Of a stretch of 64,000 nucleotides of DNA, positions 1 through 64,000 are shown piece by piece. Within the stretch, counting starts at the first letter, position 1. Every line of letters begins with the position of its first letter. Source of the stretch: Rhizobiaceae bacterium (GTDB lineage Bacteria; Pseudomonadota; Alphaproteobacteria; Rhizobiales; Rhizobiaceae); contig JACVCH010000001.1 of assembly GCA_016742175.1 (NCBI GenBank), forward strand, positions 124,001-188,000, in the 5' to 3' direction. The notes under the pieces are model-generated. The model did no database searches and was not told where the DNA came from. It saw only the letters and a list, made by a program, of their open reading frames with translations. A program made the translations under genes and the position numbers.

Positions 1-325
1 CCGACGCCAACGACAGGCCCATGACCGCGCAGAAAGCCCAGAACATGGTCTGCGCCGCCGAAGCCGACATGGATTGGATGCGGAACGAGAAGAACAGGAC
101 GAAGGCGAGGGGCGCGAGCATCACCACCCATTTGAGCGGGCTGGAGAAGATCGGCACGTAGAGCGCAGGCACCGATGCGACGGTGAAGGCGACGACGCCC
201 GTCAGGACGAGGCCGATCGCCATGTAGTTGTAGACGCGCAGCATGTGCTGGCGCAGACCCTCGTCGAAAAGGGCGGCGCTTTGCCGGCCGAAGCCCGCGC
301 TGGTGCCGTAATTGGGCATGTTCAT
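1..325 (-). CDS. Bax inhibitor-1 family membrane protein (3' end outside window)
   Basis: The visible 108 N-terminal residues begin MNMPNYGTSAGFGRQSAALF and contain two hydrophobic segments around residues 36-56 and 64-82. They are joined by the PLKWVVMLAPLAF and FRIQSMSASAAQTMF patterns typical of bacterial YbhL/YccA-like Bax inhibitor-1 proteins. Members are multi-pass inner-membrane proteins linked to ion leak and membrane-protease control. The ATG at 325 is preceded by a good ribosome site (GAGGAGA). The stop codon lies beyond position 1, so the protein is incomplete here. Family assignment is firm; cellular role is inferred. Confidence 0.85.
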   Translation of the reverse strand, partial: MNMPNYGTSAGFGRQSAALFDEGLRQHMLRVYNYMAIGLVLTGVVAFTVASVPALYVPIFSSPLKWVVMLAPLAFVLFFSFRIQSMSASAAQTMFWAFCAVMGLSLAS

Positions 326-349
326 CGAAATTCTCCTCACGAGTGGTGA

Positions 350-1117
350 TCAATAGAGCGTATCGGCGATCCGCTTGGCGGCGGCGTCGAGCTTGCGCGC
401 ATCCCCCGAGGCGACGAGCGCATAGGCGACCTCGCCGATCTGGAAGAAGGCGGCGGACGTTTCGCTTCCGCCAGCGATCGTCGGGCGCACGACGTCGAAC
501 GCTCCGGGGCGCACGGCGAAGAGCGAGACGAGGCCCAAGGTTTCGGTCCCGATCGCCATCTCGACGCTCGGGCCGAAGCGCGAGGGGAAGACCTGCACGT
601 CGCGGACGACCCATTCGTCCGGTAGTTGGGGCATGACGATGCCGGTCGCGGCACGCAGCTCCACCGGATCGTAGTCGGGGACCTCCGGCTGCGAGACCAT
701 GGTGGCGCGCAGCGCGCTCGTCACATGGGCGCGGCGCGCGTCCTCGACATAGGCGGGCGGCGGAGCGGAGGCGACCACCTCGCCGATGCCGAGCGGGCCG
801 ACCGCTTCGTTCGCGAGCCAGCCGACGCCGACGAACACCGCGATCGCGGCGGCCCGGCGCAGCCCCGCCATGAAGCGGTCGCCGCGCAATCCGCGCTCGA
901 CCCGGCGCGCGGCGTCGGCGGTTCGCGGGTCGGAGCGGGTGCCGCGTGCGGCAAGCGCCAGTCGCAGTTCGTCGCGGGCGCGCAGGTCAGCCATGATGCG
1001 CGCCGCCTCCTGAGGATGGGCGGCCAGATGCGCCTCGACGGCGATGCGGCGCGCCGGGTCGAGCTGGTCGTCGACATAGGCGTCGAGGTCGATTTCGCCG
1101 ATGGCGGTATCAATCAT
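350..1117 (-). CDS. Anti-sigma factor, membrane-anchored
   Basis: A protein of about 255 residues. Its N-terminal cytoplasmic part (about 1-80) has the AYVDDQLDPARRIAVEAHLA pattern of anti-sigma factors. One membrane segment follows near 87-105 and then a periplasmic domain. It lies directly downstream of an ECF sigma gene and overlaps it by 8 bases, the standard arrangement for a sigma/anti-sigma pair. The ATG at 1117 is chosen because AGGAGG sits five bases upstream; a GTG at 1120 is the alternative. No HxxxCxxC zinc anti-sigma motif is visible. It probably holds the partner sigma factor at the membrane; the signal is unknown. Confidence 0.85.
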   Translation of the reverse strand: MIDTAIGEIDLDAYVDDQLDPARRIAVEAHLAAHPQEAARIMADLRARDELRLALAARGTRSDPRTADAARRVERGLRGDRFMAGLRRAAAIAVFVGVGWLANEAVGPLGIGEVVASAPPPAYVEDARRAHVTSALRATMVSQPEVPDYDPVELRAATGIVMPQLPDEWVVRDVQVFPSRFGPSVEMAIGTETLGLVSLFAVRPGAFDVVRPTIAGGSETSAAFFQIGEVAYALVASGDARKLDAAAKRIADTLY

Positions 1118-1634
1118 CACGTCCTCCTATGAGACGAAGTGCGGGGCGGTCCGCCACGCTCTCCTCGAACGAACGCAGCGCAGCGCGGGCGCGGCCGATG
1201 CGCGACATCAGCGTGCCGACCGGAATCGAAAGCGCTTCGGCGGCATCCTGATAGGTCAGCCCTTCGATGGCGACGAGATGCAGCGCGGCGCGCTGGTCCT
1301 CGGGCAGGGCATCGAAGGCGCGCCGGATTTGCGCCAGCCGGACCGAATGCTCCTGCGAGGGATCGAAACCTTCTTCGAAAAGTTCCGCCGTTTCCACCTC
1401 GCGCCGACGCTGCGCTTTCGTCCGGCGCAATCCGTCGATGAAGGTGTTGTGCAAGATGGCGAAGAGCCAGGGAAGAGGGCGCGAGCCCGGGCGGAAGCTT
1501 TCGCGTCGTTCATGCGCGCGCACGAGCGCGTCGTGGACGAGATCTTCTGCATCCGCCGGATCGCGCGCCAGCGAACGCGCGTAGCGCCGAAGCGCCGGAA
1601 GCTGGCCTACAATGTCGAAGCGGACTTTGCCCAT
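1110..1634 (-). CDS. ECF-family RNA polymerase sigma factor
   Basis: About 174 residues. Region 2 (about 5-75) includes RDPADAEDLVHDALVRAHER and the PLPWLFAILHNTFID segment. Region 4 (about 108-160) includes LPEDQRAALHLVAIEGLTYQ and VGTLMSRIGRARAAL. This is the two-domain layout of an extracytoplasmic-function sigma factor. The ATG at 1634 is preferred because the longer frame (to 1733) would run about 70 bases into pgpA. It is translated together with the anti-sigma gene that follows. Absence of phyR/nepR neighbours argues against it being EcfG itself. Confidence 0.9.
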   Translation of the reverse strand: MGKVRFDIVGQLPALRRYARSLARDPADAEDLVHDALVRAHERRESFRPGSRPLPWLFAILHNTFIDGLRRTKAQRRREVETAELFEEGFDPSQEHSVRLAQIRRAFDALPEDQRAALHLVAIEGLTYQDAAEALSIPVGTLMSRIGRARAALRSFEESVADRPALRLIGGRDD

Positions 1635-1662
1635 GACCTGTATTACGCAGCCGCCTGCGTCT

Positions 1663-2178
1663 TTAATCCGCCGGGCGTGCAATTTTTCTGCACGGATGCA
1701 GAACCTGCCGCACGAGAAGCATCGCACCGCCAAGGGCGAAACCCAGCGCGATGTCGTCGAGCATGACGCCGATCCCGCCCGGCACGGCCTCGATCCGGTC
1801 GAACGGCCAGGGCTTGAGCCGATCGAGGGCGAGGAACAACAGCGCCGCCATGCCGGAAACGCGGCAGCCGCTACCGCCGATCACGGCAAGCACGGCGGCA
1901 TATCCGGCCACTTCGTCGATCACGATCAGCCGGTTGTCGGAAATGCCGGTCGCGGTCTCCCACACGCCGGACGCCCAGCTGCCGGCAATGGTCGTGCCGA
2001 GCAGCAAGCCAAGCCAGATTCCGCGCGACGATACGCGAAAGGTAAGAGCGAGTGCGAAGACCGATGCGACGGCGAGCCCGGCCCTCAAGGGATCGACGAG
2101 GCCCGCCCCGAACCATGTGGCGATCCACACGGCCGGGGCGGAAGCGTCGAGCCCGTCGGGAAGCGGAAGGAGCGTCAC
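1663..2178 (-). CDS. pgpA: Phosphatidylglycerophosphatase A
   Basis: The 171-residue multi-pass membrane protein shows PgpA hallmarks: the IVIDEVAGYAAVL segment near 86-98 and FLALDRLKPWPFDRIEAVPG followed by IGVMLDDI near 116-143. These carry the conserved acidic residues. The enzyme removes phosphate from phosphatidylglycerol-phosphate at the inner membrane, giving phosphatidylglycerol. It starts with GTG, overlapping the stop of the upstream TerC gene as GTGA, so the two are translationally coupled. Confidence 0.88.
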   Translation of the reverse strand: MTLLPLPDGLDASAPAVWIATWFGAGLVDPLRAGLAVASVFALALTFRVSSRGIWLGLLLGTTIAGSWASGVWETATGISDNRLIVIDEVAGYAAVLAVIGGSGCRVSGMAALLFLALDRLKPWPFDRIEAVPGGIGVMLDDIALGFALGGAMLLVRQVLHPCRKIARPAD

Positions 2179-3203
2179 CGGCCCGGCCGCTCTTCGGCAA
2201 GGCGTGCTTCACGTTGCGCCGCGACAGGGTCGGTATCGGCGCGCGTGGCGAAGAGCGACGCGACGATGCCCGTGGCCAGGATCGCGAAGGTGACGCCGAG
2301 CGAGATCAGTGGCGGGACCTTGTCGATGCCCATCAGGTCGGCGGCGAACACCTTGGAACCGATGAAGATCAGCACGCCAGCCAGCGCGTATTTGAGATAG
2401 ACGAAGCGGTGCGCCATCGCCGACAGGGCGAAATAGAGCGCGCGCAAGCCGAGGATGGCGAAGATGTTCGATGTGTAGACGATGAACGGATCGGTGGTGA
2501 TGGCGAAAATGGCCGGCACGGAATCGACGGCGAAGATGACGTCCGCGATCTCGATCAGGACCAGGGCCATCAGCAGCGGCGTCATGAACAGGACCGGCTT
2601 GCCGGTCTTCGGGTCGGGCTGGCGCACGAGGAATTTAGGGCCATGGAATTCCTCGGTCACGCGAAAGCGCCTCCGCATGAAGGCGATCACCGGATTGTCG
2701 CCGATCGGCTTCTCCTCGTCGGAGGAGAACAGCATCTTGATGCCGGTGATGATGAGGAACCCGGCGAAGATGTAGAGCACCCAGGAGAAGTTCGTCACGA
2801 TGGCCGCGCCCGCACCGATCATGATGGCGCGAAGAACGATGACGCCCAGAATTCCCCAGAACAGGACCCGGTACTGATAGATGCGCGGAACAGCAAAGTA
2901 GGAGAAGATCAGCGCGATGACGAAGACATTGTCCATCGCGAGCGTCTTTTCGACGAGAAAGCCCGTGACGTAGTTGACGGCAGGCTCTTCACCGAGCGTC
3001 CACCAGACGAAGCCGCCGAACGCAAGGCCGAGCGCGATGTAGAAGCCGGACAGCGCGAAGCTCTCCTTGACGCCGATTTCACGGTCGTCCTTGTGCAGGA
3101 CGCCCAGATCGAACACGAGCAGTGCGACGACCACGGTGATGAAGCCAAGCCACATCCAGGCGGGCTTGCCGAGCCAGTCGGCGAACAGAAATGCGAATTC
3201 CAT
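2175..3203 (-). CDS. TerC/Alx family integral membrane protein (probable metal exporter)
   Basis: The 342-residue protein has about nine hydrophobic helices. It carries the family motifs EKTLAMDNVFVIALIF near 85-100 and EIADVIFAVDSVPAIFAITT near 218-237, whose acidic residues sit inside the membrane. TerC/Alx proteins such as E. coli Alx act in manganese efflux or in metallating exported enzymes. GAGGG precedes the ATG at 3203. The 238 bases upstream gave no convincing manganese (yybP-ykoY) riboswitch. The assignment to TerC is firm; the metal is inferred from the family. Confidence 0.9.
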   Translation of the reverse strand: MEFAFLFADWLGKPAWMWLGFITVVVALLVFDLGVLHKDDREIGVKESFALSGFYIALGLAFGGFVWWTLGEEPAVNYVTGFLVEKTLAMDNVFVIALIFSYFAVPRIYQYRVLFWGILGVIVLRAIMIGAGAAIVTNFSWVLYIFAGFLIITGIKMLFSSDEEKPIGDNPVIAFMRRRFRVTEEFHGPKFLVRQPDPKTGKPVLFMTPLLMALVLIEIADVIFAVDSVPAIFAITTDPFIVYTSNIFAILGLRALYFALSAMAHRFVYLKYALAGVLIFIGSKVFAADLMGIDKVPPLISLGVTFAILATGIVASLFATRADTDPVAAQREARLAEERPGR

Positions 3204-3441
3204 GGATAGTCCCTCTCAGGCACCGGCATGAACGACATCGGAAAACGGTCCGACATCGCAAGAGAGCCGGCGCTCTTGCCAGAGGGGCCCGGACCAGCGG
3301 GACGCGCCGCAATTGGTTCGGATGACAGGGAATTTCAAGGAGGTACTCATCACGACGCCGTGACCGGCCGGTATCCCCCGTAAACTTGCGATCCGTCCGG
3401 CGACCAACTAACGAGCGTGGAACGACAACGCGGGATCCGCC

Positions 3442-3945
3442 ATGAAAGCGATGGAGCTTCTGATCGAGCGCATCATCCTTTCGGCGCGTTGGATCCTCGT
3501 CGTCTTGTACGTGGGACTCGCCGCCGCGCTCGGGGTGTACGCGGTCGCCTTCCTCTACAAGCTCGCCAAGGTGACAGGAGACGTCTTCACGCTGGACGAA
3601 TCCGAGATGATCCTCGCCATGCTCGGACTCATCGACGCCGCCCTCGTCGCCAGCCTCATAGTCATGGTGATGATTTCCGGCTACGAGAACTTCGTCAGTC
3701 GGTTCGACGGGCACGACAACGAGGAAATCTCCTGGCTGGGCAAGCTCGATGCCGGAAGCCTGAAGATCAAGGTGGCGTCGTCCATCGTAGCCATTTCCTC
3801 GATCCACCTCCTGCAGATTTTCCTAAACGCCCAGCAATATGACGGCACCCGCCTCATGTGGGCGACGTTGATGCATCTGGCCTTCGTCGTATCCGCGCTG
3901 ATGCTCGGCTACCTCGAGCAGATCATGACGAAGCTGAAGGCGTGA
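3442..3945 (+). CDS. YqhA-family (UPF0114) membrane protein
   Basis: The 167-residue protein starts MKAMELLIERIILSARWILV and has three to four membrane segments. The YENFVSRFDGHDNEEISWLG and KLDAGSLKIKVASSIVAISS blocks are diagnostic of the UPF0114/YqhA family. The function of the family is unknown. The gene is divergent from the terC-pgpA pair. Its TGA at 3943 is followed within about 50 bases by an IS66 remnant, so it forms the left edge of the genomic island. Confidence 0.85.
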   Translation: MKAMELLIERIILSARWILVVLYVGLAAALGVYAVAFLYKLAKVTGDVFTLDESEMILAMLGLIDAALVASLIVMVMISGYENFVSRFDGHDNEEISWLGKLDAGSLKIKVASSIVAISSIHLLQIFLNAQQYDGTRLMWATLMHLAFVVSALMLGYLEQIMTKLKA

Positions 3946-3984
3946 ATTTCGGACGGCAATGATGAGACGCGAGTTCCAGTCCTT

Positions 3985-4891
3985 GGCTTCCAAGGTTTCC
4001 TGCTTCGGCCGATCCACGAGCGGTTGTTCGACCGGCTGAAGGCGTCCGACAAGCTCTTCGCCGACGAGACGACGGCCCCGGTGCTCGATCCCGGCCGCGG
4101 CCGCACCAAGACCGGCCAGCTGTTCGCCTATGCGCGAGACGATCGCCCCTGGGGCGGGATCGATCCGCCCGGCGTCGCCTACCTCTATGCGCCTGACCGA
4201 AAGGCCGAACAGCCCCTGCGGCACCTTCAGGGCTTCGTTGGAATCCTTCAAGTCGACGGCTATGCCGGATACAAGGTGCTGGCCGAGCGCAACGCCGTGA
4301 GCCTGGCCTTCTGCTGGTCGCACGTGCGTCGCCGCTTCTACGAACTGGCGCAGTCCGGACCCGCGCCGATCGCCACGGAGGCGCTCGCCCGCATCGCCGA
4401 ACTCTACAAGATCGAGAGCGAGATCCGGGGCCGCTCGCCCGAAGAGCGGCGCACCGCCCGTCAGGAGAGAAGCCGACCTATCATCGATGCCTTCGAGCCG
4501 TGGCTACGCGGGAAGCTTGCGCTGGTCAGCCAGAAGAGCAAGCTGGCCGAAGCGATCCGCTACCCGCTCTCGCGCTGGGCTGGGCTCGGCCGCTTCCTCG
4601 ACGACGGCCGCGTCGAGATCGACTCCAACGTCGTCGAACGCAGTATCCGCCCCATTGCCCTCAATCGAAAGAATGCGCTCTTCGCCGGCTCCGACGGCGG
4701 CGGCGAACACTGGGCGACGATCGCCTCGCTCATAGAAACCGCGAAGCTCAACGGCGTTGATCCGTTCGCCTACCTCGCCGACGTCATCACCCGCATCGTC
4801 GCCGGTCACCCGCAGAACCAGATCGACGACCTGCTGCCATGGGCCTATGCCCCAGCGCCACTCAAGGCCGTGGCCTGAAAACAGCGGTTAC
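3985..4891 (+). pseudogene. IS66-family transposase remnant (C-terminal part of TnpC) with right end
   Basis: An open frame to 4878 encodes the catalytic half of an IS66 DDE transposase: LFADETTAPVLDPGRGRTKT, DGYAGYKVL, FCWSHVRRRFYE, the DSNVVERSIRPIALNRKNAL block and FAGSDGGGEHWA. The N-terminal leucine-zipper and zinc-finger part and the companion tnpA/tnpB genes are missing. Homology to full-length transposases begins at about GFLLRPIHERLF near 3994, with no start codon there. The sequence ACAGCGGTTAC ending at 4891 matches the GTAA-initiated terminal repeat of IS66 elements, so the right end is probably intact. Beyond it lies a recombinase fragment. The element is certainly not autonomous. 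Confidence 0.88.
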
Positions 4892-4982
4892 TCTGAGTGA
4901 ACGGACGCTTGGTGCCCACCTTCTTTCCGGCGTTCCAAGCCGCACGCTCGCGGATAGCATCATCGAATTGAGAATGGCCCAT
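4892..4982 (-). pseudogene. 5' fragment of a tyrosine recombinase/integrase, cut by IS66
   Basis: Reading leftwards from the ATG at 4982 (ribosome site GAGGAGA), the frame gives MGHSQFDDAIRERAAWNAGK and then KVGTKRPFTQ before reaching the IS66 end at 4891. This is the recognisable start of the short alphaproteobacterial integrase-like proteins, which continue with a WAIRFFL-type block. The rest is absent from the window. I infer that IS66 inserted about 30 codons into this gene and that a later deletion removed the remainder together with the left half of IS66. Confidence 0.6.
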
Positions 4983-5026
4983 TTGAGTTCTCCTCGGCCA
5001 TGAGTGGCCGAAAGAGAAACGTCGCA

Positions 5027-5053
5027 GGATACTGCCGCTCAGGGGCAGTATCC
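5027..5053. repeat. Perfect inverted repeat, 10-bp arms
   Basis: GGATACTGCC and GGCAGTATCC flank a 7-base loop about 45 bases upstream of the recombinase fragment. A shorter hairpin (GGCCA-TGAG-TGGCC, 4996-5009) lies between it and the start codon. Neither has a T-run. The position suggests an operator or a recombinase-related site rather than a terminator, but this is inference. The rest of 4983-5232 holds no gene I can recognise. Confidence 0.4.
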
Positions 5054-5232
5054 GGACGGTCCGCTTTTGGGGATTATTTGCCGTTCGCTGCCGTTTTGGG
5101 TCCGCCTTGTCAGGCAAAGTTTGCCTGGTCAGCACACGACCCCATCTCGGTCGTTCAGCATCCGCTTTCACTAGGACCGCTTTTAGCCCAAGCGGACTTG
5201 CCATTCCAGAATATGACCGCCTAGTGCCGATA

Positions 5233-7749
5233 CTAGAAAGGCGGGCCCGACGTCGTTGATCCCGCCTTGCAACGGCTATTCCCTACAGCACGCGCTCTGA
5301 TTAACCTAGTCAGACGCGCGCGCTGATGAGACAGACTCCGTTCCGCGAACCGCTCTGCCCAGTATCCCTGCAGGCCCAAGTAGCGCGCTAACGTCAGATC
5401 GGAGAGTTCGTGAAGGTCGGACTCGTCGTAAACCGAATGCACGCGTTCACCGTCCTGCTCCTGCCACGCCTGGAATATCCCGTATCCGGCAAGTAGTTCT
5501 GTCCCTGTCAGCACCACCAGCGGATTGCAGGCATGGCCATGAAATACGTCGCGTCGTCCCCACAGCGCAAGTTCACGTAAAACCGCCAGTTCCTGCGGCA
5601 TGTACTCGGATATGTGGCGGAGCGATGAGACAACCATCACTGAGCCAGGAAACCGTGCGGCGACCTGCCTCAGCCCGTCGACCGTTTTCGCGTCAAACGC
5701 GCCGCGACCAAAGCTCTTTGCCTCGCCGAACACCAGCAGTGGCTCTTCGCGTTCGTCGCGGAGGATACCCTCGCGACGATGCCATCCGATGAAGTCGACC
5801 TCTCTGTTGAGCTGCGGAAGACGAAGGCCCGTGGACCAGGTCATCTCGGCGTGGTTGGGATGAGTCAAAGTACGTAGGGTTAGGGCCACAGCATATCCGC
5901 CGCCAGCGTAGTCAGGCGCAGCGAACGGGCCGATGACGCGGTAGAACCAGTTCACCCGGTTTAGGGCCTCCGGCGTCTGGGCGAAGTCGAACTGGTTCAG
6001 GCAGCGCGTGCAGGTCGGGCGATAGGTCAGCGAGTCGAGGTCGTACCAGTTCTGGTACTGGCAGACCGGGCATTGCACCCTCAGACCAGCCCGAAAGACG
6101 TTGGCCTTAAGGAATTGTTCCAGTCCATTCCAGAGACCGAACGCACCCTTAGCGCGTGCGTCGAAGTGTTCTTTGATGACACCGACGTGTTTCGCGCGGT
6201 CTGGAACTGTCGAGATCACGCGCTTGCCGTCGCGGCTAACCTCGGCATGGTTCTCGGCCATCCCGCCCAGCAGCTCGATGGTTCTGCGATCAGCGAATAT
6301 TGCCGCTTGCGCAATGCCGCCCACGGCAGCAATGACCTGAGCGGCGACTTGGCCTTCAGAAGATGGTTGGGCTTCGACGCCTTGGGACTTCAGCCAACCA
6401 ATTACCGCATCGCGCCCGCTTTCCGGACGCACCAGCGAGTAATCGATGCGGTGTTCCTTGGCGAGCACCCAGCCCTCACGGCCTATCCGCAACGTATCGC
6501 CCGTAACCAGGCGGGGATACACGGGCGACCAGAGATTGGATGGGTACACCGTCGCCGCCTCGTCGCCGTATACGGAAGAGCCAGTGGCGATGACATTGAC
6601 CCAGCGCGCGCGCCGGTAGGTCTTCGTGGCATTCACAAAGGCCGGCACGGGCGCGGGCAGCTTGACGTACCCATCTGGGCTCACCGTCTCGTCGAATGAC
6701 GCCGTTGCGGCGGACACAATTATCTTATCCTCGCGCGGTCCGTGGTTCCGCCGAGAATGCGCTGAAAGCGTCGGCATATGAGCGCCAACAACAGACCAAT
6801 CCGGCAACCCGGAGAAATGCTCCGTCCAAAGCGCCTTGCGCCGCTCCTCGGAAATCGACGTTCCAAAGACCAGTGTCGTGTGAAACTTTATACCCGACGG
6901 GTTGCCGGGAATTGGCCGGAAGGTCTCGAGGATGCGCTCGCGGACAAAGTCGCGATGCTCGGCCAGCCATTCGACATTAATCGGCGTGACATGCCGCTCG
7001 ACCAGCCGGAAATTCCAGTAGTCGATGGCATCTCCCGCGTTCTTCGGATCGAAGATGAAGAACGTGTCGTCGCGGCTGCCGCGACCGAGCGACTCTTCCA
7101 GTCCATGTCGCGTGATCCACAGGGGACCGGCGTTGCCTTCGCAAACGAATTTGAGCGCGGCATCCGCGTTGGCAAGTAAAGGCTCAGCCGAGAACACTTC
7201 CTTGTAGGCGTACCGAGTTTCCTCTAGCGCCTCGTCTAGTGGGTACCGTCCGCCGACAAGGTCGAAGAATGCGTCTCCTTCGCTCTCATCGACAATCGCG
7301 AAGGGCTGCTTGTGCCGTCGCTCGTGCTTGAACTCGCGGTCGTACAACTCCTGCATGACCTCAAGAATGTCGATGCCTGCCGCAAAATTCACTCGACCGC
7401 GTTCGTTGACCTCGAAGAATTTCTCCAATGACACGACGCGTGGTAGACCCATGTGGACCTGCTTATCTCTCCAACCTAGCTGTTCCGCCATGCCAGGAAC
7501 AGCTTCGACCAGCGCGTCGGGCTCGAAAAAATCGATGTATCCCCGTGCGATATCGAGACCTTTGGACCGACTGTACGGCGCACTCCAGTGCTCGCCACCA
7601 TTCTCGAAGAACGGGATGATGGGACAGTATCTGCCGCCCCAGACGCACGCTGCGAGCCTCGCCACGCGCGAAACGAGCGAAAGGTCGTCCGGTGGCACCA
7701 GAAATCCCAGACGCATAGGGCGAAGACTGACAGATCCAGTAAGGCGCAT
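5233..7749 (-). CDS. Large island protein with zinc ribbon and PD-(D/E)XK-like nuclease motif; function unknown
   Basis: This is an 838-residue protein I cannot assign to a named family. The N-terminal third contains ACVWGGRYCPIIPFFENGG (about 34-52). Two CxxC pairs at C560/C563 and C580/C583, 16 residues apart, form a likely zinc ribbon. Downstream, EVDFIGWH (D652) followed by LLVFGEAKSFG (E676, K678) has the D-x(n)-E-x-K layout of PD-(D/E)XK nucleases, in a predicted strand context (VFGEAKS, then SVMVVSS). It has no signal peptide or membrane segment. It is the main cargo of the recombinase-trio island, where antiphage genes are common, so a nuclease effector role is a reasonable but untested inference. 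The ATG at 7749 lacks a clear ribosome site; ATG 7716 is an alternative. Confidence 0.7.
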   Translation of the reverse strand: MRLTGSVSLRPMRLGFLVPPDDLSLVSRVARLAACVWGGRYCPIIPFFENGGEHWSAPYSRSKGLDIARGYIDFFEPDALVEAVPGMAEQLGWRDKQVHMGLPRVVSLEKFFEVNERGRVNFAAGIDILEVMQELYDREFKHERRHKQPFAIVDESEGDAFFDLVGGRYPLDEALEETRYAYKEVFSAEPLLANADAALKFVCEGNAGPLWITRHGLEESLGRGSRDDTFFIFDPKNAGDAIDYWNFRLVERHVTPINVEWLAEHRDFVRERILETFRPIPGNPSGIKFHTTLVFGTSISEERRKALWTEHFSGLPDWSVVGAHMPTLSAHSRRNHGPREDKIIVSAATASFDETVSPDGYVKLPAPVPAFVNATKTYRRARWVNVIATGSSVYGDEAATVYPSNLWSPVYPRLVTGDTLRIGREGWVLAKEHRIDYSLVRPESGRDAVIGWLKSQGVEAQPSSEGQVAAQVIAAVGGIAQAAIFADRRTIELLGGMAENHAEVSRDGKRVISTVPDRAKHVGVIKEHFDARAKGAFGLWNGLEQFLKANVFRAGLRVQCPVCQYQNWYDLDSLTYRPTCTRCLNQFDFAQTPEALNRVNWFYRVIGPFAAPDYAGGGYAVALTLRTLTHPNHAEMTWSTGLRLPQLNREVDFIGWHRREGILRDEREEPLLVFGEAKSFGRGAFDAKTVDGLRQVAARFPGSVMVVSSLRHISEYMPQELAVLRELALWGRRDVFHGHACNPLVVLTGTELLAGYGIFQAWQEQDGERVHSVYDESDLHELSDLTLARYLGLQGYWAERFAERSLSHQRARLTRLIRARAVGNSRCKAGSTTSGPPF

Positions 7750-8314
7750 TTTTCAACAATCAAAGAGACAGAGTGACGCCGCTTTCCGACAATAGCTCTT
7801 TCCCTAACACGAATACTGGTCAGACGCGTACGCACTGCCGGACCGGGCTTTGCCCGATCCTCGGTGCATTTCGGCGAGGCGTCGCCACCACCTAGCGCGA
7901 AGATGGCAAAGGAACGGACGCGACCGGAGAGACGATTGCGCGGATGCGTGCCAATGCCGACATGAAGGATCGCGAGCGGCAGGCGCACCCTTGGCCGGAT
8001 GTCCTCTGTTTGCGCAAAGCTGGCGTAAGCGCGTCGAAAGCTGCCTGTCCGCAACCCACCCCATTGCCGAAGTCCGAAGCCAGCCAAGTAATATACCGGC
8101 CGAAAATCGATTTACGGTGCAACGTGTGGCCGTCTACGGACTGCCCACATCTGGACGAAGACTGGTAAAAGAATGATGGTTGTACGACCTTTGGCGGACG
8201 GCCCACCGTCGGTGCAAAGTGGATGTACAGCGGTTCCAAATCAGTCGCTAGGACGTCACCGCCTTATGGCCGAAAGCGATATGGAGCAGGCAGCTGGATG
8301 GACGGTGACCGGCC
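7750..8314. other. 565-base stretch without a supportable gene
   Basis: Several short open frames occur on both strands, but none resembles a known protein, has a convincing ribosome site or is continued by a neighbour. I see no tRNA, repeat or terminator. It probably holds the promoter of the 838-residue gene near its left end. Degraded coding sequence is possible. Confidence 0.4.
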
Positions 8315-8575
8315 TTAGAACTCGTCGTCTTCCTCATCATCGAGATGGTGCCGAGGGGCCGCGCGCAACAGTGCTATTGCTTTTCTAGCTTGGTCGATCG
8401 CTATTTCGGCTTCTCGCAACCTCCCGGACAAACCGGTCTCATCTACCAGCACGCCTCGCCCGTTTGTACGGGGCGTCGCGGAGAGGGTGCTAACGGCCGA
8501 GTACCAGCTATTCAAAAATTTGTCCGTTGCTTGTTGCTGCAGCATCAGTGCTTCCGTATTGGCATCCATTTCCAT
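8315..8575 (-). CDS. Small hypothetical protein with acidic C-terminus
   Basis: From the ATG at 8575 (preceded by GAGAGAA) the product is 86 residues. It has a helical middle (SGLSGRLREAEIAIDQARKA) and an acidic tail, DDEEDDEF. It has no membrane segment or known domain. It lies between the recombinase trio and the 838-residue protein on the same strand, so it may belong to the island cargo. The longer frame from 8689 has no ribosome site. No function is assigned. Confidence 0.45.
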   Translation of the reverse strand: MEMDANTEALMLQQQATDKFLNSWYSAVSTLSATPRTNGRGVLVDETGLSGRLREAEIAIDQARKAIALLRAAPRHHLDDEEDDEF

Positions 8576-8776
8576 TTCTCTCGTGATGTTAAAGCGTAGA
8601 CAGTTGAGCGGCCCGTGATGGAAGCGCTGCCGATATGCGATTAACAAGCCTGCGAAGATGCGAAATTGAGTCCGAATAGCCGAGTCCAATACTCATTGCT
8701 GCGATGAGCAGTTGATTTTCTGCTGGCAAAAAGCTCACCAGGAAGCAAGGCTGGGTATCAACAAATATATTGTCCG

Positions 8777-9520
8777 CTATCCTATGCCGGAAATTTGTCG
8801 AAGTGCAGCCAACTCCTCCGGGTAAATTAAATCCATTCCCGCGCCGGCTTGCTGGATGATGCGGCCATTCCGGTTCTCCAAGTCGAAGAAATCTAGGAAG
8901 CGTTCGTCATCCAGTCTGGCACACAAGCTCCTCAGCAACGAGCGATCAACGATTCCTTCCTGACGCTGATCATCTGAAAACAGGGCGGTTGAAGAAATTG
9001 CGGGAAGGCTCTGTATGGCCTGTTTCAGAATCGCAAGTTCTTCTGCAGCCATTCGCCACTCTTCAAGCCTCAGTCTCAGGAACGATCGTGAATTCTCGTC
9101 TCGAATAGAATTGAGCGCTCGCTCCACCAGCGCCGCACGATCTGAGCGTGTCTTGACTCGTCCGACCGCCAGTTCTGCTTCGCGCAGTTTGACGTAGCGC
9201 TGAAATTCAGGGTTCTTTCGAATGGTGACCGCTGTGGGGCCTGTCCACGCAGATCCAACGCCCTCCGATCTCTGGCGCAAGCGTACATAGCCTTCGATCA
9301 TGCCTGAATTCAGTTTTCGAAGTGGTGGCATCCAGGACGGCTGGTCAGTGCCCATGGTCTGGCCCAGTCGGTATGCTTCACCGGAAATCAGAGCCGTACA
9401 GGCTGCTTCCAACCGTTCCAGGGTGCCGATCTGGCGCACGCCGCCACCGCGACTTGCATCATCATGGAGCTTTTTGAAAAGTCGGCCGGCATCTGTCGGA
9501 GATCTGGAGGCCTCAGGCAT
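8777..9520 (-). CDS. GmtX-like third protein of a recombinase trio
   Basis: About 247 residues, soluble and mainly helical, with a SAWTGPTAVTIRKNPEFQRY segment and a long helical stretch (LRLRLEEWRMAAEELAILKQ). It has no catalytic motif. It is the last gene of a tight operon behind two tyrosine-recombinase-like proteins. Its position, size and the WxGPT...IR pattern resemble GmtX of Gamma-Mobile-Trio elements, or functionally TnpC of Tn554. The ATG at 9520 gives an 8-base overlap (ATGCCTGA) with the upstream stop, the same overlap as at the other trio junction, with AGG seven bases upstream. ATG 9544 is the alternative. The family link comes from memory and was not searched. Confidence 0.55.
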   Translation of the reverse strand: MPEASRSPTDAGRLFKKLHDDASRGGGVRQIGTLERLEAACTALISGEAYRLGQTMGTDQPSWMPPLRKLNSGMIEGYVRLRQRSEGVGSAWTGPTAVTIRKNPEFQRYVKLREAELAVGRVKTRSDRAALVERALNSIRDENSRSFLRLRLEEWRMAAEELAILKQAIQSLPAISSTALFSDDQRQEGIVDRSLLRSLCARLDDERFLDFFDLENRNGRIIQQAGAGMDLIYPEELAALRQISGIG

Positions 9521-12500
9521 GCGCCAGCCTAGAGAGCGACTCATGCACAACCTGATCTCCCTCGAGCATCATCAGCCCTCGGACAAGCTTCTCAAGCTCT
9601 TCCGGTGCCCACTTCTGCTCCACGATCGCGCTTCCCACCCGAATGTAGGAATCGTTTTCGCTTTCCGACAGTCTTGAGGCGACGGGATAACCCTGCGAAT
9701 TGGCAAACTCGCGTATCCAGCTCTTCCAACGGAGTTCAACGTCTGACGGCAAATCCATGATCGAACTCGGCATGATCACCGTGTCAACCATCATGGCGTG
9801 CATCAGCTCGAATTCATGAACAACCTCTAGACAGGAAATTGCAGTATCTCGATCAAAATCTGCATTCATCGGCAGGACCAAATTGGAGGCAGACGAGTGC
9901 TGCTCTTCCGCACGCTTTATCAAGCCCTCGCAAATGCGAATGACCTTTAGTTCAGACTCCCACTCCTCCTTTAAATTGTATTGCAACAGCAGATCTCTAT
10001 CTCTGATGCGCCGTAGTTCGACTGACCGCTCGCCGGTTAAGCGCTCCCTTTCCTCGATCTTCTTTCCAAGATCGGCCATTTTGTTCAAGGTTGAGTGGTA
10101 TTCGTACATAAGCATGTTTGCTCGTGCACGAAGCCCTTCAATGAAGTGCGGACCCGTTATCCGGTACCGACACTTCGAGCATGCATTTGGTCTCCAGACC
10201 GGAGCGTGCTTAGCTCCCCCGATGCGCTTACCACCTTCCATGCAGTTCATAGCGGGACACAACCCGTGCATGAAAAGTATGTGATGACCGGAGCGGTAAT
10301 CTGGAGACATGACCAATTCGACGCCTGTACGCTGAATGTGGTCATCGGGAAAGACGGCGCTTTCGGCTAGTTTCTCGAGTACCCGACCCTTCCCGATCGC
10401 GATGTCCTCCCTTTCGAGCCGTTCGTAACCTGCGATTAGTGTGTCGCGCACCCTCCTTAGTCGGAGGACGCGATAATATCGCGACATTTGGGGCGAGGCG
10501 TGCCCGACTAGGGCAACGATTACGTCTTCATCAGCACCGGCCTCGTAGAGCAGCGTGATGAGCGAAGCCCGCATCGAGTGAAGGTCAAAAAAGGCTTTGT
10601 CGTCGACGAACAAGGGGTAATCATAACCCAGCTTCTCGTTGACGATCGGCTGGCAGTGTTTCAAGAGCGCCTTGAAATAGGTTAACAGGCGGCTCTCGGA
10701 TATTGGCATCTGCAGAGGATCATCGGGCCAGCGGAACAGCGGTGCGACCAGTTCGAAGAGAGTTTCATCTACATAGTCGTCGGTCGTGTCAGATTGGCGG
10801 GCAAGCACGAGACGTTTCAAAGGGTTGTACTTCATCTGCAGATCGCGCAGTTGCACAAGTGACGCCGCGAGCCGCTCTGGTATGAACGGGACTGGGATGA
10901 CACCTCCCGTTTTGTTAGTGTTGATGAAAATACCGAGAACCTTGTCCTCATCGTGCCCAATATCGTAAAGTCTTAAGCACCCCTCGCTTCGGTCTTTGAT
11001 CGCCGTCTCAAGGAGATTGGGCAGACGATCAAGGTTTTTGATGTCTATCAGGTACTCATCTCCTTCGCCGCTATCGAGGAAACGGGTGTTCTTGTTCCTG
11101 GTGCCGAAATGAAAGATGACATCGAGCGCGATCGGAACGGCGGGCCAGAATAGCCTTGTCATGCGCCCGGTATCGGGATCCCTTAATTTGATCCAGTGGC
11201 TATTCCGATCCATATTTCGCGCGAATGCGAAGTTGTCTTTCCGGTTCTCTTCGATAAGAATCCTCCAAGCCTCTAGGCTCAGAGCAGGTCGGTGTGTGTG
11301 GGTTGACTTGGGCTTCGGTGGCACGATCTGGTCGATTGCCGGATCGAAAGGATTCGCAAGATCTGCTGCAAAGCCGTCGCGACGGGCGGCGATGGACCAC
11401 AGGTCTCGCATTTCCTTGATGGCTTCGCGACAGATGTTGCGTGCATGCTCTGAAAAATGCTGGGCTAGGAATTGTACGAAAGTCTCGCCGTCACCCTCGA
11501 GAAAGTCGTTCACGTGTGCCCTGCGGCTTATATCTCTGAAGCTCTTCGGCGCGGCATCGTACGATAAAGACTCAACGTATATTAGCCACGGATTTGTGTT
11601 GTAGACCGTCGATTGCAGCGCTTTTTTTCGAACCAAAGGCAGCAACTCTCGAAGTTGTTCCGCCCAATCCCTGACGTGATCCGCCACGGCAGTCACCGGT
11701 CGTCCAAGACACCGTTCAGCCAACTTCGTGTTGCGCGGTTTAGGATTGAAGACCCAGTCGTATGCTTTCGCACCCGAATTTGCTAAACGCTTCTGCATCG
11801 TGAAGAAGGGAGCAAACTTGTCGTCGGCGATGTCCAGGCCAAAGTGGTCCGTGGCGACACGGTAAAGAGCGTTGAACGATGACGAGTGCATTTGTGAGCC
11901 CGAGTGTTGCGTCCATTCCTTCAAGCGTATCAGGGGCTCGGGATCGAAATCGTCTTGCTGCCAGATGTTGCTCGAGATCTGCGAGATCGCTAAGCAATTC
12001 AGCACCATCGTCGCACTTGTGTGGCGGGATAGCTCTTGAAGACCAATAACCTGGTCAACTAGGGCCCGATGACGAGAGGGCATAAGGGTGCGCAATACTA
12101 CCGGCATCAGGCGCGGTGGTAGAAGGTTCCGGATAGGACCCAGAAACTTTGCAGGCAACGCCCAGATGCCCTGCGATGCCAAGTACATCGCAAACCAAGA
12201 GGGTCCATATTCTCGTCCGGTGCCGCGACCTGATTTTCCGTCTTTTCCGGTCGCTCTCTGCTCGAAAAGACAATCGGCAAGCGCCCGCTCAAGCTGAGCA
12301 AGATAAGCTCCGACGTCAGTAGCACTCCTGACGTCCCTCTTTAAATTCGCCCAACCGAACGTTCCAGTCTGCGCGAAGCGCAGGTAATCGTCGATCGACT
12401 TGCTGCCGCTGACGAGCTTCTCGACAATTTCTACCTGTTCAGATAGGGGCATTTGATAAATCTGGGCCGCCGACGACAATTTGGCTGGCCCGCGTCGGCC

Positions 12501-12857
12501 TACTGCCGATAATTCAGCACGCCGCCCGGCGAGGATTTTCGAAACGGCAGGTCGATTCACGTTTACAAAATTATTGAGCCCACCATCCGCAATCAGACCG
12601 TACGCAATCCCTTCGCGCTCACTATCTTGCTCTGACCGCAGTTGCTGACCGCCATATTTGCCTTTGTACTCCTCAAACGGCATCGAAAATAGCGTGAGAA
12701 CCTCAGAAGTAAGAGTCTTCATGAACCGGTTGAGCAAGCTGTTGAGTTCTTTGGGGCTAGGAACCCGGATCACGACAACTGTTTCGGACGCGTTGACGTA
12801 GGTGCCGGTGCCGCTGTCGGACCATCGCAGGTTCCGTTCCGACTGATACTCAACCAT
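9513..12857 (-). CDS. GmtZ/TnpB-like large tyrosine recombinase
   Basis: Numbering from a TTG two codons upstream, the protein has 1116 residues; the ATG at 12857 (GAGG upstream) gives 1114. A long N-terminal region of unknown fold precedes a tyrosine-recombinase catalytic domain. That domain shows HFGTRNKNTRFLD (arginine near 589), LHSMRASLITLLYEAGADED (H762, R765), GHAS (H788) and a terminal tyrosine in MSRYYRVLR (796/797). A cysteine cluster follows (C869, C874, C895, C898), suggesting a zinc finger, then a helical tail. Two large recombinases plus a small partner is the arrangement of Tn554 and Gamma-Mobile-Trio elements, where they catalyse site-specific insertion. Confidence 0.75.
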   Translation of the reverse strand: MVEYQSERNLRWSDSGTGTYVNASETVVVIRVPSPKELNSLLNRFMKTLTSEVLTLFSMPFEEYKGKYGGQQLRSEQDSEREGIAYGLIADGGLNNFVNVNRPAVSKILAGRRAELSAVGRRGPAKLSSAAQIYQMPLSEQVEIVEKLVSGSKSIDDYLRFAQTGTFGWANLKRDVRSATDVGAYLAQLERALADCLFEQRATGKDGKSGRGTGREYGPSWFAMYLASQGIWALPAKFLGPIRNLLPPRLMPVVLRTLMPSRHRALVDQVIGLQELSRHTSATMVLNCLAISQISSNIWQQDDFDPEPLIRLKEWTQHSGSQMHSSSFNALYRVATDHFGLDIADDKFAPFFTMQKRLANSGAKAYDWVFNPKPRNTKLAERCLGRPVTAVADHVRDWAEQLRELLPLVRKKALQSTVYNTNPWLIYVESLSYDAAPKSFRDISRRAHVNDFLEGDGETFVQFLAQHFSEHARNICREAIKEMRDLWSIAARRDGFAADLANPFDPAIDQIVPPKPKSTHTHRPALSLEAWRILIEENRKDNFAFARNMDRNSHWIKLRDPDTGRMTRLFWPAVPIALDVIFHFGTRNKNTRFLDSGEGDEYLIDIKNLDRLPNLLETAIKDRSEGCLRLYDIGHDEDKVLGIFINTNKTGGVIPVPFIPERLAASLVQLRDLQMKYNPLKRLVLARQSDTTDDYVDETLFELVAPLFRWPDDPLQMPISESRLLTYFKALLKHCQPIVNEKLGYDYPLFVDDKAFFDLHSMRASLITLLYEAGADEDVIVALVGHASPQMSRYYRVLRLRRVRDTLIAGYERLEREDIAIGKGRVLEKLAESAVFPDDHIQRTGVELVMSPDYRSGHHILFMHGLCPAMNCMEGGKRIGGAKHAPVWRPNACSKCRYRITGPHFIEGLRARANMLMYEYHSTLNKMADLGKKIEERERLTGERSVELRRIRDRDLLLQYNLKEEWESELKVIRICEGLIKRAEEQHSSASNLVLPMNADFDRDTAISCLEVVHEFELMHAMMVDTVIMPSSIMDLPSDVELRWKSWIREFANSQGYPVASRLSESENDSYIRVGSAIVEQKWAPEELEKLVRGLMMLEGDQVVHESLSRLAHA

Positions 12858-14259
12858 TTGCAAGCCTCGCCATTGCTGATTTCAGCGTCGCGTTGCACTC
12901 GGATGCCCGGCGACCGTAGTCGTCCAAGCTGTCTTCGCGAACGTAACGCATCATGATTTGTTGATCTGATCGGGACATCTTCAGCTTTTTGTCGGCGTAC
13001 CACTTGTAGAAGTGCCGAAGTCCATGGATTGAAGCGCCGGGCAGCGACGGCGATATGCCGATCCGCTTAATTGCTCGGGCAAAAGCCTTTTCGCAGGCAC
13101 CACTCGACAGTGGTTCACCATCAACCGAATTGACGTACAAGTATGGATGTCGCTCGGTAACGCCGAATGAACTTCGCTTGAGCAATATGGTTTGGACTAG
13201 AGCCGCGAACTCCATTGCACGGGAACTGTTGATCCAATACACCCAAGAAAGCACAAGTGGAGAGAAGTACAAAAATCCCTTGTGACCGGCGCGTTGCTTT
13301 TTCTTTTGATGCAAGCGTGGCGATAGTTTGTATGCTCGATAGAGGTAATCGATTCTTTTTTCTGAGAAATCAGCGGTGTCGCCGTTGTAGGTGCACAAAG
13401 TCGGATGTGCCAAAATAACAAACGGCAGTCCGCCCATTTCGACATCGCCAAATGTCGAGCTCATACGGCCGGGAAGTACGTCTTGGACAAAGAGTGTCAG
13501 TCCCTCACTCAGGCGAACTCCGCCGAATGCAAGGAGTATCCATAGCGCACGGAACGTCAGGTTTTTCTCATTTTCGATGATCGCGTCGATCTGCCCGGCA
13601 TTTAGGGAAGTCGTGCCGCGGAGCCGACCTCCTTGTTTGCGCTTAGCAGTCAGATGCGTGCCGAAGTGCCTGCCGGCTCGTGAGTTTAGGACGTTCTCGT
13701 CATTGAGACGATCGACGATATCCAAATGTGCCAACAGCCGATCGGGACGATAGCCATACGGGCTTGGTGGACCCGCGAGCGAAGCGTCAACGATGCCATC
13801 GAAAAGCAGCCGGTCATTCGGATGATGGACCTTTTGATACCGCGCAAATTTCTCAATTGCGTGCAGTTCCATTTTGGCGACTTCCGGGCTGGCGCGTTCC
13901 CAGGGGCAGATGTCGGCAAGGTCTTCTTCGCTGTGCGGCAACGTGCGAAAAGCAGCGAATCTTGACAGGACACGCATTGCCGACGCCCGATCCGCTATAG
14001 CTCCCGGCGTAGCGTTGACTTGAAATTCATGAAGCCTTCCCAAGCTTCGGGCGTCTCGGGCCAAGGTCGTTAGTGAAAAGCCTCGATGCGCGCCGTTAAC
14101 GAGATACTTGTTCAGTACCTGCGGAAAGTACGGCTGGCCGTCGATCGTCAAGAAGATCAGCGGGACATTCACGATCAGCGGTCTTTTCTGGCTCTTTGCG
14201 CCGTCAATGGCCAAAGGCACACTTACGATCGAGAATGCTCGCTCCCAAGTCCTTACCAT
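12850..14259 (-). CDS. GmtY/TnpA-like tyrosine recombinase, first gene of the trio
   Basis: A 469-residue protein from the ATG at 14259 (AGAGG upstream). An N-terminal core-binding-like half is followed by a catalytic half. The latter has AFGGVRLSEGLTLF (R249), IHGLRHFYKWYADKKL (H412, R415) and a tyrosine candidate at 439 or 448 in YVREDSLDDYGR. It overlaps the next recombinase gene by 8 bases (ATGGTTGA). Promoter sequence is expected in the AT-rich 14260-14480 stretch, but I cannot fix a -35/-10 pair with confidence. The probable role is DNA recombination at the ends of the island. Confidence 0.75.
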   Translation of the reverse strand: MVRTWERAFSIVSVPLAIDGAKSQKRPLIVNVPLIFLTIDGQPYFPQVLNKYLVNGAHRGFSLTTLARDARSLGRLHEFQVNATPGAIADRASAMRVLSRFAAFRTLPHSEEDLADICPWERASPEVAKMELHAIEKFARYQKVHHPNDRLLFDGIVDASLAGPPSPYGYRPDRLLAHLDIVDRLNDENVLNSRAGRHFGTHLTAKRKQGGRLRGTTSLNAGQIDAIIENEKNLTFRALWILLAFGGVRLSEGLTLFVQDVLPGRMSSTFGDVEMGGLPFVILAHPTLCTYNGDTADFSEKRIDYLYRAYKLSPRLHQKKKQRAGHKGFLYFSPLVLSWVYWINSSRAMEFAALVQTILLKRSSFGVTERHPYLYVNSVDGEPLSSGACEKAFARAIKRIGISPSLPGASIHGLRHFYKWYADKKLKMSRSDQQIMMRYVREDSLDDYGRRASECNATLKSAMARLANG

Positions 14260-15021
14260 GGCGACCTCTATCAAACAGATAGGCGTCTTTAATTCTTATT
14301 ATTTCAAATAGCAATAGCAAATAAATTCAATACTCAGTTGAGTGAGACGAATACTATTAGAAAAGCAGTATAACAGCCTCACAACATGAGATGCGCGCAG
14401 GCTGATTGTCTATGAGAAAATTAGCTGCGAGCACGAATGAAGGCCTATTCCGCTAGAGCCTGCCTCGTCATATCTAGCGACTTTAATGGCGTCGCCTCCT
14501 CGCCGCACGAAGCCAGTAGATTTGGCCCTTGAGCCAGAATTCAGCTGTAACCGCCCCCGTACTCAGTTCACTTCGCCGACAAAAGCTGGGCGGAGGTTTT
14601 GTCCGCCTCAAATGCGGTCGTCGGAAGCGCTGAAACCTGAGAAGCAAGCTTGGGGCGCAACAGTGCTGCGGTGACACTGTCGAAAAGGGCGGCGTCATGT
14701 TCCCGTTCTGGGCGCTAACCTCTGTCATCGTCTATACCGTCATGCACGGAACTCATCTGCTGCGGCGAGCTTGGTTCCCGCCAGCCCTTTTTCGGTCATC
14801 CTCCGAAGGCAGGCATCAAGCGCGACAGCTTTTCTCACCTCTCCAGAACGTTTCTCTCGGCGCAGGATCGTTCTCGATCAATTCACGGCTGAGAAAGCCC
14901 CACCGCAAGCGGTGGGGTCCGTTCGCCAGCTGGACCCGGGGGCGGGCCGGCGCTTGCTATTTGATTAGCTCCCCGTCCCGCCCCCTGTTCATTTGTGGCT
15001 ACACCTTTCGAGCAGGGGGGA
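14260..15021. other. Right end of the island: AT-rich leader followed by unidentified sequence
   Basis: 14260-14480 is clearly AT-richer than its surroundings and probably carries the trio promoter and the element end. 14483-15021 has short open frames on both strands without ribosome sites or recognisable products. A GC-rich hairpin (CCCCACCGC/GCGGTGGGG, 14898-14917) without a T-run lies inside it. The sequence ends abruptly at the truncated gapR frame near 15022, which I take as the insertion or deletion junction. Confidence 0.5.
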
Positions 15022-15141
15022 TCAGGCTACGACACCAAGGCGATCCGCACCATCATCCGCCTGCGCAAGAAGGACCCGAACGAGCGCCAGGAAGAAGAGG
15101 CGCTGGTCGAGCTCTACATGAACGCGCTCGGCATGGCCTGA
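15022..15141 (+). pseudogene. 5'-truncated gapR (DUF2312) fragment
   Basis: In frame to the TGA at 15139 the sequence encodes [20 protein letters not shown], then [18 protein letters not shown]. This is the conserved C-terminal half of GapR/DUF2312, the alphaproteobacterial nucleoid-associated protein that binds overtwisted DNA. The N-terminal coiled-coil half is missing, and the upstream sequence is unrelated. A strong terminator follows at 15171. The fragment is probably what remains after insertion of, or deletion beside, the island. An intact paralogue elsewhere is likely but not visible here. Confidence 0.75.
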
Positions 15142-15170
15142 TTCGCATCGGTCATTGGGTGAACGACGAA

Positions 15171-15196
15171 GGCCGCGGCATGACCGCGGCCTTTTT
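15171..15196 (+). terminator. Rho-independent terminator of the gapR remnant
   Basis: GGCCGCGG and CCGCGGCC form an 8-bp perfect stem with a 5-base loop, followed by TTTTT. It overlaps the end of the convergent c-di-GMP gene, so it may serve both directions. Confidence 0.85.
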
Positions 15197-17295
15197 CATC
15201 TGACCGCCCGGTTCCTGCCAAGCTGCGCCACGATGCCGTCGAGCGGTTCGGGCCGGTGCAGGAAGAAGCCCTGCCCGTAGCGGATGCCGAGATCGGCCAG
15301 CAGCGCCAGCGTCTCGCCGTCCTCGATCTTCTCCGCCACGACCGTCAGCCCGACCGCCTTGGCGACATCGTTGATGGCGCGCACGATCGCCTGGTCGAAG
15401 GCCGAGCCGGCGAGGTTCTCGACGAAGTCACCATTGATCTTGATGCTGTCGACCGGGAACCGGCGCAGATAGTCGAACGAGCTCAGGCCCGATCCGAAAT
15501 CGTCGAGGCTGACGCGGCATTTGCGCTCGCGCGCGGCGTGGACGAAGCGTTCGGCCGCCTGGAAGCTGGTGATCGCCGCCGTCTCGGTGATCTCGAACAC
15601 GATGTTGGAATGCGCCGCGTGCGAGGCCTCGACCTCGCGGTCGACGAAATCCCACAGGCCGGGGTCGCTCAGCGTCTGGGCCGAGAGGCTGAAGCCGAGC
15701 ACGAGCCCGTCCGCCTCGCGCATCGCATGGCCGTAGCGCTGCAGTGCCGTGCGCACGATCCAGCGGTCGAGCCGTGCGGCCATGCCGAAGCGCTCGGCGG
15801 CGGGAATGAAGGCGCCGGGCGGGATCATCCGGCCGTTGCTGTCCTTCAACCGCGCCAGAACCTCGCAGCGGTGCGATCCGCTCCATGGCAGGCCGAGAAT
15901 GTGGATCTGCTGGCCGAAGAGCAGCAGCCGGTCGTCCTCCATCGCGTCGATGGTTTCCGACAGGATGCGCGCGGCGGTGAGCCCCGAGGTCGACGCGCCG
16001 GCGCCTTCGCCGAAGGCGACGCAGCGGTTGCGCCCCGAGGCCTTGGCGGCGTAGCAGGCGTCGTCGGCGCGCGCGAGCGCTTCGGCCTGCGAGATGCTGC
16101 TTTCGGCGATCAGCGCGTAGCCGATGCTGGCGCCGAGCTTGGGCGAGCCGGCATTCTCGCCGAAGCTGGTGCCGGCAATGGCCCGCAGGATCGCGTGCGC
16201 GAGCACGGCCGGCTCCTGCCCGGCCACCACGGGGGCGAGAATCGCGAATTCGTCGCCGCCGAGCCGCGCGCCGATGGCGTCATCCGGCAGCGCGTCCTGG
16301 ATGATGCGGCCGATCGACTGCAGCGCCCGGTCGCCGGCGGCGTGGCCGGCGAAGTCGTTCAGTGCCTTGAAGTAGTCGAGGTCGAGATAGTAGATCGCGA
16401 ACTGCCGCGACGCGACATCGGCCAGCGCGCGGCCGAGCGCGACGTCGAAGGCGGTGCGGTTCAATAAGCCGGTGAGCTGGTCGTGATGGGCGGCGCGCGC
16501 CAGCGCCTCCTCGCGCAGGCACGCCTCGGTGATGTCCTGCACCGTGCCGACGAACTGGCCGCCCTCACCGAATTCCGGCACGAAGCAGACCAGCGTCTCG
16601 AGATGGCGGATTTCGCCATCGGCGCGGATCATCCTGTAGCGAAGCTGCACGGTCGCGCCCGTCTGGCGCGGCATGGTGTGTTCGCGCTCGGCGCGTTCGC
16701 GGTCCTGCGGGTGAAGCTGCGAGACCCATTGGTCGAGCGGCACCTCACCGTCCTTGGCCGGATGCCCGAAAATCTCGTGCGTGCGCGCATCCCAGAAGCT
16801 GGTGCGCGTCGCGAAATCATGGTGCCAGATGCCGGTGCCGCTGGCGTCAAGCGCAAGGCGGAAGCGGGCATTGATCTGGGCGAGCCGCTGCTCGGCCTGC
16901 TTGCGCCGCGTGATGTCGGCCTGGACGCCGACGACGCGGGTCGGCGTTCCCGTCTCGTCCCATTCCACCGATCCGCCGCGATCGAGCACCCAGACCCAGT
17001 GGCCGTCCTTGTGCCGCAGGCGCATTTCGGTATCGATGCCGTCGGTGAGGCCCGCCACATGCCGGTCGCCGCTGGCGATCGCCTGCTCGCGGTCGTCGGG
17101 GTGAAGCAGCGTCAGCCAGATGTCGGGATCGTCGGGCAGTTCGCCAGGCTCGTAGCCCAGCATCCGGCTCCAGCTCGGCGAATAATAGCAGCCGCCGGTC
17201 CGAAGGTCGGCATCCCACACGCCCAGCCCCGCCCGGTCGATCGCATGCGCCCACAGGTCGCTGCGCGGCCCTTCTTTGTCGTCTTCGCCAGTCAT
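15196..17295 (-). CDS. PAS-PAS-GGDEF-EAL cyclic-di-GMP protein
   Basis: A 699-residue cytosolic sensor/enzyme. Two PAS/PAC units (about 15-135 and 140-265) are followed by a GGDEF domain with intact RLGGDEFAIL and a C-terminal EAL domain. The GGDEF part lacks the RxxD inhibitory site. The EAL signature reads EVLARL. FEITETA, LDDFGSG and the lysine of DSIKIN are present. However, the usual metal-binding Asn in the N-L-S motif is Ser (GFSLSAQTL), which may weaken phosphodiesterase activity. The protein may therefore be mainly a cyclase or regulatory. GGGACGGGGC precedes the ATG. Confidence 0.9.
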   Translation of the reverse strand: MTGEDDKEGPRSDLWAHAIDRAGLGVWDADLRTGGCYYSPSWSRMLGYEPGELPDDPDIWLTLLHPDDREQAIASGDRHVAGLTDGIDTEMRLRHKDGHWVWVLDRGGSVEWDETGTPTRVVGVQADITRRKQAEQRLAQINARFRLALDASGTGIWHHDFATRTSFWDARTHEIFGHPAKDGEVPLDQWVSQLHPQDRERAEREHTMPRQTGATVQLRYRMIRADGEIRHLETLVCFVPEFGEGGQFVGTVQDITEACLREEALARAAHHDQLTGLLNRTAFDVALGRALADVASRQFAIYYLDLDYFKALNDFAGHAAGDRALQSIGRIIQDALPDDAIGARLGGDEFAILAPVVAGQEPAVLAHAILRAIAGTSFGENAGSPKLGASIGYALIAESSISQAEALARADDACYAAKASGRNRCVAFGEGAGASTSGLTAARILSETIDAMEDDRLLLFGQQIHILGLPWSGSHRCEVLARLKDSNGRMIPPGAFIPAAERFGMAARLDRWIVRTALQRYGHAMREADGLVLGFSLSAQTLSDPGLWDFVDREVEASHAAHSNIVFEITETAAITSFQAAERFVHAARERKCRVSLDDFGSGLSSFDYLRRFPVDSIKINGDFVENLAGSAFDQAIVRAINDVAKAVGLTVVAEKIEDGETLALLADLGIRYGQGFFLHRPEPLDGIVAQLGRNRAVR

Positions 17296-17355
17296 GCCCC
17301 GTCCCGGCCGATTTTTCGCTCAACGCACGCTGGACCATAAAGCGAGAAAAAACCG

Positions 17356-18420
17356 TTAAGTGGCGGGCGCGGCCTGAGGCGTTCCGGGGTCGGCGCAGGT
17401 CTCGACATTGAAGGCGTCGCCCGCGATCCGGTCCTGCACGGTAAGCGACAGCGCCTGGAGATCGACGTCCTGGCCGGCCAGCTTCTCGATCGCAGCGACG
17501 GTCAGTTCGGGCGCGATCCAGTCGGGCTTGTGGCCGAGATTGCGCACCCACACGCCCTCGGCGCGCGCAATGTCGCGGATCAGCCCGGCGGCGTGGATTT
17601 CCTCGTAGACGACGGTGTCGCGGTCGCCCGAAACCACCACGGTCGGCGCCTCGATCTCGCCGTATCGCGGTGCCGCCACCACCGTGTGCTCGTAGAGCCC
17701 GGCGACGTCGATGGCGTTGGCGCGGAAGGTCGCGGGGCGCAGGAGAAGCGAGATGCCGGCCTCGTCGACATAGGTCTCCGACAGCGCGTTCGGCGAGAAC
17801 ACGCATTGCGAGGCGCTGCGGATGCTGGCGAGCGCGCCGGGCAGGGCCAGCGTCTGCGCGAACAATCGCCCGACCACCGGCCGGGCCGTCAGATCGTAAT
17901 ACCAGGACGTGTCCGCGCCCGGCCAGGGATGGCTCGCGGGCGCCAGAAGCACCAGCCCGCGCACCTTTCGTGGATGGTCGAGCGCCAGCGACGTCGCCAC
18001 CGCCGCGCCGAACGAGTGCGCGACGACGATGGCGTCCGCGATGTCGAGTTCGTCCATCAGCGCGGCGATCGTCGCGGCCTGGCCGAACGGCGTCTCGTTG
18101 TTGCCGGGGCCTCGGCTCGACCAGCCATGGCCCGGCCGGTCGAGGAACAGCAGTTCGCCCCGGCCTTCGAGCGCGCCGCGCACCGGGATCATCTGGTCGA
18201 GGAGGTTTCCGCTCGCGCCGTGGATGAAGACGACCGGAGGCAGCTCCGCCTCGCCTTCGGGGCGCAGGTGCAGATGGTGCATCCGCGTCTCGTTGACCGT
18301 GGTGAAGGTGCCGATCGGCGGGTTGCGGCGCTCGACCAGCCAGGAGCCGACGCGGGTGACGCCGACGAGCACAAGGAGCAAGGCGAGGATGAAGGCCGCG
18401 GCGGCGGTCAGGAGATTCAT
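17356..18420 (-). CDS. Alpha/beta hydrolase, membrane-anchored
   Basis: The 354-residue product from the ATG at 18420 has an N-terminal membrane anchor (about 5-27) and an alpha/beta hydrolase fold. Visible elements are VVFIHGASG (oxyanion loop, about 63-71), AHSFGAA with nucleophile S136, SGDRDTVV (probable acid) and LGHKPDW (catalytic histidine). The substrate cannot be told from sequence. The frame extends upstream to 18861, but that part is antisense to the TPR gene and is not used. Confidence 0.85.
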   Translation of the reverse strand: MNLLTAAAAFILALLLVLVGVTRVGSWLVERRNPPIGTFTTVNETRMHHLHLRPEGEAELPPVVFIHGASGNLLDQMIPVRGALEGRGELLFLDRPGHGWSSRGPGNNETPFGQAATIAALMDELDIADAIVVAHSFGAAVATSLALDHPRKVRGLVLLAPASHPWPGADTSWYYDLTARPVVGRLFAQTLALPGALASIRSASQCVFSPNALSETYVDEAGISLLLRPATFRANAIDVAGLYEHTVVAAPRYGEIEAPTVVVSGDRDTVVYEEIHAAGLIRDIARAEGVWVRNLGHKPDWIAPELTVAAIEKLAGQDVDLQALSLTVQDRIAGDAFNVETCADPGTPQAAPAT

Positions 18421-18470
18421 GCGGGAAGGGACCTGGGAACCGGGGCGCTGCGGATGGGGCGGGTGATGGC

Positions 18471-19061
18471 TCAGATGCCTTCGCCGGCCAGTTCGTCGGC
18501 CAGCGTGCCGACCTGTTCCTGGGCGTTGCGCATCATCGGATAGACATCTAGCACGCGCTCGTAAGCCTTCAAGGCCGGTTCCTTGCGGCCCGAACGCTGC
18601 AGGATCTGCGCCATGCCGGCCAGCGCGCCGAAATGGCGCGGTTCGAGGCGCAGCGTGCGGTCGATGTCCGACATGGAGAGCGCGTAATTGTCCATCAAGA
18701 AATGGACCGTCGCGCGCCGGTTCCAGCCCTCGACATAGTCGGGCGACAGCGTCACCACCTGGTCGAGGAAGTCGAGCGCGGTGTCGAACTTGCGCGCCTG
18801 CATGGCGACGGCCGCCCATTGCATCAGAAGATCGATGGAGCGGCTGCCCGAACTCGTCCATTCGCGCTGGATGCGTTCGGCGATCCGCGCCGCTGCGGCC
18901 TCGTTGCCGCTGCGCTTCAAATCGTGGAAGAGATCGTCGAGGGAGGGCTTGGCGGCTGCCGGTTCGCTCTGGCGGGCGGCAGTCTCATTCAGCGGCTCGG
19001 CGGCGTGGGCGATGCCGAGGGAGAGGAGAAGCGCAACCGCGCATGGCAAAACGTTCCGCAT
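18471..19061 (-). CDS. Secreted tetratricopeptide-repeat protein
   Basis: 196 residues with a signal peptide (MRNVLPCAVALLLSLGIAHA, cleaved after AHA) and TPR-like helices from about 80 to 180, including GWNRRATVHFLMDNYALSMS and ALAGMAQILQRSGRKEPALK. Such small periplasmic TPR proteins are common in rhizobia and probably act as protein-protein adaptors. It is on the same strand as the hydrolase, 50 bases upstream of it. Confidence 0.8.
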   Translation of the reverse strand: MRNVLPCAVALLLSLGIAHAAEPLNETAARQSEPAAAKPSLDDLFHDLKRSGNEAAAARIAERIQREWTSSGSRSIDLLMQWAAVAMQARKFDTALDFLDQVVTLSPDYVEGWNRRATVHFLMDNYALSMSDIDRTLRLEPRHFGALAGMAQILQRSGRKEPALKAYERVLDVYPMMRNAQEQVGTLADELAGEGI

Positions 19062-19138
19062 GCAGGCATGGTATGCCCGGCATGCGAAACGTCAAACTGA
19101 AATGTCCGTGAGGCGGCGAGCGCCGCCTCGTTCGGTCA

Positions 19139-19264
19139 TCAACCCTGGCGCGCCTTGAAGCGCGGATTGGACTTGTTGATGATGTAGATGCGGCCCTTGC
19201 GGCGCACGAGGCGGTTTTCGCGGTGACGGCCCTTGAGCGCCTTGAGCGAGTTCTTGATCTTCAT
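19139..19264 (-). CDS. rpmJ: 50S ribosomal protein bL36, YkgO type
   Basis: A 41-residue basic protein, [20 protein letters not shown] followed by [21 protein letters not shown]. This is the zinc-independent (cysteine-free) form of L36 used by most Hyphomicrobiales as the only copy. The ATG at 19264 fits the family length exactly. The gene stands alone between a c-di-GMP cyclase and the TPR gene. Confidence 0.95.
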
Positions 19265-19405
19265 CGGTCTGCCCGTTTTTCTTATTGCCCTTGATGGGCG
19301 CCAAACGATGCGACGCGCCACGGGGGCGCGCCTCAAATTGTTGCGCTGGCTCATACCGGAGGATCGGGCGGGCTGTCAACCGGAGTCAGCGGCGCGGAGG
19401 CGCTC

Positions 19406-20419
19406 TTAAAGCGCCGAAACGCGATTCCGCCCGGCCCGCTTCGACTGGTACAGCCCCGCATCGGCGCGCGCCAGGATGTCGCTGGAAAAGCGGTCGGGCA
19501 GGCCGAACTCGCTGACGCCGCCGCTGATGGTGGATTCGTAGCGCAGGGCTTCCCTCAGCGAGACGGGCACGTTCGCGCGCAGCCGCTCGGCGATCTCCAG
19601 CGCATCGGCGCGGCGGGTGCCCGGCATCACCACCACGAACTCATCGCCGCCGAAGCGCGCGATCACGTCGCTCTGGCGCAGATGCTGGCGGCACAGCCGC
19701 GCGATCTCGACCAGCGCTGCGTCGCCCGCGTGATGCCCCATTTCGTCGTTGAGCCGCTTGAAATTGTCGAGGTCGAAGACCAGCACCGAGGTCTGGTCGC
19801 GGTCCCGCTCGAAGACCGCCAGCCGGTCGTCCAGCGTCTCGAGCAGCTTGCGCCGGTTGTAGAGCCCCGTCAGCGCGTCCGTCTCGCTCAACTGGCGCAG
19901 CTTGCGCGCGGTCTCGTTCTTGTCGGTGATGTTGCTGGCGATCCAGACGACCGCATCCTCGCCCTCGACCTGAAAATCCAGCGCCTGCACGCGCCCCTCG
20001 AACCAGATCGAATGGCTGGGCCCGTCGCCGATGCCCTTCACGTCGCTGCCGCTCAGTTCATATTCGACGATGTGCAGCACGCCACTTTCCAGCGCCTTCT
20101 CGATCTCCCCGGCAAACCACCGCGCCTTCTCCTCCTTCAGCACCTCGAACATGCTGCGCCCGGCAAGGCTGCTGTTCTCATGATAGTGCCGCAGGTCCTT
20201 CCCCCCGAACACGGCCGCATAACGCCCGCTGCGCGTCAGGATGAACGCCGGGTCCGGAAGCGACGAGAGGATCGAGGTCAACTGCTGCTGCGTAAACAAG
20301 GAGCCAACTTCCCCCGCTGGCTGAAGACACGGCTTGCATTTGGGAAGCGTTTGAGCGTGTGCCCCCCGCCGGGTGGGATACTCCACCGCAGACCCGCTTC
20401 CCCGAGCTTTAGATGCCAT
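19406..20419 (-). CDS. PAS-GGDEF diguanylate cyclase
   Basis: A 337-residue protein with a PAS-like sensor (about 42-170) followed by a GGDEF domain. The domain has FDLDNFKRLNDEMGHHAGD and RFGGDEFVVV. An RQSD inhibitory site lies exactly five residues before GGDEF, predicting product feedback inhibition. This contrasts with the PAS-GGDEF-EAL protein at 15.2 kb. No membrane segment is evident. The ATG at 20419 has a weak ribosome site; a start near residue 38 is possible because the first 35 residues look unconserved. Confidence 0.9.
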   Translation of the reverse strand: MASKARGSGSAVEYPTRRGAHAQTLPKCKPCLQPAGEVGSLFTQQQLTSILSSLPDPAFILTRSGRYAAVFGGKDLRHYHENSSLAGRSMFEVLKEEKARWFAGEIEKALESGVLHIVEYELSGSDVKGIGDGPSHSIWFEGRVQALDFQVEGEDAVVWIASNITDKNETARKLRQLSETDALTGLYNRRKLLETLDDRLAVFERDRDQTSVLVFDLDNFKRLNDEMGHHAGDAALVEIARLCRQHLRQSDVIARFGGDEFVVVMPGTRRADALEIAERLRANVPVSLREALRYESTISGGVSEFGLPDRFSSDILARADAGLYQSKRAGRNRVSAL

Positions 20420-20604
20420 GATTGGATTGCGGTTTTGTAAATGCGGCGAGTTGCTGAAGTGCGAAGCCCCCGGGAATTGCTAACGTCGGAATGGCGGACT
20501 TGGGGTGGTTTGCGGCCAGTCTGCTTATGGCTGCGAAGAGGCGAATAGCGGACGCGTGGGATCGAAACCTCTTGAGCAACAGGCAGCGGATTGCAAATCC
20601 CGCA

Positions 20605-21099
20605 TCAGCTATGCTTGTCGAATTTCACATGAAGCTCGCGCATGGCATCGAACGTGTCCATGCAGGTGACCGATCGCGCTCGGCAAAGATTTGGGATCGG
20701 CACGCGACGAAGGACCATCTCGTTCGCGACTTCGTGAGTAACAATGGTCGCGCCTAGGGTCATCGCTTTTGCAATCAGCCAGGGGTCAGCGCCGGACAGG
20801 AACTTCTCGACACCCGGCCGATGATATTGCGACCCGTCCAATTCGTTTGCGATATCCGCAAACGCTATCTGGGTCGCTTCGTCGTCGACCGGCAAAATCC
20901 AGTCAGCATCTTTCCGCGCACGCATCCAGTCGCCGAGTGGGTCGTCCTTTACCAGTAGCTCGTCTCGGACCATTTTGATCGTTCGAACGTTCTTGACGAC
21001 GACATAATCCATCCATGTCCAGAACGCTGGAACGATGTCGAACGCATAGTACCTGTTCTTCGCCTCAATGAACACATTGGCATCTAGAAGGTAGAGCAC
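20605..21099 (-). CDS. DUF4411 PIN-like toxin
   Basis: The 164-residue protein begins MLYLLDANVFIEAKNRYYAF, with an early DAN motif typical of PIN-fold ribonucleases. It has DPWLIAKAMTLGATIVTHE near 105-123, where the aspartate and glutamate complete an acidic site. This is the DUF4411 pattern. It starts with GTG overlapping the upstream TAG by one base, so it is coupled to the ImmA/IrrE gene, the usual partner in type II toxin-antitoxin pairs. Toxicity is inferred. Confidence 0.8.
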   Translation of the reverse strand: MLYLLDANVFIEAKNRYYAFDIVPAFWTWMDYVVVKNVRTIKMVRDELLVKDDPLGDWMRARKDADWILPVDDEATQIAFADIANELDGSQYHRPGVEKFLSGADPWLIAKAMTLGATIVTHEVANEMVLRRVPIPNLCRARSVTCMDTFDAMRELHVKFDKHS

Positions 21100-22250
21100 T
21101 AAGACGCGAACCTCTCATGCATTTTCCGGATCTTTCCAGGCTGAATGCCCAAAAGGGAACTCGCCTGACGCAGCAACAGCGTCCCGCGCATCGCTTCCGA
21201 AATCACGGACTTGGTGAAATGTCTGCCATTGCGTACCGGCAGCGTATTGAAGAAATCACCGCCGCTGTCGCGGTTCAGATCGCGCCAGCGCTTCTCTTCG
21301 GCGGCATAGAAGTCACCATATTCGTCACGGCCGACAAATCCCAGATCGAAAGCGCGCCGCGCGATCACGACGCGGCTGACCTTAAAGCGTCTGGAAAGGG
21401 TGTCGACTTGGTCCCTCAATCCTAGCCCATCGCGCCAGCAGCGAGCGAACTCCTCCCGTGGGGTGAGGAACTCTGCTGCGATCTTGTTGCAGTGTTGCTC
21501 CACTCGCCGGTGGGCTCCGTAGTTGTCCTCGCCAAGCTGAACATTGGACACTCCAGACTCGCCCAGCCAAATATGCGCGAGCTCATGTGCGAGCGTGAAT
21601 ATCTGCGCGGCCTTGCTGTCCTGCCCATTGATCATCACAAGTGGGACCAACGGATCAGCAATGGCCAGACCCCGGAAGCTGGACACGGACAACGGCCGAT
21701 GCGTGTTGTTGCCGACAATGCCAGTGCGCATTACCCATATGCCGGCGTCCTCGGCAGCAAGCATCAGCCTCTGCAAATAGTCCTCGAAAGCACCCGCGCG
21801 CGGCCTACCTGCTTCCCCTAGGATGACGGAATGCATGTCGGCCGCAACGTCCTCAGCGGCGGCGTTAAGCGGGAATCTGCCCACGAAGGCAAGAGGCTCC
21901 CCGCCGCCCTGCCGCCGGTAGTCCCGGTACCACTCGTGCTTGAACAGGATATCGGTCATCAGGCTGCGCAGGTTGACGTCCCACCGCCCCCTTTCGCCGC
22001 CGATCGTGCGCAGGTCGGGGATGGGTTCGTCTTCTGTCGGGGGACGTTGCAGGTAGAGGTATCCAAAGGGCACCGCGAGTGCGGTGGCCGCCTTGCGGGC
22101 CTGTGCAAAGGTCGGACGATCGTCACCAGTAAGCCAGCGCTCGATCTGACTAGGCTCCACGTGCACACGGCCAGCCAATGCGTCAACCGGCATATCGGCG
22201 CGAGCCATTGCCCACTCCAGCATACCGTTGTTGATCAATGCCCGCGCCAT
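21099..22250 (-). CDS. XRE/ImmA-IrrE family antitoxin-protease
   Basis: 383 residues. A helix-turn-helix (about 20-60, MPVDALAGRVHVEPSQIERW) precedes a zinc-metallopeptidase domain with HELAH at H222-H226 in FTLAHELAHIWLGES. A C-terminal helical part follows. This is the COG2856 architecture that accompanies DUF4411 toxins. It probably represses the pair through the HTH and may respond to stress through the protease domain. The pair occupies 20.6-22.25 kb between a cyclase and purK. Confidence 0.85.
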   Translation of the reverse strand: MARALINNGMLEWAMARADMPVDALAGRVHVEPSQIERWLTGDDRPTFAQARKAATALAVPFGYLYLQRPPTEDEPIPDLRTIGGERGRWDVNLRSLMTDILFKHEWYRDYRRQGGGEPLAFVGRFPLNAAAEDVAADMHSVILGEAGRPRAGAFEDYLQRLMLAAEDAGIWVMRTGIVGNNTHRPLSVSSFRGLAIADPLVPLVMINGQDSKAAQIFTLAHELAHIWLGESGVSNVQLGEDNYGAHRRVEQHCNKIAAEFLTPREEFARCWRDGLGLRDQVDTLSRRFKVSRVVIARRAFDLGFVGRDEYGDFYAAEEKRWRDLNRDSGGDFFNTLPVRNGRHFTKSVISEAMRGTLLLRQASSLLGIQPGKIRKMHERFAS

Positions 22251-22369
22251 AACGCCTATCCTCGCCCCTCGCTCCGCTTAGATCATATGCCCGTAGGTTA
22301 AGGAAGTTCCAAACGGGTGCGACAAAAGCGGGTTCCGATAATGCCGTTTATCGAAAGGCCGAGCGAATC

Positions 22370-23517
22370 CTAAAGTGGCCGGTTTTGGGCAACGAACACC
22401 CCCCGTGGACCGGCCAAAATGAGGTCGACAGCCCCCCCCCCTCCCCCCCGCCGCATCACGCGCGTAAAATGCCCCATCTTCCGCCCGGGCCGGGCTTCGC
22501 TCTTTCCATAAAGATGCAGCACCAGATCCGGCTCCGCCAGCAGCGCCTCCGCCTGCCCCACCTCGTCCCCGATCAGATTCTCCATCACGCAATCCGAATG
22601 CCGCCTCGGGTCGCCGAGGGGCAGGCCGGTGATGGCGCGGATGTGTTGTTCGAATTGGGAGACGGTGCAGGCGGCTTCCGTCCAGTGGCCGGAATTGTGG
22701 ACGCGGGGGGCGATCTCGTTGGCGATGACCGAGCCGTCGCCGAGGACGAAGAACTCGACGCCGATCACGCCGACATAGTCGAGCGCGTCGAGGATGCGCA
22801 GGGTGGCGGCGCGGGCGGCCTCGATGGTCCGCGGCGCGACCTTCGCGGGCACAGTCGAGCTTTTCAGGATGCCGCCGCGGTGGAGGTTTTCGGCCGGATC
22901 GTAGGCGCGGCTCGTCCCGTCAAGCCCGCGCGCGGCGACGACCGAGATTTCCGTCGCGAAGGGCACGAAGCCCTCGAGGATCAGCGGCACGCCGCCCATG
23001 CCCTCGTAGACGCCGTGCGTCTGGTCGCCGCCGGCGTCGCGAAAGACCTTCTGGCCCTTGCCGTCATAGCCGAGGCGCCGGGTTTTCAGGACTCCCGATC
23101 CGCCCATCAGGTCGATCGCCTCGGCAAGCTCGGCGCCGCTGTCGACAGCGCGGAACGGGGCGGTGGGGATGCCGGCCCTGTTGAGGAATTCCTTTTCCGT
23201 CAGCCGGTCCTGCGCGACTTCGAGCGCGCGCGGCGGCGGGTAGACGGCGTGGCCGGCGGCGAGACTGCGCGCGGCCTCCACCGGCACGTTCTCGAATTCG
23301 TAGGTGACGAAGTCGCTCGCCGTCCCGAGCCGCGCCAGCCCGTGCGCGTCGTCATAGGCGGCGACGATCTGCTCGTTTGCCACCTGCGCGGCCGGGCAGT
23401 CGCCCTCGGGATCGAGGATGATCGTGCGGTAGCCGAGGCGTGCCGCCGCCATTGCCAGCATCCGGCCGAGTTGGCCGCCGCCGATGATGCCGATCGTCGC
23501 GCCCGGCTTCAGCGCGC

Positions 23518-23521
<4 letters not shown>
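22370..23521 (-). CDS. purK: N5-carboxyaminoimidazole ribonucleotide synthase
   Basis: About 383 residues with the ATP-grasp fold: [20 protein letters not shown] at the start, [21 protein letters not shown] and [19 protein letters not shown]. It makes N5-CAIR from AIR, ATP and bicarbonate in purine synthesis. The ATG at 23521 overlaps the purE stop by 4 bases (ATGA). The natural end of PurK (MGHFTRV) is followed by an unusual tail encoded by a G7-A-G10 tract (22432-22449), so the reading frame at the extreme C-terminus may be unreliable. Confidence 0.93.
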
Positions 23522-24015
<494 letters not shown>

Positions 24016-24036
24016 GGCGATGCTCCGTCAGGCCTG

Positions 24037-24240
24037 TCAGGCGATGATGTCGGGGATGATGCCGTCTTCCAGCTTGGTCAGTCGGTCCTTGAGCGCCAGC
24101 TTCTTCTTCTTCATGCGCTGGATCTGGAGCGGGTCGCAGCCGACTTTCATCATGGCGTTGATGGCCGCGTCGAAATCCGCATGCTCCTGCTTGGTCCGGG
24201 CAAATTCGAGACGAATCTCCGCCTGATCCTGTTCCGACAT
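24037..24240 (-). CDS. YdcH family (DUF465) small coiled-coil protein
   Basis: 67 residues, almost entirely helical, with the family end-motif QRMKKKKLALKDRLTKLE. The function is unknown. It lies 21 bases upstream of purE on the same strand. The ATG at 24240 is chosen over a GTG two codons earlier. A second DUF465 gene is divergently encoded at 24466. Confidence 0.85.
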   Translation of the reverse strand: MSEQDQAEIRLEFARTKQEHADFDAAINAMMKVGCDPLQIQRMKKKKLALKDRLTKLEDGIIPDIIA

Positions 24241-24465
24241 CTTCACCGTCTAAAGATAGCGAGCGTGCTCGCGGTGATAGGCCGCGCGACGCACAGTCCT
24301 CGTGCGCGATTCATAACACATGTCCGATCGTCAGCAAATGCTACTACGAAATGTTCGACAGCATTTGAAAGCGGTGGCAGACTGTCATCGTGCTGTCATA
24401 TCCGGTTCCAACCGGGAGCCGGACGGAACGCACGCAAACGAGGAACCAGGAAGGGAGAGCCCGGA

Positions 24466-24645
24466 ATGTCTCTTGCGTCCCATCTACAGGAACTCCAGCG
24501 CAAACACGGCGATATCGAACGCCGGATCGATGAAGTGATGATGCATCCCTCCGCCGATCCGCTCGAGATCGCGACCCTGAAGCGGCGGAAGCTGGCCCTG
24601 AAGGACGAAATGGAAAAACTCCGGTCGCAACCGACACGACACTGA
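24466..24645 (+). CDS. YdcH family (DUF465) small coiled-coil protein
   Basis: 59 residues, MSLASHLQELQRKHGDIERR onward, ending in LKRRKLALKDEMEKLRSQ. This is the same fold and motif as the divergent paralogue at 24037-24240. GGGAGAG lies just upstream of the ATG. A stem-loop terminator follows at 24701. The function is unknown. Confidence 0.88.
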   Translation: MSLASHLQELQRKHGDIERRIDEVMMHPSADPLEIATLKRRKLALKDEMEKLRSQPTRH

Positions 24646-24700
24646 GCGGAAACGCTCGGCGCATCGGTCGATCCGATGCAATGATCAGACGAGGCAACCT

Positions 24701-24733
24701 GCCGGTGGCGCCAGCGCCGCCGGCTTTGTTTTT
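24701..24733 (+). terminator. Rho-independent terminator
   Basis: GCCGGTGGCGC pairs with GCGCCGCCGGC (one G-T wobble) across a 2-base loop, followed by TTTGTTTTT. It ends the DUF465 transcript. Confidence 0.75.
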
Positions 24734-24836
24734 AGAGCAGTTCCAGCAAAAGTGCGTAGCGGTTTTGCGTCCGGAACTGCGTCAAATCAAATGGATAGAG
24801 CATTTCTGCGTTTCCATGAAACGCCGAAATGATCTA
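24734..24836. repeat. Rhizobial intergenic repeat with two stem-loops
   Basis: Two dyads lie back to back. In the first, AGCAGTTCC pairs with GGAACTGC across a 20-odd-base core containing GTGCGTAGCGGTTTTGCGTC. In the second, CATTTCTGCGTTTC faces GAAACGCCGAAATG. The whole closely matches an interspersed intergenic repeat I know from Mesorhizobium-like genomes. It sits between a terminator and the convergent arsR gene. Confidence 0.65.
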
Positions 24837-24846
24837 GGCCCCCGCC

Positions 24847-25110
24847 TCACCCCTGCCAGAACTGGTCCAGCCACAGATTGAGCTTCAAAAACCCCGCCTC
24901 CTCGACGCGGTAGACGCGGCGCGTGCCCTCGCTTCTGACCGAGACGAGACCTGCATCGCGCAACGCTTTGAGGTGCTGCGAGACGGCGGGGCGCGAGACG
25001 GGCAGGCCGCCCGCCAGTTCGTTGACGGTCTTCGGGCCGCGCCGCAATTCCTCCAGGAGATGGCGCCGGTTGGCGTCGGCGATGGCCGCGAAGGCGTCGG
25101 CCTGGCTCAT
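24847..25110 (-). CDS. ArsR-family transcriptional regulator
   Basis: 87 residues forming a winged helix. ANRRHLLEELRRGPKTVNEL and GGLPVSRPAVSQHLKALRDA (recognition helix) are typical of ArsR/SmtB proteins of the non-metal, autorepressor type; no metal-binding cysteines are present. Its start overlaps the stop codon at the end of the upstream MFS gene by 4 bases, so the two are one operon. Confidence 0.88.
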   Translation of the reverse strand: MSQADAFAAIADANRRHLLEELRRGPKTVNELAGGLPVSRPAVSQHLKALRDAGLVSVRSEGTRRVYRVEEAGFLKLNLWLDQFWQG

Positions 25111-26381
25111 GCGGCGTCCTGCCGCTCTTCAGGTTGATCGACCGGTTCCATGTCGCTGCGCGGGTCGAGCAGCACGGCCTGCGGCGTGACCGCGCGCTCC
25201 GACGGCAGCGTCTTGAACGCCTCGCGATCCTCGATCGGCACCGGCGCGCGGCGCGAGATGCGCAGGAGCGTGTAGCCGGCGAGGACGAAATGCGGCAGCG
25301 CGGTCGCCAGGAACAGGCTCTCGGGGCGCAGATAATCCATCAGCGGCGCGCCGAGCACCGGCCCGATCATCGTGCCGAAGCCGTAGAGCAGCAGCAGCCC
25401 GCCCGAGACCTTCACGAAGTCTTCCGGGCTCGCATGGTCGTTGGCGTGCGCCACGGCGATCGAATAGAGCGTATAGGCCAGCATGCCGTAGGCCGCGGTC
25501 ATGACGAGGACGGCGATGCCGTTGCGCGGCATGGCGACGAAGATCAAGAGCGCGATGACGCCGCAGCCTGCCGCCGCGCCCGCGAGGACGTAGCGCCGGT
25601 CCATGCGGTCCGACAGGCGCCCGACCGGCATCTGCGCCAGCGCGCCGGCCAGCACAACGAGGCTCATCATCAACGCGATCTCGAAGGTCGAGATGCCGAT
25701 CCGCGCGCCATAGACCGCGCCGAGCGTGCCCCAGGCGCCGTTGGCGATGCCGACCAGCAGGCAGGCGGCGGAGGCGACGGGGGAGTTGCGGTAGAGCCCC
25801 TTGATGTCGAGCGAGACGCTCTGCAGCGGCTTCGGCGCCATTGCCGAGGAGATCGCGGTCGGTATCAGCGAGGCGCAGAACAGGATGCCCGCCATCATGA
25901 ACAGCGAGCCGTTGCCGATATCCGCCGAGGCGACGACCATCTGGCCGGCCATGATCGAGGCGTAGGTGACCATCATGTAGAGGCCGAAGACGGTGCCGCG
26001 GTTCTCGTTCGTCGAGCGCTCGTTGAGCCAGCTTTCGATGACCATGAAGGCGCCGGCCATGGCAAAGCCGGTGAAGGCGCGCAGGATGATCCAGGCATAT
26101 TCGTTGATCCAGATGCCGGTCATCAGCGCGACGATCGAGGCCGACGCAGCGAAGGCGCCATAGGCGCGCACATGGCCGACCTTGCGCACCAGCCGCGGCG
26201 CGAGATAGCAGCCGGCGACGAAGCCGATCGCCCAGGCGGTGCCCAGAAGGCCGAGCGCCGTCGTCGAAAACCCTTCCGCCTGGCCGCGCAGCGGCAGGAT
26301 CAGGCCGTGCAGGCCCGATCCGGCGAGCAGGAAGGCGGTGCCCCAGAGCAGAGACAGGACGGGGCGGAAGGACATGAACAT
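25107..26381 (-). CDS. MFS transporter (YcaD-like)
   Basis: 424 residues with twelve predicted membrane helices. The MFS loop motif is recognisable in GRLSDRMDRRYVLAG (about 255-269). LRAFTGFAMAGAFMVIESWL and the second-half pattern fit the YcaD/MucK-like efflux family. The C-terminal tail (about 390-424) is hydrophilic. The substrate is unknown; coupling to an ArsR regulator suggests induced export. Confidence 0.87.
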   Translation of the reverse strand: MFMSFRPVLSLLWGTAFLLAGSGLHGLILPLRGQAEGFSTTALGLLGTAWAIGFVAGCYLAPRLVRKVGHVRAYGAFAASASIVALMTGIWINEYAWIILRAFTGFAMAGAFMVIESWLNERSTNENRGTVFGLYMMVTYASIMAGQMVVASADIGNGSLFMMAGILFCASLIPTAISSAMAPKPLQSVSLDIKGLYRNSPVASAACLLVGIANGAWGTLGAVYGARIGISTFEIALMMSLVVLAGALAQMPVGRLSDRMDRRYVLAGAAAGCGVIALLIFVAMPRNGIAVLVMTAAYGMLAYTLYSIAVAHANDHASPEDFVKVSGGLLLLYGFGTMIGPVLGAPLMDYLRPESLFLATALPHFVLAGYTLLRISRRAPVPIEDREAFKTLPSERAVTPQAVLLDPRSDMEPVDQPEERQDAA

Positions 26382-26500
26382 CAGACGAATCTCATTCGGC
26401 TCGAGGCGGTCTCAAGGCGCCGGGACAATAGACCCTTTACGTCGATTTGACGGCGCGGGTGCGACAGGTGCATCGGCAAAACCGTCGCCGCGCCGGGCTT

Positions 26501-26695
26501 TCACGAACGCCTGAACAGCGCCTCGGCGGCCGACCGGGTCGAACTCTTGGCGGCCATATCGGCTTCCAGCCGCGCGATCTCGGCCTTCAGCATCTCGATC
26601 CGTTCGCCGAGTTCGCCGACCGAAAGCAGCGACAGGTCCTGTCCGATTTCGTGAGCCGTAAGCTTGCGGACCGGTTCGTCGTCGAAAATCGCCAT
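26501..26695 (-). CDS. DUF1192 family protein
   Basis: 64 residues. The conserved core LSVGELGERIEMLKAEIARL forms a short coiled coil, preceded by the FDDEPVRKL start that marks DUF1192. Small cytosolic proteins of this family are restricted to alphaproteobacteria and have no known role. It is divergent from the quinone oxidoreductase gene. Confidence 0.85.
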   Translation of the reverse strand: MAIFDDEPVRKLTAHEIGQDLSLLSVGELGERIEMLKAEIARLEADMAAKSSTRSAAEALFRRS

Positions 26696-26777
26696 GGCGT
26701 ATTTCTCCGGTTTGATCGTCGGGGGCTAAAGCTACATAAGGAGACCTCGACGATCAAATCCATCGAAGGAGCACCCC

Positions 26778-27782
26778 ATGAGCGCAGACCTGCCTGAGAC
26801 GATGACCGCCGTCGCGATCTCCGAGCCGGGCGGGCCGCGGGTCCTGAAGCCGGAGCGGCGCGGCCTGCCCGATCTGCGCGCGGGCGAGATCCTGATCCGC
26901 GTCAAGGCCGCCGGCGTCAACCGGCCCGACGTGCAGCAGCGCAAGGGCGCCTATCCGCCGCCGCCGGGCGCATCCGACCTGCCGGGTCTGGAAGCTGCTG
27001 GCGAGGTCGCTGCCGTCGGGCCGGGCGTTCAGCGCTGGCGCATCGGCGATCACGTCACCGCGCTGACGCCGGGCGGCGCCTATGCCGAATATTGCCGCGT
27101 CCACGAGACCAACGCGCTGCCGATCCCGCACGGCTTCACCTTCACCGAGGCGGCCGCGATCCCGGAAACCTTCTTCACCGTCTGGCACAACGTCTTCCAG
27201 CGCGGCGGCCTGCAGCCGGGCGAGACGCTGCTCGTCCATGGCGGCTCGTCGGGCATCGGCACGACGGCGATCCAGATCGCGACGAAGCTCGGCGCGAAGG
27301 TTATCGTCACGGCCGGTTCGAAGGACAAATGCGAGGCCTGCGAGGCGCTCGGGGCGGTGCGCGCGATCAATTATCGCGAGGAGGATTTCGTCGCGGTCAT
27401 CAAGGAGATCACCGACGGCAAGGGCGTCGAGGTGATCCTCGACATGGTCGGCGGCTCCTATGTCGGGCGCAATTACGACGCCGCCGCGACCGACGGGCGC
27501 ATCGTCCAGATCGCCACGATGAGCGGGGCCACCGGCGAGGCCAATTACTCCAAGCTGATGGTCAAGCGCCTGACCCACACCGGCTCGACGCTGCGCCCGC
27601 GCACGACCGAGTTCAAGGCGAAGATCGCTTCGGAACTCGAGGCGCGCATCTGGCCGCTCCTCGCTACCCGCGAGATCGCGCCGGTGATGGACATGATCTT
27701 TCCGCTCAAGGAGGCCTGGCGCGCGCATGAGCGGATGGAAGAGGGCGACCATGTCGGCAAGATCGTGCTCGACGTCGCCTGA
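26778..27782 (+). CDS. NAD(P)H-quinone oxidoreductase, zeta-crystallin/PIG3 type
   Basis: 334 residues of the medium-chain dehydrogenase fold without zinc ligands. An N-terminal GroES-like part (VKAAGVNRPDVQQRKGAYP) precedes a Rossmann domain with LLVHGGSSGIGTTAIQIATK near 155-174. The closest family is TP53I3-like quinone reductases, which reduce quinones with NADPH. AAGGAGC precedes the ATG. Confidence 0.9.
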   Translation: MSADLPETMTAVAISEPGGPRVLKPERRGLPDLRAGEILIRVKAAGVNRPDVQQRKGAYPPPPGASDLPGLEAAGEVAAVGPGVQRWRIGDHVTALTPGGAYAEYCRVHETNALPIPHGFTFTEAAAIPETFFTVWHNVFQRGGLQPGETLLVHGGSSGIGTTAIQIATKLGAKVIVTAGSKDKCEACEALGAVRAINYREEDFVAVIKEITDGKGVEVILDMVGGSYVGRNYDAAATDGRIVQIATMSGATGEANYSKLMVKRLTHTGSTLRPRTTEFKAKIASELEARIWPLLATREIAPVMDMIFPLKEAWRAHERMEEGDHVGKIVLDVA

Positions 27783-27790
27783 ACGATCGT

Positions 27791-28213
27791 TCAGCCGGTC
27801 GGTTCGGGGCTCAGATACCTGTTGTAGATCCAGCCCTCATGCTCGGCGGTGGTGACGAAATGCCAGTTGCCGTCGATCTGCAGCGAGCGGACCTCGGTGC
27901 CCGCGGGCGCCGTCCAGACGATGGCGAAATTGGACGAGGGACCGCTGCGCATGCGCACGTTGGCCGAGGTGTAGAAGACGTCGCGATCGTCTTCCCCGGT
28001 GGCGGCGCTTTCGATCGGGTCGGGTTCGGCCGGCTCGCTCGCCGGCGGCACTGCCGGTTCCTCGGCCGGTTCGACCGAAGCGACCATGTCCTCCGGCACC
28101 GGCCGGGTGACGGCAAGCTGCGGCGGCGGCGTCTCGTCCACCGGCGCCCACCATCCGATGACGAGCGCGGCCAGAACGAGGCCCAAGCCGAAAAGCGCCG
28201 TGATCGTTCTCAT
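27791..28213 (-). CDS. Membrane-anchored SH3-domain protein
   Basis: 140 residues from the ATG at 28213 (21 bases into a longer frame). It has one N-terminal membrane segment (TITALFGLGLVLAALVIGWW), a proline/glutamate-rich linker and a C-terminal bacterial SH3 domain (about 82-138). The domain contains TSANVRMRSGPSSNFAIVWT and EGWIYNRYLS. Such proteins bind cell-wall or periplasmic partners. It converges with the quinone reductase gene, with only 8 bases between them. Confidence 0.82.
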   Translation of the reverse strand: MRTITALFGLGLVLAALVIGWWAPVDETPPPQLAVTRPVPEDMVASVEPAEEPAVPPASEPAEPDPIESAATGEDDRDVFYTSANVRMRSGPSSNFAIVWTAPAGTEVRSLQIDGNWHFVTTAEHEGWIYNRYLSPEPTG

Positions 28214-28356
28214 CGCCCTCGCACCCTCAATCATGCCCTTCTGCCGGTCATAGCCCGGCTGGAATGATATCTTCTTAACGCGACGAATCCCACGAGATTG
28301 CGATCAGGAAATGGCGTGAACGATTCTCGCCACGATTGTTGTCTAGGGCGCAGGTC

Positions 28357-28683
28357 ATGTCCCGCCTGCCCGCCTTCCTGATGATTCTCGCCTTCTGCCT
28401 CACGGTGCTCGCACCGGCGCAGGCGGCCGGTTTTCTTCAAGGCGACAGCAAGTGCCGGCATCTGGCGAGCGCTGCCGCCGCGCTGGAAAACGTCCAGTCG
28501 CCCGATGGTGCGCCCGGTGCGCCTGGTGCGCCTGCCGGCGCGCCCTGCAAGATGGCCTGCGCGATCGTCGGCACCGCGATCGGCGTTCCCTCCAACGCGA
28601 TCGACAGCCACCGGCCGGTCAGCGTCGAGCGGCTGACCATTGCCAAGCGTCCCGCCGGCATCGATCGCCCGCCTCGGGCCTGA
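28357..28683 (+). CDS. Small secreted protein with collagen-like GAP repeat
   Basis: 108 residues. A clear signal peptide (MSRLPAFLMILAFCLTVLAP, cleaved after AQA) precedes a short collagen-like run of GAP triplets near 52-63 and two cysteines (CKMAC). A TTG start 21 bases upstream is less likely. It precedes an L,D-transpeptidase gene on the same strand. The family is unknown to me. Confidence 0.6.
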   Translation: MSRLPAFLMILAFCLTVLAPAQAAGFLQGDSKCRHLASAAAALENVQSPDGAPGAPGAPAGAPCKMACAIVGTAIGVPSNAIDSHRPVSVERLTIAKRPAGIDRPPRA

Positions 28684-28760
28684 TCCGCGTCCAGATCGCG
28701 TATCGACCTTCCGGTCGCGCCGTCCCGGCGGCGTGACGTCCAATTTTTCGAGGCAAATTC

Positions 28761-29495
28761 ATGACTATCCCTATCGACCGCGCGGCCGCGCTCCCTTCGG
28801 CGCGCATGGGCCGCCGCGTCTTTCTTCTCGGCGCCGGCTCGCTCGCCCTTTCGGGCTGCATGTCGACGTCGCAGCCGCCCGTCGCCGCCGCTCCGCCGGA
28901 GCCCGAACCGCTCGTCACCCCCGCCATGTACCAGGCGCTTCCCGAAGAGCAGTTCGCCGTCCCGGCCGTCGACGTCTCGCAAATGGCGCCCGAATGGTGG
29001 CGCGCCGAGGTCGACTACCAGACCGACGAAGCCCCCGGCACGCTCGTCGTCGAGACCGCCACGAAATATCTCTACCATGTTCGCCCGGACGGCCGCGCCA
29101 TGCGCTACGGCATAGGCGTCGGGCGCGACGGCTTCTCGTGGCAGGGACGCGCGATCATCGCCTACAAGCGGGTCTGGCCGCGCTGGACGCCGCCGGACTC
29201 CATGGTTGCGCGCCAGCCCGAGCTCGAGCCCTATTCGATCGCCAATGGCGGCATGGACCCGGGACCGACCAATCCGATGGGCGCGCGCGGGCTCTACATC
29301 CACCAGAACGGCCGCGACACGATCTATCGCGTGCACGGCACGCACCAGCCATGGTCGATCGGCAAGGCCGTCTCGTCGGGGTGCATCCGGCTGATCAACC
29401 AGGACGTGATCCACCTGCACGCCAATGTGCGCGACGGCAGTCCCATCGTCGTCAAGCACGACACGGCGCCCGACTTGGTCGCGATGGCAGGCTGA
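28761..29495 (+). CDS. L,D-transpeptidase lipoprotein (YkuD domain)
   Basis: 244 residues. A lipoprotein signal ends in LALSGC with C33 as the lipidation site. The YkuD catalytic domain occupies about 92-235, with the active-site motif IYRVHGTHQPWSIGKAVSSG (H192) and C208 in SSGCIRL. Such enzymes form 3-3 cross-links in peptidoglycan or attach outer-membrane proteins to it. The gene is followed by a strong hairpin. Confidence 0.9.
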   Translation: MTIPIDRAAALPSARMGRRVFLLGAGSLALSGCMSTSQPPVAAAPPEPEPLVTPAMYQALPEEQFAVPAVDVSQMAPEWWRAEVDYQTDEAPGTLVVETATKYLYHVRPDGRAMRYGIGVGRDGFSWQGRAIIAYKRVWPRWTPPDSMVARQPELEPYSIANGGMDPGPTNPMGARGLYIHQNGRDTIYRVHGTHQPWSIGKAVSSGCIRLINQDVIHLHANVRDGSPIVVKHDTAPDLVAMAG

Positions 29496-29514
29496 CACGC
29501 TGGCTCCAGACATG

Positions 29515-29541
29515 CGATCGGCCCCGAAACGGGGCCGATCG
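29515..29541. terminator. Bidirectional stem-loop between convergent genes
   Basis: CGATCGGCCCCG and CGGGGCCGATCG form a perfect 12-bp stem around an AAA loop, 20 bases after the L,D-transpeptidase stop and 24 before the stop of the convergent gene. There is no T-run, so strength is uncertain. Confidence 0.6.
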
Positions 29542-29564
29542 ACAGGTTGCTTCAAGGCGAAGCG

Positions 29565-30203
29565 TCAGTTCATTTCCATCACGCGGCCGCACAGTTCCTC
29601 GATGTCGGCCTCGGCCACTTCCATCGATGCGCCGGCCGATGCTCCAGCCGAACCCGAAGCCGCGCTGTCGGTCGTCGACGCCGTGGTTCCGCTGTCGGTT
29701 CCGGTCGTCGCGCTGCCCGACATGGCGGTCGAATCCGTCGCGCCGCCCGTCGCCGCGCCGCTGCCGGTCGTGGTGCTGCTTCTTGCTGCCGCGGCCGTGT
29801 CGGTCGAGCTGCCGGCGGCCGCATCGGTTTCCTCGCTATCCATCGCGGCGCCGGCCGAAACGGTATCCGTCGTTGCGCTGCCGGTGGTCGCCGCACCGCC
29901 GGTCGCGCTGCCCGCTGCCGCCGTATCGACGGTCGAGCAATGACTGCGCACGATTTCCTTCTGCTCGTCGGAAAGCGCTTCCCAATTGGTCGCCATCTCG
30001 GTCTCGTCGACCAGGGCCGGCGCGTCGCCATCGCCGAAGAACGCATTGGTGATCGTGTCGTCCCAGTCGCTCGGCAAGGTGACCGATGCGCCGGCGGCGG
30101 TGTCTGTGGCTGCGCCCGTCGTCGGGGTCGTGGTCTGGGCGAATGCCAGTCCGGCGCTGAGCGCGAGCGAAATTGCAGTCGCAGTGGCCAGTCGAATGAT
30201 CAT
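29565..30203 (-). CDS. Exported Ala/Ser/Thr-rich low-complexity protein
   Basis: 212 residues. A signal peptide (MIIRLATATAISLALSAGLA, cleaved after AFA) precedes a short folded-looking segment (about 45-95: LPSDWDDTITNAFFGDGDAP and TNWEALSDEQKEIVRSHC). Then comes a long Ala/Thr/Ser/Gly-rich tail (about 95-190) and a conserved-looking end, EVAEADIEELCGRVMEMN. GGAGGAATC lies upstream of the ATG. An EcfG-like promoter is 49 bases upstream, suggesting stress induction. The function is unknown. Confidence 0.75.
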   Translation of the reverse strand: MIIRLATATAISLALSAGLAFAQTTTPTTGAATDTAAGASVTLPSDWDDTITNAFFGDGDAPALVDETEMATNWEALSDEQKEIVRSHCSTVDTAAAGSATGGAATTGSATTDTVSAGAAMDSEETDAAAGSSTDTAAAARSSTTTGSGAATGGATDSTAMSGSATTGTDSGTTASTTDSAASGSAGASAGASMEVAEADIEELCGRVMEMN

Positions 30204-30251
30204 GATGATTCCTCCGTTGGGGGTCGGTTTCCACTGTCCCTCCGGCCGCCG

Positions 30252-30276
30252 AACCGGCCCGCGCCGCGAATGTTCC
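30252..30276 (-). promoter_or_regulatory. EcfG-like stress promoter (imperfect)
   Basis: On the minus strand GGAAC (30276-30272) is followed after 16 bases by GGTT (30255-30252). The alphaproteobacterial general-stress consensus is GGAAC-N16/17-CGTT, so one base of the -10 differs. It lies 49 bases before the start of the exported low-complexity protein. Confidence 0.45.
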
Positions 30277-30423
30277 CGTTTTTCTCGCGCGTCGTCGAAC
30301 CGGCCCCTTATCCGTTGCGGCACGGTCGAATTTTAGCTATATGCAACCCTGATTTTCCCAATATCGGTGGCTCTGCCCACCGCCCGCGGCAGGGACCGCG
30401 GGCGAACAGGAAGGATTTATCTC

Positions 30424-31119
30424 ATGGCCAATACGCTTCTCATGCCCAAGGCCACGGCCGTCTGGCTGGTCGACAACACCGCCTTGTCCTTCGACCAGAT
30501 CGCGCATTTCTGCACGCTGCACCCGCTCGAGGTGAAGGCGATCGCGGATGGCGAGGCGGCGCAGGGCATCAAGGGTCTCGACCCGGTCATCACCGGCCAG
30601 CTCTCGCGCGACGAGATCGCCAAGGGCGAGGCCGATTCCAACTATCGCCTGAAGCTCGCCGAGCCGAAGGTGCGCGTGCCCGAATCCAAGCGCCGCACGC
30701 CGCGCTACACGCCCGTCTCCAAGCGCCAGGATCGTCCCAATGCGATCCTCTGGCTGGTGCGCAATCATCCCGAGCTCAAGGACGCGCAGATTTCGCGCCT
30801 CGTCGGCACCACCAAGTCGACCATCGAGCAGATCCGCGAGCGCAAGCACTGGAACGCGGCCAATCTCGTGCCGATGGACCCGGTGACGCTGGGCCTTTGC
30901 TCGCAGATCGACCTCGACCTCGAAGTCCAGAAGGCCTCGCGCGGAATGCCCGCAGCAGAGCCGACCGGCGGCACGCTGCTTCCGGCCCGCGAGACGGAAT
31001 CGCTCGAAGTGCGCGAGGATCGCGACGATCAGGAACTCGATGCCGACGCCGTCTTCGCCAAGCTGTCGTCGCTGAAGTCGACCCAGCCGGAAGACGACGA
31101 GGACGACAACCGCTACTGA
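30424..31119 (+). CDS. DUF1013 family cell-cycle transcriptional regulator (TrcR type)
   Basis: 231 residues beginning MANTLLMPKATAVWLVDNTA. Conserved blocks are LSFDQIAHFCTLHPLEVKAI (helix-turn-helix-like), IKGLDPVITGQLSRDEIAKG and LRLVGTTKSTIEQ-like sequence near 130-150. It ends in an acidic tail. DUF1013 proteins are found across alphaproteobacteria, and the Caulobacter member TrcR is described as a cell-cycle transcription regulator. The ATG follows GGAAGGATTTATCTC. It stands as a single-gene unit closed by a strong terminator. Confidence 0.88.
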   Translation: MANTLLMPKATAVWLVDNTALSFDQIAHFCTLHPLEVKAIADGEAAQGIKGLDPVITGQLSRDEIAKGEADSNYRLKLAEPKVRVPESKRRTPRYTPVSKRQDRPNAILWLVRNHPELKDAQISRLVGTTKSTIEQIRERKHWNAANLVPMDPVTLGLCSQIDLDLEVQKASRGMPAAEPTGGTLLPARETESLEVREDRDDQELDADAVFAKLSSLKSTQPEDDEDDNRY

Positions 31120-31145
31120 GCGGGATCGTCAGGACATGCAGAAAT

Positions 31146-31168
31146 GGGCGCCGCGCGGCGCCCTTTTT
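31146..31168 (+). terminator. Rho-independent terminator of the DUF1013 gene
   Basis: GGGCGCCGCGCGGCGCCC is a perfect 18-base palindrome followed directly by TTTTT. Confidence 0.85.
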
Positions 31169-31172
31169 CGTT

Positions 31173-31400
31173 TCAGCGAACGCGCCCCATCTCCATCGTC
31201 TCGACGCGGCGTTCGAGGTTGGCCTGGCGGACCATGGAGGGGAGCAGGAACAGGTCGATGATCTGGCCGATGCCGAGCAGGCCGAGCGTCAGGAGCCAGA
31301 GCAGGCCGGTCCAGATGCGGCCGGTGTAGAAGCGGTGGAGGCCGCAGAAGCCGACGAGGCCCAGCAGCCACAGAAGAAATGCAACGGGTCCCGATTTCAT
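31173..31400 (-). CDS. TM2-domain membrane protein
   Basis: 75 residues with two membrane helices joined by a short turn. GLHRFYTGRIWTGLLWLLTL and GIGQIIDLFLLPSMV are the TM2 domain signature. The ATG at 31400 matches family length. The function of bacterial TM2 proteins is unknown. Confidence 0.85.
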   Translation of the reverse strand: MKSGPVAFLLWLLGLVGFCGLHRFYTGRIWTGLLWLLTLGLLGIGQIIDLFLLPSMVRQANLERRVETMEMGRVR

Positions 31401-31443
31401 GGTCTCGCTCCGGTTCGGATCAGTTCGGGCGAGAGATAGGTAT

Positions 31444-32169
31444 TCAGGGCGCGTTTTGCGAGCGGCGATGCGCCCAGTCGCGTGCGGCCTCGTCGCGCTC
31501 CATCTGGCGGTAGAAATCGGCGAGCTGCTTGCCGCGCTCGTGCTTGAAGATGCGGCCGTCGCAGGTGATGGATGCGATGCGGTCGATGCGGAAGGCGCGG
31601 AAGTCGCCGCGCAGTTCGCACCAGCCGACGACGGTCCACACCTTGCCCCAGAACCACAGGCCGAGCGGACGGATGTCACGGCAAGAAGAGGCGCCGGCCT
31701 CGTCGCGATAGTCGATCTTGAGGACGTGCCGCGCTTCGACCGCGCGCTCCAGCGTGTCGATCGTCCGGCGCTCGGCCTCCGAGACGACCCAGAGCGGCAT
31801 GTGGATCTCGGTGCGGTCGATGCGGGCGCGCTCGGTGTCGGGCAGCACGGCCGAAATCTTGACCAGCGCCTCCTCGGCCGCGCGCGCCATCGCCGCCCCG
31901 CCGAAGGCGCGCACCATCCGCGCGCCGGCGACGAGGGCGACGATCTCGTCACGCGTGAACATCAGCGGCGGAAGGTCGAAGCCTTCCCGCAGGATGTAGC
32001 CGACGCCCGCCTCGCCATCGATCGGCACGCCGGTCGACTGGAGGTCGGCGATGTCGCGGTAGATCGTGCGGTCGGACACTTCCAGCCGCTCGGCCAGCAT
32101 GTGGGCGGTGACGAGACGGCCACCGCGGAGATATTGCACGATCTGGAACAGCCGGTCGGCGCGCCGCAT
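31444..32169 (-). CDS. YafY-type transcriptional regulator (HTH-WYL)
   Basis: 241 residues. An N-terminal HTH_11 winged helix (about 1-55) contains LVTAHMLAERLEVSDRTIYR. A WYL domain (about 135-205) follows, with KIDYRDEAGASSCRDIRPLG and a VWTVVGWCELRGDFRAFRID stretch where the WYL triad appears as V-G-W-C. Such regulators sense nucleic acids or small ligands. It probably controls the VOC gene just upstream on the same strand, 12 bases away. Confidence 0.88.
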   Translation of the reverse strand: MRRADRLFQIVQYLRGGRLVTAHMLAERLEVSDRTIYRDIADLQSTGVPIDGEAGVGYILREGFDLPPLMFTRDEIVALVAGARMVRAFGGAAMARAAEEALVKISAVLPDTERARIDRTEIHMPLWVVSEAERRTIDTLERAVEARHVLKIDYRDEAGASSCRDIRPLGLWFWGKVWTVVGWCELRGDFRAFRIDRIASITCDGRIFKHERGKQLADFYRQMERDEAARDWAHRRSQNAP

Positions 32170-32181
32170 CTGGGCTTATCC

Positions 32182-32553
32182 TCAACTGAACAGGCCGAAG
32201 CTGTTGCCGTCGGGATCGAGGCAATAGCAAAAGCGGCCGGCCGGTATGGTTATCACGGGCGAGACGACCTGTCCGCCATTCGAAGAGACACGCTCCATCG
32301 CGGCTTCGAGGTCGGTGACCGCGAGATGGATGGTGGGGCCGGTGCCGGGGGCGGCGGGCTTGCCGGGGTAGATGTGGCCCGCGACGCCCTCGCGCATGTT
32401 GGCGACGGCGAAATTCGCCATCGGGTTCGGCGCGCCTTCCTGATCTTCCAGTTCGTGGCCGGTGACGGTGGCGTAGAAGGCTTTCGCCTTTGCCATGTCG
32501 GTGACCGGAATTTCGAACCAGACGGCGGCGTTCTTCGGCAGATGATGGCTCAT
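32182..32553 (-). CDS. VOC family (glyoxalase/bleomycin-resistance fold) protein
   Basis: 123 residues from the ATG at 32553. It has the paired beta-alpha-beta units of the vicinal-oxygen-chelate fold: NAAVWFEIPVTDMAKAKAFY at the start and FCYCLDPDGNSFGLFS at the end. The substrate is not predictable. It is probably co-transcribed with the WYL regulator. Confidence 0.85.
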   Translation of the reverse strand: MSHHLPKNAAVWFEIPVTDMAKAKAFYATVTGHELEDQEGAPNPMANFAVANMREGVAGHIYPGKPAAPGTGPTIHLAVTDLEAAMERVSSNGGQVVSPVITIPAGRFCYCLDPDGNSFGLFS

Positions 32554-32597
32554 TGCGGTCCCTCTCGCGGAGCGTTGAGGCATCATCATGCGCCCGG

Positions 32598-32623
32598 GCT
32601 CCTGACAGCATTGTGTCAGGAGC
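32598..32623 (-). terminator. Stem-loop after the SDR gene
   Basis: GCTCCTGACA and TGTCAGGAGC form a perfect 10-bp stem with a 6-base loop, 7 bases past the SDR stop. There is no T-run. Confidence 0.5.
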
Positions 32624-32629
32624 TGTCAG

Positions 32630-33412
32630 CTACTTGACCGGGACCGTGTAATTCAACGGCAGCCGCCCGCCGTCGGCGTAGATGGTCTGGCCGGTGATGT
32701 AGGAGGCGTCGTCGGAGGCGAGGAAGGCGGCGACGGAGGCGATCTCGGACGGCTCGCCGATGCGGCCCATGGGCGTGCGCGACAGGATGCGGTTCTTGGC
32801 CGCCGGGTCGGCGTTCACGGCCGACAGCATGTCGGTCATGATCGAGCCCGGGCCGATGGCGTTGACGCGGATGCCGTAGGGCGCGAGCGCCAGCGCCATG
32901 ACCTTGGTCAACTGCATCACGCCGCCCTTGGAGATCGAATAGGGCACCTGGTTGGGGAGGGCGAAGACGGCGTTGATCGACGACATGTTGACGATGCTGC
33001 CTGCCGGCTTGCCGTCATTGACCTTGTCGACCATGAAGCGGGCGACCGCCTGCCCCGCCAGGAACGAGCCCTTGAGGTTGACGGCGAGGACGCGGTCGAA
33101 ATCCTCCTCGGCAATCTCCAGGAACTCCGCGCCGTGGACGATGCCGGCATTGTTGACGAGGACGTCGATGTCGCCGAAGGCGTCGATGGTGGCGGCGACC
33201 ATGTTGTGGACGTCGAGCCGCTTCGACACGTCGGCCTTCACGAAGCGCGCATCGCCGAGCTTCTGCAGATCGGCCTCGGCGCGCTCGCCCTTCTCGACGT
33301 CGATGTCGGCGAACATCACCCGCGCGCCCTCGCGCAGGAAGCGCTCCGCGATCGCATAGCCGATGCCGCCCGCAGCTCCCGTCACGATCGCCGTCTTTCC
33401 GTCCAGTGCCAT
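32630..33412 (-). CDS. Short-chain dehydrogenase/reductase
   Basis: 260 residues of the classical SDR type. The nucleotide site is TGAAGGIGYAIAERF (about 11-25), with NNAG near 86-89. The catalytic serine lies in NMSSINA and the YSISK motif gives Tyr and Lys. An aspartate after the second strand (FADID) favours NAD over NADP. The substrate is unknown; sequence style suggests a sugar or polyol dehydrogenase. Confidence 0.88.
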   Translation of the reverse strand: MALDGKTAIVTGAAGGIGYAIAERFLREGARVMFADIDVEKGERAEADLQKLGDARFVKADVSKRLDVHNMVAATIDAFGDIDVLVNNAGIVHGAEFLEIAEEDFDRVLAVNLKGSFLAGQAVARFMVDKVNDGKPAGSIVNMSSINAVFALPNQVPYSISKGGVMQLTKVMALALAPYGIRVNAIGPGSIMTDMLSAVNADPAAKNRILSRTPMGRIGEPSEIASVAAFLASDDASYITGQTIYADGGRLPLNYTVPVK

Positions 33413-33960
33413 GTCGTCATCCTTTTCCGTTCGGGGCGTTATAGCGGGTGGGGGAGAGGGGGAAAAGGCGCGAGCACGCGCGCGCAGTCGGCACCGCGCC
33501 GCGTCGGCCGGATCATGGGAGAGAGAAAGTCGGGAAGGCGGCGGTCTGCGTCTCGCTTCCTGATTTCTAAATGTAACGCGATCCGCAGACCGTCGCCCGA
33601 TGTCTGTCGCGCCTTCGGCCGGTCACAGACACGCCTTGAAAAGGTGCGCCCGCGGCTTTTCCCGCATGGTTCTTTGCTCGGCCCGAAAGCCGCGCTCCCC
33701 ACGCCGACCTGTCCCGCGCCCTCACATGCCCGTGGTTTACCACGCCACGGGGGGAGGCCACCGCCGCCCTGCCAAATCCCGGTCCGGACCGGTTCCCGTC
33801 AGAGCGATGGGACGGATTGTAGGCGAGGAATTGGGGAGGGGGATAAGATTACGATCAGGTACTGCCTGAAACAGCGTGCTGGTTGCACAGCAGCGGACAT
33901 CCTGACCTGCCACGACGCGCAATGGAGAGTGCAGCATAGTCTTACCGTCGACGTGTCGCG
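33413..33960. other. 548-base intergenic stretch bordering an AT-rich insertion
   Basis: No supportable gene. It holds a perfect 14-base palindrome, CCGGTCCGGACCGG (33779-33792), and a hairpin CCCGTGG/CCACGGG (33729-33751). Base composition changes from GC-rich to AT-rich close to 33960, where the broken defence-type gene ends, so the left junction of that insertion probably lies here. Confidence 0.45.
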
Positions 33961-36333
33961 TTACATGGACTGAATCTGTCCCATAAACTCACTTGCGTGC
34001 GACCTCTGATAGCCATCGGGCACCATGCCAATTCGCCTCTGGGCATCTGCTACAATTCCACTGAACTGGCGCTGCAAGAGTTCCAACTGTACGGAATTGA
34101 TTGACGTGCCACTCTTGCGTAATAAGCGCGAAATATCCAAAAGTGTCTCGTAAGGGTGATGCGTCAACTCGGCACTTTTCATGAGCCTCCCAACTATCTC
34201 AAGAGCCTTCTTTAAGTCTCGAAATAGTTCCGCACCACTTTTCGATAAATCATCAGCTCTCGCGACAATAAATTTCGCCTCACGATCGTTCAGTTGCTTT
34301 CGGTTATATTGATTTCCACTACGCTTCTCGTAAGCTGTCGCCGCAGTAAAACCCATCTCGATGAACTTTTCTGCGTCAGTCCATTTCTTTCTGGCGCTCA
34401 CTGCCATGTACCATTGAAGCCAGAACAGCGGCATGTCTCTAAAATGTGCAATCTTTGAAATGTGATCAAAGAACCGAGCGATCTCGCGTTCGTCGGAAAC
34501 AATCGAACTCAAAATTGAATATCGCATCAATTGCGAAAACAAGTGGCTTTCAAAGTCTGTCCTCCTGGCGTCCTTTGCCATATTCTCAAGTATAAATATA
34601 TTTGTATTTACTATTTCCTTCTCAGGTACCACGCTGCGCAGTATATTTCTGACACCGATCGACGGCACAGTTCGTGCAACATTTCCTTCAATGCGAACGA
34701 GTTTTATCCCCGAACCATGTTCTGAGCTGCGCCGCAACACATTTGATAGATCTCGCCCGAACAGATCGCTAATAAACGAAACTGGAGCGTCGAACCCTAT
34801 GTTCGCTATAATGAGAGCTGCAATAATAGTTTGCCGATCTCTTTCATTGAGATGATTGCTTCTATTGTATTCTTCCTTATATTTGTTCTTTACATATTCC
34901 GACTCCAAAAGCCGAAGTAGGACACTTGGAATCACACCTCGGCATTCGGTGGCAACGAACCTGCGGCGCTCAGAGGGTGATAGTGCGCGAAAATCTCGCC
35001 ATCCCGCAATCTGGTCGATTAGAGCAACGAAGGAATCGATTTCTTCTGCATTGAGGCGACCAACGCCGATTTCAAGCAGTGAGGGGATCGCTCGGAGTTC
35101 GCCAAATTTGTTTGACTCGGCTTCGGTCGAAATGCTGCGCGCTGAAAGGATTAACCCTCCTGCGCTCGACGCGATATGGCGGGCAATGCCCAACAGGCGA
35201 TCCTCTCGAATGCTGAAGCAATTCTCAATGACAAGCACAGCATTCGGATAGGCGTAAATTATGGAGGAGACTTCCTCCACGATATCCGCGTACGTGTGAC
35301 GCAGGATGAACACGGGTTTCGCTGCAGAAATCGAGTTTACAACGTCGGCGATGACGAGGCTTTTCCCATCACATATGTCTCCATTGAAGAAAGCAATGCG
35401 ACCCTCTCCGGATAAATGATCAAGTGCGGTCTCAACCTCTCGACGCAGGACGTGATAATCGGACCGCAGCAATTCGCGGTCTCTCTTTAGGTGATGCTGG
35501 TTTACGGCCCCCCCAGATAAACAGATCCTCTATGTCGCTAACTGGCGGAACGCTTTCGCTTGCACGGATTACGTCCACTCTCGCAAAAGATGACAGTCGA
35601 GGCTCAATTTTCTTCGAGCTACCAAGTATCTCAGTCAAATTCTTGGCGAATTCCTCTCTTCCAATATACAGTGCTTCTCCATATTCGTCCTGTACTGCTT
35701 GCTCGTCAGGATCAACATTCGATGTCATTCGATTAATGAAGAACGCCTTCTTTCTAAGTCCTGACGAATTAAACAAAACGTCAGTTAAATGAAAGTCGGA
35801 AGCGCTGAATCCAACAAAGATAACTACCTCCGCTCTTTCTATATCAAAGCGGAGTTGATTTAGCCAGCCAATCACCCCCGAAAGCTTATGATAAGAATCT
35901 GCATCTAGTACGCAGCTATTCTCGAAATTATGGGCATTCCACGATGGGGCATACCCGTGAAGATGTACGATTGCAGTACCGCTTACTGTCGTGCTGGGGC
36001 TATCAAGATTGTTCAGAGGAGTGAATTTCTTGCCAATTCGCTGCATGGCGCGGAGATGTTGCTTAACGAAAACCGCGATTGAAGCAATGAGAGAAGGGTG
36101 TGGTTTCCTAAGTCCGTTCGAAACCGCTTTGCAGCGTTTCGAATGTCACGAAAACCCGACTGCCTTCCATTCTTTGCTAGCTGATCGTTCATCATGGAGA
36201 GTAAGTGCGTTGTTACGCCAATCGTACCGCTATCAGAAAAATTGAGACTGTCCGCTGTCAGGCCTGCCCCACAGAACAACAAGGCGTTTCCGTTTCGTCC
36301 ACGTTGAAGAAGTGAGGTCATAGTCTCAGACAT
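33961..36333 (-). pseudogene. SIR2-like/P-loop NTPase defence-type gene, frame broken twice
   Basis: Three open frames form one gene. The first (36333 to about 36040) encodes GNALLFCGAGLTADSLNF, the NAD-binding start of a SIR2-like domain. The second (36046-35432, shifted frame) carries IVHLHGYAPSW and VVIFVGFSASDFHLTDVLF, the rest of that domain. The third (35472-33961, first frame again) has an ATPase-like segment with FFNGDICDGKSLVIADV and a helical C-terminus. At the second junction a G7 tract (35508-35514) explains the shift: with one G fewer, DLFIWGAVNQHHLKRDREL joins smoothly. At the first junction sequence between MQRIG and KKFTPLN appears lost. The region is visibly AT-rich. SIR2-NTPase proteins deplete NAD on phage infection; this copy is probably inactive. 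Confidence 0.75.
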
Positions 36334-36384
36334 ATTTGTGATGCTTCCATTTGCTGTAATATTTCAAGATCGATAGGTGGCAAC

Positions 36385-38292
36385 CTACTTTAGGTCAATC
36401 CCTCTCCCCCGCAACGCCAGCTCCACCTCCTCCAAAATCGCCGGATCGTCGATCGTCGCCGGCATCGTCCAGTCCTCCCGGTCCGCGATCTTCTGCATGG
36501 TCGCCCGCAAAATCTTGCCCGAGCGCGTCTTCGGCAGGCGCTTGACGGGGACGACGGTCTTGAAGGCGGCGATAGCGCCGATGCGGTTGCGGACGAGGGC
36601 GATGATTTCGCGTTCGATGTCGGCGGCCGGGCGGTCGACGCCGGCGTTGAGGACGACGAAGCCGCAGGGAACCTGGCCCTTCATCGGGTCCGCCATGCCG
36701 ATGACGGCGCATTCGGCGACGTCGGGGTGTTCGGACAGGACCTCCTCCATCGCGCCGGTCGACAGGCGGTGGCCGGCGACGTTGATGATGTCGTCGGTGC
36801 GGGCCATGATGAAGAGGTATCCGTCCGCGTCGATGATGCCGGCGTCGGCGGTCTTGTAGTGGCCGGGGAACTCGGCGAGGTAGGCGCTTTTGAAGCGCTC
36901 GTCGGCGTGCCAGAGCGTCGGCAGGCTGCCGGGCGGCAGGGGGAGTTTCGCCACCACGTTGCCGAGCGTGCCGCGCGGGGCGGGGTGCCCGGAATCGTCG
37001 AGGATTTCCATCTGCCAGCCGGGCATGGGCACGCCGGGCGAGCCGTATTTGACCGGCAGGCTGCCCAGGCCGACCGGGTTCTGCGTGATCGGCGCGCCGG
37101 TTTCCGTCTGCCACCAATGGTCGATGACGGGTTTTTGGAGCTGGTTTTCCGCCCATTTGATCGTTTCGGGATCGGCGCGCTCGCCGGCGAGGAAGAGGGT
37201 TCGGAATTTCGACAGGTCGTAGCGGTTGATGAACTCGCCCTTCGGGTCCTGCCCCTTGATGGCGCGGAAGGCGGTGGGGGCGGTGAAGAGCGCGACGACG
37301 CCGTGGTCGGAAATCACGCGCCAATAGGTGCCCGCATCGGGCGTGCCGACGGGCTTACCCTCGAAGAGGATCGTGGTGCAGCCATGGATGAGCGGCGCGT
37401 AGACGATGTAGGAATGGCCGACGACCCAGCCGACATCCGACGCCGCCCAGAACGCCTCGCCGGGCTTGATGCCGAACTCGTTTTCCATCGACCAGGCGAG
37501 CACGACCAGATGGCCGCCATTGTCGCGCACCACGCCCTTGGGCTGGCCGGTCGTGCCGGAGGTGTAGAGGATGTAGAGCGGGTCGGTCGCATTGACGGTC
37601 ACGCAGGGCACGTCGCGGGCGTCGGATTTGGCTTTTGCGGTGGCGGCGGCGTAGTCGATGTCGCGGCCGGGGGTGAGGGCGGCGGGCTGTTGCTCGCGCT
37701 GAAGGACGATGACGGTCTCGACCTTGTGCTTCGCGATGTCGATCGCGCCGTCATAGAGGGGCTGGTAGGCGATCGTGCGGCCGGGTTCGAGGCCGCAGGA
37801 GGCGGTGATGATGGCTTTCGGCCTGGCGTCGTCGATGCGGGTGGCGAGCTCGCGCGCGGCGAAGCCGCCGAAGACGACGGAATGGACCGCGCCGAGGCGG
37901 GCGCAGGCGAGCATGGCGATGGCGGCTTCGGCGACCATCGGCATGTAGATGATGGCGACATCGCCCTTGCCGATGCCATTGTCCTCAAGCACGGCGGCGA
38001 GGGCGACGATCTCGGCCTTGAGCTCGGCATAGGTGAATTTACGCACGGTGCCGGTGATGGCGCTGTCGTGGATCAGGGCAAGCTGGTCGGCACGGCCGCG
38101 CTCGACGTGGCGGTCGATCGCGTTGTAGCAGGTGTTGCATGTCGCGTCGGGGAACCAGCGGCCGTAGATGCCGGCGGACGGGTCGAAGATTTGCTGTGGT
38201 GGGCGGGTCCAGTCGACGAGTTTCGCGGCGTCGCGCCAGAAGGCTTCCGGGTCGGATTTCCAGCTTTCGTAGACCTGATGATAGCGCGACAT
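36385..38292 (-). CDS. prpE: Propionate--CoA ligase (acyl-CoA synthetase)
   Basis: 635 residues of the AMP-forming acyl-CoA synthetase family. The phosphate loop is YTSGTTGQPKGV (about 246-257), followed by WWQTETGAPI and GHRLSTGAMEE. The acetylation-regulated lysine lies in LPKTRSGKILR. Length and the start MSRYHQVYESWKSDPEAFWR fit PrpE rather than the slightly longer acetyl-CoA synthetase. Propionyl-CoA from this enzyme would enter the methylmalonyl or methylcitrate route. It is not in an operon. Confidence 0.88.
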   Translation of the reverse strand: MSRYHQVYESWKSDPEAFWRDAAKLVDWTRPPQQIFDPSAGIYGRWFPDATCNTCYNAIDRHVERGRADQLALIHDSAITGTVRKFTYAELKAEIVALAAVLEDNGIGKGDVAIIYMPMVAEAAIAMLACARLGAVHSVVFGGFAARELATRIDDARPKAIITASCGLEPGRTIAYQPLYDGAIDIAKHKVETVIVLQREQQPAALTPGRDIDYAAATAKAKSDARDVPCVTVNATDPLYILYTSGTTGQPKGVVRDNGGHLVVLAWSMENEFGIKPGEAFWAASDVGWVVGHSYIVYAPLIHGCTTILFEGKPVGTPDAGTYWRVISDHGVVALFTAPTAFRAIKGQDPKGEFINRYDLSKFRTLFLAGERADPETIKWAENQLQKPVIDHWWQTETGAPITQNPVGLGSLPVKYGSPGVPMPGWQMEILDDSGHPAPRGTLGNVVAKLPLPPGSLPTLWHADERFKSAYLAEFPGHYKTADAGIIDADGYLFIMARTDDIINVAGHRLSTGAMEEVLSEHPDVAECAVIGMADPMKGQVPCGFVVLNAGVDRPAADIEREIIALVRNRIGAIAAFKTVVPVKRLPKTRSGKILRATMQKIADREDWTMPATIDDPAILEEVELALRGRGIDLK

Positions 38293-38402
38293 GCGGTTCC
38301 TCCCTGTCGTTTCCTGACGTAACGGGCGGGGCCGGGCGTGTCCAGTTCGGCAAAAGTCGGAAGGGCTGCTATGAGGGTGGCGTCGAATCGCGAGGGGCTG
38401 AG

Positions 38403-38564
38403 ATGCAGACGAAAGTGGTGGCGTTCCTGTTCATCGCCGCCATGGTGGTGCAGGTGATCAGGCCGCTCGGCCTGCCGGGGCTGAAGAAGCGCGGCGATTT
38501 CTGGAAGATCGCGGTGGCGGCGATCGCGGTGATGATGCTGACGGTGCTGGTGAGACCCAATTAG
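38403..38564 (+). CDS. Small membrane protein
   Basis: 53 residues with two hydrophobic helices (KVVAFLFIAAMVVQVI and KIAVAAIAVMMLTVLV) joined by a basic turn containing RPLGLPGLKKRGDFW. GAGGGGCTGAG precedes the ATG. Similar short proteins occur in related genomes, but no function is known to me. Its stop overlaps that of the convergent hydrolase gene by 4 bases. Confidence 0.6.
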   Translation: MQTKVVAFLFIAAMVVQVIRPLGLPGLKKRGDFWKIAVAAIAVMMLTVLVRPN

Positions 38565-39292
38565 GCCTCAGTGATCCGCGTATCCAAAAGCAGCGGAAGC
38601 AGGTGCTCGGCCCAGCGGTCGTAGCCGGCTTCGGAGGCGTGGAAGCCGTCGAGCGAGAAGCCGGCGACGGGGTCGTCGATGGGCAGGCGGGTGGCGGGTA
38701 CGGCGCCGCGTTCGAGGCACAGGCGATGGCCCCAATAGTTGATCAGCCCGGCGCGGATCTCGAGGATGCGGCCGAGCGCGGGCGGCAGGGCCGGCATCAG
38801 CGACATTTCGACGACCGGCGACCAGACGACGCGCGCCTCGGGCCATTTCGCCCGCAGCGCATAAAGGAGCGTGCCGAATTCGCGGTTGAAGCGGGCGCCG
38901 GTATGGAAGTTCTTGGCGTCGTTGGAGCCGACGGTCAGCACCAGATGCGTCCAGTGGCCGGGGTCCATGTTGGGCACGACATGGTCGCGCAGGCGGCCGG
39001 CGGTGGCAGAGTTGAAGCCGGCGGCCCGCCAGACGACGGGTCGGCCGGTCGCCTCATGCGCGCGGTGGGCGATGCGGGCGGCAAGGCCGCGCTCGGAGCT
39101 CTCGACGCCGACGGAGGCGGCGGAGGAATCGCCGAGGACGAGGAGGTTGATCGGTTCGCCCTCGCCCGCGATGCGGTGGATCACCGGGCCCTGCGCCGGC
39201 AGCATGCGCTGGACGCGGCGGCGCACGCCGATGCCCTGCCAAACATAGACGGGGAAGGCGAGCCAGGTGAGGAGCGGGAGGAGGCCGGGCAT
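38561..39292 (-). CDS. SGNH/GDSL-family hydrolase
   Basis: 243 residues from the ATG at 39292. It has an N-terminal membrane anchor and the SGNH blocks: LVLGDSSAAS (nucleophile serine, about 51-60), GFNSATAG, VGSNDAKN and the DGFHAS catalytic Asp/His pair near the C-terminus. Such enzymes are esterases or lipases; the substrate is unknown. Confidence 0.85.
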   Translation of the reverse strand: MPGLLPLLTWLAFPVYVWQGIGVRRRVQRMLPAQGPVIHRIAGEGEPINLLVLGDSSAASVGVESSERGLAARIAHRAHEATGRPVVWRAAGFNSATAGRLRDHVVPNMDPGHWTHLVLTVGSNDAKNFHTGARFNREFGTLLYALRAKWPEARVVWSPVVEMSLMPALPPALGRILEIRAGLINYWGHRLCLERGAVPATRLPIDDPVAGFSLDGFHASEAGYDRWAEHLLPLLLDTRITEA

Positions 39293-39385
39293 GGCGGGTA
39301 TATAGAAGCGCGGGGGCGAAAAGAAAAAGCGGCACTTTGTCCGCATGCGGCGGCGAACCCCCACTCCGTCGCGCTTCGCGCGCCA

Positions 39386-39410
39386 CCTCTCCCCCTCGAA
39401 GGGGGAGAGG
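39386..39410. repeat. Inverted repeat typical of rhizobial intergenic elements
   Basis: CCTCTCCCCCT and AGGGGGAGAGG (25 bases in all) form a stem. It is embedded in a 3' context (CACTCCGTCGCGC...) that I associate with a repeated element, also represented by the longer copy at 41829-41976. Confidence 0.55.
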
Positions 39411-39436
39411 AAGCCAGGCTGGACGGAGGTTGGCGA

Positions 39437-40462
39437 TCAGCCCTGCTTTTCGAGGTCGGGCGACCACTTGCCCTGGGCGGCGAGGCCGTTCATGCGGGCG
39501 CGGTGGGCGAAGGCTTTCTGGGCAGCAGTGACATTGTCCTTTTTGCCGGCCCAGGCCTTCTGCGGGGCGGCCTGGAGGGCGCGGCCGTAGGAGAAAGTGA
39601 GCTTCCAGGGCAGCGGGCCGGCGGCGTTCATGGCGTTCAAGTTGGCGGTCGCCTCCTCGTCGGACTGGCCGCCGGAGAGGAAGGCGATGCCCGGAACGGC
39701 GACCGGGACGGTCTCGCGGAAGACCTTCAGCGTCATCTCGGCGACCTGTTCGGGCGAGGCCTTGGTGCCGGACTTCTTGCCCGGAATGACCATGTTCGGC
39801 TTCAGGATCGTGCCGGCGAGATTGACGTCGGCTGCGTAGAGCTCGGAGAAGAGCTGCAGCAGCGTGACCTTGGTGACCTCGTAGCAGGTGTCGATGTCGT
39901 GGGCGCCGTCCATCAGCACTTCGGGCTCGACGATCGGCACGATGCCGGCTTCCTGGCACAGCGCGGCGTAGCGGGCGAGCGCGTGGCAGTTGGCGTCGAT
40001 GGCGGTGGCGGAGGGGACGTTTTCCTCCTCGTTGATATCGATCACGGCGCGCCATTTGGCGAAGCGGGCGCCGAGCTTGTAATACTCGGCCAGGCGCTCG
40101 CGCAGGCCGTCGAGGCCTTCGGTGACGGTGTCGCCCGGGAAGCCGGCGAGCGGCTTGGCGCCGGCGTCGACCTTGATGCCCGGCACGGCGCCGGCGGCCT
40201 TGATGATGTCGACGAGCGGGGTGCCGTCGGCGGCCTTCTGGCGGATCGTCTCGTCATAGAGGATGACGCCGGAGATGTGGTTCTTCATGGCGTCGCCCGC
40301 CCGGAACATCAGCTCGCGATAGTCGCGGCGGTTCTCTTCGGTCGATTCCACCTTGATGGCGTCGAAACGCTTCTTGATCGTGCCGGAGCTTTCGTCGGCG
40401 GCCAGAATGCCCTTGCCGTCGGCGACCATGGCGAGCGCGATGTCTTCGAGACGTTCCGTCAT
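39437..40462 (-). CDS. Class I fructose-bisphosphate aldolase
   Basis: 341 residues. Class I features are GILAADESSGTIKKRF (about 18-33), ARFAKWRAVIDI, IVPIVEPEVLMDGAHDI and the Schiff-base lysine in AGTILKPNMVIPG near 223. The enzyme cleaves fructose-1,6-bisphosphate reversibly in the cytosol. AGGAGA precedes the ATG at 40462. The frame continues upstream without support. Confidence 0.93.
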   Translation of the reverse strand: MTERLEDIALAMVADGKGILAADESSGTIKKRFDAIKVESTEENRRDYRELMFRAGDAMKNHISGVILYDETIRQKAADGTPLVDIIKAAGAVPGIKVDAGAKPLAGFPGDTVTEGLDGLRERLAEYYKLGARFAKWRAVIDINEEENVPSATAIDANCHALARYAALCQEAGIVPIVEPEVLMDGAHDIDTCYEVTKVTLLQLFSELYAADVNLAGTILKPNMVIPGKKSGTKASPEQVAEMTLKVFRETVPVAVPGIAFLSGGQSDEEATANLNAMNAAGPLPWKLTFSYGRALQAAPQKAWAGKKDNVTAAQKAFAHRARMNGLAAQGKWSPDLEKQG

Positions 40463-40645
40463 CTTGCAAATTCTCCTGATGTAATGATCGGGAAGGCGCA
40501 TAGCAGATGGGTTCGACAAACGGAATGGCGCGCCAAGTGCTCCAATCGATTGAATGATCGGGAAATGCGATCGAAACGGGAAATGGTTGGCGCGAGGCGC
40601 GGCCGTCTTGCGCTCGGGCGCCCCGCATTCTATGTCTTGAAGCAC

Positions 40646-40727
40646 TCTAACGGGGTGCCGCGCGCGGCTGAGAGGCGAATGCCAACCCGCAGAACCTGAT
40701 CCGGTTTGTACCGGCGGAGGGATTAGA
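40646..40727 (+). promoter_or_regulatory. TPP riboswitch (THI element)
   Basis: All conserved THI parts are present in order: GGGGTGCC (40652-40659), GGCTGAGAGGCGAA, then AACCCGCAGAACCTGATCCG and the closing TACCGGCGGAGGGATTAGA. It lies about 50 bases upstream of thiB and should shut off thiamine uptake when thiamine pyrophosphate is plentiful. Confidence 0.97.
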
Positions 40728-40778
40728 CGCGAACCATTTTAGCGCCTGTCCTTCAACCCATGTTTGAAAAGGAGGCGC

Positions 40779-41774
40779 ATGATGAAATCCATTCCCGTTC
40801 TCGCCCTTGCCATGGCGATCTCGCTGCCCGCGGCCGCGCAGGAGACGCTGACGGTCTATACCTATGAGAGCTTCACCGCCGAATGGGGGCCGGGGCCGCT
40901 GGTCAAGACCGCCTTCGAGGCCGAGTGCGGCTGCACGGTGAATTTCGTCTCCGCCGCCGACGGCGTGGCGCTGTTGAACCGGCTGAAGCTCGAGGGCGAA
41001 AGCACCGAGGCCGACATCGTGCTCGGGCTCGACACGAATTTGACGCATGAGGCGCGGGAAAGCGGGCTGTTCGCACCGCATGGCATCTCGCTGGAGAACG
41101 TCTCCGTGCCGGGCGGTTGGACGGACGACATGTTCGTGCCGTTCGACTACGGCTATTTCGCCTTCGTCTACGACACCGAGGCGATCGACACGCCGCCGGC
41201 GAGCCTTGCCGAACTCGTCGATGGCGACCCGGAACAGAAGATCGTCATCCAGGACCCGCGCACCTCGACGCCGGGCCTCGGGCTGCTTCTCTGGATGAAG
41301 GCGGTCTATGGCGAGGAAGCCGAGGCGGCGTGGGAGAAACTGTCGGTACGTGTGCTGACCGTGACGCCCGGCTGGAGCGAGGCCTACGGGCTCTTCACCT
41401 CCGGCGAAGCGCCGATGGTGCTCTCCTATACGACGTCGCCTGCGTACCACCAGATCGCCGAGCGCACCGACCGCTATCAGGCGGCGATCTTCGAGGAAGG
41501 GCATTATTTGCAGGTGGAGGTTGCGGCGTCGACGGTGACGGGGGCGGAGAACCCGCTGACGAAGGAGTTTTTGGCGTTCATGACGGGGCCGGGGTTCCAG
41601 GATGCGATTCCGGAGCACAACTGGATGTTTCCGGCGGGGCCGACTTCGGAGCCGCTGAACCCGGTGTTCGAGGATGCGGTGGCACCGGAGGATGCGCTGA
41701 AATTGCCGGCGGAGGAGATCGCGGGGAAGCGCAGCGCGTGGGTGGATGAGTGGTTGGGGGTGATGAGCAGGTAG
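40779..41774 (+). CDS. thiB: Thiamine ABC transporter substrate-binding protein
   Basis: 331 residues with a signal peptide ending in AAAQ. The mature start is [20 protein letters not shown], followed by [17 protein letters not shown] and [14 protein letters not shown], characteristic of ThiB. GGAGGCGC immediately precedes the ATG at 40779. It is the first gene after the TPP riboswitch and binds thiamine or its phosphates in the periplasm for ThiPQ. Confidence 0.95.
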
Positions 41775-41828
41775 TGGTCGGCGTATTCGCCATACGGATG
41801 CGTTGCCTGATGGGCCACCTCCTTCGCG

Positions 41829-41976
41829 CCCCCCTCTGCCCTGCCGGGCATCTCCCCCGCGAGGGGGGAGATCATTCTCGTTGGCGTCCTACTCGTCCTG
41901 AGAGGCCGTTCGCGCGGGCTTCGACGCGCGTGATCTCCCCCCTTGCGGGGGAGATGGCCGGCAGGTCAGAGGGGGG
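41829..41976. repeat. Intergenic repeat with long terminal inverted arms
   Basis: The ends are about 30-base inverted repeats: CCCCCCTCTGCCCTGCCGGG at the left mirrors CCGGCAGGTCAGAGGGGGG at the right. Inner arms ATCTCCCCC pair with GGGGGGAGAT. Such elements are common between genes in rhizobia. This one sits inside the thi operon between thiB and thiP and could fold in the mRNA, possibly lowering thiPQ expression. Confidence 0.7.
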
Positions 41977-42006
41977 CAACGTAGGGCGTTACATTGCCGG
42001 AACGAA

Positions 42007-43605
42007 ATGACTTCGCGCCTCTTGCCCGGCATCCTCGCCCTCGTCGCCATCGCGATCCTCGTCGGTGGCGCGTTCTTCGGTCTCATCGTCGAAGCGGGAA
42101 GAGATTTTTCCGGCGCGGTCGGTGCGTTCGATCCATATCTGTTGCGCGTCGCGCGGTTCACGCTCTGGCAGGCCGCGCTCTCGACGCTGGTTTCCGTTAT
42201 CCCTGCCATCTTCGTCGCGCGCGCCTTGGCGCGGCGGCCGGATTTTCTTGGGCGGCGGGTGCTGCTGGCGCTGTTCGCCGTGCCGCTCGCGCTTCCTGCC
42301 ATCGTGGCGGCGCTGGGTGTGTTGGCGCTGCTGGGCCGCGCGGGGTTGCTGGCCGAGCCGCTGTCCGTGCTGACGGGCGCGCGGTGGCAGGGGATTTATG
42401 GGCTTTCCGGCATCCTCGTCGCGCATGCCTTCTTCAATCTGCCGCTGGCGACGCGGCTGTTCCTGCAGGCGCTCGACACGGTGCCGAACGATCGCTGGCG
42501 GCTGGCGAGCCAGCTCGGGTTCGGGCCATGGGCGATGTTCCGGTTCGTCGAATGGCCGGTGCTGCGCTCGAGCCTTGCGGGCGTCGCGGGGCTGGTCTTC
42601 ATGCTGTGCGTGACCTCGTTCACCATCGTTCTGATCCTCGGTGGCGGACCGCGCGCGACGACGCTGGAGGTTGCGATCTACCAGGCGCTGCGGTTCGATT
42701 TCGACCCGGCGCGCGCGGTGGCGCTGGTGGCGGTGCAGGTGGTGCTGACGCTCGGCGCCGTCTTGGCATTGCGCAAGGCAGGCGGCGATCTGGTGGCTGA
42801 TGCGACGGTCGGAATTGCCGCGCGGCGGCCGGCGCAACGGGGCTGGGCCGGGCGGGTTGCCGACGGGGTTCCGATCATTCTCGCGCTGATTTTCGTCGCG
42901 GCACCGATGGCGGCGATCGTCGTTTCCGGGCTGCGTTCGGATCTGGCAAGGCTTGCGAGCGATCCGGCCGTGCACGCTGCGACCATGACCAGCCTGCAGC
43001 TTTCCGCGCTTGCCGCCTGTGGGACGCTGCTGCTCGCCGTCTCGCTCGTGCGGGCGCGCCAGCGCCTGGAAGCGGCGCGGCGCGGCGGGTCGGCGGGGCT
43101 TCTGGAACGGGCGATGGATACGGGCGCGGGGTTCGTGCTTGTCGTGCCGCCGATCGTCGTCGGGGCGGGATGGTTCATCCTTCTGCGGCAATCGGGCAAT
43201 GTGCTGGCGCTGGCCGCGCCGATGGTGGTGGCGGTCAACGCCGTCATGGCGCTGCCATTTGCGCTGAGGGTCATTCGTCCGGCGCATGATTCGGCGGCGG
43301 CGCGCTACGACCGGCTGTCGGCCTCGCTGGGCTTGAGCGGTTTCTCGCGATTGCGGCTCGTCGACTGGCCGCTGATGCGCCGACCGCTTGGCACCGCCTT
43401 CGCCTTCGCCATGGCGCTGTCGCTCGGCGATCTCGGCGTCATCGCGCTGTTCGGGTCGGACGCGGTGCAGACGCTGCCCTATCTCCTGCTGGCGCGGATG
43501 GGCAGCTATCGCACGGCCGATGCGGCGGGCATCGCGCTGATGCTTGCGCTTTTGACGCTGATCCTCATGCTGACGGCCGAATGGTTCGGGCGAAGGCGGA
43601 CATGA
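42007..43605 (+). CDS. thiP: Thiamine ABC transporter permease
   Basis: 532 residues with about twelve membrane helices in two homologous halves, each ending in an EAA-type loop (WRLASQLGFGPWAMFRFVEW near 162 and ASLGLSGFSRLRLVDWPLM near 440). This fused-permease layout is that of ThiP. It lies 232 bases after thiB, separated by a repeat. Its stop overlaps thiQ by 4 bases (ATGA). Confidence 0.93.
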   Translation: MTSRLLPGILALVAIAILVGGAFFGLIVEAGRDFSGAVGAFDPYLLRVARFTLWQAALSTLVSVIPAIFVARALARRPDFLGRRVLLALFAVPLALPAIVAALGVLALLGRAGLLAEPLSVLTGARWQGIYGLSGILVAHAFFNLPLATRLFLQALDTVPNDRWRLASQLGFGPWAMFRFVEWPVLRSSLAGVAGLVFMLCVTSFTIVLILGGGPRATTLEVAIYQALRFDFDPARAVALVAVQVVLTLGAVLALRKAGGDLVADATVGIAARRPAQRGWAGRVADGVPIILALIFVAAPMAAIVVSGLRSDLARLASDPAVHAATMTSLQLSALAACGTLLLAVSLVRARQRLEAARRGGSAGLLERAMDTGAGFVLVVPPIVVGAGWFILLRQSGNVLALAAPMVVAVNAVMALPFALRVIRPAHDSAAARYDRLSASLGLSGFSRLRLVDWPLMRRPLGTAFAFAMALSLGDLGVIALFGSDAVQTLPYLLLARMGSYRTADAAGIALMLALLTLILMLTAEWFGRRRT

Positions 43606-44327
43606 CGGGCGCGCGGCTGCAACTCGACAAGGTGCGCTTTGCCTATCCGGGCGGGGCGGCGATGCGCTTCGATCTCGATATCGCAATCGGGAGCATCGTC
43701 GCGCTTCTGGGGGCGAGCGGATCGGGAAAGTCGACGCTGCTGCATCTTGTGGCCGGTTTCGAGGAACCGCAGGACGGGCGCATCCGGATCGGCGACATCG
43801 ACGTGACGGGATTTGACCCGGCGAAGCGGCCGGTCTCGATGGTGTTCCAGGAGAACAATCTCTTCCATCACCTCACTGTTGCGCAGAATGTCGGGCTGGG
43901 TCGCTCGCCAGCGCTGAAACTCTCGGCGCAGGACCGGACGGACATTGCGGAAGCGCTGGGCGATGTCGGGCTCGCCGGCAAGGAAGAAGGGCTGCCGTCG
44001 GAGCTTTCGGGCGGCGAGCGGCAGCGCGTCGCCATCGCCCGCGCGCTGGTGCGGCAGCGGCCGCTGCTGCTTCTCGACGAGCCCTTCGCCTCGCTCGGTC
44101 CGGCGCTGCGGGCGGAGATGGTGGGCCTGGTGCGCGCCCTTGCCGCCAAGACCGGGATGACGATCGTCTTGGTGACCCACCAGCCGGAGGATGCGCGTGC
44201 GCTGGCCGGCCGAATCATCTTTCTTGCCGATGGCGCGATTGCGGCGGACGGGCCCGCCGAAAGCTTCTTCGGACCCGATGCGCCGGCCGTTTTCCGCGAC
44301 TATGCGGGCCGCCTGCCCATGCTTTGA
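43602..44327 (+). CDS. thiQ: Thiamine ABC transporter ATP-binding protein
   Basis: 241 residues. Walker A is LLGASGSGKSTLL (about 34-46), the signature is LSGGERQRVAIARALV, Walker B is LLLLDEPFASLG, and the switch histidine lies in VLVTHQPEDA. The neighbours and riboswitch fix the substrate as thiamine. The ATG at 43602 couples it to thiP. Confidence 0.95.
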   Translation: MTGARLQLDKVRFAYPGGAAMRFDLDIAIGSIVALLGASGSGKSTLLHLVAGFEEPQDGRIRIGDIDVTGFDPAKRPVSMVFQENNLFHHLTVAQNVGLGRSPALKLSAQDRTDIAEALGDVGLAGKEEGLPSELSGGERQRVAIARALVRQRPLLLLDEPFASLGPALRAEMVGLVRALAAKTGMTIVLVTHQPEDARALAGRIIFLADGAIAADGPAESFFGPDAPAVFRDYAGRLPML

Positions 44328-44506
44328 CGGCAAAACGCCCGCATAAGACCACATTCGCGAGGCACAGAGCGGTGAGGCTGAAGGGGACTTGTCTTTCCTC
44401 AAGGATTCTGTTGTCTGCGCGGCATCGCGCCACCGCATGCGCCCGAGTCCCGTCGAAGAGTGGGGAGGCCGATCTGGCCGCACGAGCGATCGAACCTGAT
44501 TTTGGC

Positions 44507-45991
44507 ATGAAGGCCGGGCCGAAAAGCCTCGGCCGGCTTGCGATCGCCCTGATGCTGGCAACGGCGCTGACCTCGTGCCAGGCATTCGATGCCGCTTCCC
44601 TCAATGAGGACGCATTCCGTCCCTCCGCCAATCCGGTGACCGTCGACAGCGTGACGCGCGACGACCGCATGGCCGCGATCGCGCGCGAGCAGCATCCGCG
44701 CATCCTCGCGACCTATGGCGGCGAATATTCCGACCCGAAGCTGGAGCGCTCGATCGCGCGCATCGTCGGCTCGCTGACGCTCGATCCGGACAATCCGAAC
44801 CAGACCTACCAGATCACCATCCTCAACTCGCCCAACATCAACGCCTTCGCGCTGCCGGGCGGGTTCCTGTACCTGACGCGCGGGCTTCTGGCGCTGGCCA
44901 ACGATTCGGCCGAGGTCGCGGCCGTCGTCGCGCACGAGATGGCGCATGTGACGGCCAATCACGGCATCCAGCGCCAGCAGAAGGAAGCCGAGGAAGTGCT
45001 CGCCGCGCGCGTCGTCTCCGACGTCCTGGGCGGCGGCGACACGGGCGGGCAGGTGGCGCTGATCCGCGGCAAGCTGCGGCTTGCGCAGTTCTCGCGCAAC
45101 CAGGAACTGGAGGCCGACGCGATCGGCATCAAGTCGATCGGGCGCGCCGGGTACGACCCCTATGCGGCGTCGCGGTTCCTGCAGTCGATGGCGGCCTATG
45201 CGGAATCGCGCACGGTGGAATCGTCCGCCAACCGCAGCCTCGATTTCCTCGCGAGCCACCCCAATCCGCCGCAGCGCATCGACCTTGCCACGCGCCATGC
45301 GCGCCAGTTCGGCATGCCGGGCGTTGGCAACCGCGAGCGCAATTCGTTCCTCGACGGGGTCGACGGGATGCTGTTCGGCGATACGCCCGAAGAGGGCTTC
45401 GTGCGCGGCACGTCCTTCGTCCATCCGATTCTCGGCATCTCCTTCGACGTGCCGCAGGGGTTCGTGATCGACAATTCGGCCGCGGCCGTGACAGCAGCGG
45501 GCCCGGGCGACATGGCGGTGCGCTTCGACGGCGTGACGGTGGAGCCGCGCCAGTCGCTTTCCGCCTATGTCCAGTCCGGCTGGGTGGCGGGGCTCGATCC
45601 GGCCTCGGTGCGGCAGACGACGATCAACGGCAACGAGGCCGTGAACGCGCAGGCACGCGCCGAGGGCTGGCAGTTCGACGTGACGTTGATCCGCTCGGGC
45701 CGGCAGGTCTATCGCCTGCTGACCGCCGCGCCGCTCGCCAGCAACAATCTGCAGGCGGTCGCCAATTCGGTGGCGGCGAGTTTCCGGACATTGTCGGATG
45801 CGGAAAAGGCGCAAATCCGCCCGCTGCGCATTCGCGTGGTTCCGGTGGGCGCGGGCGACAATGTCGCCTCGATGGCGGGACGGATGGTCGGGACGGACCG
45901 GCCGCTGGAGCTCTTCCAATTGCTCAACGGGCTTGGGCCGGGCGCCAGCCTTTCGGTCGGCGACCGGGTGAAGATCGTTTCCGACCGCTAA
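44507..45991 (+). CDS. M48 family metalloprotease lipoprotein (BepA-like)
   Basis: 494 residues. A lipoprotein signal ends at LTSC (C24). The zinc-protease domain has HEMAH (H143-H147) in VVAHEMAHVTANHG and the third ligand in NQELEADAIGIK near 195-205. A C-terminal domain of about 200 residues ends in a LysM-like segment (VSMAGRM...LFQLLNGLG...GDRVKIV). It is probably a periplasmic quality-control protease for outer-membrane assembly. The ATG at 44507 is chosen because the signal peptide starts there; the longer frame from 44324 has none. Confidence 0.88.
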   Translation: MKAGPKSLGRLAIALMLATALTSCQAFDAASLNEDAFRPSANPVTVDSVTRDDRMAAIAREQHPRILATYGGEYSDPKLERSIARIVGSLTLDPDNPNQTYQITILNSPNINAFALPGGFLYLTRGLLALANDSAEVAAVVAHEMAHVTANHGIQRQQKEAEEVLAARVVSDVLGGGDTGGQVALIRGKLRLAQFSRNQELEADAIGIKSIGRAGYDPYAASRFLQSMAAYAESRTVESSANRSLDFLASHPNPPQRIDLATRHARQFGMPGVGNRERNSFLDGVDGMLFGDTPEEGFVRGTSFVHPILGISFDVPQGFVIDNSAAAVTAAGPGDMAVRFDGVTVEPRQSLSAYVQSGWVAGLDPASVRQTTINGNEAVNAQARAEGWQFDVTLIRSGRQVYRLLTAAPLASNNLQAVANSVAASFRTLSDAEKAQIRPLRIRVVPVGAGDNVASMAGRMVGTDRPLELFQLLNGLGPGASLSVGDRVKIVSDR

Positions 45992-46003
45992 ATCAGGAAC
46001 TGA

Positions 46004-46864
46004 TCAAGCGCTGGTGGCCATGTGCGGGTTGCCGTTGACGAGGGCGGTGCGCAGCTTTTCGAGCGCGCGGCTTTCGATCTGACGCACGCGTTCCTTGGAA
46101 ATGCCGAGCCGTTCGCCGAGCGATTCCAGCGTCGCGCCGTCCTCGCGCAGGCGCCGCTCGCGGATGATCTTCAACTCGCGCGGATTGAGCGCGGTCAGCG
46201 CACCGGAGAGCCACTTGCTGCGCCGCTCGGTGTCGATCGTGTCGGTCACCACCTCGTCGGGCAGCGGCGCGTCGGACACGAGGAAGGCCATGCGGTCCGT
46301 GCCGCCGGGCGAATCGTCCATCACCGGGGCGTTGAGCGAGGTGTCGGGGCCGGAGAGGCGCGCATCCATCATCGCGACGTCGGCCTCGTTGACGCCGAGC
46401 GCGACGGAGACCTGGCGGTAGAGATCGGCGTTGGAAAGGTTTTCGGGGCCGCTCTGCAGCTTGGCGCGCAGGCGGCGCAAATTGAAGAACAGCGCCTTTT
46501 GCGCCGAGGACGTGCCGCCGCGCACGATCGACCAGTTGCGCAGGATGTAGTCCTGCATCGATGCCCTGATCCACCAGGTGGCGTAGGTCGAAAAGCGCAC
46601 CTCGCGGTCGGGCTCGAAGCGGGCGGCGGCCTCGAGGAGGCCGACATGGCCTTCCTGGATCAGGTCGCTCATCGACAGGCCGAAATGGCGGAATTTCGAG
46701 GCCATCGAGATGACGAGGCGCATGTGGGCGGTGGTGATCTTGTGAAGCGCGTTCTGGTCGCGCTTCTCTTTCCACTGGATCGCCAGTTCGAGCTCTTCCT
46801 CGCGGGCGAGATAGGGCGCCTTCATGGCCGCCCGGATCATCGAACTTCTTGAGCTACTTTCCAT
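46004..46864 (-). CDS. rpoH2: Alternative sigma factor, RpoH2 type
   Basis: 286 residues. Region 2 includes MSDLIQEGHVGLLEAAARFE and RFSTYATWWIRASMQDYILR. The RpoH box reads AQKALFFNLRRLRAKL. Region 4 has LGERLGISKERVRQIESRAL. The start MESSSRSSMIRAAMKAPYLA and the RFSTYATWWIRAS block resemble rhizobial RpoH2 rather than RpoH1. An EcfG-type promoter lies 145 bases upstream, matching the known dependence of S. meliloti rpoH2 on RpoE2. Confidence 0.9.
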   Translation of the reverse strand: MESSSRSSMIRAAMKAPYLAREEELELAIQWKEKRDQNALHKITTAHMRLVISMASKFRHFGLSMSDLIQEGHVGLLEAAARFEPDREVRFSTYATWWIRASMQDYILRNWSIVRGGTSSAQKALFFNLRRLRAKLQSGPENLSNADLYRQVSVALGVNEADVAMMDARLSGPDTSLNAPVMDDSPGGTDRMAFLVSDAPLPDEVVTDTIDTERRSKWLSGALTALNPRELKIIRERRLREDGATLESLGERLGISKERVRQIESRALEKLRTALVNGNPHMATSA

Positions 46865-47008
46865 GGCCGGACCGCTCCCGATGTTGCAGCGTGGTCTTGT
46901 CTTTAGTACGGGCCGCACCAAATTTCGGATCATCGAGCAGCATCGAACTGTCCCTGCCTGCCGTCCGGTATTGACGCAGCGCACGATGTTTTTTGCGCGC
47001 ATGTTGCA

Positions 47009-47033
47009 AACGCGGCGCCGGTGCTGCGGTTCC
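47009..47033 (-). promoter_or_regulatory. EcfG (general stress) promoter of rpoH2
   Basis: Read on the minus strand, GGAAC (47033-47029) is followed after exactly 16 bases by CGTT (47012-47009). This is a perfect match to the GGAAC-N16/17-CGTT consensus for EcfG/RpoE2 sigma factors. Confidence 0.75.
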
Positions 47034-47121
47034 ATGCGGGGCGCGAAGGGCGGTGATCTGCGCGCGTCAATTTTTCGAGATAGTTCCGGGATGACGCCTC
47101 CCGGTGATAGCACCGAAACGA

Positions 47122-47147
47122 AAAGACCCGGCGCGGGGCCGGGTCTT
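47122..47147 (-). terminator. Terminator of carD
   Basis: AAAGACCCGGC and GCCGGGTCTTT form an 11-bp stem with a short loop. On the minus strand it ends in TCTTTTCG, 26 bases after the carD stop. Confidence 0.8.
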
Positions 47148-47172
47148 TGTCGAATACGAGGTTGGAAGCGCC

Positions 47173-47751
47173 TTATGCGGCTTCTTCCTGCTCGGTCTCG
47201 GTTTCCTCGTTGTCGGCCTTGGCGCCACGCTTCGGGCCCTTGTTGAGGTTGATCTCGATCAGGCGCACGGCTTCGGTGTCGGAGACGCGGTTGACGGCGG
47301 CGATCTCGCGAGCCATGCGGTCGAGGGCCGCTTCGTAGAGCTGGCGCTCGGAATAGGACTGCTCGGGCTGGTTCTCGGCGCGGTAGAGGTCGCGCACCAC
47401 TTCGGAAATCGAGATGAGGTCGCCGGAATTGATCTTCGCATCATATTCCTGCGCGCGGCGCGACCACATGGTGCGCTTCACGCGGGCGCGGCCCTGGACG
47501 ACCTTGAGCGCGCGGTCGACGTAATCGGTCTCGGACAGCTTGCGCATGCCAATGGAGACGGCCTTGGCGACCGGCACCTTCAGGCGCATCTTGTCCTTCT
47601 GGAAATCGATGACGAAGAGTTCCAGCTTGTGGCCCGCGACTTCCTGCTCCTCGATCGTCGTGATCTGGCCCACGCCGTGGGCAGGATAGACGATGAACTC
47701 ACCGGTCTTGAAACCGTTACGCGCCGCGGACTTCTTCTGCTGGGTCGCCAT
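47173..47751 (-). CDS. carD: CarD family transcriptional regulator
   Basis: 192 residues. An N-terminal RNA-polymerase-interacting Tudor-like domain (about 15-75) has FKTGEFIVYPAHGVGQITTI and ELFVIDFQKDKMRLKVPV. A helical DNA-binding domain (about 85-165) contains MWSRRAQEYDAKINSGDLIS and the tryptophan used to stabilise open complexes. An acidic tail follows. CarD proteins promote open-complex formation at rRNA and other promoters. Confidence 0.93.
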   Translation of the reverse strand: MATQQKKSAARNGFKTGEFIVYPAHGVGQITTIEEQEVAGHKLELFVIDFQKDKMRLKVPVAKAVSIGMRKLSETDYVDRALKVVQGRARVKRTMWSRRAQEYDAKINSGDLISISEVVRDLYRAENQPEQSYSERQLYEAALDRMAREIAAVNRVSDTEAVRLIEINLNKGPKRGAKADNEETETEQEEAA

Positions 47752-48123
47752 AGGCCCGATACTCCCTGTTGCGATACCGGCCTCTCGATGGGCCGGTCAT
47801 CCGGAAACGGCCGGTGAAACCGGCCAGCATGGTGTCGGGACAAGACAAAGGGCGGACCGCCAAACCAAGGAAAAAAGCCAGACCCACCTGAAATGGTGAA
47901 GCGCGGCCCAGATCACCCTGGTCCGTATTGAGTCCCACCCTTTCAGTGATTGGTGCGCTTGCGCACGAAATCGACGTTTGTCACCGGCATATCGTGATTG
48001 TGTAACACAAAATGTGGACAGAATCAACCATTTGCACTAGGCGCGCAACGCCAGCGCCGCTAAGGCGTGTCGTGATTCGCATTGGCTGCGGCGCGATGCC
48101 GCAGATCGGACCAACCGGACGAT
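47752..48123. other. carD upstream region
   Basis: 372 bases without a gene between fdxA and carD, both on the minus strand. It contains hairpins (for example GGCCGGT/ACCGGCC near 47793-47839) and the palindrome TTGTGTAACACAA (47998-48010). The carD promoter is expected here, but I cannot place a -10/-35 pair confidently. Confidence 0.4.
47998..48010. promoter_or_regulatory. Palindrome TTGTGTAACACAA, possible operator
   Basis: Perfect 6-bp arms around a central A, in an AT-richer patch about 250 bases upstream of carD. The symmetry suggests a dimeric regulator site. No regulator can be named. Confidence 0.35.
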
Positions 48124-48462
48124 CTAGTCGCCCGTTCCGGGCTCGGCTGAGAAGTATTTCTCGAACTTGCCCTCTTTGCCGTCGAACGCCTTGGCGTCTG
48201 CCGGCGGTTCTTTCTTGGCCGTGATGTTGGGCCACTTCTGGGCGTATTCGGTGTTGATTTCAAGCCATTTCTCAAGCCCCGGCTCGGTGTCCGGCTTGAT
48301 CGCCTCGGCCGGGCATTCCGGCTCGCAAACGCCGCAATCGATGCACTCGTCGGGATGGATGACGAGCATGTTGTCGCCTTCGTAGAAGCAGTCGACCGGG
48401 CACACCTCGATGCAGTCCATGTACTTGCACTTGATGCAATTGTCGGTGACGAGGTAGGTCAT
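48124..48462 (-). CDS. fdxA: Seven-iron ferredoxin FdxA
   Basis: 112 residues. Cysteines at 9, 17, 21 and 25, and at 40, 43, 46 and 50 ([12 protein letters not shown]), give the 3Fe-4S plus 4Fe-4S binding pattern of FdxA. The C-terminal extension ending [10 protein letters not shown] is typical of proteobacterial members. It is a soluble electron carrier of uncertain partner. Confidence 0.94.
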
Positions 48463-48590
48463 ACGTGCCGGCTCCGGCCTTCCAAAGGCGCTGCAAAGTC
48501 TGTCGGCTGGTCACGTAGCGAGTTCGGGACGCCGTGACAAGGGTCGCGCGTTGCGCCGGCACCGGCCGCCGGGGAATGAATTTCTCCGGT

Positions 48591-48971
48591 TCAGTCGCGG
48601 CCTTCGAAACGATCGATCTCGCGGCGCTCGCGCTTGGTCGGGCGCCCGGCGCCCGGATCGCGCTCTGCGACGGGCGCAGGCTCGGCGACCTTCGCCTGGG
48701 GCGGCGGCGACAGGTCCTCGTAGAGCGTGCGCGCTTCCTCGAATGGGCCGCGCCGTGTGCCCGGCGAGAGGATCTTCAGGACGAGGATGCGCCGGTCGAG
48801 CGAGATGGTGAGGACGTCGCCCGGCTTCACGTTTTGCGCCGCCTGGTCGATCTTCTCCCGATTGAGCCGGACCTTGCCCGCCTGGACGAGCTTTGCCGCC
48901 AGCGAGCGGGACTTCACCACGCGGGCGAAGAACAGCCATTTGTCGATCCGCTGGCGGGCGGTCTCTTCCAT
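48591..48971 (-). CDS. S4-domain RNA-binding protein (HslR-like)
   Basis: 126 residues with an S4 domain at about 7-70: RIDKWLFFARVVKSRSLAAK and VQAGKVRLNREKIDQAAQNV. A proline/charge-rich tail ends in KRERREIDRFEGRD. E. coli HslR (Hsp15) binds stalled 50S subunits carrying nascent chains. It starts one base after the stop of the upstream helicase gene, so the pair is an operon. Confidence 0.9.
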   Translation of the reverse strand: MEETARQRIDKWLFFARVVKSRSLAAKLVQAGKVRLNREKIDQAAQNVKPGDVLTISLDRRILVLKILSPGTRRGPFEEARTLYEDLSPPPQAKVAEPAPVAERDPGAGRPTKRERREIDRFEGRD

Positions 48972-51900
48972 CTACTTCTTCAACTGCTCCTTGAGCGCGG
49001 CGAGCTTGGCGAAGGGAGAATCCGGGTCCAGCTTCGTAGGCCTGGCATCGCGCGGCGGCTGGGCTTCCCAGCGGCGTTCGCCCGACGGCTTGCCTTCGCG
49101 CTTGCCACCCGGCTTGCCGTCCCTTTGGCCGCCGGGCTTTCCACCGCGCGACCTCTCGTCGCGGCCGCGCTGCGGGCCGTTGCCCGGTGCGCGCTCCGGA
49201 CGGCCGGGACCGTCGCCGCGCGGCTTGCCGCGGAAGGCGCGCTTTTCGCCGGCGGCCTCGCCCTCGGCCGGCACGGCACCGCGGTTGCGCGCATTGCCGC
49301 GCTCGTTGCGGTTGCCCTGCTCGCGGCGCGGACGGCCCTCGAAGCGGCCCTGCCGCCAGACGGTGATCGTCTTCGGCGCCTCGGGCTCTTCGCTTGCAGC
49401 AGGCTCCTGTGCTGCCGTTTCGGTCGGAGGCTCGGCGACAGGCTCTGCCGGGGCTTCGGCTGCGGGCTCGGCAGGCGCTTCGGCCACCGGTTCCGCTGCG
49501 ACTTCGGCGACCGGCTCGGCGGCGGGTTCCTCGGTCGGTTGTGCGTCTTCCGGCATGGCTTCAGCGCTATCGGCGCTTTCGGCCGGAGCCGCTTCCGGAG
49601 TCTCGGGAGCCTTCTCGGCCTTGGCGCGCGCCTCGGCGTCGAACGCGTCGAGCTTTTCCTTCACCTCCGCCTCAGGCTTGGTCTCACCGCGATAGCCGAG
49701 GCCCTTGAGAATCTCGTCCATGTCTTCGGACGTCGCGCCGAGGATCGACATCATCGCCGGGGTGACGAGGAAGGCGTTGCCGTCGAACGCGCCTTCGGGC
49801 CGGGCGCCGCTGCCTGCCTTCCAGGCAAGCGCGGGGCGGATCAGGTCGGCGAGGCGTTCGAGAATGTCGACGCGGACGGCGCGGCGGCCGAGATTGCGGT
49901 AGCCGGCGAGGCGGTAGAATTCCTTGTCGATGGCCTGGTCGACGACGACCGAGGTGCGGCCGGAGGCAAGCGCGTTGACGACGTCGCCGAAGCCGGGCTT
50001 GTCCTTGCCGTCGTTTTTCAGCGCCCACAGAAGCGTGACGATGCCGGCCGGAGCGGGCTTCAAGAGCGCGGGCACGAAGACGTGGAATGCGCCGAAGCGC
50101 ACGCCGAGGCGGCGAAGCGCGGCGCGGGCTTCCTGGTCGAGACCGCGGACGTCCTCGGCCACATCGCGCCTGTTCAACAGGCCGAAATTCTCGACGAGTT
50201 GGAACGCGATGCCGCGCGCCATGCCGGAGAGCTGCTCGGCGGCCTGGAGATCGAAGAGCGGCTTGAGGGCCGTCTCGATCTGGTAGTTGACGAAACGCTC
50301 GATGCGGGCGGCGACCTTGTCGCGCGCAGTGCCGGTCAACTGCTCGTCGGCGAGCAGGATCGCGCGCGGGCGAAGCGCATCGTCGCCGGCCGTCAGCGTG
50401 GCGACGGGCGCGCCGATCCAGCGCACGAGGCCATCCGCCGTCAGCGCGAAATCGCCGTTCGCGGAGGCCGAGAAGCGTTCCGCCCGCGATTCGAACTCGG
50501 TCGCCAGAGCCTTTTGCGCGGCGGTGCGAACGGCCTTGGCGTCCTCGCCTTCCGCCTTCTGGTCGGCGGTGAAGCGGAAGCCCTGGAGCTCGCCCACATG
50601 GTGGCCCTCGACGAGGACTTCGCCGGTCGGATTAATTTCAGCTTCAAGCATGCTATTTTCTCTCAGGCGCCGCATCAGCACGGATGTCCTGCGGTCTACG
50701 AAGCGTTTCGTCAATCGCTCGTGAAGCGCATCGGACAATCTGTCCTCGATATCGCGTGTTTTTTCCTGCCAGTGAACCGGGTCTGCAAGCCAGCCCGGCC
50801 GGTTCGAAACGAAGGTCCAGGTGCGGATCTGGGCGATCCGGTGCGAAAGCGCGTCGATGTCGCCGACGGTCGAATCCGCCCGGCGCACCTGCTCGGCCAT
50901 GTAGTCTGCGTCGACATGCCCTTTGGTGGCGAGGTCGATGAACATGGAGCCGATGAGCTCGGCGTGCTGTGCCGGCGCGATGCGGCGATAGTCGGGTAGG
51001 GCGCAGGCATCCCACAACATGGCGACGCGCTTCGGCGTCGTCGCGAGGTCGCGCACGCGTTCGTCGCGCGAGAGAATGTCGAGCGCCTTGGCGTCGACCG
51101 CCGGCAGCGCGCGCGTCAGGCCCTCGACCGGCGGCAGGGCGTCGATCGAGCGCTTCAGCGCATCGAGCGAGGAGAAGTCGAACTCGGCGCTGCGCCATTG
51201 CAGCACCTTCACGCTGTCGAAATTATGCGCCTCGACGCGCTCCACCAGTTCGTCGGGAAGCGGATCGACCTGGCCGGTGACGCCGAATGTGCCGTCGCGC
51301 AGATGGCGGCCGGCGCGGCCGGCGATCTGGCCCATCTCGGCGGGCGTCAGCTCGCGATACTGGAAGCCGTCGAATTTGCGGTTCTGGGCGAAGGCGACGT
51401 GGTCGACGTCGAGGTTCAAACCCATGCCGATCGCGTCGGTGGCGATGAGGTAGTCGACGTCGCCCGACTGGTAGAGCTGGACCTGCGCGTTGCGCGTGCG
51501 CGGCGACAGTGCGCCGAGGACCACCGCCGCTCCGCCGCGCTGGCGGCGGATCAGCTCGGCGATCGCGTATACCTCGTCGGCCGAGAAGGCGACGATGGCC
51601 GTGCGGCGCGGCAGGCGGGTCAGTTTCTTGGAGCCGGCATAGGCCAGATGGGACATGCGCGGGCGGGTGACGACGGAAACGCCGCGCAGCAGCTTTTCCA
51701 GGATGCCGCGCATGGTGGCGGCGCCGAGCAGGAGCGTTTCCTGACGGCCGCGCAGATGAAGGATTCGGTCGGTGAAGATGTGGCCGCGCTCGAGGTCGGC
51801 GGCGAGCTGCACTTCGTCGATGGCGACGAAGGCGGCGTCCGTCTCGCGCGGCATGGCCTCGACCGTGCAGACGGAATAGCGCGCGCCGGGCGGCACGATC

Positions 51901-52130
51901 TTTTCCTCGCCGGTGATGAGCGCGACCTTCTTCTCGCCGACCTTCTCGCAGACGCGGGTATAGACCTCGCGCGCGAGCAGGCGCAGCGGCAGGCCGATGA
52001 CGCCCGTCTCGTGCGCGACCATGCGCTCGATCGCCAGATGGGTCTTGCCGGTGTTGGTCGGACCGAGGATCGCGGTCACGTCGCGGCCAGACAGGATCAG
52101 GGGCTGCGACGGGCGGGGCTGGATGTTCAT
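48972..52130 (-). CDS. Suv3-like DEAD/DEAH helicase with low-complexity tail
   Basis: 1052 residues. Helicase motifs are LGPTNTGKTHLAIERM (Walker A, about 21-36), AIDEVQLAAD (motif II), GAATMRG and the C-terminal QIAGRAGRHLRDGTFGVTG near 270-288. These place it with mitochondrial SUV3/MgpS RNA helicases. A middle region (about 290-850) is helical. From about 845 the sequence becomes Ala/Pro/Glu-rich and then Arg/Gly-rich, a likely disordered RNA-binding tail. It is probably involved in RNA turnover. Confidence 0.88.
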   Translation of the reverse strand: MNIQPRPSQPLILSGRDVTAILGPTNTGKTHLAIERMVAHETGVIGLPLRLLAREVYTRVCEKVGEKKVALITGEEKIVPPGARYSVCTVEAMPRETDAAFVAIDEVQLAADLERGHIFTDRILHLRGRQETLLLGAATMRGILEKLLRGVSVVTRPRMSHLAYAGSKKLTRLPRRTAIVAFSADEVYAIAELIRRQRGGAAVVLGALSPRTRNAQVQLYQSGDVDYLIATDAIGMGLNLDVDHVAFAQNRKFDGFQYRELTPAEMGQIAGRAGRHLRDGTFGVTGQVDPLPDELVERVEAHNFDSVKVLQWRSAEFDFSSLDALKRSIDALPPVEGLTRALPAVDAKALDILSRDERVRDLATTPKRVAMLWDACALPDYRRIAPAQHAELIGSMFIDLATKGHVDADYMAEQVRRADSTVGDIDALSHRIAQIRTWTFVSNRPGWLADPVHWQEKTRDIEDRLSDALHERLTKRFVDRRTSVLMRRLRENSMLEAEINPTGEVLVEGHHVGELQGFRFTADQKAEGEDAKAVRTAAQKALATEFESRAERFSASANGDFALTADGLVRWIGAPVATLTAGDDALRPRAILLADEQLTGTARDKVAARIERFVNYQIETALKPLFDLQAAEQLSGMARGIAFQLVENFGLLNRRDVAEDVRGLDQEARAALRRLGVRFGAFHVFVPALLKPAPAGIVTLLWALKNDGKDKPGFGDVVNALASGRTSVVVDQAIDKEFYRLAGYRNLGRRAVRVDILERLADLIRPALAWKAGSGARPEGAFDGNAFLVTPAMMSILGATSEDMDEILKGLGYRGETKPEAEVKEKLDAFDAEARAKAEKAPETPEAAPAESADSAEAMPEDAQPTEEPAAEPVAEVAAEPVAEAPAEPAAEAPAEPVAEPPTETAAQEPAASEEPEAPKTITVWRQGRFEGRPRREQGNRNERGNARNRGAVPAEGEAAGEKRAFRGKPRGDGPGRPERAPGNGPQRGRDERSRGGKPGGQRDGKPGGKREGKPSGERRWEAQPPRDARPTKLDPDSPFAKLAALKEQLKK

Positions 52131-52454
52131 CTAGTCAATAGGGCCTTTCCGGCCGACTGTCGTCGAGAACGGTTAGCACCACGCCGGGCTCAAGTGAATG
52201 GTCCCGCGCGACGCCGGCCCCACATAGTGTTTCGCGATGTCATTCGCCAGAGTGAAGGTGCGCGCACAACCGGAACGAGTCCTGAACGAACCGGGACCGA
52301 ATCGCTGACTCGGGGGATTCACGGTCTGTTCCGAATCGGCAGGACCGGGCGTCACGCCGGGGATGTTTTTCCACCGTCTGTCCACAAGGCGTGCACCGGA
52401 TGTGAACAGCCGGGCGGCGCCGCGACGGCGCCGCCGGTGCTTGACAAGACAGGA
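52131..52454. other. 324-base gap between the helicase and phaB
   Basis: Both neighbours read leftwards. The gap contains the phaB terminator-like hairpin at 52413-52435 and the upstream region of the helicase gene. No additional gene or repeat is recognised. Confidence 0.5.
52413..52435 (-). terminator. GC-rich stem-loop after phaB
   Basis: GGCGGCGCCG and CGGCGCCGCC form a perfect 10-bp stem with a CGA loop, 20 bases after the phaB stop. It lacks a T-run. Confidence 0.55.
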
Positions 52455-53177
52455 TCAGACGAAGAACTGGCCGCCATTGGCCGAGATGGTCGAGCCGGTT
52501 ATGAAGCCGGCTTCGTCGGAGGCGAGGAAGACGACGCAGCGGGCGATCTCGTCCGGCTCGCCGAGGCGGCCGACGGGGATCTGCGAGATGATGCTTTCGC
52601 GCACTTTTTCCGGCACGGCCATCACCATGTCGGTGCCGATATAGCCGGGGCAGATGGCGTTGACGGTGATGCCGGCCTTGGCGCCTTCCTGGGCGAGCGC
52701 CTTGGTGAAGCCGAGATCGCCGGCCTTTGCAGCGGAATAGTTCGCCTGGCCCATCTGGCCCTTCTGCCCGTTGATCGACGAGATGTTGATGACCCGGCCG
52801 AACTTCCTCTCGCGCATGCCGGTCCAGACCGGATGCGTCATGTTGAAGAGGCCGGTCAGGTTGGTGTTGATCACCTCGTTCCACATCTCCGGCGTCATCT
52901 TGTGGAACATGGAATCGCGCGTGATGCCGGCATTGTTGACGAGCACGTCGATCGGCCCGATCGCGGCCTCGACCTTTTCGATGCCGGCCTTGCAGGCGTC
53001 GTAGCTCGACACGTCCCACTTGAAGACGGGGATGCCGGTTTCCTTCTTGAAGGCCTCGGCCTTCTCGTCATTGCCGGCATAGGTCGCGGCGACCTTGTAG
53101 CCGGCATTCTGGAGCGCGACGGAAATCGCCGCGCCGATGCCGCGCGAGCCGCCGGTGACGAGTGCTGTTCGGGTCAT
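52455..53177 (-). CDS. phaB: Acetoacetyl-CoA reductase
   Basis: 240 residues of the SDR family: VTGGSRGIGAAISVAL (about 7-22), NNAG, NISSINGQKGQMGQANYSAA with the catalytic Tyr and Lys (YSAAK), and CPGYIGTDMV. The match to PhaB/PhbB is close, and phaA lies just upstream on the same strand. It reduces acetoacetyl-CoA to (R)-3-hydroxybutyryl-CoA with NADPH for polyhydroxybutyrate. Confidence 0.93.
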   Translation of the reverse strand: MTRTALVTGGSRGIGAAISVALQNAGYKVAATYAGNDEKAEAFKKETGIPVFKWDVSSYDACKAGIEKVEAAIGPIDVLVNNAGITRDSMFHKMTPEMWNEVINTNLTGLFNMTHPVWTGMRERKFGRVINISSINGQKGQMGQANYSAAKAGDLGFTKALAQEGAKAGITVNAICPGYIGTDMVMAVPEKVRESIISQIPVGRLGEPDEIARCVVFLASDEAGFITGSTISANGGQFFV

Positions 53178-53193
53178 GTGTGTCCTCCCTGTT

Positions 53194-53277
53194 GGTGAAT
53201 GGTGAATAGTGAATGGTGAATGGTCTGAAAGGGAGTTGACGCCCTCCATTCACCATTCACCATTTTCCCATTCACCC
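53194..53277. repeat. GAATGGT tandem repeats arranged as an inverted pair
   Basis: GGTGAATGGTGAATAGTGAA and a further GTGAATGGT (53194-53224) face CCATTCACCATTCACCATT (53246 onward), so the transcript between phaA and phaB can form a long hairpin. The right arm overlaps the phaA stop codon. Similar short repeats are common between genes in Mesorhizobium-like bacteria. Confidence 0.65.
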
Positions 53278-54459
53278 GATGGCTTCCACGCACATCGCCA
53301 CGCCCATGCCGCCGCCGATGCAGAGCGTGGCGAGGCCCTTCTGGGCGCCGCGGCGCTTCATCTCGAAGACGAGCGTGTTGAAGACGCGGGCGCCCGAGGC
53401 GCCGATCGGGTGGCCGATGGCGATGGCGCCGCCATTGACGTTCACGATGTCCGGGTTCCAGCCCATGTCCTTGTTGACCGCGCAGGCCTGTGCGGCGAAG
53501 GCTTCGTTGGCTTCGACGAGGTCGAGGTCGGAGACCGACCAGCCGGCCTTTTCGAGCGCCTTGCGCGAGGCGGGAATGGGTCCGGTGCCCATGATCTGCG
53601 GGTCGACGCCGGCGGTCGCCCAGGAGACGATGCGGGCGAGCGGGGTGATGCCGCGGCGCTTCGCCTCCGCCTCGCTCATCAGGACGACGGCGGCGGCGCC
53701 GTCATTGATGCCGGACGCGTTGGCGGCGGTGACCGTGCCTTCCTTGTCGAAGGCGGGCTTCAGCTTCGCCATGGCGTCGATCGTCGCGCCGTGGCGGATG
53801 TATTCGTCCTGATCGACGACAGTGTCGCCCTTGCGGCCCTTGATCGTGACCGGGACGATCTCGTCCTTGAAGCGGCCCTCCTTCTGCGCGGCCTCTGCCT
53901 TGTTTTGCGAGGCGACGGCGAACTGGTCCTGCTCCTCGCGCGAAAGCTGCCACTGGCGCGCGACGTTCTCGGCGGTGTTGCCCATGTGGTAGCCGTTGAA
54001 GGCGTCCCACAGGCCGTCCTTGATCATGGTGTCGACCATCTTGTAGTCGCCCATCTTCACGCCGGCGCGCAGATGGGCGCAATGCGGCGAGAGCGACATG
54101 GATTCCTGGCCACCGGCGACGATGATCTTGGCGTCGCCCGTGGCGATCTGCTGCATCCCGAGCGCGATCGCCCGCAGGCCCGAGCCGCAGACCTGGTTGA
54201 GCGACCAGGCGGTCGTCTCCTTCGGCAGCCCGGCCTTCATCGACGCCTGGCGGACGGGGTTCTGGCCCTCGCCGGCCTGCAGGACCTGGCCCATGATCAC
54301 CTCGTCGACATCCTTCGGATCGACGCCGGCGCGCTCGAGCGCGCCCTTGATGGCGATGGCGCCGAGTTCGTGGGCGGGCGTGTTGGCGAATGCGCCGTTG
54401 AAGGAGCCGACGGGCGTGCGCGCGGCGCTCGCGACGACGATCGAATTCATCTCGGACAT
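53272..54459 (-). CDS. phaA: Acetyl-CoA acetyltransferase (beta-ketothiolase)
   Basis: 395 residues. The acyl-enzyme cysteine is C91 in NQVCGSG. Further signatures are [18 protein letters not shown] (His) and [11 protein letters not shown] (second Cys) near the C-terminus. It condenses two acetyl-CoA to acetoacetyl-CoA, the first step to polyhydroxybutyrate, feeding PhaB encoded next to it. Confidence 0.95.
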
Positions 54460-54655
54460 GTCGGGTTACTCCGGGTCAGTGAGGGGAACGCGAAAATGCG
54501 CTTTGACGCATTTCTTGCCGTTTCGGCGCGCCCAAGTCAAACCGGGGATGGGTTTACGTGCGCTGCACAAAGCGCTTTCAATTGCCCGCCTTTTGCGCAT
54601 ATCCTCAAAGCTTGCCGAGCGGAAACAGTCGGTTAAATCACTGGGAGCCAGCTAC

Positions 54656-55264
54656 ATGCCCGCAAAGAACGATCCGGTGGCCATCAAGAAATACGCCAAC
54701 CGCCGTCTCTACAATACGGGCACGAGCACTTACGTGACGCTCGAAGACCTTGCCGAAATGGTCAAGCGCGGCGAGGACTTTACCGTACAGGACGCGAAGT
54801 CCGGCGACGACATCACGCATTCGGTGCTGACGCAGATCATCTTCGAGCTGGAAAACCGCGACGGGCAGAACATGCTGCCGATCCCGTTCCTGCGCCAGCT
54901 CATCGCCTTTTACGGCGACCAGATGCAGATGGTGGTGCCGAGCTTCCTCGAGCAGTCGATGGTGGCCTTCGCCAAGGAGCAGGAGCGCTTTCGCCAGCAG
55001 ATGAAGGACGCGATGGGCAAGACGCCCATGGGCATGATGCCGATGGCCGCCGCGCCCTTGAAAGCGATGGAGGAACAGGCGCGGCGCAATGCCGAGATGT
55101 TCCAGAACGCCATGCGCATGTTCACGCCGTTTCCGATGCCGGGGACCGGCGGCGAGGCGGCCAAGGGCGAGGACGAGCCCGACGCGCCCAAGGGCGACGA
55201 CCTTTCCGAACTGAAGGAACAGATCGCCGCAATGCAGCGCAAGCTCGACCAGATGGGGCGGTAG
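54656..55264 (+). CDS. phaR: Polyhydroxyalkanoate synthesis repressor
   Basis: 202 residues. The PHB/PHA accumulation regulator DNA-binding domain (about 7-70) has IKKYANRRLYNTGTSTYVTL and EDLAEMVKRGEDFTVQDAKS. A second domain reads HSVLTQIIFELENRDGQNML, and a helical tail follows. PhaR senses the polymer and represses phasin and related genes. It is divergent from phaA. The ATG follows GGGAGCCAGCTAC. Confidence 0.94.
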   Translation: MPAKNDPVAIKKYANRRLYNTGTSTYVTLEDLAEMVKRGEDFTVQDAKSGDDITHSVLTQIIFELENRDGQNMLPIPFLRQLIAFYGDQMQMVVPSFLEQSMVAFAKEQERFRQQMKDAMGKTPMGMMPMAAAPLKAMEEQARRNAEMFQNAMRMFTPFPMPGTGGEAAKGEDEPDAPKGDDLSELKEQIAAMQRKLDQMGR

Positions 55265-55274
55265 ACAGGCTTTC

Positions 55275-56516
55275 CTAGGCCCGCGCGGCCTTGGCCGGCG
55301 CAGCGCGGTAGCGTTCGACCAGGGCGACCATCCGCTCGACGGCCGCGACGGCGGCAGCATGGTCCTGCGAGAAGTTCAGCCGGACGCTTTGCGCCGTATG
55401 GGGGCTGAACTCGGTGCCGGGCGTGACGATGACGCCAGCCTGCAGGCGCAGGATCGTGACGAAATCCTTCGGCTCGACCGCCAATTTGGGAAAATGCGGG
55501 AACAGGTAGCTGCCGGCCTGCGGCGTGCGGGCGAAGACGCCGTCGCCGGCGCGCAGGACGCGCAGGAGGTCGTCGCGGATCGCCTCGTGGCGGCGGATGC
55601 GCTCCTCCATCCAGCCTTCCGGTTCGGCGAACCAGGTGCGCAGCACGGCCTGGCTGTAGCCGGCCGCGCGCAGGCTGACGATCGCCTGCAGCTTTTCCAT
55701 CCGCGCGATGATGGCCGGCGCGCCGCAGGCGACGCCGAGGCGGAAGCCGGACAGCGATTCCGTCTTCGACGGCCCCATGATGGTGACCACATTGTCCCGG
55801 TTGCGCGCGACGGCGGCCATGTGCGTATACGTCACGCCGGAATAGCGCAGGCGCGAATAGAGCTGGTCGACGATCAGCGTGACGCCGTAGCGGTCGGCGA
55901 GCGCTGCGATGCGCTCGATCTCGGCCGGCGAGTAGACGACGCCGGCGGGGTTGCTCGGGTTGGAGAACAGGAACACCTTCACGCCGCCGCGGAAGGCTGA
56001 TTCCAGCCCGTCGAGGTCGAGCCCCGCGCGCGTTTCGTCGGCATTGACGTAGTCGAGCTGGACCGGGACCATTTCGCCGTCGAAGAACTCGACCAGCTTG
56101 CGATTGGCGAAATAGTCCGGCTGGACGATGGCGACCTTGTCGCCGCGGCCGACCGTTGCGCCCATGGCGAGGAACAGCGCGCCCTGCGTGCCGGGGGTGA
56201 CGATCAGCCCGTCCGACGGGTCGACCGGGGCGCCGATGAAGCGCGCCATGCGTTCGGCCACGAGGCGGCGGATCTCGTTGTCGCCGCGATACTCGGTATA
56301 GGCCTGGCGTCCGCCCTTGGCGTAGCCTTCGCCAAAGGCCTCGTATGCGCCCGGCGTCGGCTCGTGCGCATCGACGTCGCCATGCGAGAAATCGACGACG
56401 CGCCCGTCGAGCCGGTCGCCGATCATCAGGCTCTCGATGTCGCCGGTGCGCTGGCGCACCTCCTGGCCGGGGGCGTTGTCGGTGCCCAGGCGGGCGAACT
56501 TGGCGTCGAGCGACAT
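55275..56516 (-). CDS. PLP-dependent aminotransferase, class I/II
   Basis: 413 residues with the fold-type I pattern. GTQGALFLAM begins the cofactor loop, FSNPSNPAGVVYSPAEIERI holds the NP motif, and the PLP-binding lysine lies in MGPSKTESLSGFRLG near 252. It ends in a Lys/Ala-rich tail. The amino-acid substrate cannot be told. It is divergent from a LysR gene across 102 bases, so that regulator is its likely controller. Confidence 0.88.
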   Translation of the reverse strand: MSLDAKFARLGTDNAPGQEVRQRTGDIESLMIGDRLDGRVVDFSHGDVDAHEPTPGAYEAFGEGYAKGGRQAYTEYRGDNEIRRLVAERMARFIGAPVDPSDGLIVTPGTQGALFLAMGATVGRGDKVAIVQPDYFANRKLVEFFDGEMVPVQLDYVNADETRAGLDLDGLESAFRGGVKVFLFSNPSNPAGVVYSPAEIERIAALADRYGVTLIVDQLYSRLRYSGVTYTHMAAVARNRDNVVTIMGPSKTESLSGFRLGVACGAPAIIARMEKLQAIVSLRAAGYSQAVLRTWFAEPEGWMEERIRRHEAIRDDLLRVLRAGDGVFARTPQAGSYLFPHFPKLAVEPKDFVTILRLQAGVIVTPGTEFSPHTAQSVRLNFSQDHAAAVAAVERMVALVERYRAAPAKAARA

Positions 56517-56602
56517 GGTCTATCCTGTGGTGGTACGGGCGTGAGCGGGCAATCTATCCGATCCGACACCACGCGATACCTATCTTTTCCTTCATTCAGA
56601 CG

Positions 56603-56620
56603 ATAGAATATCTATTCTAT
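56603..56620. promoter_or_regulatory. Perfect palindrome overlapping the lysR start codon
   Basis: ATAGAATA-TC-TATTCTAT has 8-bp perfect arms, and its last two bases are the first two of the ATG at 56619. LysR proteins bind interrupted palindromes, so this is a good candidate autoregulatory operator. It leaves no room for a normal ribosome site. Confidence 0.55.
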
Positions 56621-57503
56621 GGACACCCGCTTTCTGGAAAGCTTTCTGGTGGTCGCCGAATGCGGCTCGTTCGCACAGGCGGCTCGCCGGCTCAATCTCA
56701 CGCCCGCCGCCCTGTCGCAGCGCATGCAGGCACTCGAAGCGGCGCTCGGCCATCCGCTGGTAGCGCGGGTGGGACGAACCGTGCGCCCGACGGCGGCCGG
56801 GCTTGCGATCCTGCCGCAGGTGCGGACGCTTCTGGAAGACACGCGCGCCCTGCGCCTCGCCGTCACCGGGGGCGAGCCCTCCGGCCCGATCCGGATCGGC
56901 GCGACGGCGAGCGCGATGACCGGCATGATCCCCGACATCCTCGCGGGAATGCGTGCGGATTTTTCCAAGGTGGAGTTCTATATCCGCCCCGGCTCCTCGT
57001 CGGAACTCTACCAGGCGCTTCTGGCGCGCGATCTCGACGTCGCGCTTCTGGTCCATCCGCAGTTCGACCTGCCGAAGACGCTGGGCTGGCAGACGCTGCG
57101 CGAAGAGCGGCTGCTCCTGATCACGCCCGAAGGCACGGATCTGAGCGACCCGCACCGCGCCATCACCGTGCACCCGTTCATCCGCTACGACCGCAACCAG
57201 TGGGGCGGTCAGATCGTCGACAAATATCTCGCCGACAACGGCCTGCGGGTCGCCGAATGGCTCGAACTCGACGCGCTCGACGCCATCGTGACGCTTGTCG
57301 ATCGCGGCATGGGCGTGGCGATCATCCCCGACTGGGCGCCGCCGTGGCCGGCGGGACTGAAGCTCGCGCGGCATCTCCTGTCGCCGAGCTACGGCCGGCG
57401 CACCGGCGCGATGTGGAGCCTCTCCAGCGCAGCGATCGCAAATGTGCGCGCCTTCGTCGACTGCGCCGCGCTCGTGCAGCAGGCGCCTTCAATTCGGCGC
57501 TGA
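56619..57503 (+). CDS. LysR-family transcriptional regulator
   Basis: 294 residues. The N-terminal winged helix is MDTRFLESFLVVAECGSFAQ, followed by AARRLNLTPAALSQRMQALE. A periplasmic-binding-like effector domain (about 90-290) follows. The start is the family start, yet no Shine-Dalgarno sequence is visible and a palindrome overlaps the ATG; the mRNA may be leaderless or weakly translated. It is placed between the divergent aminotransferase and the hydantoinase operon, either of which it could regulate. Confidence 0.9.
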   Translation: MDTRFLESFLVVAECGSFAQAARRLNLTPAALSQRMQALEAALGHPLVARVGRTVRPTAAGLAILPQVRTLLEDTRALRLAVTGGEPSGPIRIGATASAMTGMIPDILAGMRADFSKVEFYIRPGSSSELYQALLARDLDVALLVHPQFDLPKTLGWQTLREERLLLITPEGTDLSDPHRAITVHPFIRYDRNQWGGQIVDKYLADNGLRVAEWLELDALDAIVTLVDRGMGVAIIPDWAPPWPAGLKLARHLLSPSYGRRTGAMWSLSSAAIANVRAFVDCAALVQQAPSIRR

Positions 57504-57694
57504 AGCACTTCTTTCCGTTCGTTTCCAAGGCTCGCTTACGCATCGTCCGCGGGCTTTTCCTGCTGTCGTGACCGATGAATCCGTTGGCTGGCGAATCTGA
57601 TTTGACATTCAGCATCCATTTTGCATACTGAAATGGATTACGGAGCGGAAGCCTCCGCATGGCGGGTTCGTCGTCACAGATCGAGGGATTGCAG

Positions 57695-59743
57695 ATGGGA
57701 GATTGGGTGGTCGGCGTCGATGTCGGTGGAACCTTCACCGATTTTGCCGCGCGGCAATTGTCCACGGGACATGCCGTCCTGCACAAGCGTCCCTCGACGC
57801 CGCACGATCCCTCCGAGGCGATCCTGAACGGGCTGCAGGAATTGCAGAAGAAGGCCGGCATCGCCGGCGAGGACATTGCCCGCTTCGCCCATGGAACCAC
57901 CGTCGCCACCAACGCGCTCCTTCAGCGCAAGGGCCCGAAAACCGGGCTGGTCACGACGCGAGGGTTCCGCGACCTCCTCGAAATCGGGCGGCAGGTGCGG
58001 CCGGCGATCTACGATCTCCAGCGCGACGCTCCGCCGCCGCTGGTCGAGCGGGCGAACCGGCTCGAGGTCGCCGAGCGAATCGGGCCGGAGGGCAAGGCGA
58101 TCGTCGAGCTGACCGACGCCGAAGTCGACGCGGTCGTCGCGCAGCTCGGGAATCTCGACGATGTCGAGGCCGTCGCCGTCTGCCTGATCTTCTCCTTCCT
58201 CAATCCCGACCATGAGGCGCGGATCGCGGCCGCGCTGCGCAAGGCCTATCCGCACCTCTACGTCTCGATCTCGAGCGAGGTGCATCCCGAGTTCCGTGAA
58301 TATGAGCGCTTCTCGACCGCGGTGATCAACGCGTTCCTTCAGCCCGAGGTCAGCCGCTACATGGACCGGCTGGGCGAAGCCATCCGAAAGGCCGCGCCCA
58401 ACGCCGCCATCGGCATCTTCCAGTCGGCGGGCGGGCTGATGTCGATCGACCTCGCATCGCGCTTTCCGGTGCGCACCGCGCTTTCCGGTCCCGCGGCCGG
58501 CGCGGTCGGCGCGCAGGCGGCGGCGGCGCTGTCGGGGATCGAAAACATCATCACGCTCGACATCGGCGGCACCAGCACCGACGTCGCGCTCATCCAGGGC
58601 GGCAAGGTCGGCACCTCGAACCTGCGCGACATCGCCGGCTTTCGCATCCGCCTGCCCACGGTCGACATCCACACGGTGGGGGCGGGCGGCGGTTCGATCG
58701 CGCATCTGGGTCCCGACGGGCTGCTCAAGGTCGGCCCCATGAGCGCCGGCGCCGTGCCCGGTCCCGCCTGCTATGGCCGCGGCGGCGACAAGCCGACCGT
58801 CTCGGATGCGAATGTCGTGCTCGGCCGCCTGCCGGCGCGCCTTGCCGACGGCTTCAGGATCGACGCCGACCTCGCCAAGGCCGCGATCGGCCGGATCGCA
58901 GGGCCGCTGGGCCTGTCGCCCGAAAAGGCGGCGCACGGCATCGTCAGCGTCGCGGCCTCCAACATGGCGCGCGCCATCCGCGCCGTCTCGATCGAAAAGG
59001 GGCAGGACCCGCGCGACTATACGCTGATGTGCTTCGGCGGCGCGGGCGGGCTGCATGCGGCCGATGTCGCCGACATCCTCGCCATGCGCCGCATCCTGGT
59101 TCCGCGCGCGCCGGGCATCCTGTGCGCCGAGGGCCTGATCGTTTCGGACCTGCAGGAAAACTACGTCGCAAGCTGCCGCACGAGGCTCGACGGCGACCTG
59201 TCGATGATCGCGGAGACGATCGCGCGGCTGAGCGCGCAGGCCGAGGACTGGCTGGCGCAGGAAGACCCCTACATCGTCGAGCGCAGCCAGACCGTCATTC
59301 TCGACCTGCGCTATGTCGGCCAGAACTACGAGCTGCCGGTCGAGCTCGGCACCGGCCGCCATGCGCCGGACCTGCCGCCGGTCGAGGCGCTGAAGGAGGC
59401 GTTCTTCAGGCAGCACGAGATCGCCTACGGCCATTTCAACCCGGACGCCGGCGTGGAAGCGGTCAATGTGCGCATTCGCGCGTCGATGAATTTTTCCCGG
59501 CGGGACACCGACGTGCGCCGTCCCGACAGCGCTGCGCAGCCCGCCTCGGTCGACGCGATCTGGTTCGAGACGACAGGCGTCGTGGCGACGCCGGTCTATC
59601 TCCGGGACGACCTGCCCGAAGGCGCCTCGCTCGCCGGGCCGGCGCTGATCACGCAGTTCGACACCACCACGCTCGTGCCGCCCGGCTGGACCGTCCGGGT
59701 CGACGCCGCAATGAACCTGATCATGGACCGCACCGATGACTGA
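57695..59743 (+). CDS. Hydantoinase/5-oxoprolinase A subunit
   Basis: 682 residues from the ATG at 57695 (GAGGG upstream; an ATG at 57659 is possible). The N-terminal Hydant_A_N domain begins VVGVDVGGTFTDFAARQ, and a second ATPase-like block reads ITLDIGGTSTDVALIQGG. Then come VGAGGGSIA and a CYGRGGDKPTVSDANVVLG segment. This is the HyuA family, which hydrolyses cyclic amides such as hydantoins or 5-oxoproline with ATP. It overlaps the B subunit by 8 bases. Confidence 0.92.
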   Translation: MGDWVVGVDVGGTFTDFAARQLSTGHAVLHKRPSTPHDPSEAILNGLQELQKKAGIAGEDIARFAHGTTVATNALLQRKGPKTGLVTTRGFRDLLEIGRQVRPAIYDLQRDAPPPLVERANRLEVAERIGPEGKAIVELTDAEVDAVVAQLGNLDDVEAVAVCLIFSFLNPDHEARIAAALRKAYPHLYVSISSEVHPEFREYERFSTAVINAFLQPEVSRYMDRLGEAIRKAAPNAAIGIFQSAGGLMSIDLASRFPVRTALSGPAAGAVGAQAAAALSGIENIITLDIGGTSTDVALIQGGKVGTSNLRDIAGFRIRLPTVDIHTVGAGGGSIAHLGPDGLLKVGPMSAGAVPGPACYGRGGDKPTVSDANVVLGRLPARLADGFRIDADLAKAAIGRIAGPLGLSPEKAAHGIVSVAASNMARAIRAVSIEKGQDPRDYTLMCFGGAGGLHAADVADILAMRRILVPRAPGILCAEGLIVSDLQENYVASCRTRLDGDLSMIAETIARLSAQAEDWLAQEDPYIVERSQTVILDLRYVGQNYELPVELGTGRHAPDLPPVEALKEAFFRQHEIAYGHFNPDAGVEAVNVRIRASMNFSRRDTDVRRPDSAAQPASVDAIWFETTGVVATPVYLRDDLPEGASLAGPALITQFDTTTLVPPGWTVRVDAAMNLIMDRTDD

Positions 59744-61424
59744 AGCCGTCTCACTCGATCCGATCACGATCGAAATAAGCTGGAACAGCCTGCGCTCGGT
59801 CGCCGACGAGTGCTTTTTGACGCTGATGCGCAGCGCGTTCTCGACCAACATCAAGGAGCGCCACGACCACTCGACCGCCATCGCCGACCGCACCGGCCGG
59901 CTGATCGTGCAGGCGGAGAACGCGCTGCCGATCCACCTGGCCTCGATGTCGGGCCTGATCGGGCTCATCCTCGAACAGTACAAGGACAGCGTCGCGCCGG
60001 GCGACATCTTCATCGCCAACGACCCCCACGTGGCCGGCGGCTCGCACCTGCCGGACATCAACATGGCAATGCCGGTCTTCGACGGCGAACGGCTCCTCGG
60101 CTTCGTCGCCAACATCGTGCACCACGCCGATGTCGGCGGCGCGTCGGTCGGCTCCATGTCGGGCGGGCTCAACGAGATCTACAAGGAAGGCCTGCGCATT
60201 CCGATCCTGCGCTTGTTCCGCAAGGGCGAGCTCAACGGCGACATCATGCGCTTCATGCTGCTGAACATGCGCCTGCCCGACGAGCGCCTGGGCGACCTGA
60301 ACGCCCAGATCGCCGCCGTGAAGCTTGGGACGAAGCGCCTCGGCGAGATCGTCGCGCGCCACGGCGCCGACCATCTCGTCGCGCTGTGCGACGAGATCGT
60401 CAGCCGCACCAATCTGCGCATGCGCAAGGCGATCTCGGGCGTGCCGGACGGCGACTACAGCTTCGAGGACGTCATGGACGATGACGGGCTCGGCACCGAG
60501 GACGTCAGGATCGCGCTCACGGCCCGCAAGCGCGGCGAGAAGGTGATCTTCGACTTCACCGGCACCTCGTCGCAGGTGGCGGGCAATTTCAACATGACGC
60601 TCAACACGACGAAATCGGCCGTCTGCTACGCGCTGAAGGCGCTGCTCGACCCGGAAGTGCCGAACAACCAGGGCATTTTCGACGCGATCGAGATCAGGGC
60701 CGAGCATGGCAGCTTCGTCAACTGCGTGCATCCGGCGGGCGTGGCCATGCGAGCGAATTCGTGCCAGCGTGTGGTCGACGTGGTGCTCGGCGCGTTCGCC
60801 GATGCGCTGCCCGACCGGGTCGTCGCGGCCGCCAACGGCGCCAACACCAGCGCCGTCTTCGCCGGCCGCGATCCCCGAACCGGCGCGCCCTACGTCTATC
60901 TGGAAACGCTCGGCGGCGGGGCCGGCGGGCGGGCGACCAAGGACGGCAAGGACGGCGTCCAGGTCCACATCACCAACACCGCCAATCTGCCGGTCGAGGC
61001 GATCGAGCTCGAATATCCGCTGCGCGTGGAGGAATACGCGCTGATCCCCAATTCGGGCGGCGCAGGCCGGCACCGCGGTGGCCTCGGCATCCGGCGCTCG
61101 ATCCGTCCGGTCGGCCATCTTTGCGAGTTCAACGGCGTCGGCGAACGCTTTCGCCACCAGCCGTGGGGCATCTTCGGCGGCAAGGCCGGCGCGGCGGGGC
61201 AGTTCTACCTCCAGAACGACGACGGCTCGCGCAAGAACCTGCCGTCGAAGATCGCCGGCGTGTTCGTCAGGCAGGAGACGGTCGTCGTGATCGAGACGCC
61301 GGGCGCGGGCGGCTATGGCGAGCCCGCCGAGCGCTCGACCGAAGCCATGCGCGACGACCTGGCTTCGGGCAAGTTCACGGAACGCTTCATCGCCGAAAAC
61401 TACGTGCCCGTGAAGGTCGCGTAG
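59736..61424 (+). CDS. Hydantoinase/5-oxoprolinase B subunit
   Basis: 562 residues of the HyuB family: SVADECFLTLMRSAFSTNIK near the start, DIFIANDPHVAGGSHLPDIN, GGAGGRATKDGKDGVQVHIT and SIRPVGHLCEFNGVGERFRH. It works with the A subunit. Being followed 45 bases later by a TRAP transporter suggests the substrate is imported, perhaps a hydantoin, oxoproline or similar lactam. The exact substrate is unknown. Confidence 0.92.
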   Translation: MTEAVSLDPITIEISWNSLRSVADECFLTLMRSAFSTNIKERHDHSTAIADRTGRLIVQAENALPIHLASMSGLIGLILEQYKDSVAPGDIFIANDPHVAGGSHLPDINMAMPVFDGERLLGFVANIVHHADVGGASVGSMSGGLNEIYKEGLRIPILRLFRKGELNGDIMRFMLLNMRLPDERLGDLNAQIAAVKLGTKRLGEIVARHGADHLVALCDEIVSRTNLRMRKAISGVPDGDYSFEDVMDDDGLGTEDVRIALTARKRGEKVIFDFTGTSSQVAGNFNMTLNTTKSAVCYALKALLDPEVPNNQGIFDAIEIRAEHGSFVNCVHPAGVAMRANSCQRVVDVVLGAFADALPDRVVAAANGANTSAVFAGRDPRTGAPYVYLETLGGGAGGRATKDGKDGVQVHITNTANLPVEAIELEYPLRVEEYALIPNSGGAGRHRGGLGIRRSIRPVGHLCEFNGVGERFRHQPWGIFGGKAGAAGQFYLQNDDGSRKNLPSKIAGVFVRQETVVVIETPGAGGYGEPAERSTEAMRDDLASGKFTERFIAENYVPVKVA

Positions 61425-61468
61425 CCATCAAGTCCAGCCAACCGCAAACCAGAAGAGAGGGAACCGAC

Positions 61469-62458
61469 ATGCGAAACACGATCCTGGGCGCGGCCATCGC
61501 GCTCACCGCCTTCACGAGCGCCGCCCTGGCCCAGACCTATTCCTGGAACCTCGCCAACGAGTATGGCGAATCGACCATCATGGGCGGGGCCGACAAGGTC
61601 TTCATCGACGCGGTGAGCGAGGCGTCCGGCGGCGACATCGCGATCACCGGCCATTATGGCGGCTCGATCGGCTACAAGTCGGTCGACCAGTTCGACGCCG
61701 TCGGCGACGGCGCGCTCGAAATGGCCGACACGGTCGCGACGTCGCTGTCGGGCATCGAACCGCTGTTCCTGCTCTCCTCGCTGCCCTTCATCGCCGGCAC
61801 CAATGCGGACGCGAAGCTTCTGTGGGAAGTGGCGCGGCCGCACTACGAAAAGGTCTTCGAAGAGCACAACCAGGTGCTGCTGTGGGCGACGCCGTGGCCG
61901 CCGTCCGGCATCTGGGCGAACAAGCCGGTGACCTCCAAGGACGACATGGCCGAATTGAAGATCCGCGGCTGGGACGCGAGCGGCGTCAAGACGATGTCGA
62001 ATGCCGGCTCGACGGCGGTGCAGATAAGCTGGGCCGATACAGTGCCGCAGCTTGCGGCGGGCAGCATCAACTCCGTGCTGACCTCGGCCGATGGCGGCGC
62101 TAGCTCCAAGTTCTGGGAGTTCCTCGATCACTTCACCGCCGTGAACTATTCGATGGCCCTGAACATGACGCACATGAACAAGGACATCTACGACAGCCTG
62201 ACGCCCGAAGAGCAGCAGATCATCCGCGACGCCGCCGACAAGGCGAGCGAGGCGGCATGGGCGGACCTCGAAGTCCGGGTCGAGCAGAACTTCAAGGACA
62301 TGTCGCAGAACGGCGTGACCATCGTCACCGACGTTCCGCCGGAATTCCTCGAATTCCTGAAGCAGTCCGGACAGGCGGTCTACGACGAATGGCTGCAGTC
62401 CGTCGGGCCGGTCGGCCAGGAAATCCTCGACGAGTACGCGACCAAGCGCGGCTCATAA
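61469..62458 (+). CDS. TRAP transporter substrate-binding protein (DctP family)
   Basis: 329 residues with a signal peptide ending in AALA. The TRAP binding-protein features are WNLANEYGESTIMGGADKVF, MADTVATSLSGIEPLFLLSS and the long DMAELKIRGWDASGVKTMSN stretch with the arginine that usually binds a carboxylate ligand. AGAGAGGGAACC precedes the ATG. It is the first gene of a TRAP set and follows the hydantoinase pair on the same strand. Confidence 0.92.
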   Translation: MRNTILGAAIALTAFTSAALAQTYSWNLANEYGESTIMGGADKVFIDAVSEASGGDIAITGHYGGSIGYKSVDQFDAVGDGALEMADTVATSLSGIEPLFLLSSLPFIAGTNADAKLLWEVARPHYEKVFEEHNQVLLWATPWPPSGIWANKPVTSKDDMAELKIRGWDASGVKTMSNAGSTAVQISWADTVPQLAAGSINSVLTSADGGASSKFWEFLDHFTAVNYSMALNMTHMNKDIYDSLTPEEQQIIRDAADKASEAAWADLEVRVEQNFKDMSQNGVTIVTDVPPEFLEFLKQSGQAVYDEWLQSVGPVGQEILDEYATKRGS

Positions 62459-62518
62459 CGAGGCCGGCGCGCATGAAGATGCGCGCCCCCTTTTCCTCCG
62501 GAACCTGAGGTCACAGCC

Positions 62519-63034
62519 ATGCTGTCGCGTGCGGTCGTTCGCGTGTCGGAAATATGCTCCGGGGCCGGGATGGCGATCGCCTGCGCCCTCCTGGTCTACA
62601 TCGTCGTCCACATCATCCTCGAGATCGTCCTGCGCAATTTCTTCGCAAGCTCGACCAACTCGATGGCCGATTTCGTCGGCTATGCGACGGGGGCGATGAC
62701 CTTCCTGGCGCTGGGCCACACCTTCGTCAGCCGCAAGCATGTGCGGGTGAGCCTCATCCGCCGCTTTCTCAAGGGCAACGGGGCAATCGCCATCGAACTG
62801 TTCTGCATCGCGGCCACCTTCGCGATCTTCGCCTTCATGGCGCGCTATGTCTGGCTGATCCTGGCGCGCGACTATTTGCGCGGCTCGGTCAGTCCCGGCC
62901 TCGTTCCCACGCCAACCTGGTATATCGCCGCGGCCATATTCGCAGGTCTCCTGATCTTCCTGATCCAGCTCCTGGCCTCGGCGATCGACACCGTCATGAA
63001 CGGTGTCCCCGAAGAGCAAGTCGAAGGGGAATAG
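62519..63034 (+). CDS. TRAP transporter small permease (DctQ family)
   Basis: 171 residues with four membrane helices and the DctQ pattern (IILEIVLRNFFASSTNSMAD and FLALGHTFVSRKHVRVSLI). It forms the permease with the large subunit encoded 3 bases downstream. Confidence 0.9.
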   Translation: MLSRAVVRVSEICSGAGMAIACALLVYIVVHIILEIVLRNFFASSTNSMADFVGYATGAMTFLALGHTFVSRKHVRVSLIRRFLKGNGAIAIELFCIAATFAIFAFMARYVWLILARDYLRGSVSPGLVPTPTWYIAAAIFAGLLIFLIQLLASAIDTVMNGVPEEQVEGE

Positions 63035-63037
63035 CCG

Positions 63038-64000
63038 ATGGAATCCCTTGTCGCCGCCTTCGGCATCCTGGCGCTCGTGATCTTCTTCCTGGGGATCGGC
63101 GTCTGGGTCTTCGCGGGTCTTCTCCTGGTGTCGGTCGCGGGGCTCGCCTTGTTCCTCGACATGCCGTTCCACCGCATCGGCACGATCCTCGGCCCGCTCG
63201 TCATCCGCAGCTCGACGGGCTGGGAACTCTCCGCCATTCCGATGTTCATCTGGATGGGCGAGATCATCCTTCGCACCGACGTGTCGACGCGCCTCTTCAA
63301 GGGCCTGTCGCCGCTGACCTACCATCTGCCCGGCCGGATGCTGCACACCAACATCTTCGGCTCGGCGGTCTTCGCCGCCATCTGCGGCTCCAGCGCGGCG
63401 ACGACGGCGACGGTGGGCAAGATCACGATCCCGGAACTGAAGAGCCGCGGTTATTCGAGCGCGCTGTCCTACGGCTCGCTCGCCGGCGCCGGCAGCCTCG
63501 GGCTCCTGATCCCGCCCTCGATCATGATGATCGTCTACGGCGTTCTCGCCGAGGTCTCGATCTCGCGGCTGTTCGCGGCCGGCCTCATTCCCGGTCTCAT
63601 GATCGCGGGAATCTATTCGACCTACGTCATCATCTGCGCCCTGATCCGCCCGGACGTGGCGCCCAGCGACACCTCGCCGCCGACCTTCCGGGACGTGCTG
63701 GTCGGCTTCTGGAATCTCGTTCCCATCGGCCTTCTGATCGGGCTGGTGCTCGGCGCGATCTATTCGGGGCTGGCGACGCCTTCGGAAACGGCGGCGATCG
63801 GCGTGGCGGCGACGCTGATCTATGCGGCCGCCACCTTCCAGTTAAGCTGGGGAACCTTCATCTCCAGCCTGACAGCCTCGGTCCATACGAGTTGCATGAT
63901 CTCGGCGATCATGATCGCGGCGGCCTTCATGTCGACGGCGATGGGCTTCATGCACGTGCCGCACAACATAGCCACCGTCATCGACGGGCTGCAGCTTTCA
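63038..64000 (+). CDS. TRAP transporter large permease (DctM family), 3' end outside window
   Basis: The ATG at 63038 opens a frame that is still open at the window end (321 residues visible). It begins MESLVAAFGILALVIFFLGI. It contains the DctM segments FAAICGSSAATTATVGKITI and LGLLIPPSIMMIVYGVLAEV and continues with alternating membrane helices. Full-length members are about 430 residues. With DctP and DctQ it forms a sodium-driven importer. Confidence 0.92.
   Translation, partial: MESLVAAFGILALVIFFLGIGVWVFAGLLLVSVAGLALFLDMPFHRIGTILGPLVIRSSTGWELSAIPMFIWMGEIILRTDVSTRLFKGLSPLTYHLPGRMLHTNIFGSAVFAAICGSSAATTATVGKITIPELKSRGYSSALSYGSLAGAGSLGLLIPPSIMMIVYGVLAEVSISRLFAAGLIPGLMIAGIYSTYVIICALIRPDVAPSDTSPPTFRDVLVGFWNLVPIGLLIGLVLGAIYSGLATPSETAAIGVAATLIYAAATFQLSWGTFISSLTASVHTSCMISAIMIAAAFMSTAMGFMHVPHNIATVIDGLQLS

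Follow-up and report, generated by a model that had tools for sequence, protein, structure and literature searches.

A rare one-gene cassette of a recombinase-trio island encodes a putative zinc-ribbon nuclease with links to anti-phage defence

Results

A recombinase-trio island carrying a one-gene cassette

The window that we analysed is a stretch of 64,000 nucleotides from a Rhizobiaceae bacterium, and positions given without a locus name refer to it. Its reverse strand holds, at 5233..7749 (stop included, ATG start in the ORF listing), the coding sequence of a protein of 838 residues (P0001). This gene occupies a cassette, or unit, on the same strand (5137..8055), bounded by GGGGTGG (8056-8062) on one side and GGGGTCG (5137-5143) on the other. 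Between this cassette and three further reverse-strand genes, which form the trio, lies a reverse-strand ORF of 124 aa (8315..8689), also present in Aliihoeflea sp. 2WW and without a family in four libraries. The trio genes encode a GmtY-like tyrosine recombinase of 474 aa (12850..14274; NF040693, E 1e-30, 107.4 bits against a curated cut-off of 340), a GmtZ-like integrase of 1116 aa (9513..12863; NF047926, E 1.9e-43, 148.6 bits against a cut-off of 600; PF13009), and a third protein of 257 aa as listed, which may start later (8777..9550). No NCBIfam or Pfam model matched the third gene, which was recognized by alignment with its counterparts in four other trio islands (28-37% identity). The sequence-only reading had placed the 838-aa protein in a recombinase-trio island and was right in kind, given the two recombinase matches, both below the curated cut-offs, and the aligned third gene. 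Third-position GC is 0.56-0.69 in the five island genes (5233-14274), as against 0.86-0.89 in three flanking genes.

Gamma-Mobile-Trio (GMT) islands reportedly line up a recombinase, an integrase and a third protein, followed by cargo. The island in the window has this arrangement, with GmtY-like and GmtZ-like recombinases, a third protein and cargo behind, and its counterpart in 2WW carries anti-phage cargo in the same place. It differs in that both recombinases score far below the cut-offs and in that the third gene has no model; it is an alphaproteobacterial relative and not a GMT island by those models. Passages citing the original work attribute GMT islands to Mahata et al. 2024 (Nat Microbiol 9:3268). 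GmtZ relatives were found in 16 of the 394 genomes of the family sample, those of the window and of 2WW counted, and in 1 of 249 in the order-wide sample, namely the genome of the window. Besides the window and 2WW, six genomes of the family sample reach E 1e-140 or better (G1128, G1251, G1001, G1284, G1035 and G1208, whose match is split in two).

Upstream of the trio, at about 15025-15141, lies the short 3′ end of a coding sequence, which we take to be 2312/GapR-like and which is also found in L048 and L070; in L072 a longer frame of the same kind stands beside the trio. The end of this gene is therefore a possible insertion site of the trio.

Junctions of the cassette

Comparison with 2WW shows how the cassette is delimited. 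Between the window and 2WW, the nuclease unit is 99.8% identical in DNA and the trio 94%, whereas the chromosome next to the window's island shows 85% identity in 2WW (G1002); the difference between the first and the last of these values suggests a recent transfer of the nuclease unit. In 2WW about 3.9 kb of additional DNA, with SIR2 and HerA genes (PADLOC, E 1.3e-181 and E 1e-160) and a small ORF, separates the trio from the nuclease gene, and the order is trio, core, SIR2-HerA, site, nuclease, site, chromosome (L002, shared sites at 5740-5747, 9628-9694 and 12606-12673). The trio part ends in CTTCGGCAATGGGGTGG, immediately before the SIR2-HerA unit. Both the SIR2-HerA and the nuclease units end in near-identical stretches of about 67 bases that start with GGGGTCGACTCC and finish with GGGGTGG. 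In the window, the end of the trio joins the nuclease unit directly at GGGGTGG and SIR2-HerA is absent without a scar, while at its far end the nuclease unit has GGGGTCG, followed by other sequence. Another gene pair, encoding 504 and 176 aa and present in G1001 and 2WW, likewise ends at CTTCGGCAAAGGGGTGG.

The genes of the island thus look like cassettes bounded by a recombination core, as judged by comparing the sequences of very few islands. The junction site was not found in the plasmids searched, and the 17-kb stretches behind six other trios (ORFs above 110 aa, inspected by eye) held no recognizable similar cargo except the 504- and 176-aa pair of G1001.

The 504-aa protein contains a GEPGSGKT motif and forms with its 176-aa partner another such unit (L048 15021-17044, L070 12468-14491); the L048 pair had no match in PADLOC. 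We also tested whether the cassette end folds into an attC-like single-strand hairpin; three folds gave z of -0.34, 0.45 and -0.15, which does not support one.

A rare family outside the libraries searched

The 838-aa protein had no match in Pfam, PADLOC or PHROGs profile searches (for PADLOC 2.0.0, no family at E ≤ 1), and NCBIfam gave a single chance match (E 0.16). Across the family, PADLOC produced one weak match (E 0.031, in one of eight members), and the matches in Pfam and PHROGs were weak, each confined to a single member. The earlier statement that the protein belongs to no named family therefore holds for these four libraries, and no published description was found in library scans and word-based literature searches, which covered few subscription journals and included no sequence search.

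The label of orphan, on the other hand, has to be dropped. A sequence search returned near-full-length relatives at 29% and 36% identity, and in all seven full-length relatives were found besides the protein of the window, plus partial ones. The full-length set comprises the proteins of 2WW (L002, two residues differ), of genome G183 (L007, 36%), of a Photobacterium damselae plasmid (L003, 29%), of a Mu-like prophage in IMG/VR (28%), of G854 (L026), of a Bradyrhizobium barranii plasmid (20% in the alignment) and of a P2-like phage in IMG/VR (L075). Partial relatives are found in G136, at two contig ends in G092, and as fragments on a Sphingomonas plasmid (L020).

The family is rare in the samples searched. 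In the phylum sample of 398 genomes a single-protein search found it in 4 (the window's counted), and it was seen in 1 of 385 genomes at class level, which is the window's own, in 2 of 297 at order level (again with the window's) and in 2 of 78 in a further sample. The taxonomic family of G136 gave matches in 4 of 74 genomes, two of them being discarded zinc-ribbon matches, and none of 48 genomes of another class had a member. Tblastn of the phage record collection with P0001 or the Photobacterium relative gave no match, nor did the gene have a DNA match in E. coli genomes.

Conserved blocks and a C4 zinc ribbon

The motifs that had been read from the single sequence are at the stated positions: WGGRYCPIIP at residues 37-46 (7612..7641, reverse strand), the cysteines C560, C563, C580 and C583, and D652, E676 and K678. 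In the first block, W37, G38, G39 and P43 are identical in the eight rows that cover it. A second N-terminal block, D240...W245-N246-x-R248 (7006..7032, reverse strand), is likewise identical in 8/8 rows, and the invariant N-terminal positions of the nine-row alignment include RPxR...WGGxxxP...D and D...WNxR. No known domain, for the recognition of modified DNA as in type IV restriction enzymes or otherwise, was recognized by Pfam in the N-terminal region of P0001 or of the other family members.

The C4 motif CPVC-x16-CTRC (residues 560-583; 6001..6072, reverse strand) has the two CxxC knuckles of a zinc ribbon, with a spacing conserved exactly in all nine rows that cover the C-terminus, the window's included; W568 and L571, within it, are invariant in the nine-row alignment. 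Not one of 20,000 shuffles of the 838-aa protein yielded CxxC-x16-CxxC, so the motif is not due to chance. Pfam matched the zinc-ribbon model PF08271 in one of eight family members (E 0.0016). Two matches to the ribbon only, in G021 and G212 (E about 0.001), were dropped, the proteins being short (293 and 306 aa) and otherwise different.

A predicted PD-(D/E)XK nuclease domain

Downstream of the ribbon, the motif E-x-D-x(n)-G-E-[AC]-K, that is, a conserved acidic residue followed by (D/E)xK as in the PD-(D/E)XK superfamily, is kept in 9/9 rows covering the region, the window included; among these, the 2WW row (L002) is nearly identical to the window's, and L003 closely resembles L018. The count leaves aside the P0002 row, which stops with its contig short of the region (its misaligned end reads GYQK); the fragments from Sphingomonas (L020) and L005, an N-terminal piece, are likewise left out of the C-terminal counts. 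The motif consists of E650-x-D652 (5794-5802) and E676-A677-K678 (5716..5724, reverse strand), and all six full-length rows of the alignment share E650, D652, G675, E676 and K678. E650 is thus as well conserved as D652, which corrects the motif first proposed, where E650 was left out. In one sequence such a motif is worthless, since 17,253 of 20,000 shuffles of the 838-aa protein contain D-x10-30-[ED]xK; it becomes meaningful through its conservation in 9/9 rows, in a family whose overall identity falls to about 20%.

Structure prediction, which the sequence-only reading had asked for, was carried out with AlphaFold on two sequences each for the whole protein and for residues 550-765, and reached pLDDT of 31 and 45. 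Both low-confidence models agree on the succession of elements: a helix, two strands (the second with D652), a third strand that ends at E676, then a helix and a strand. This order, assigned by DSSP over residues 617-708 (5626..5901, reverse strand), fits a PD-(D/E)XK core in the predicted models. Foldseek with the weak model placed MspJI at the top (E 0.017) and Mus81-Eme1, YaeQ and Kpn2I at ranks 3, 6 and 8, all four of which we take to be PD-(D/E)XK folds; none is significant, nothing was found at E ≤ 0.001, and the same list contains the Hermes transposase (ranks 2 and 4), a carboxylase and many AAA ATPases. Three sequence searches of solved structures gave best E of 1.2, 1 and 0.17. With pLDDT of only 31 and 45, the case for a nuclease fold rests on conservation and topology. 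The prediction delivered the expected order of elements with no significant fold match, and of the proposed nuclease with its own zinc module both motifs stand, conserved in every row that covers them. We conclude that the protein is very likely a nuclease, with a PD-(D/E)XK fold as the candidate.

The gene moves alone

We compared the Photobacterium plasmid, represented by L003 and L010 and complete except for some 230 bases, with 20.9 kb of the Mu-like prophage. Their only DNA similarity is L003 14832-17474, which corresponds to the gene with 148 bp before it and 86 bp behind it. The two alleles differ with dN 0.049 and dS 0.337 (dN/dS about 0.15) and are hence under purifying selection. In G854 (L026) the gene stands alone between two chromosomal genes read as prolyl oligopeptidase and acyl-CoA dehydrogenase, and in G092 a DUF2130 gene precedes it, the two overlapping at their ends. 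That plasmid and prophage have only this gene in common, that the G854 copy is solitary and that the G092 copy lies behind a DUF2130 gene argues for a one-gene module, and the sharing of the gene alone by plasmid and prophage supports the single-gene part of the earlier claim.

Defence and phage neighbourhoods

A survey of the neighbourhoods of homologues, proposed together with the defence hypothesis, found defence and phage contexts. In 2WW the nuclease unit sits behind the SIR2-HerA unit of a trio island like that of the window. Within 9 kb of the Bradyrhizobium plasmid copy we found IetA (E 1.5e-149), IetS (E 0) and PDC-S64 (E 3.9e-43), all by PADLOC, an AbiJ-type protein (AbiJ_NTD3 with Abi_C) and, adjoining the copy, an annotated YhaV/PrlF pair. 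SIR2-HerA, IetAS and AbiJ systems are thus near the family in two genomes; they are unrelated to it in sequence and are neighbours only. Two copies are carried by phages: one in the IMG/VR prophage, read as Mu-like from its genes, and one in the P2-like phage, where it adjoins the portal (gpQ) gene, so annotated in its best relatives, and where beyond the homologue come an 831-aa protein, an ORF of 330 aa and a gene of 597 aa, the last of which we read as encoding the replication protein gpA. For P2-like phages of E. coli, PMC9122126 describes the gpA-gpQ region as an anti-phage hotspot. Housekeeping contexts are therefore not the only ones in which homologues occur, though the L026 copy is solitary between chromosomal genes read as housekeeping. 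Judged from these individual loci, genomic context favours defence.

Other neighbours were also inspected. The 831-aa protein of the P2-like phage (L075 8-2503) was read as SIR2 with a P-loop and TPR-like repeats; it had no PADLOC match, and its PDB matches were TPR-like only. In the G183 neighbourhood (L007 8306-15995), a helicase (ResIII/Helicase_C) and a DUF3800 protein lie near recombinase-like ORFs, and this region could be an undescribed defence island. Neither protein matched PADLOC, and the one neighbour tested from the Photobacterium plasmid had no match there either.

Discussion

A candidate one-gene defence system

A rare family that travels alone between phages, plasmids and islands, sometimes beside anti-virus genes, is probably an undescribed one-gene phage defence. 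We consider it probable that the 838-aa protein, carried as a unit of one gene, acts by itself as an anti-phage nuclease with an unrecognized N-terminal sensor; that it is active as a nuclease, senses phage and protects the host is inferred. The sensor or regulatory region would extend from residue 1 to about residue 470; residues 555-590, approximately, would be the C4 zinc ribbon, probably contacting nucleic acid; and residues 617-750, again approximately, would be the PD-(D/E)XK nuclease, with D652, E676 and K678 as putative metal ligands and catalytic lysine. Upon infection, the N-terminal part may recognize a phage feature, be it a protein or a nucleic acid that is modified or otherwise unusual; this recognition would release the nuclease, which would then cut phage DNA, or nucleic acid in general as abortive infection. 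Solitary mobility and the defence and phage contexts lend partial support to the sequence-only reading, which had singled the protein out as a defence candidate. The distribution suggests a one-gene function, which makes the gene directly testable in a laboratory host.

This proposal has to be weighed against others. The domain could be non-catalytic, a nucleic-acid-binding or structural remnant, or have a different fold, as the low confidence of the models and the lack of a fold match at E 0.001 would allow; we hold this to be quite unlikely, considering that the five motif residues are identical in six full-length rows and that the motif persists in nine of nine rows at identities down to about 20%. 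It is also unlikely, if slightly less so, that the protein serves mobile elements in DNA processing, maintenance or transfer and not in defence. Many carriers are indeed mobile (the trio island, a plasmid with conjugation genes, and the Mu-like and P2-like phages), but they have no life cycle in common, plasmid and Mu-like prophage have the gene alone in common, the copy in G854 is solitary in the chromosome, and the neighbours in 2WW and Bradyrhizobium are defence genes.

A growth-halting toxin, stabilizing its carrier selfishly in the manner of toxin-antitoxin addiction, would account for the annotated toxin-antitoxin genes that adjoin the Bradyrhizobium copy and for those read from ORFs near the G136 and G092 copies. 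Yet these neighbouring pairs look complete by themselves and vary from case to case, no constant partner is seen among the loci, and the unit common to plasmid and Mu-like prophage is one gene; we hold this explanation to be the least probable of those considered here.

Relation to known systems

Nuclease-based single-gene defence is already known; the family and its N-terminal region are absent from the libraries searched. Like PD-(D/E)XK restriction and defence nucleases, the 838-aa protein has a conserved acidic residue and an ExK, which the two low-confidence models place on the expected strands. Unlike them, it has no methyltransferase, modified-base domain or ATPase motor recognized by NCBIfam or Pfam, and its N-terminal region is unrelated to theirs. 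GAPS1, a single-gene defence from GMT islands, offers a parallel, the 838-aa protein being the single cargo gene of a trio-type island; GAPS1 is said to be triggered by a phage capsid protein. We saw no sequence link between the two in an indirect comparison, tblastn of the phage collection with P0001 and its Photobacterium relative; this collection may contain the Klebsiella prophage ST437-OXA245phi4.1, in which a GAPS1-like protein is reported. If our proposal is true, the known means of defence gain a zinc-ribbon nuclease that works as a single gene with an unrecognized phage sensor, from a family outside the libraries searched that phages themselves carry.

A wider reading, possible although we lean against it, is that the trio island acts as an integron-like platform, gathering one-system defence cassettes with GGGGTGG-core ends, and that the nuclease, as one such cassette, represents a new defence family whose sensor domain is also new and which P2-like and Mu-like phages likewise turn against their rivals. 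Should the cassette junctions hold up, they would show concretely how recombinase-trio islands can assemble defence genes.

On the side of the cassette away from the trio, positions 4024-5204 hold an IS66 transposase fragment adjoining a short ORF, part of which resembles, by eye, the start of the integrase beside the G183 relative.
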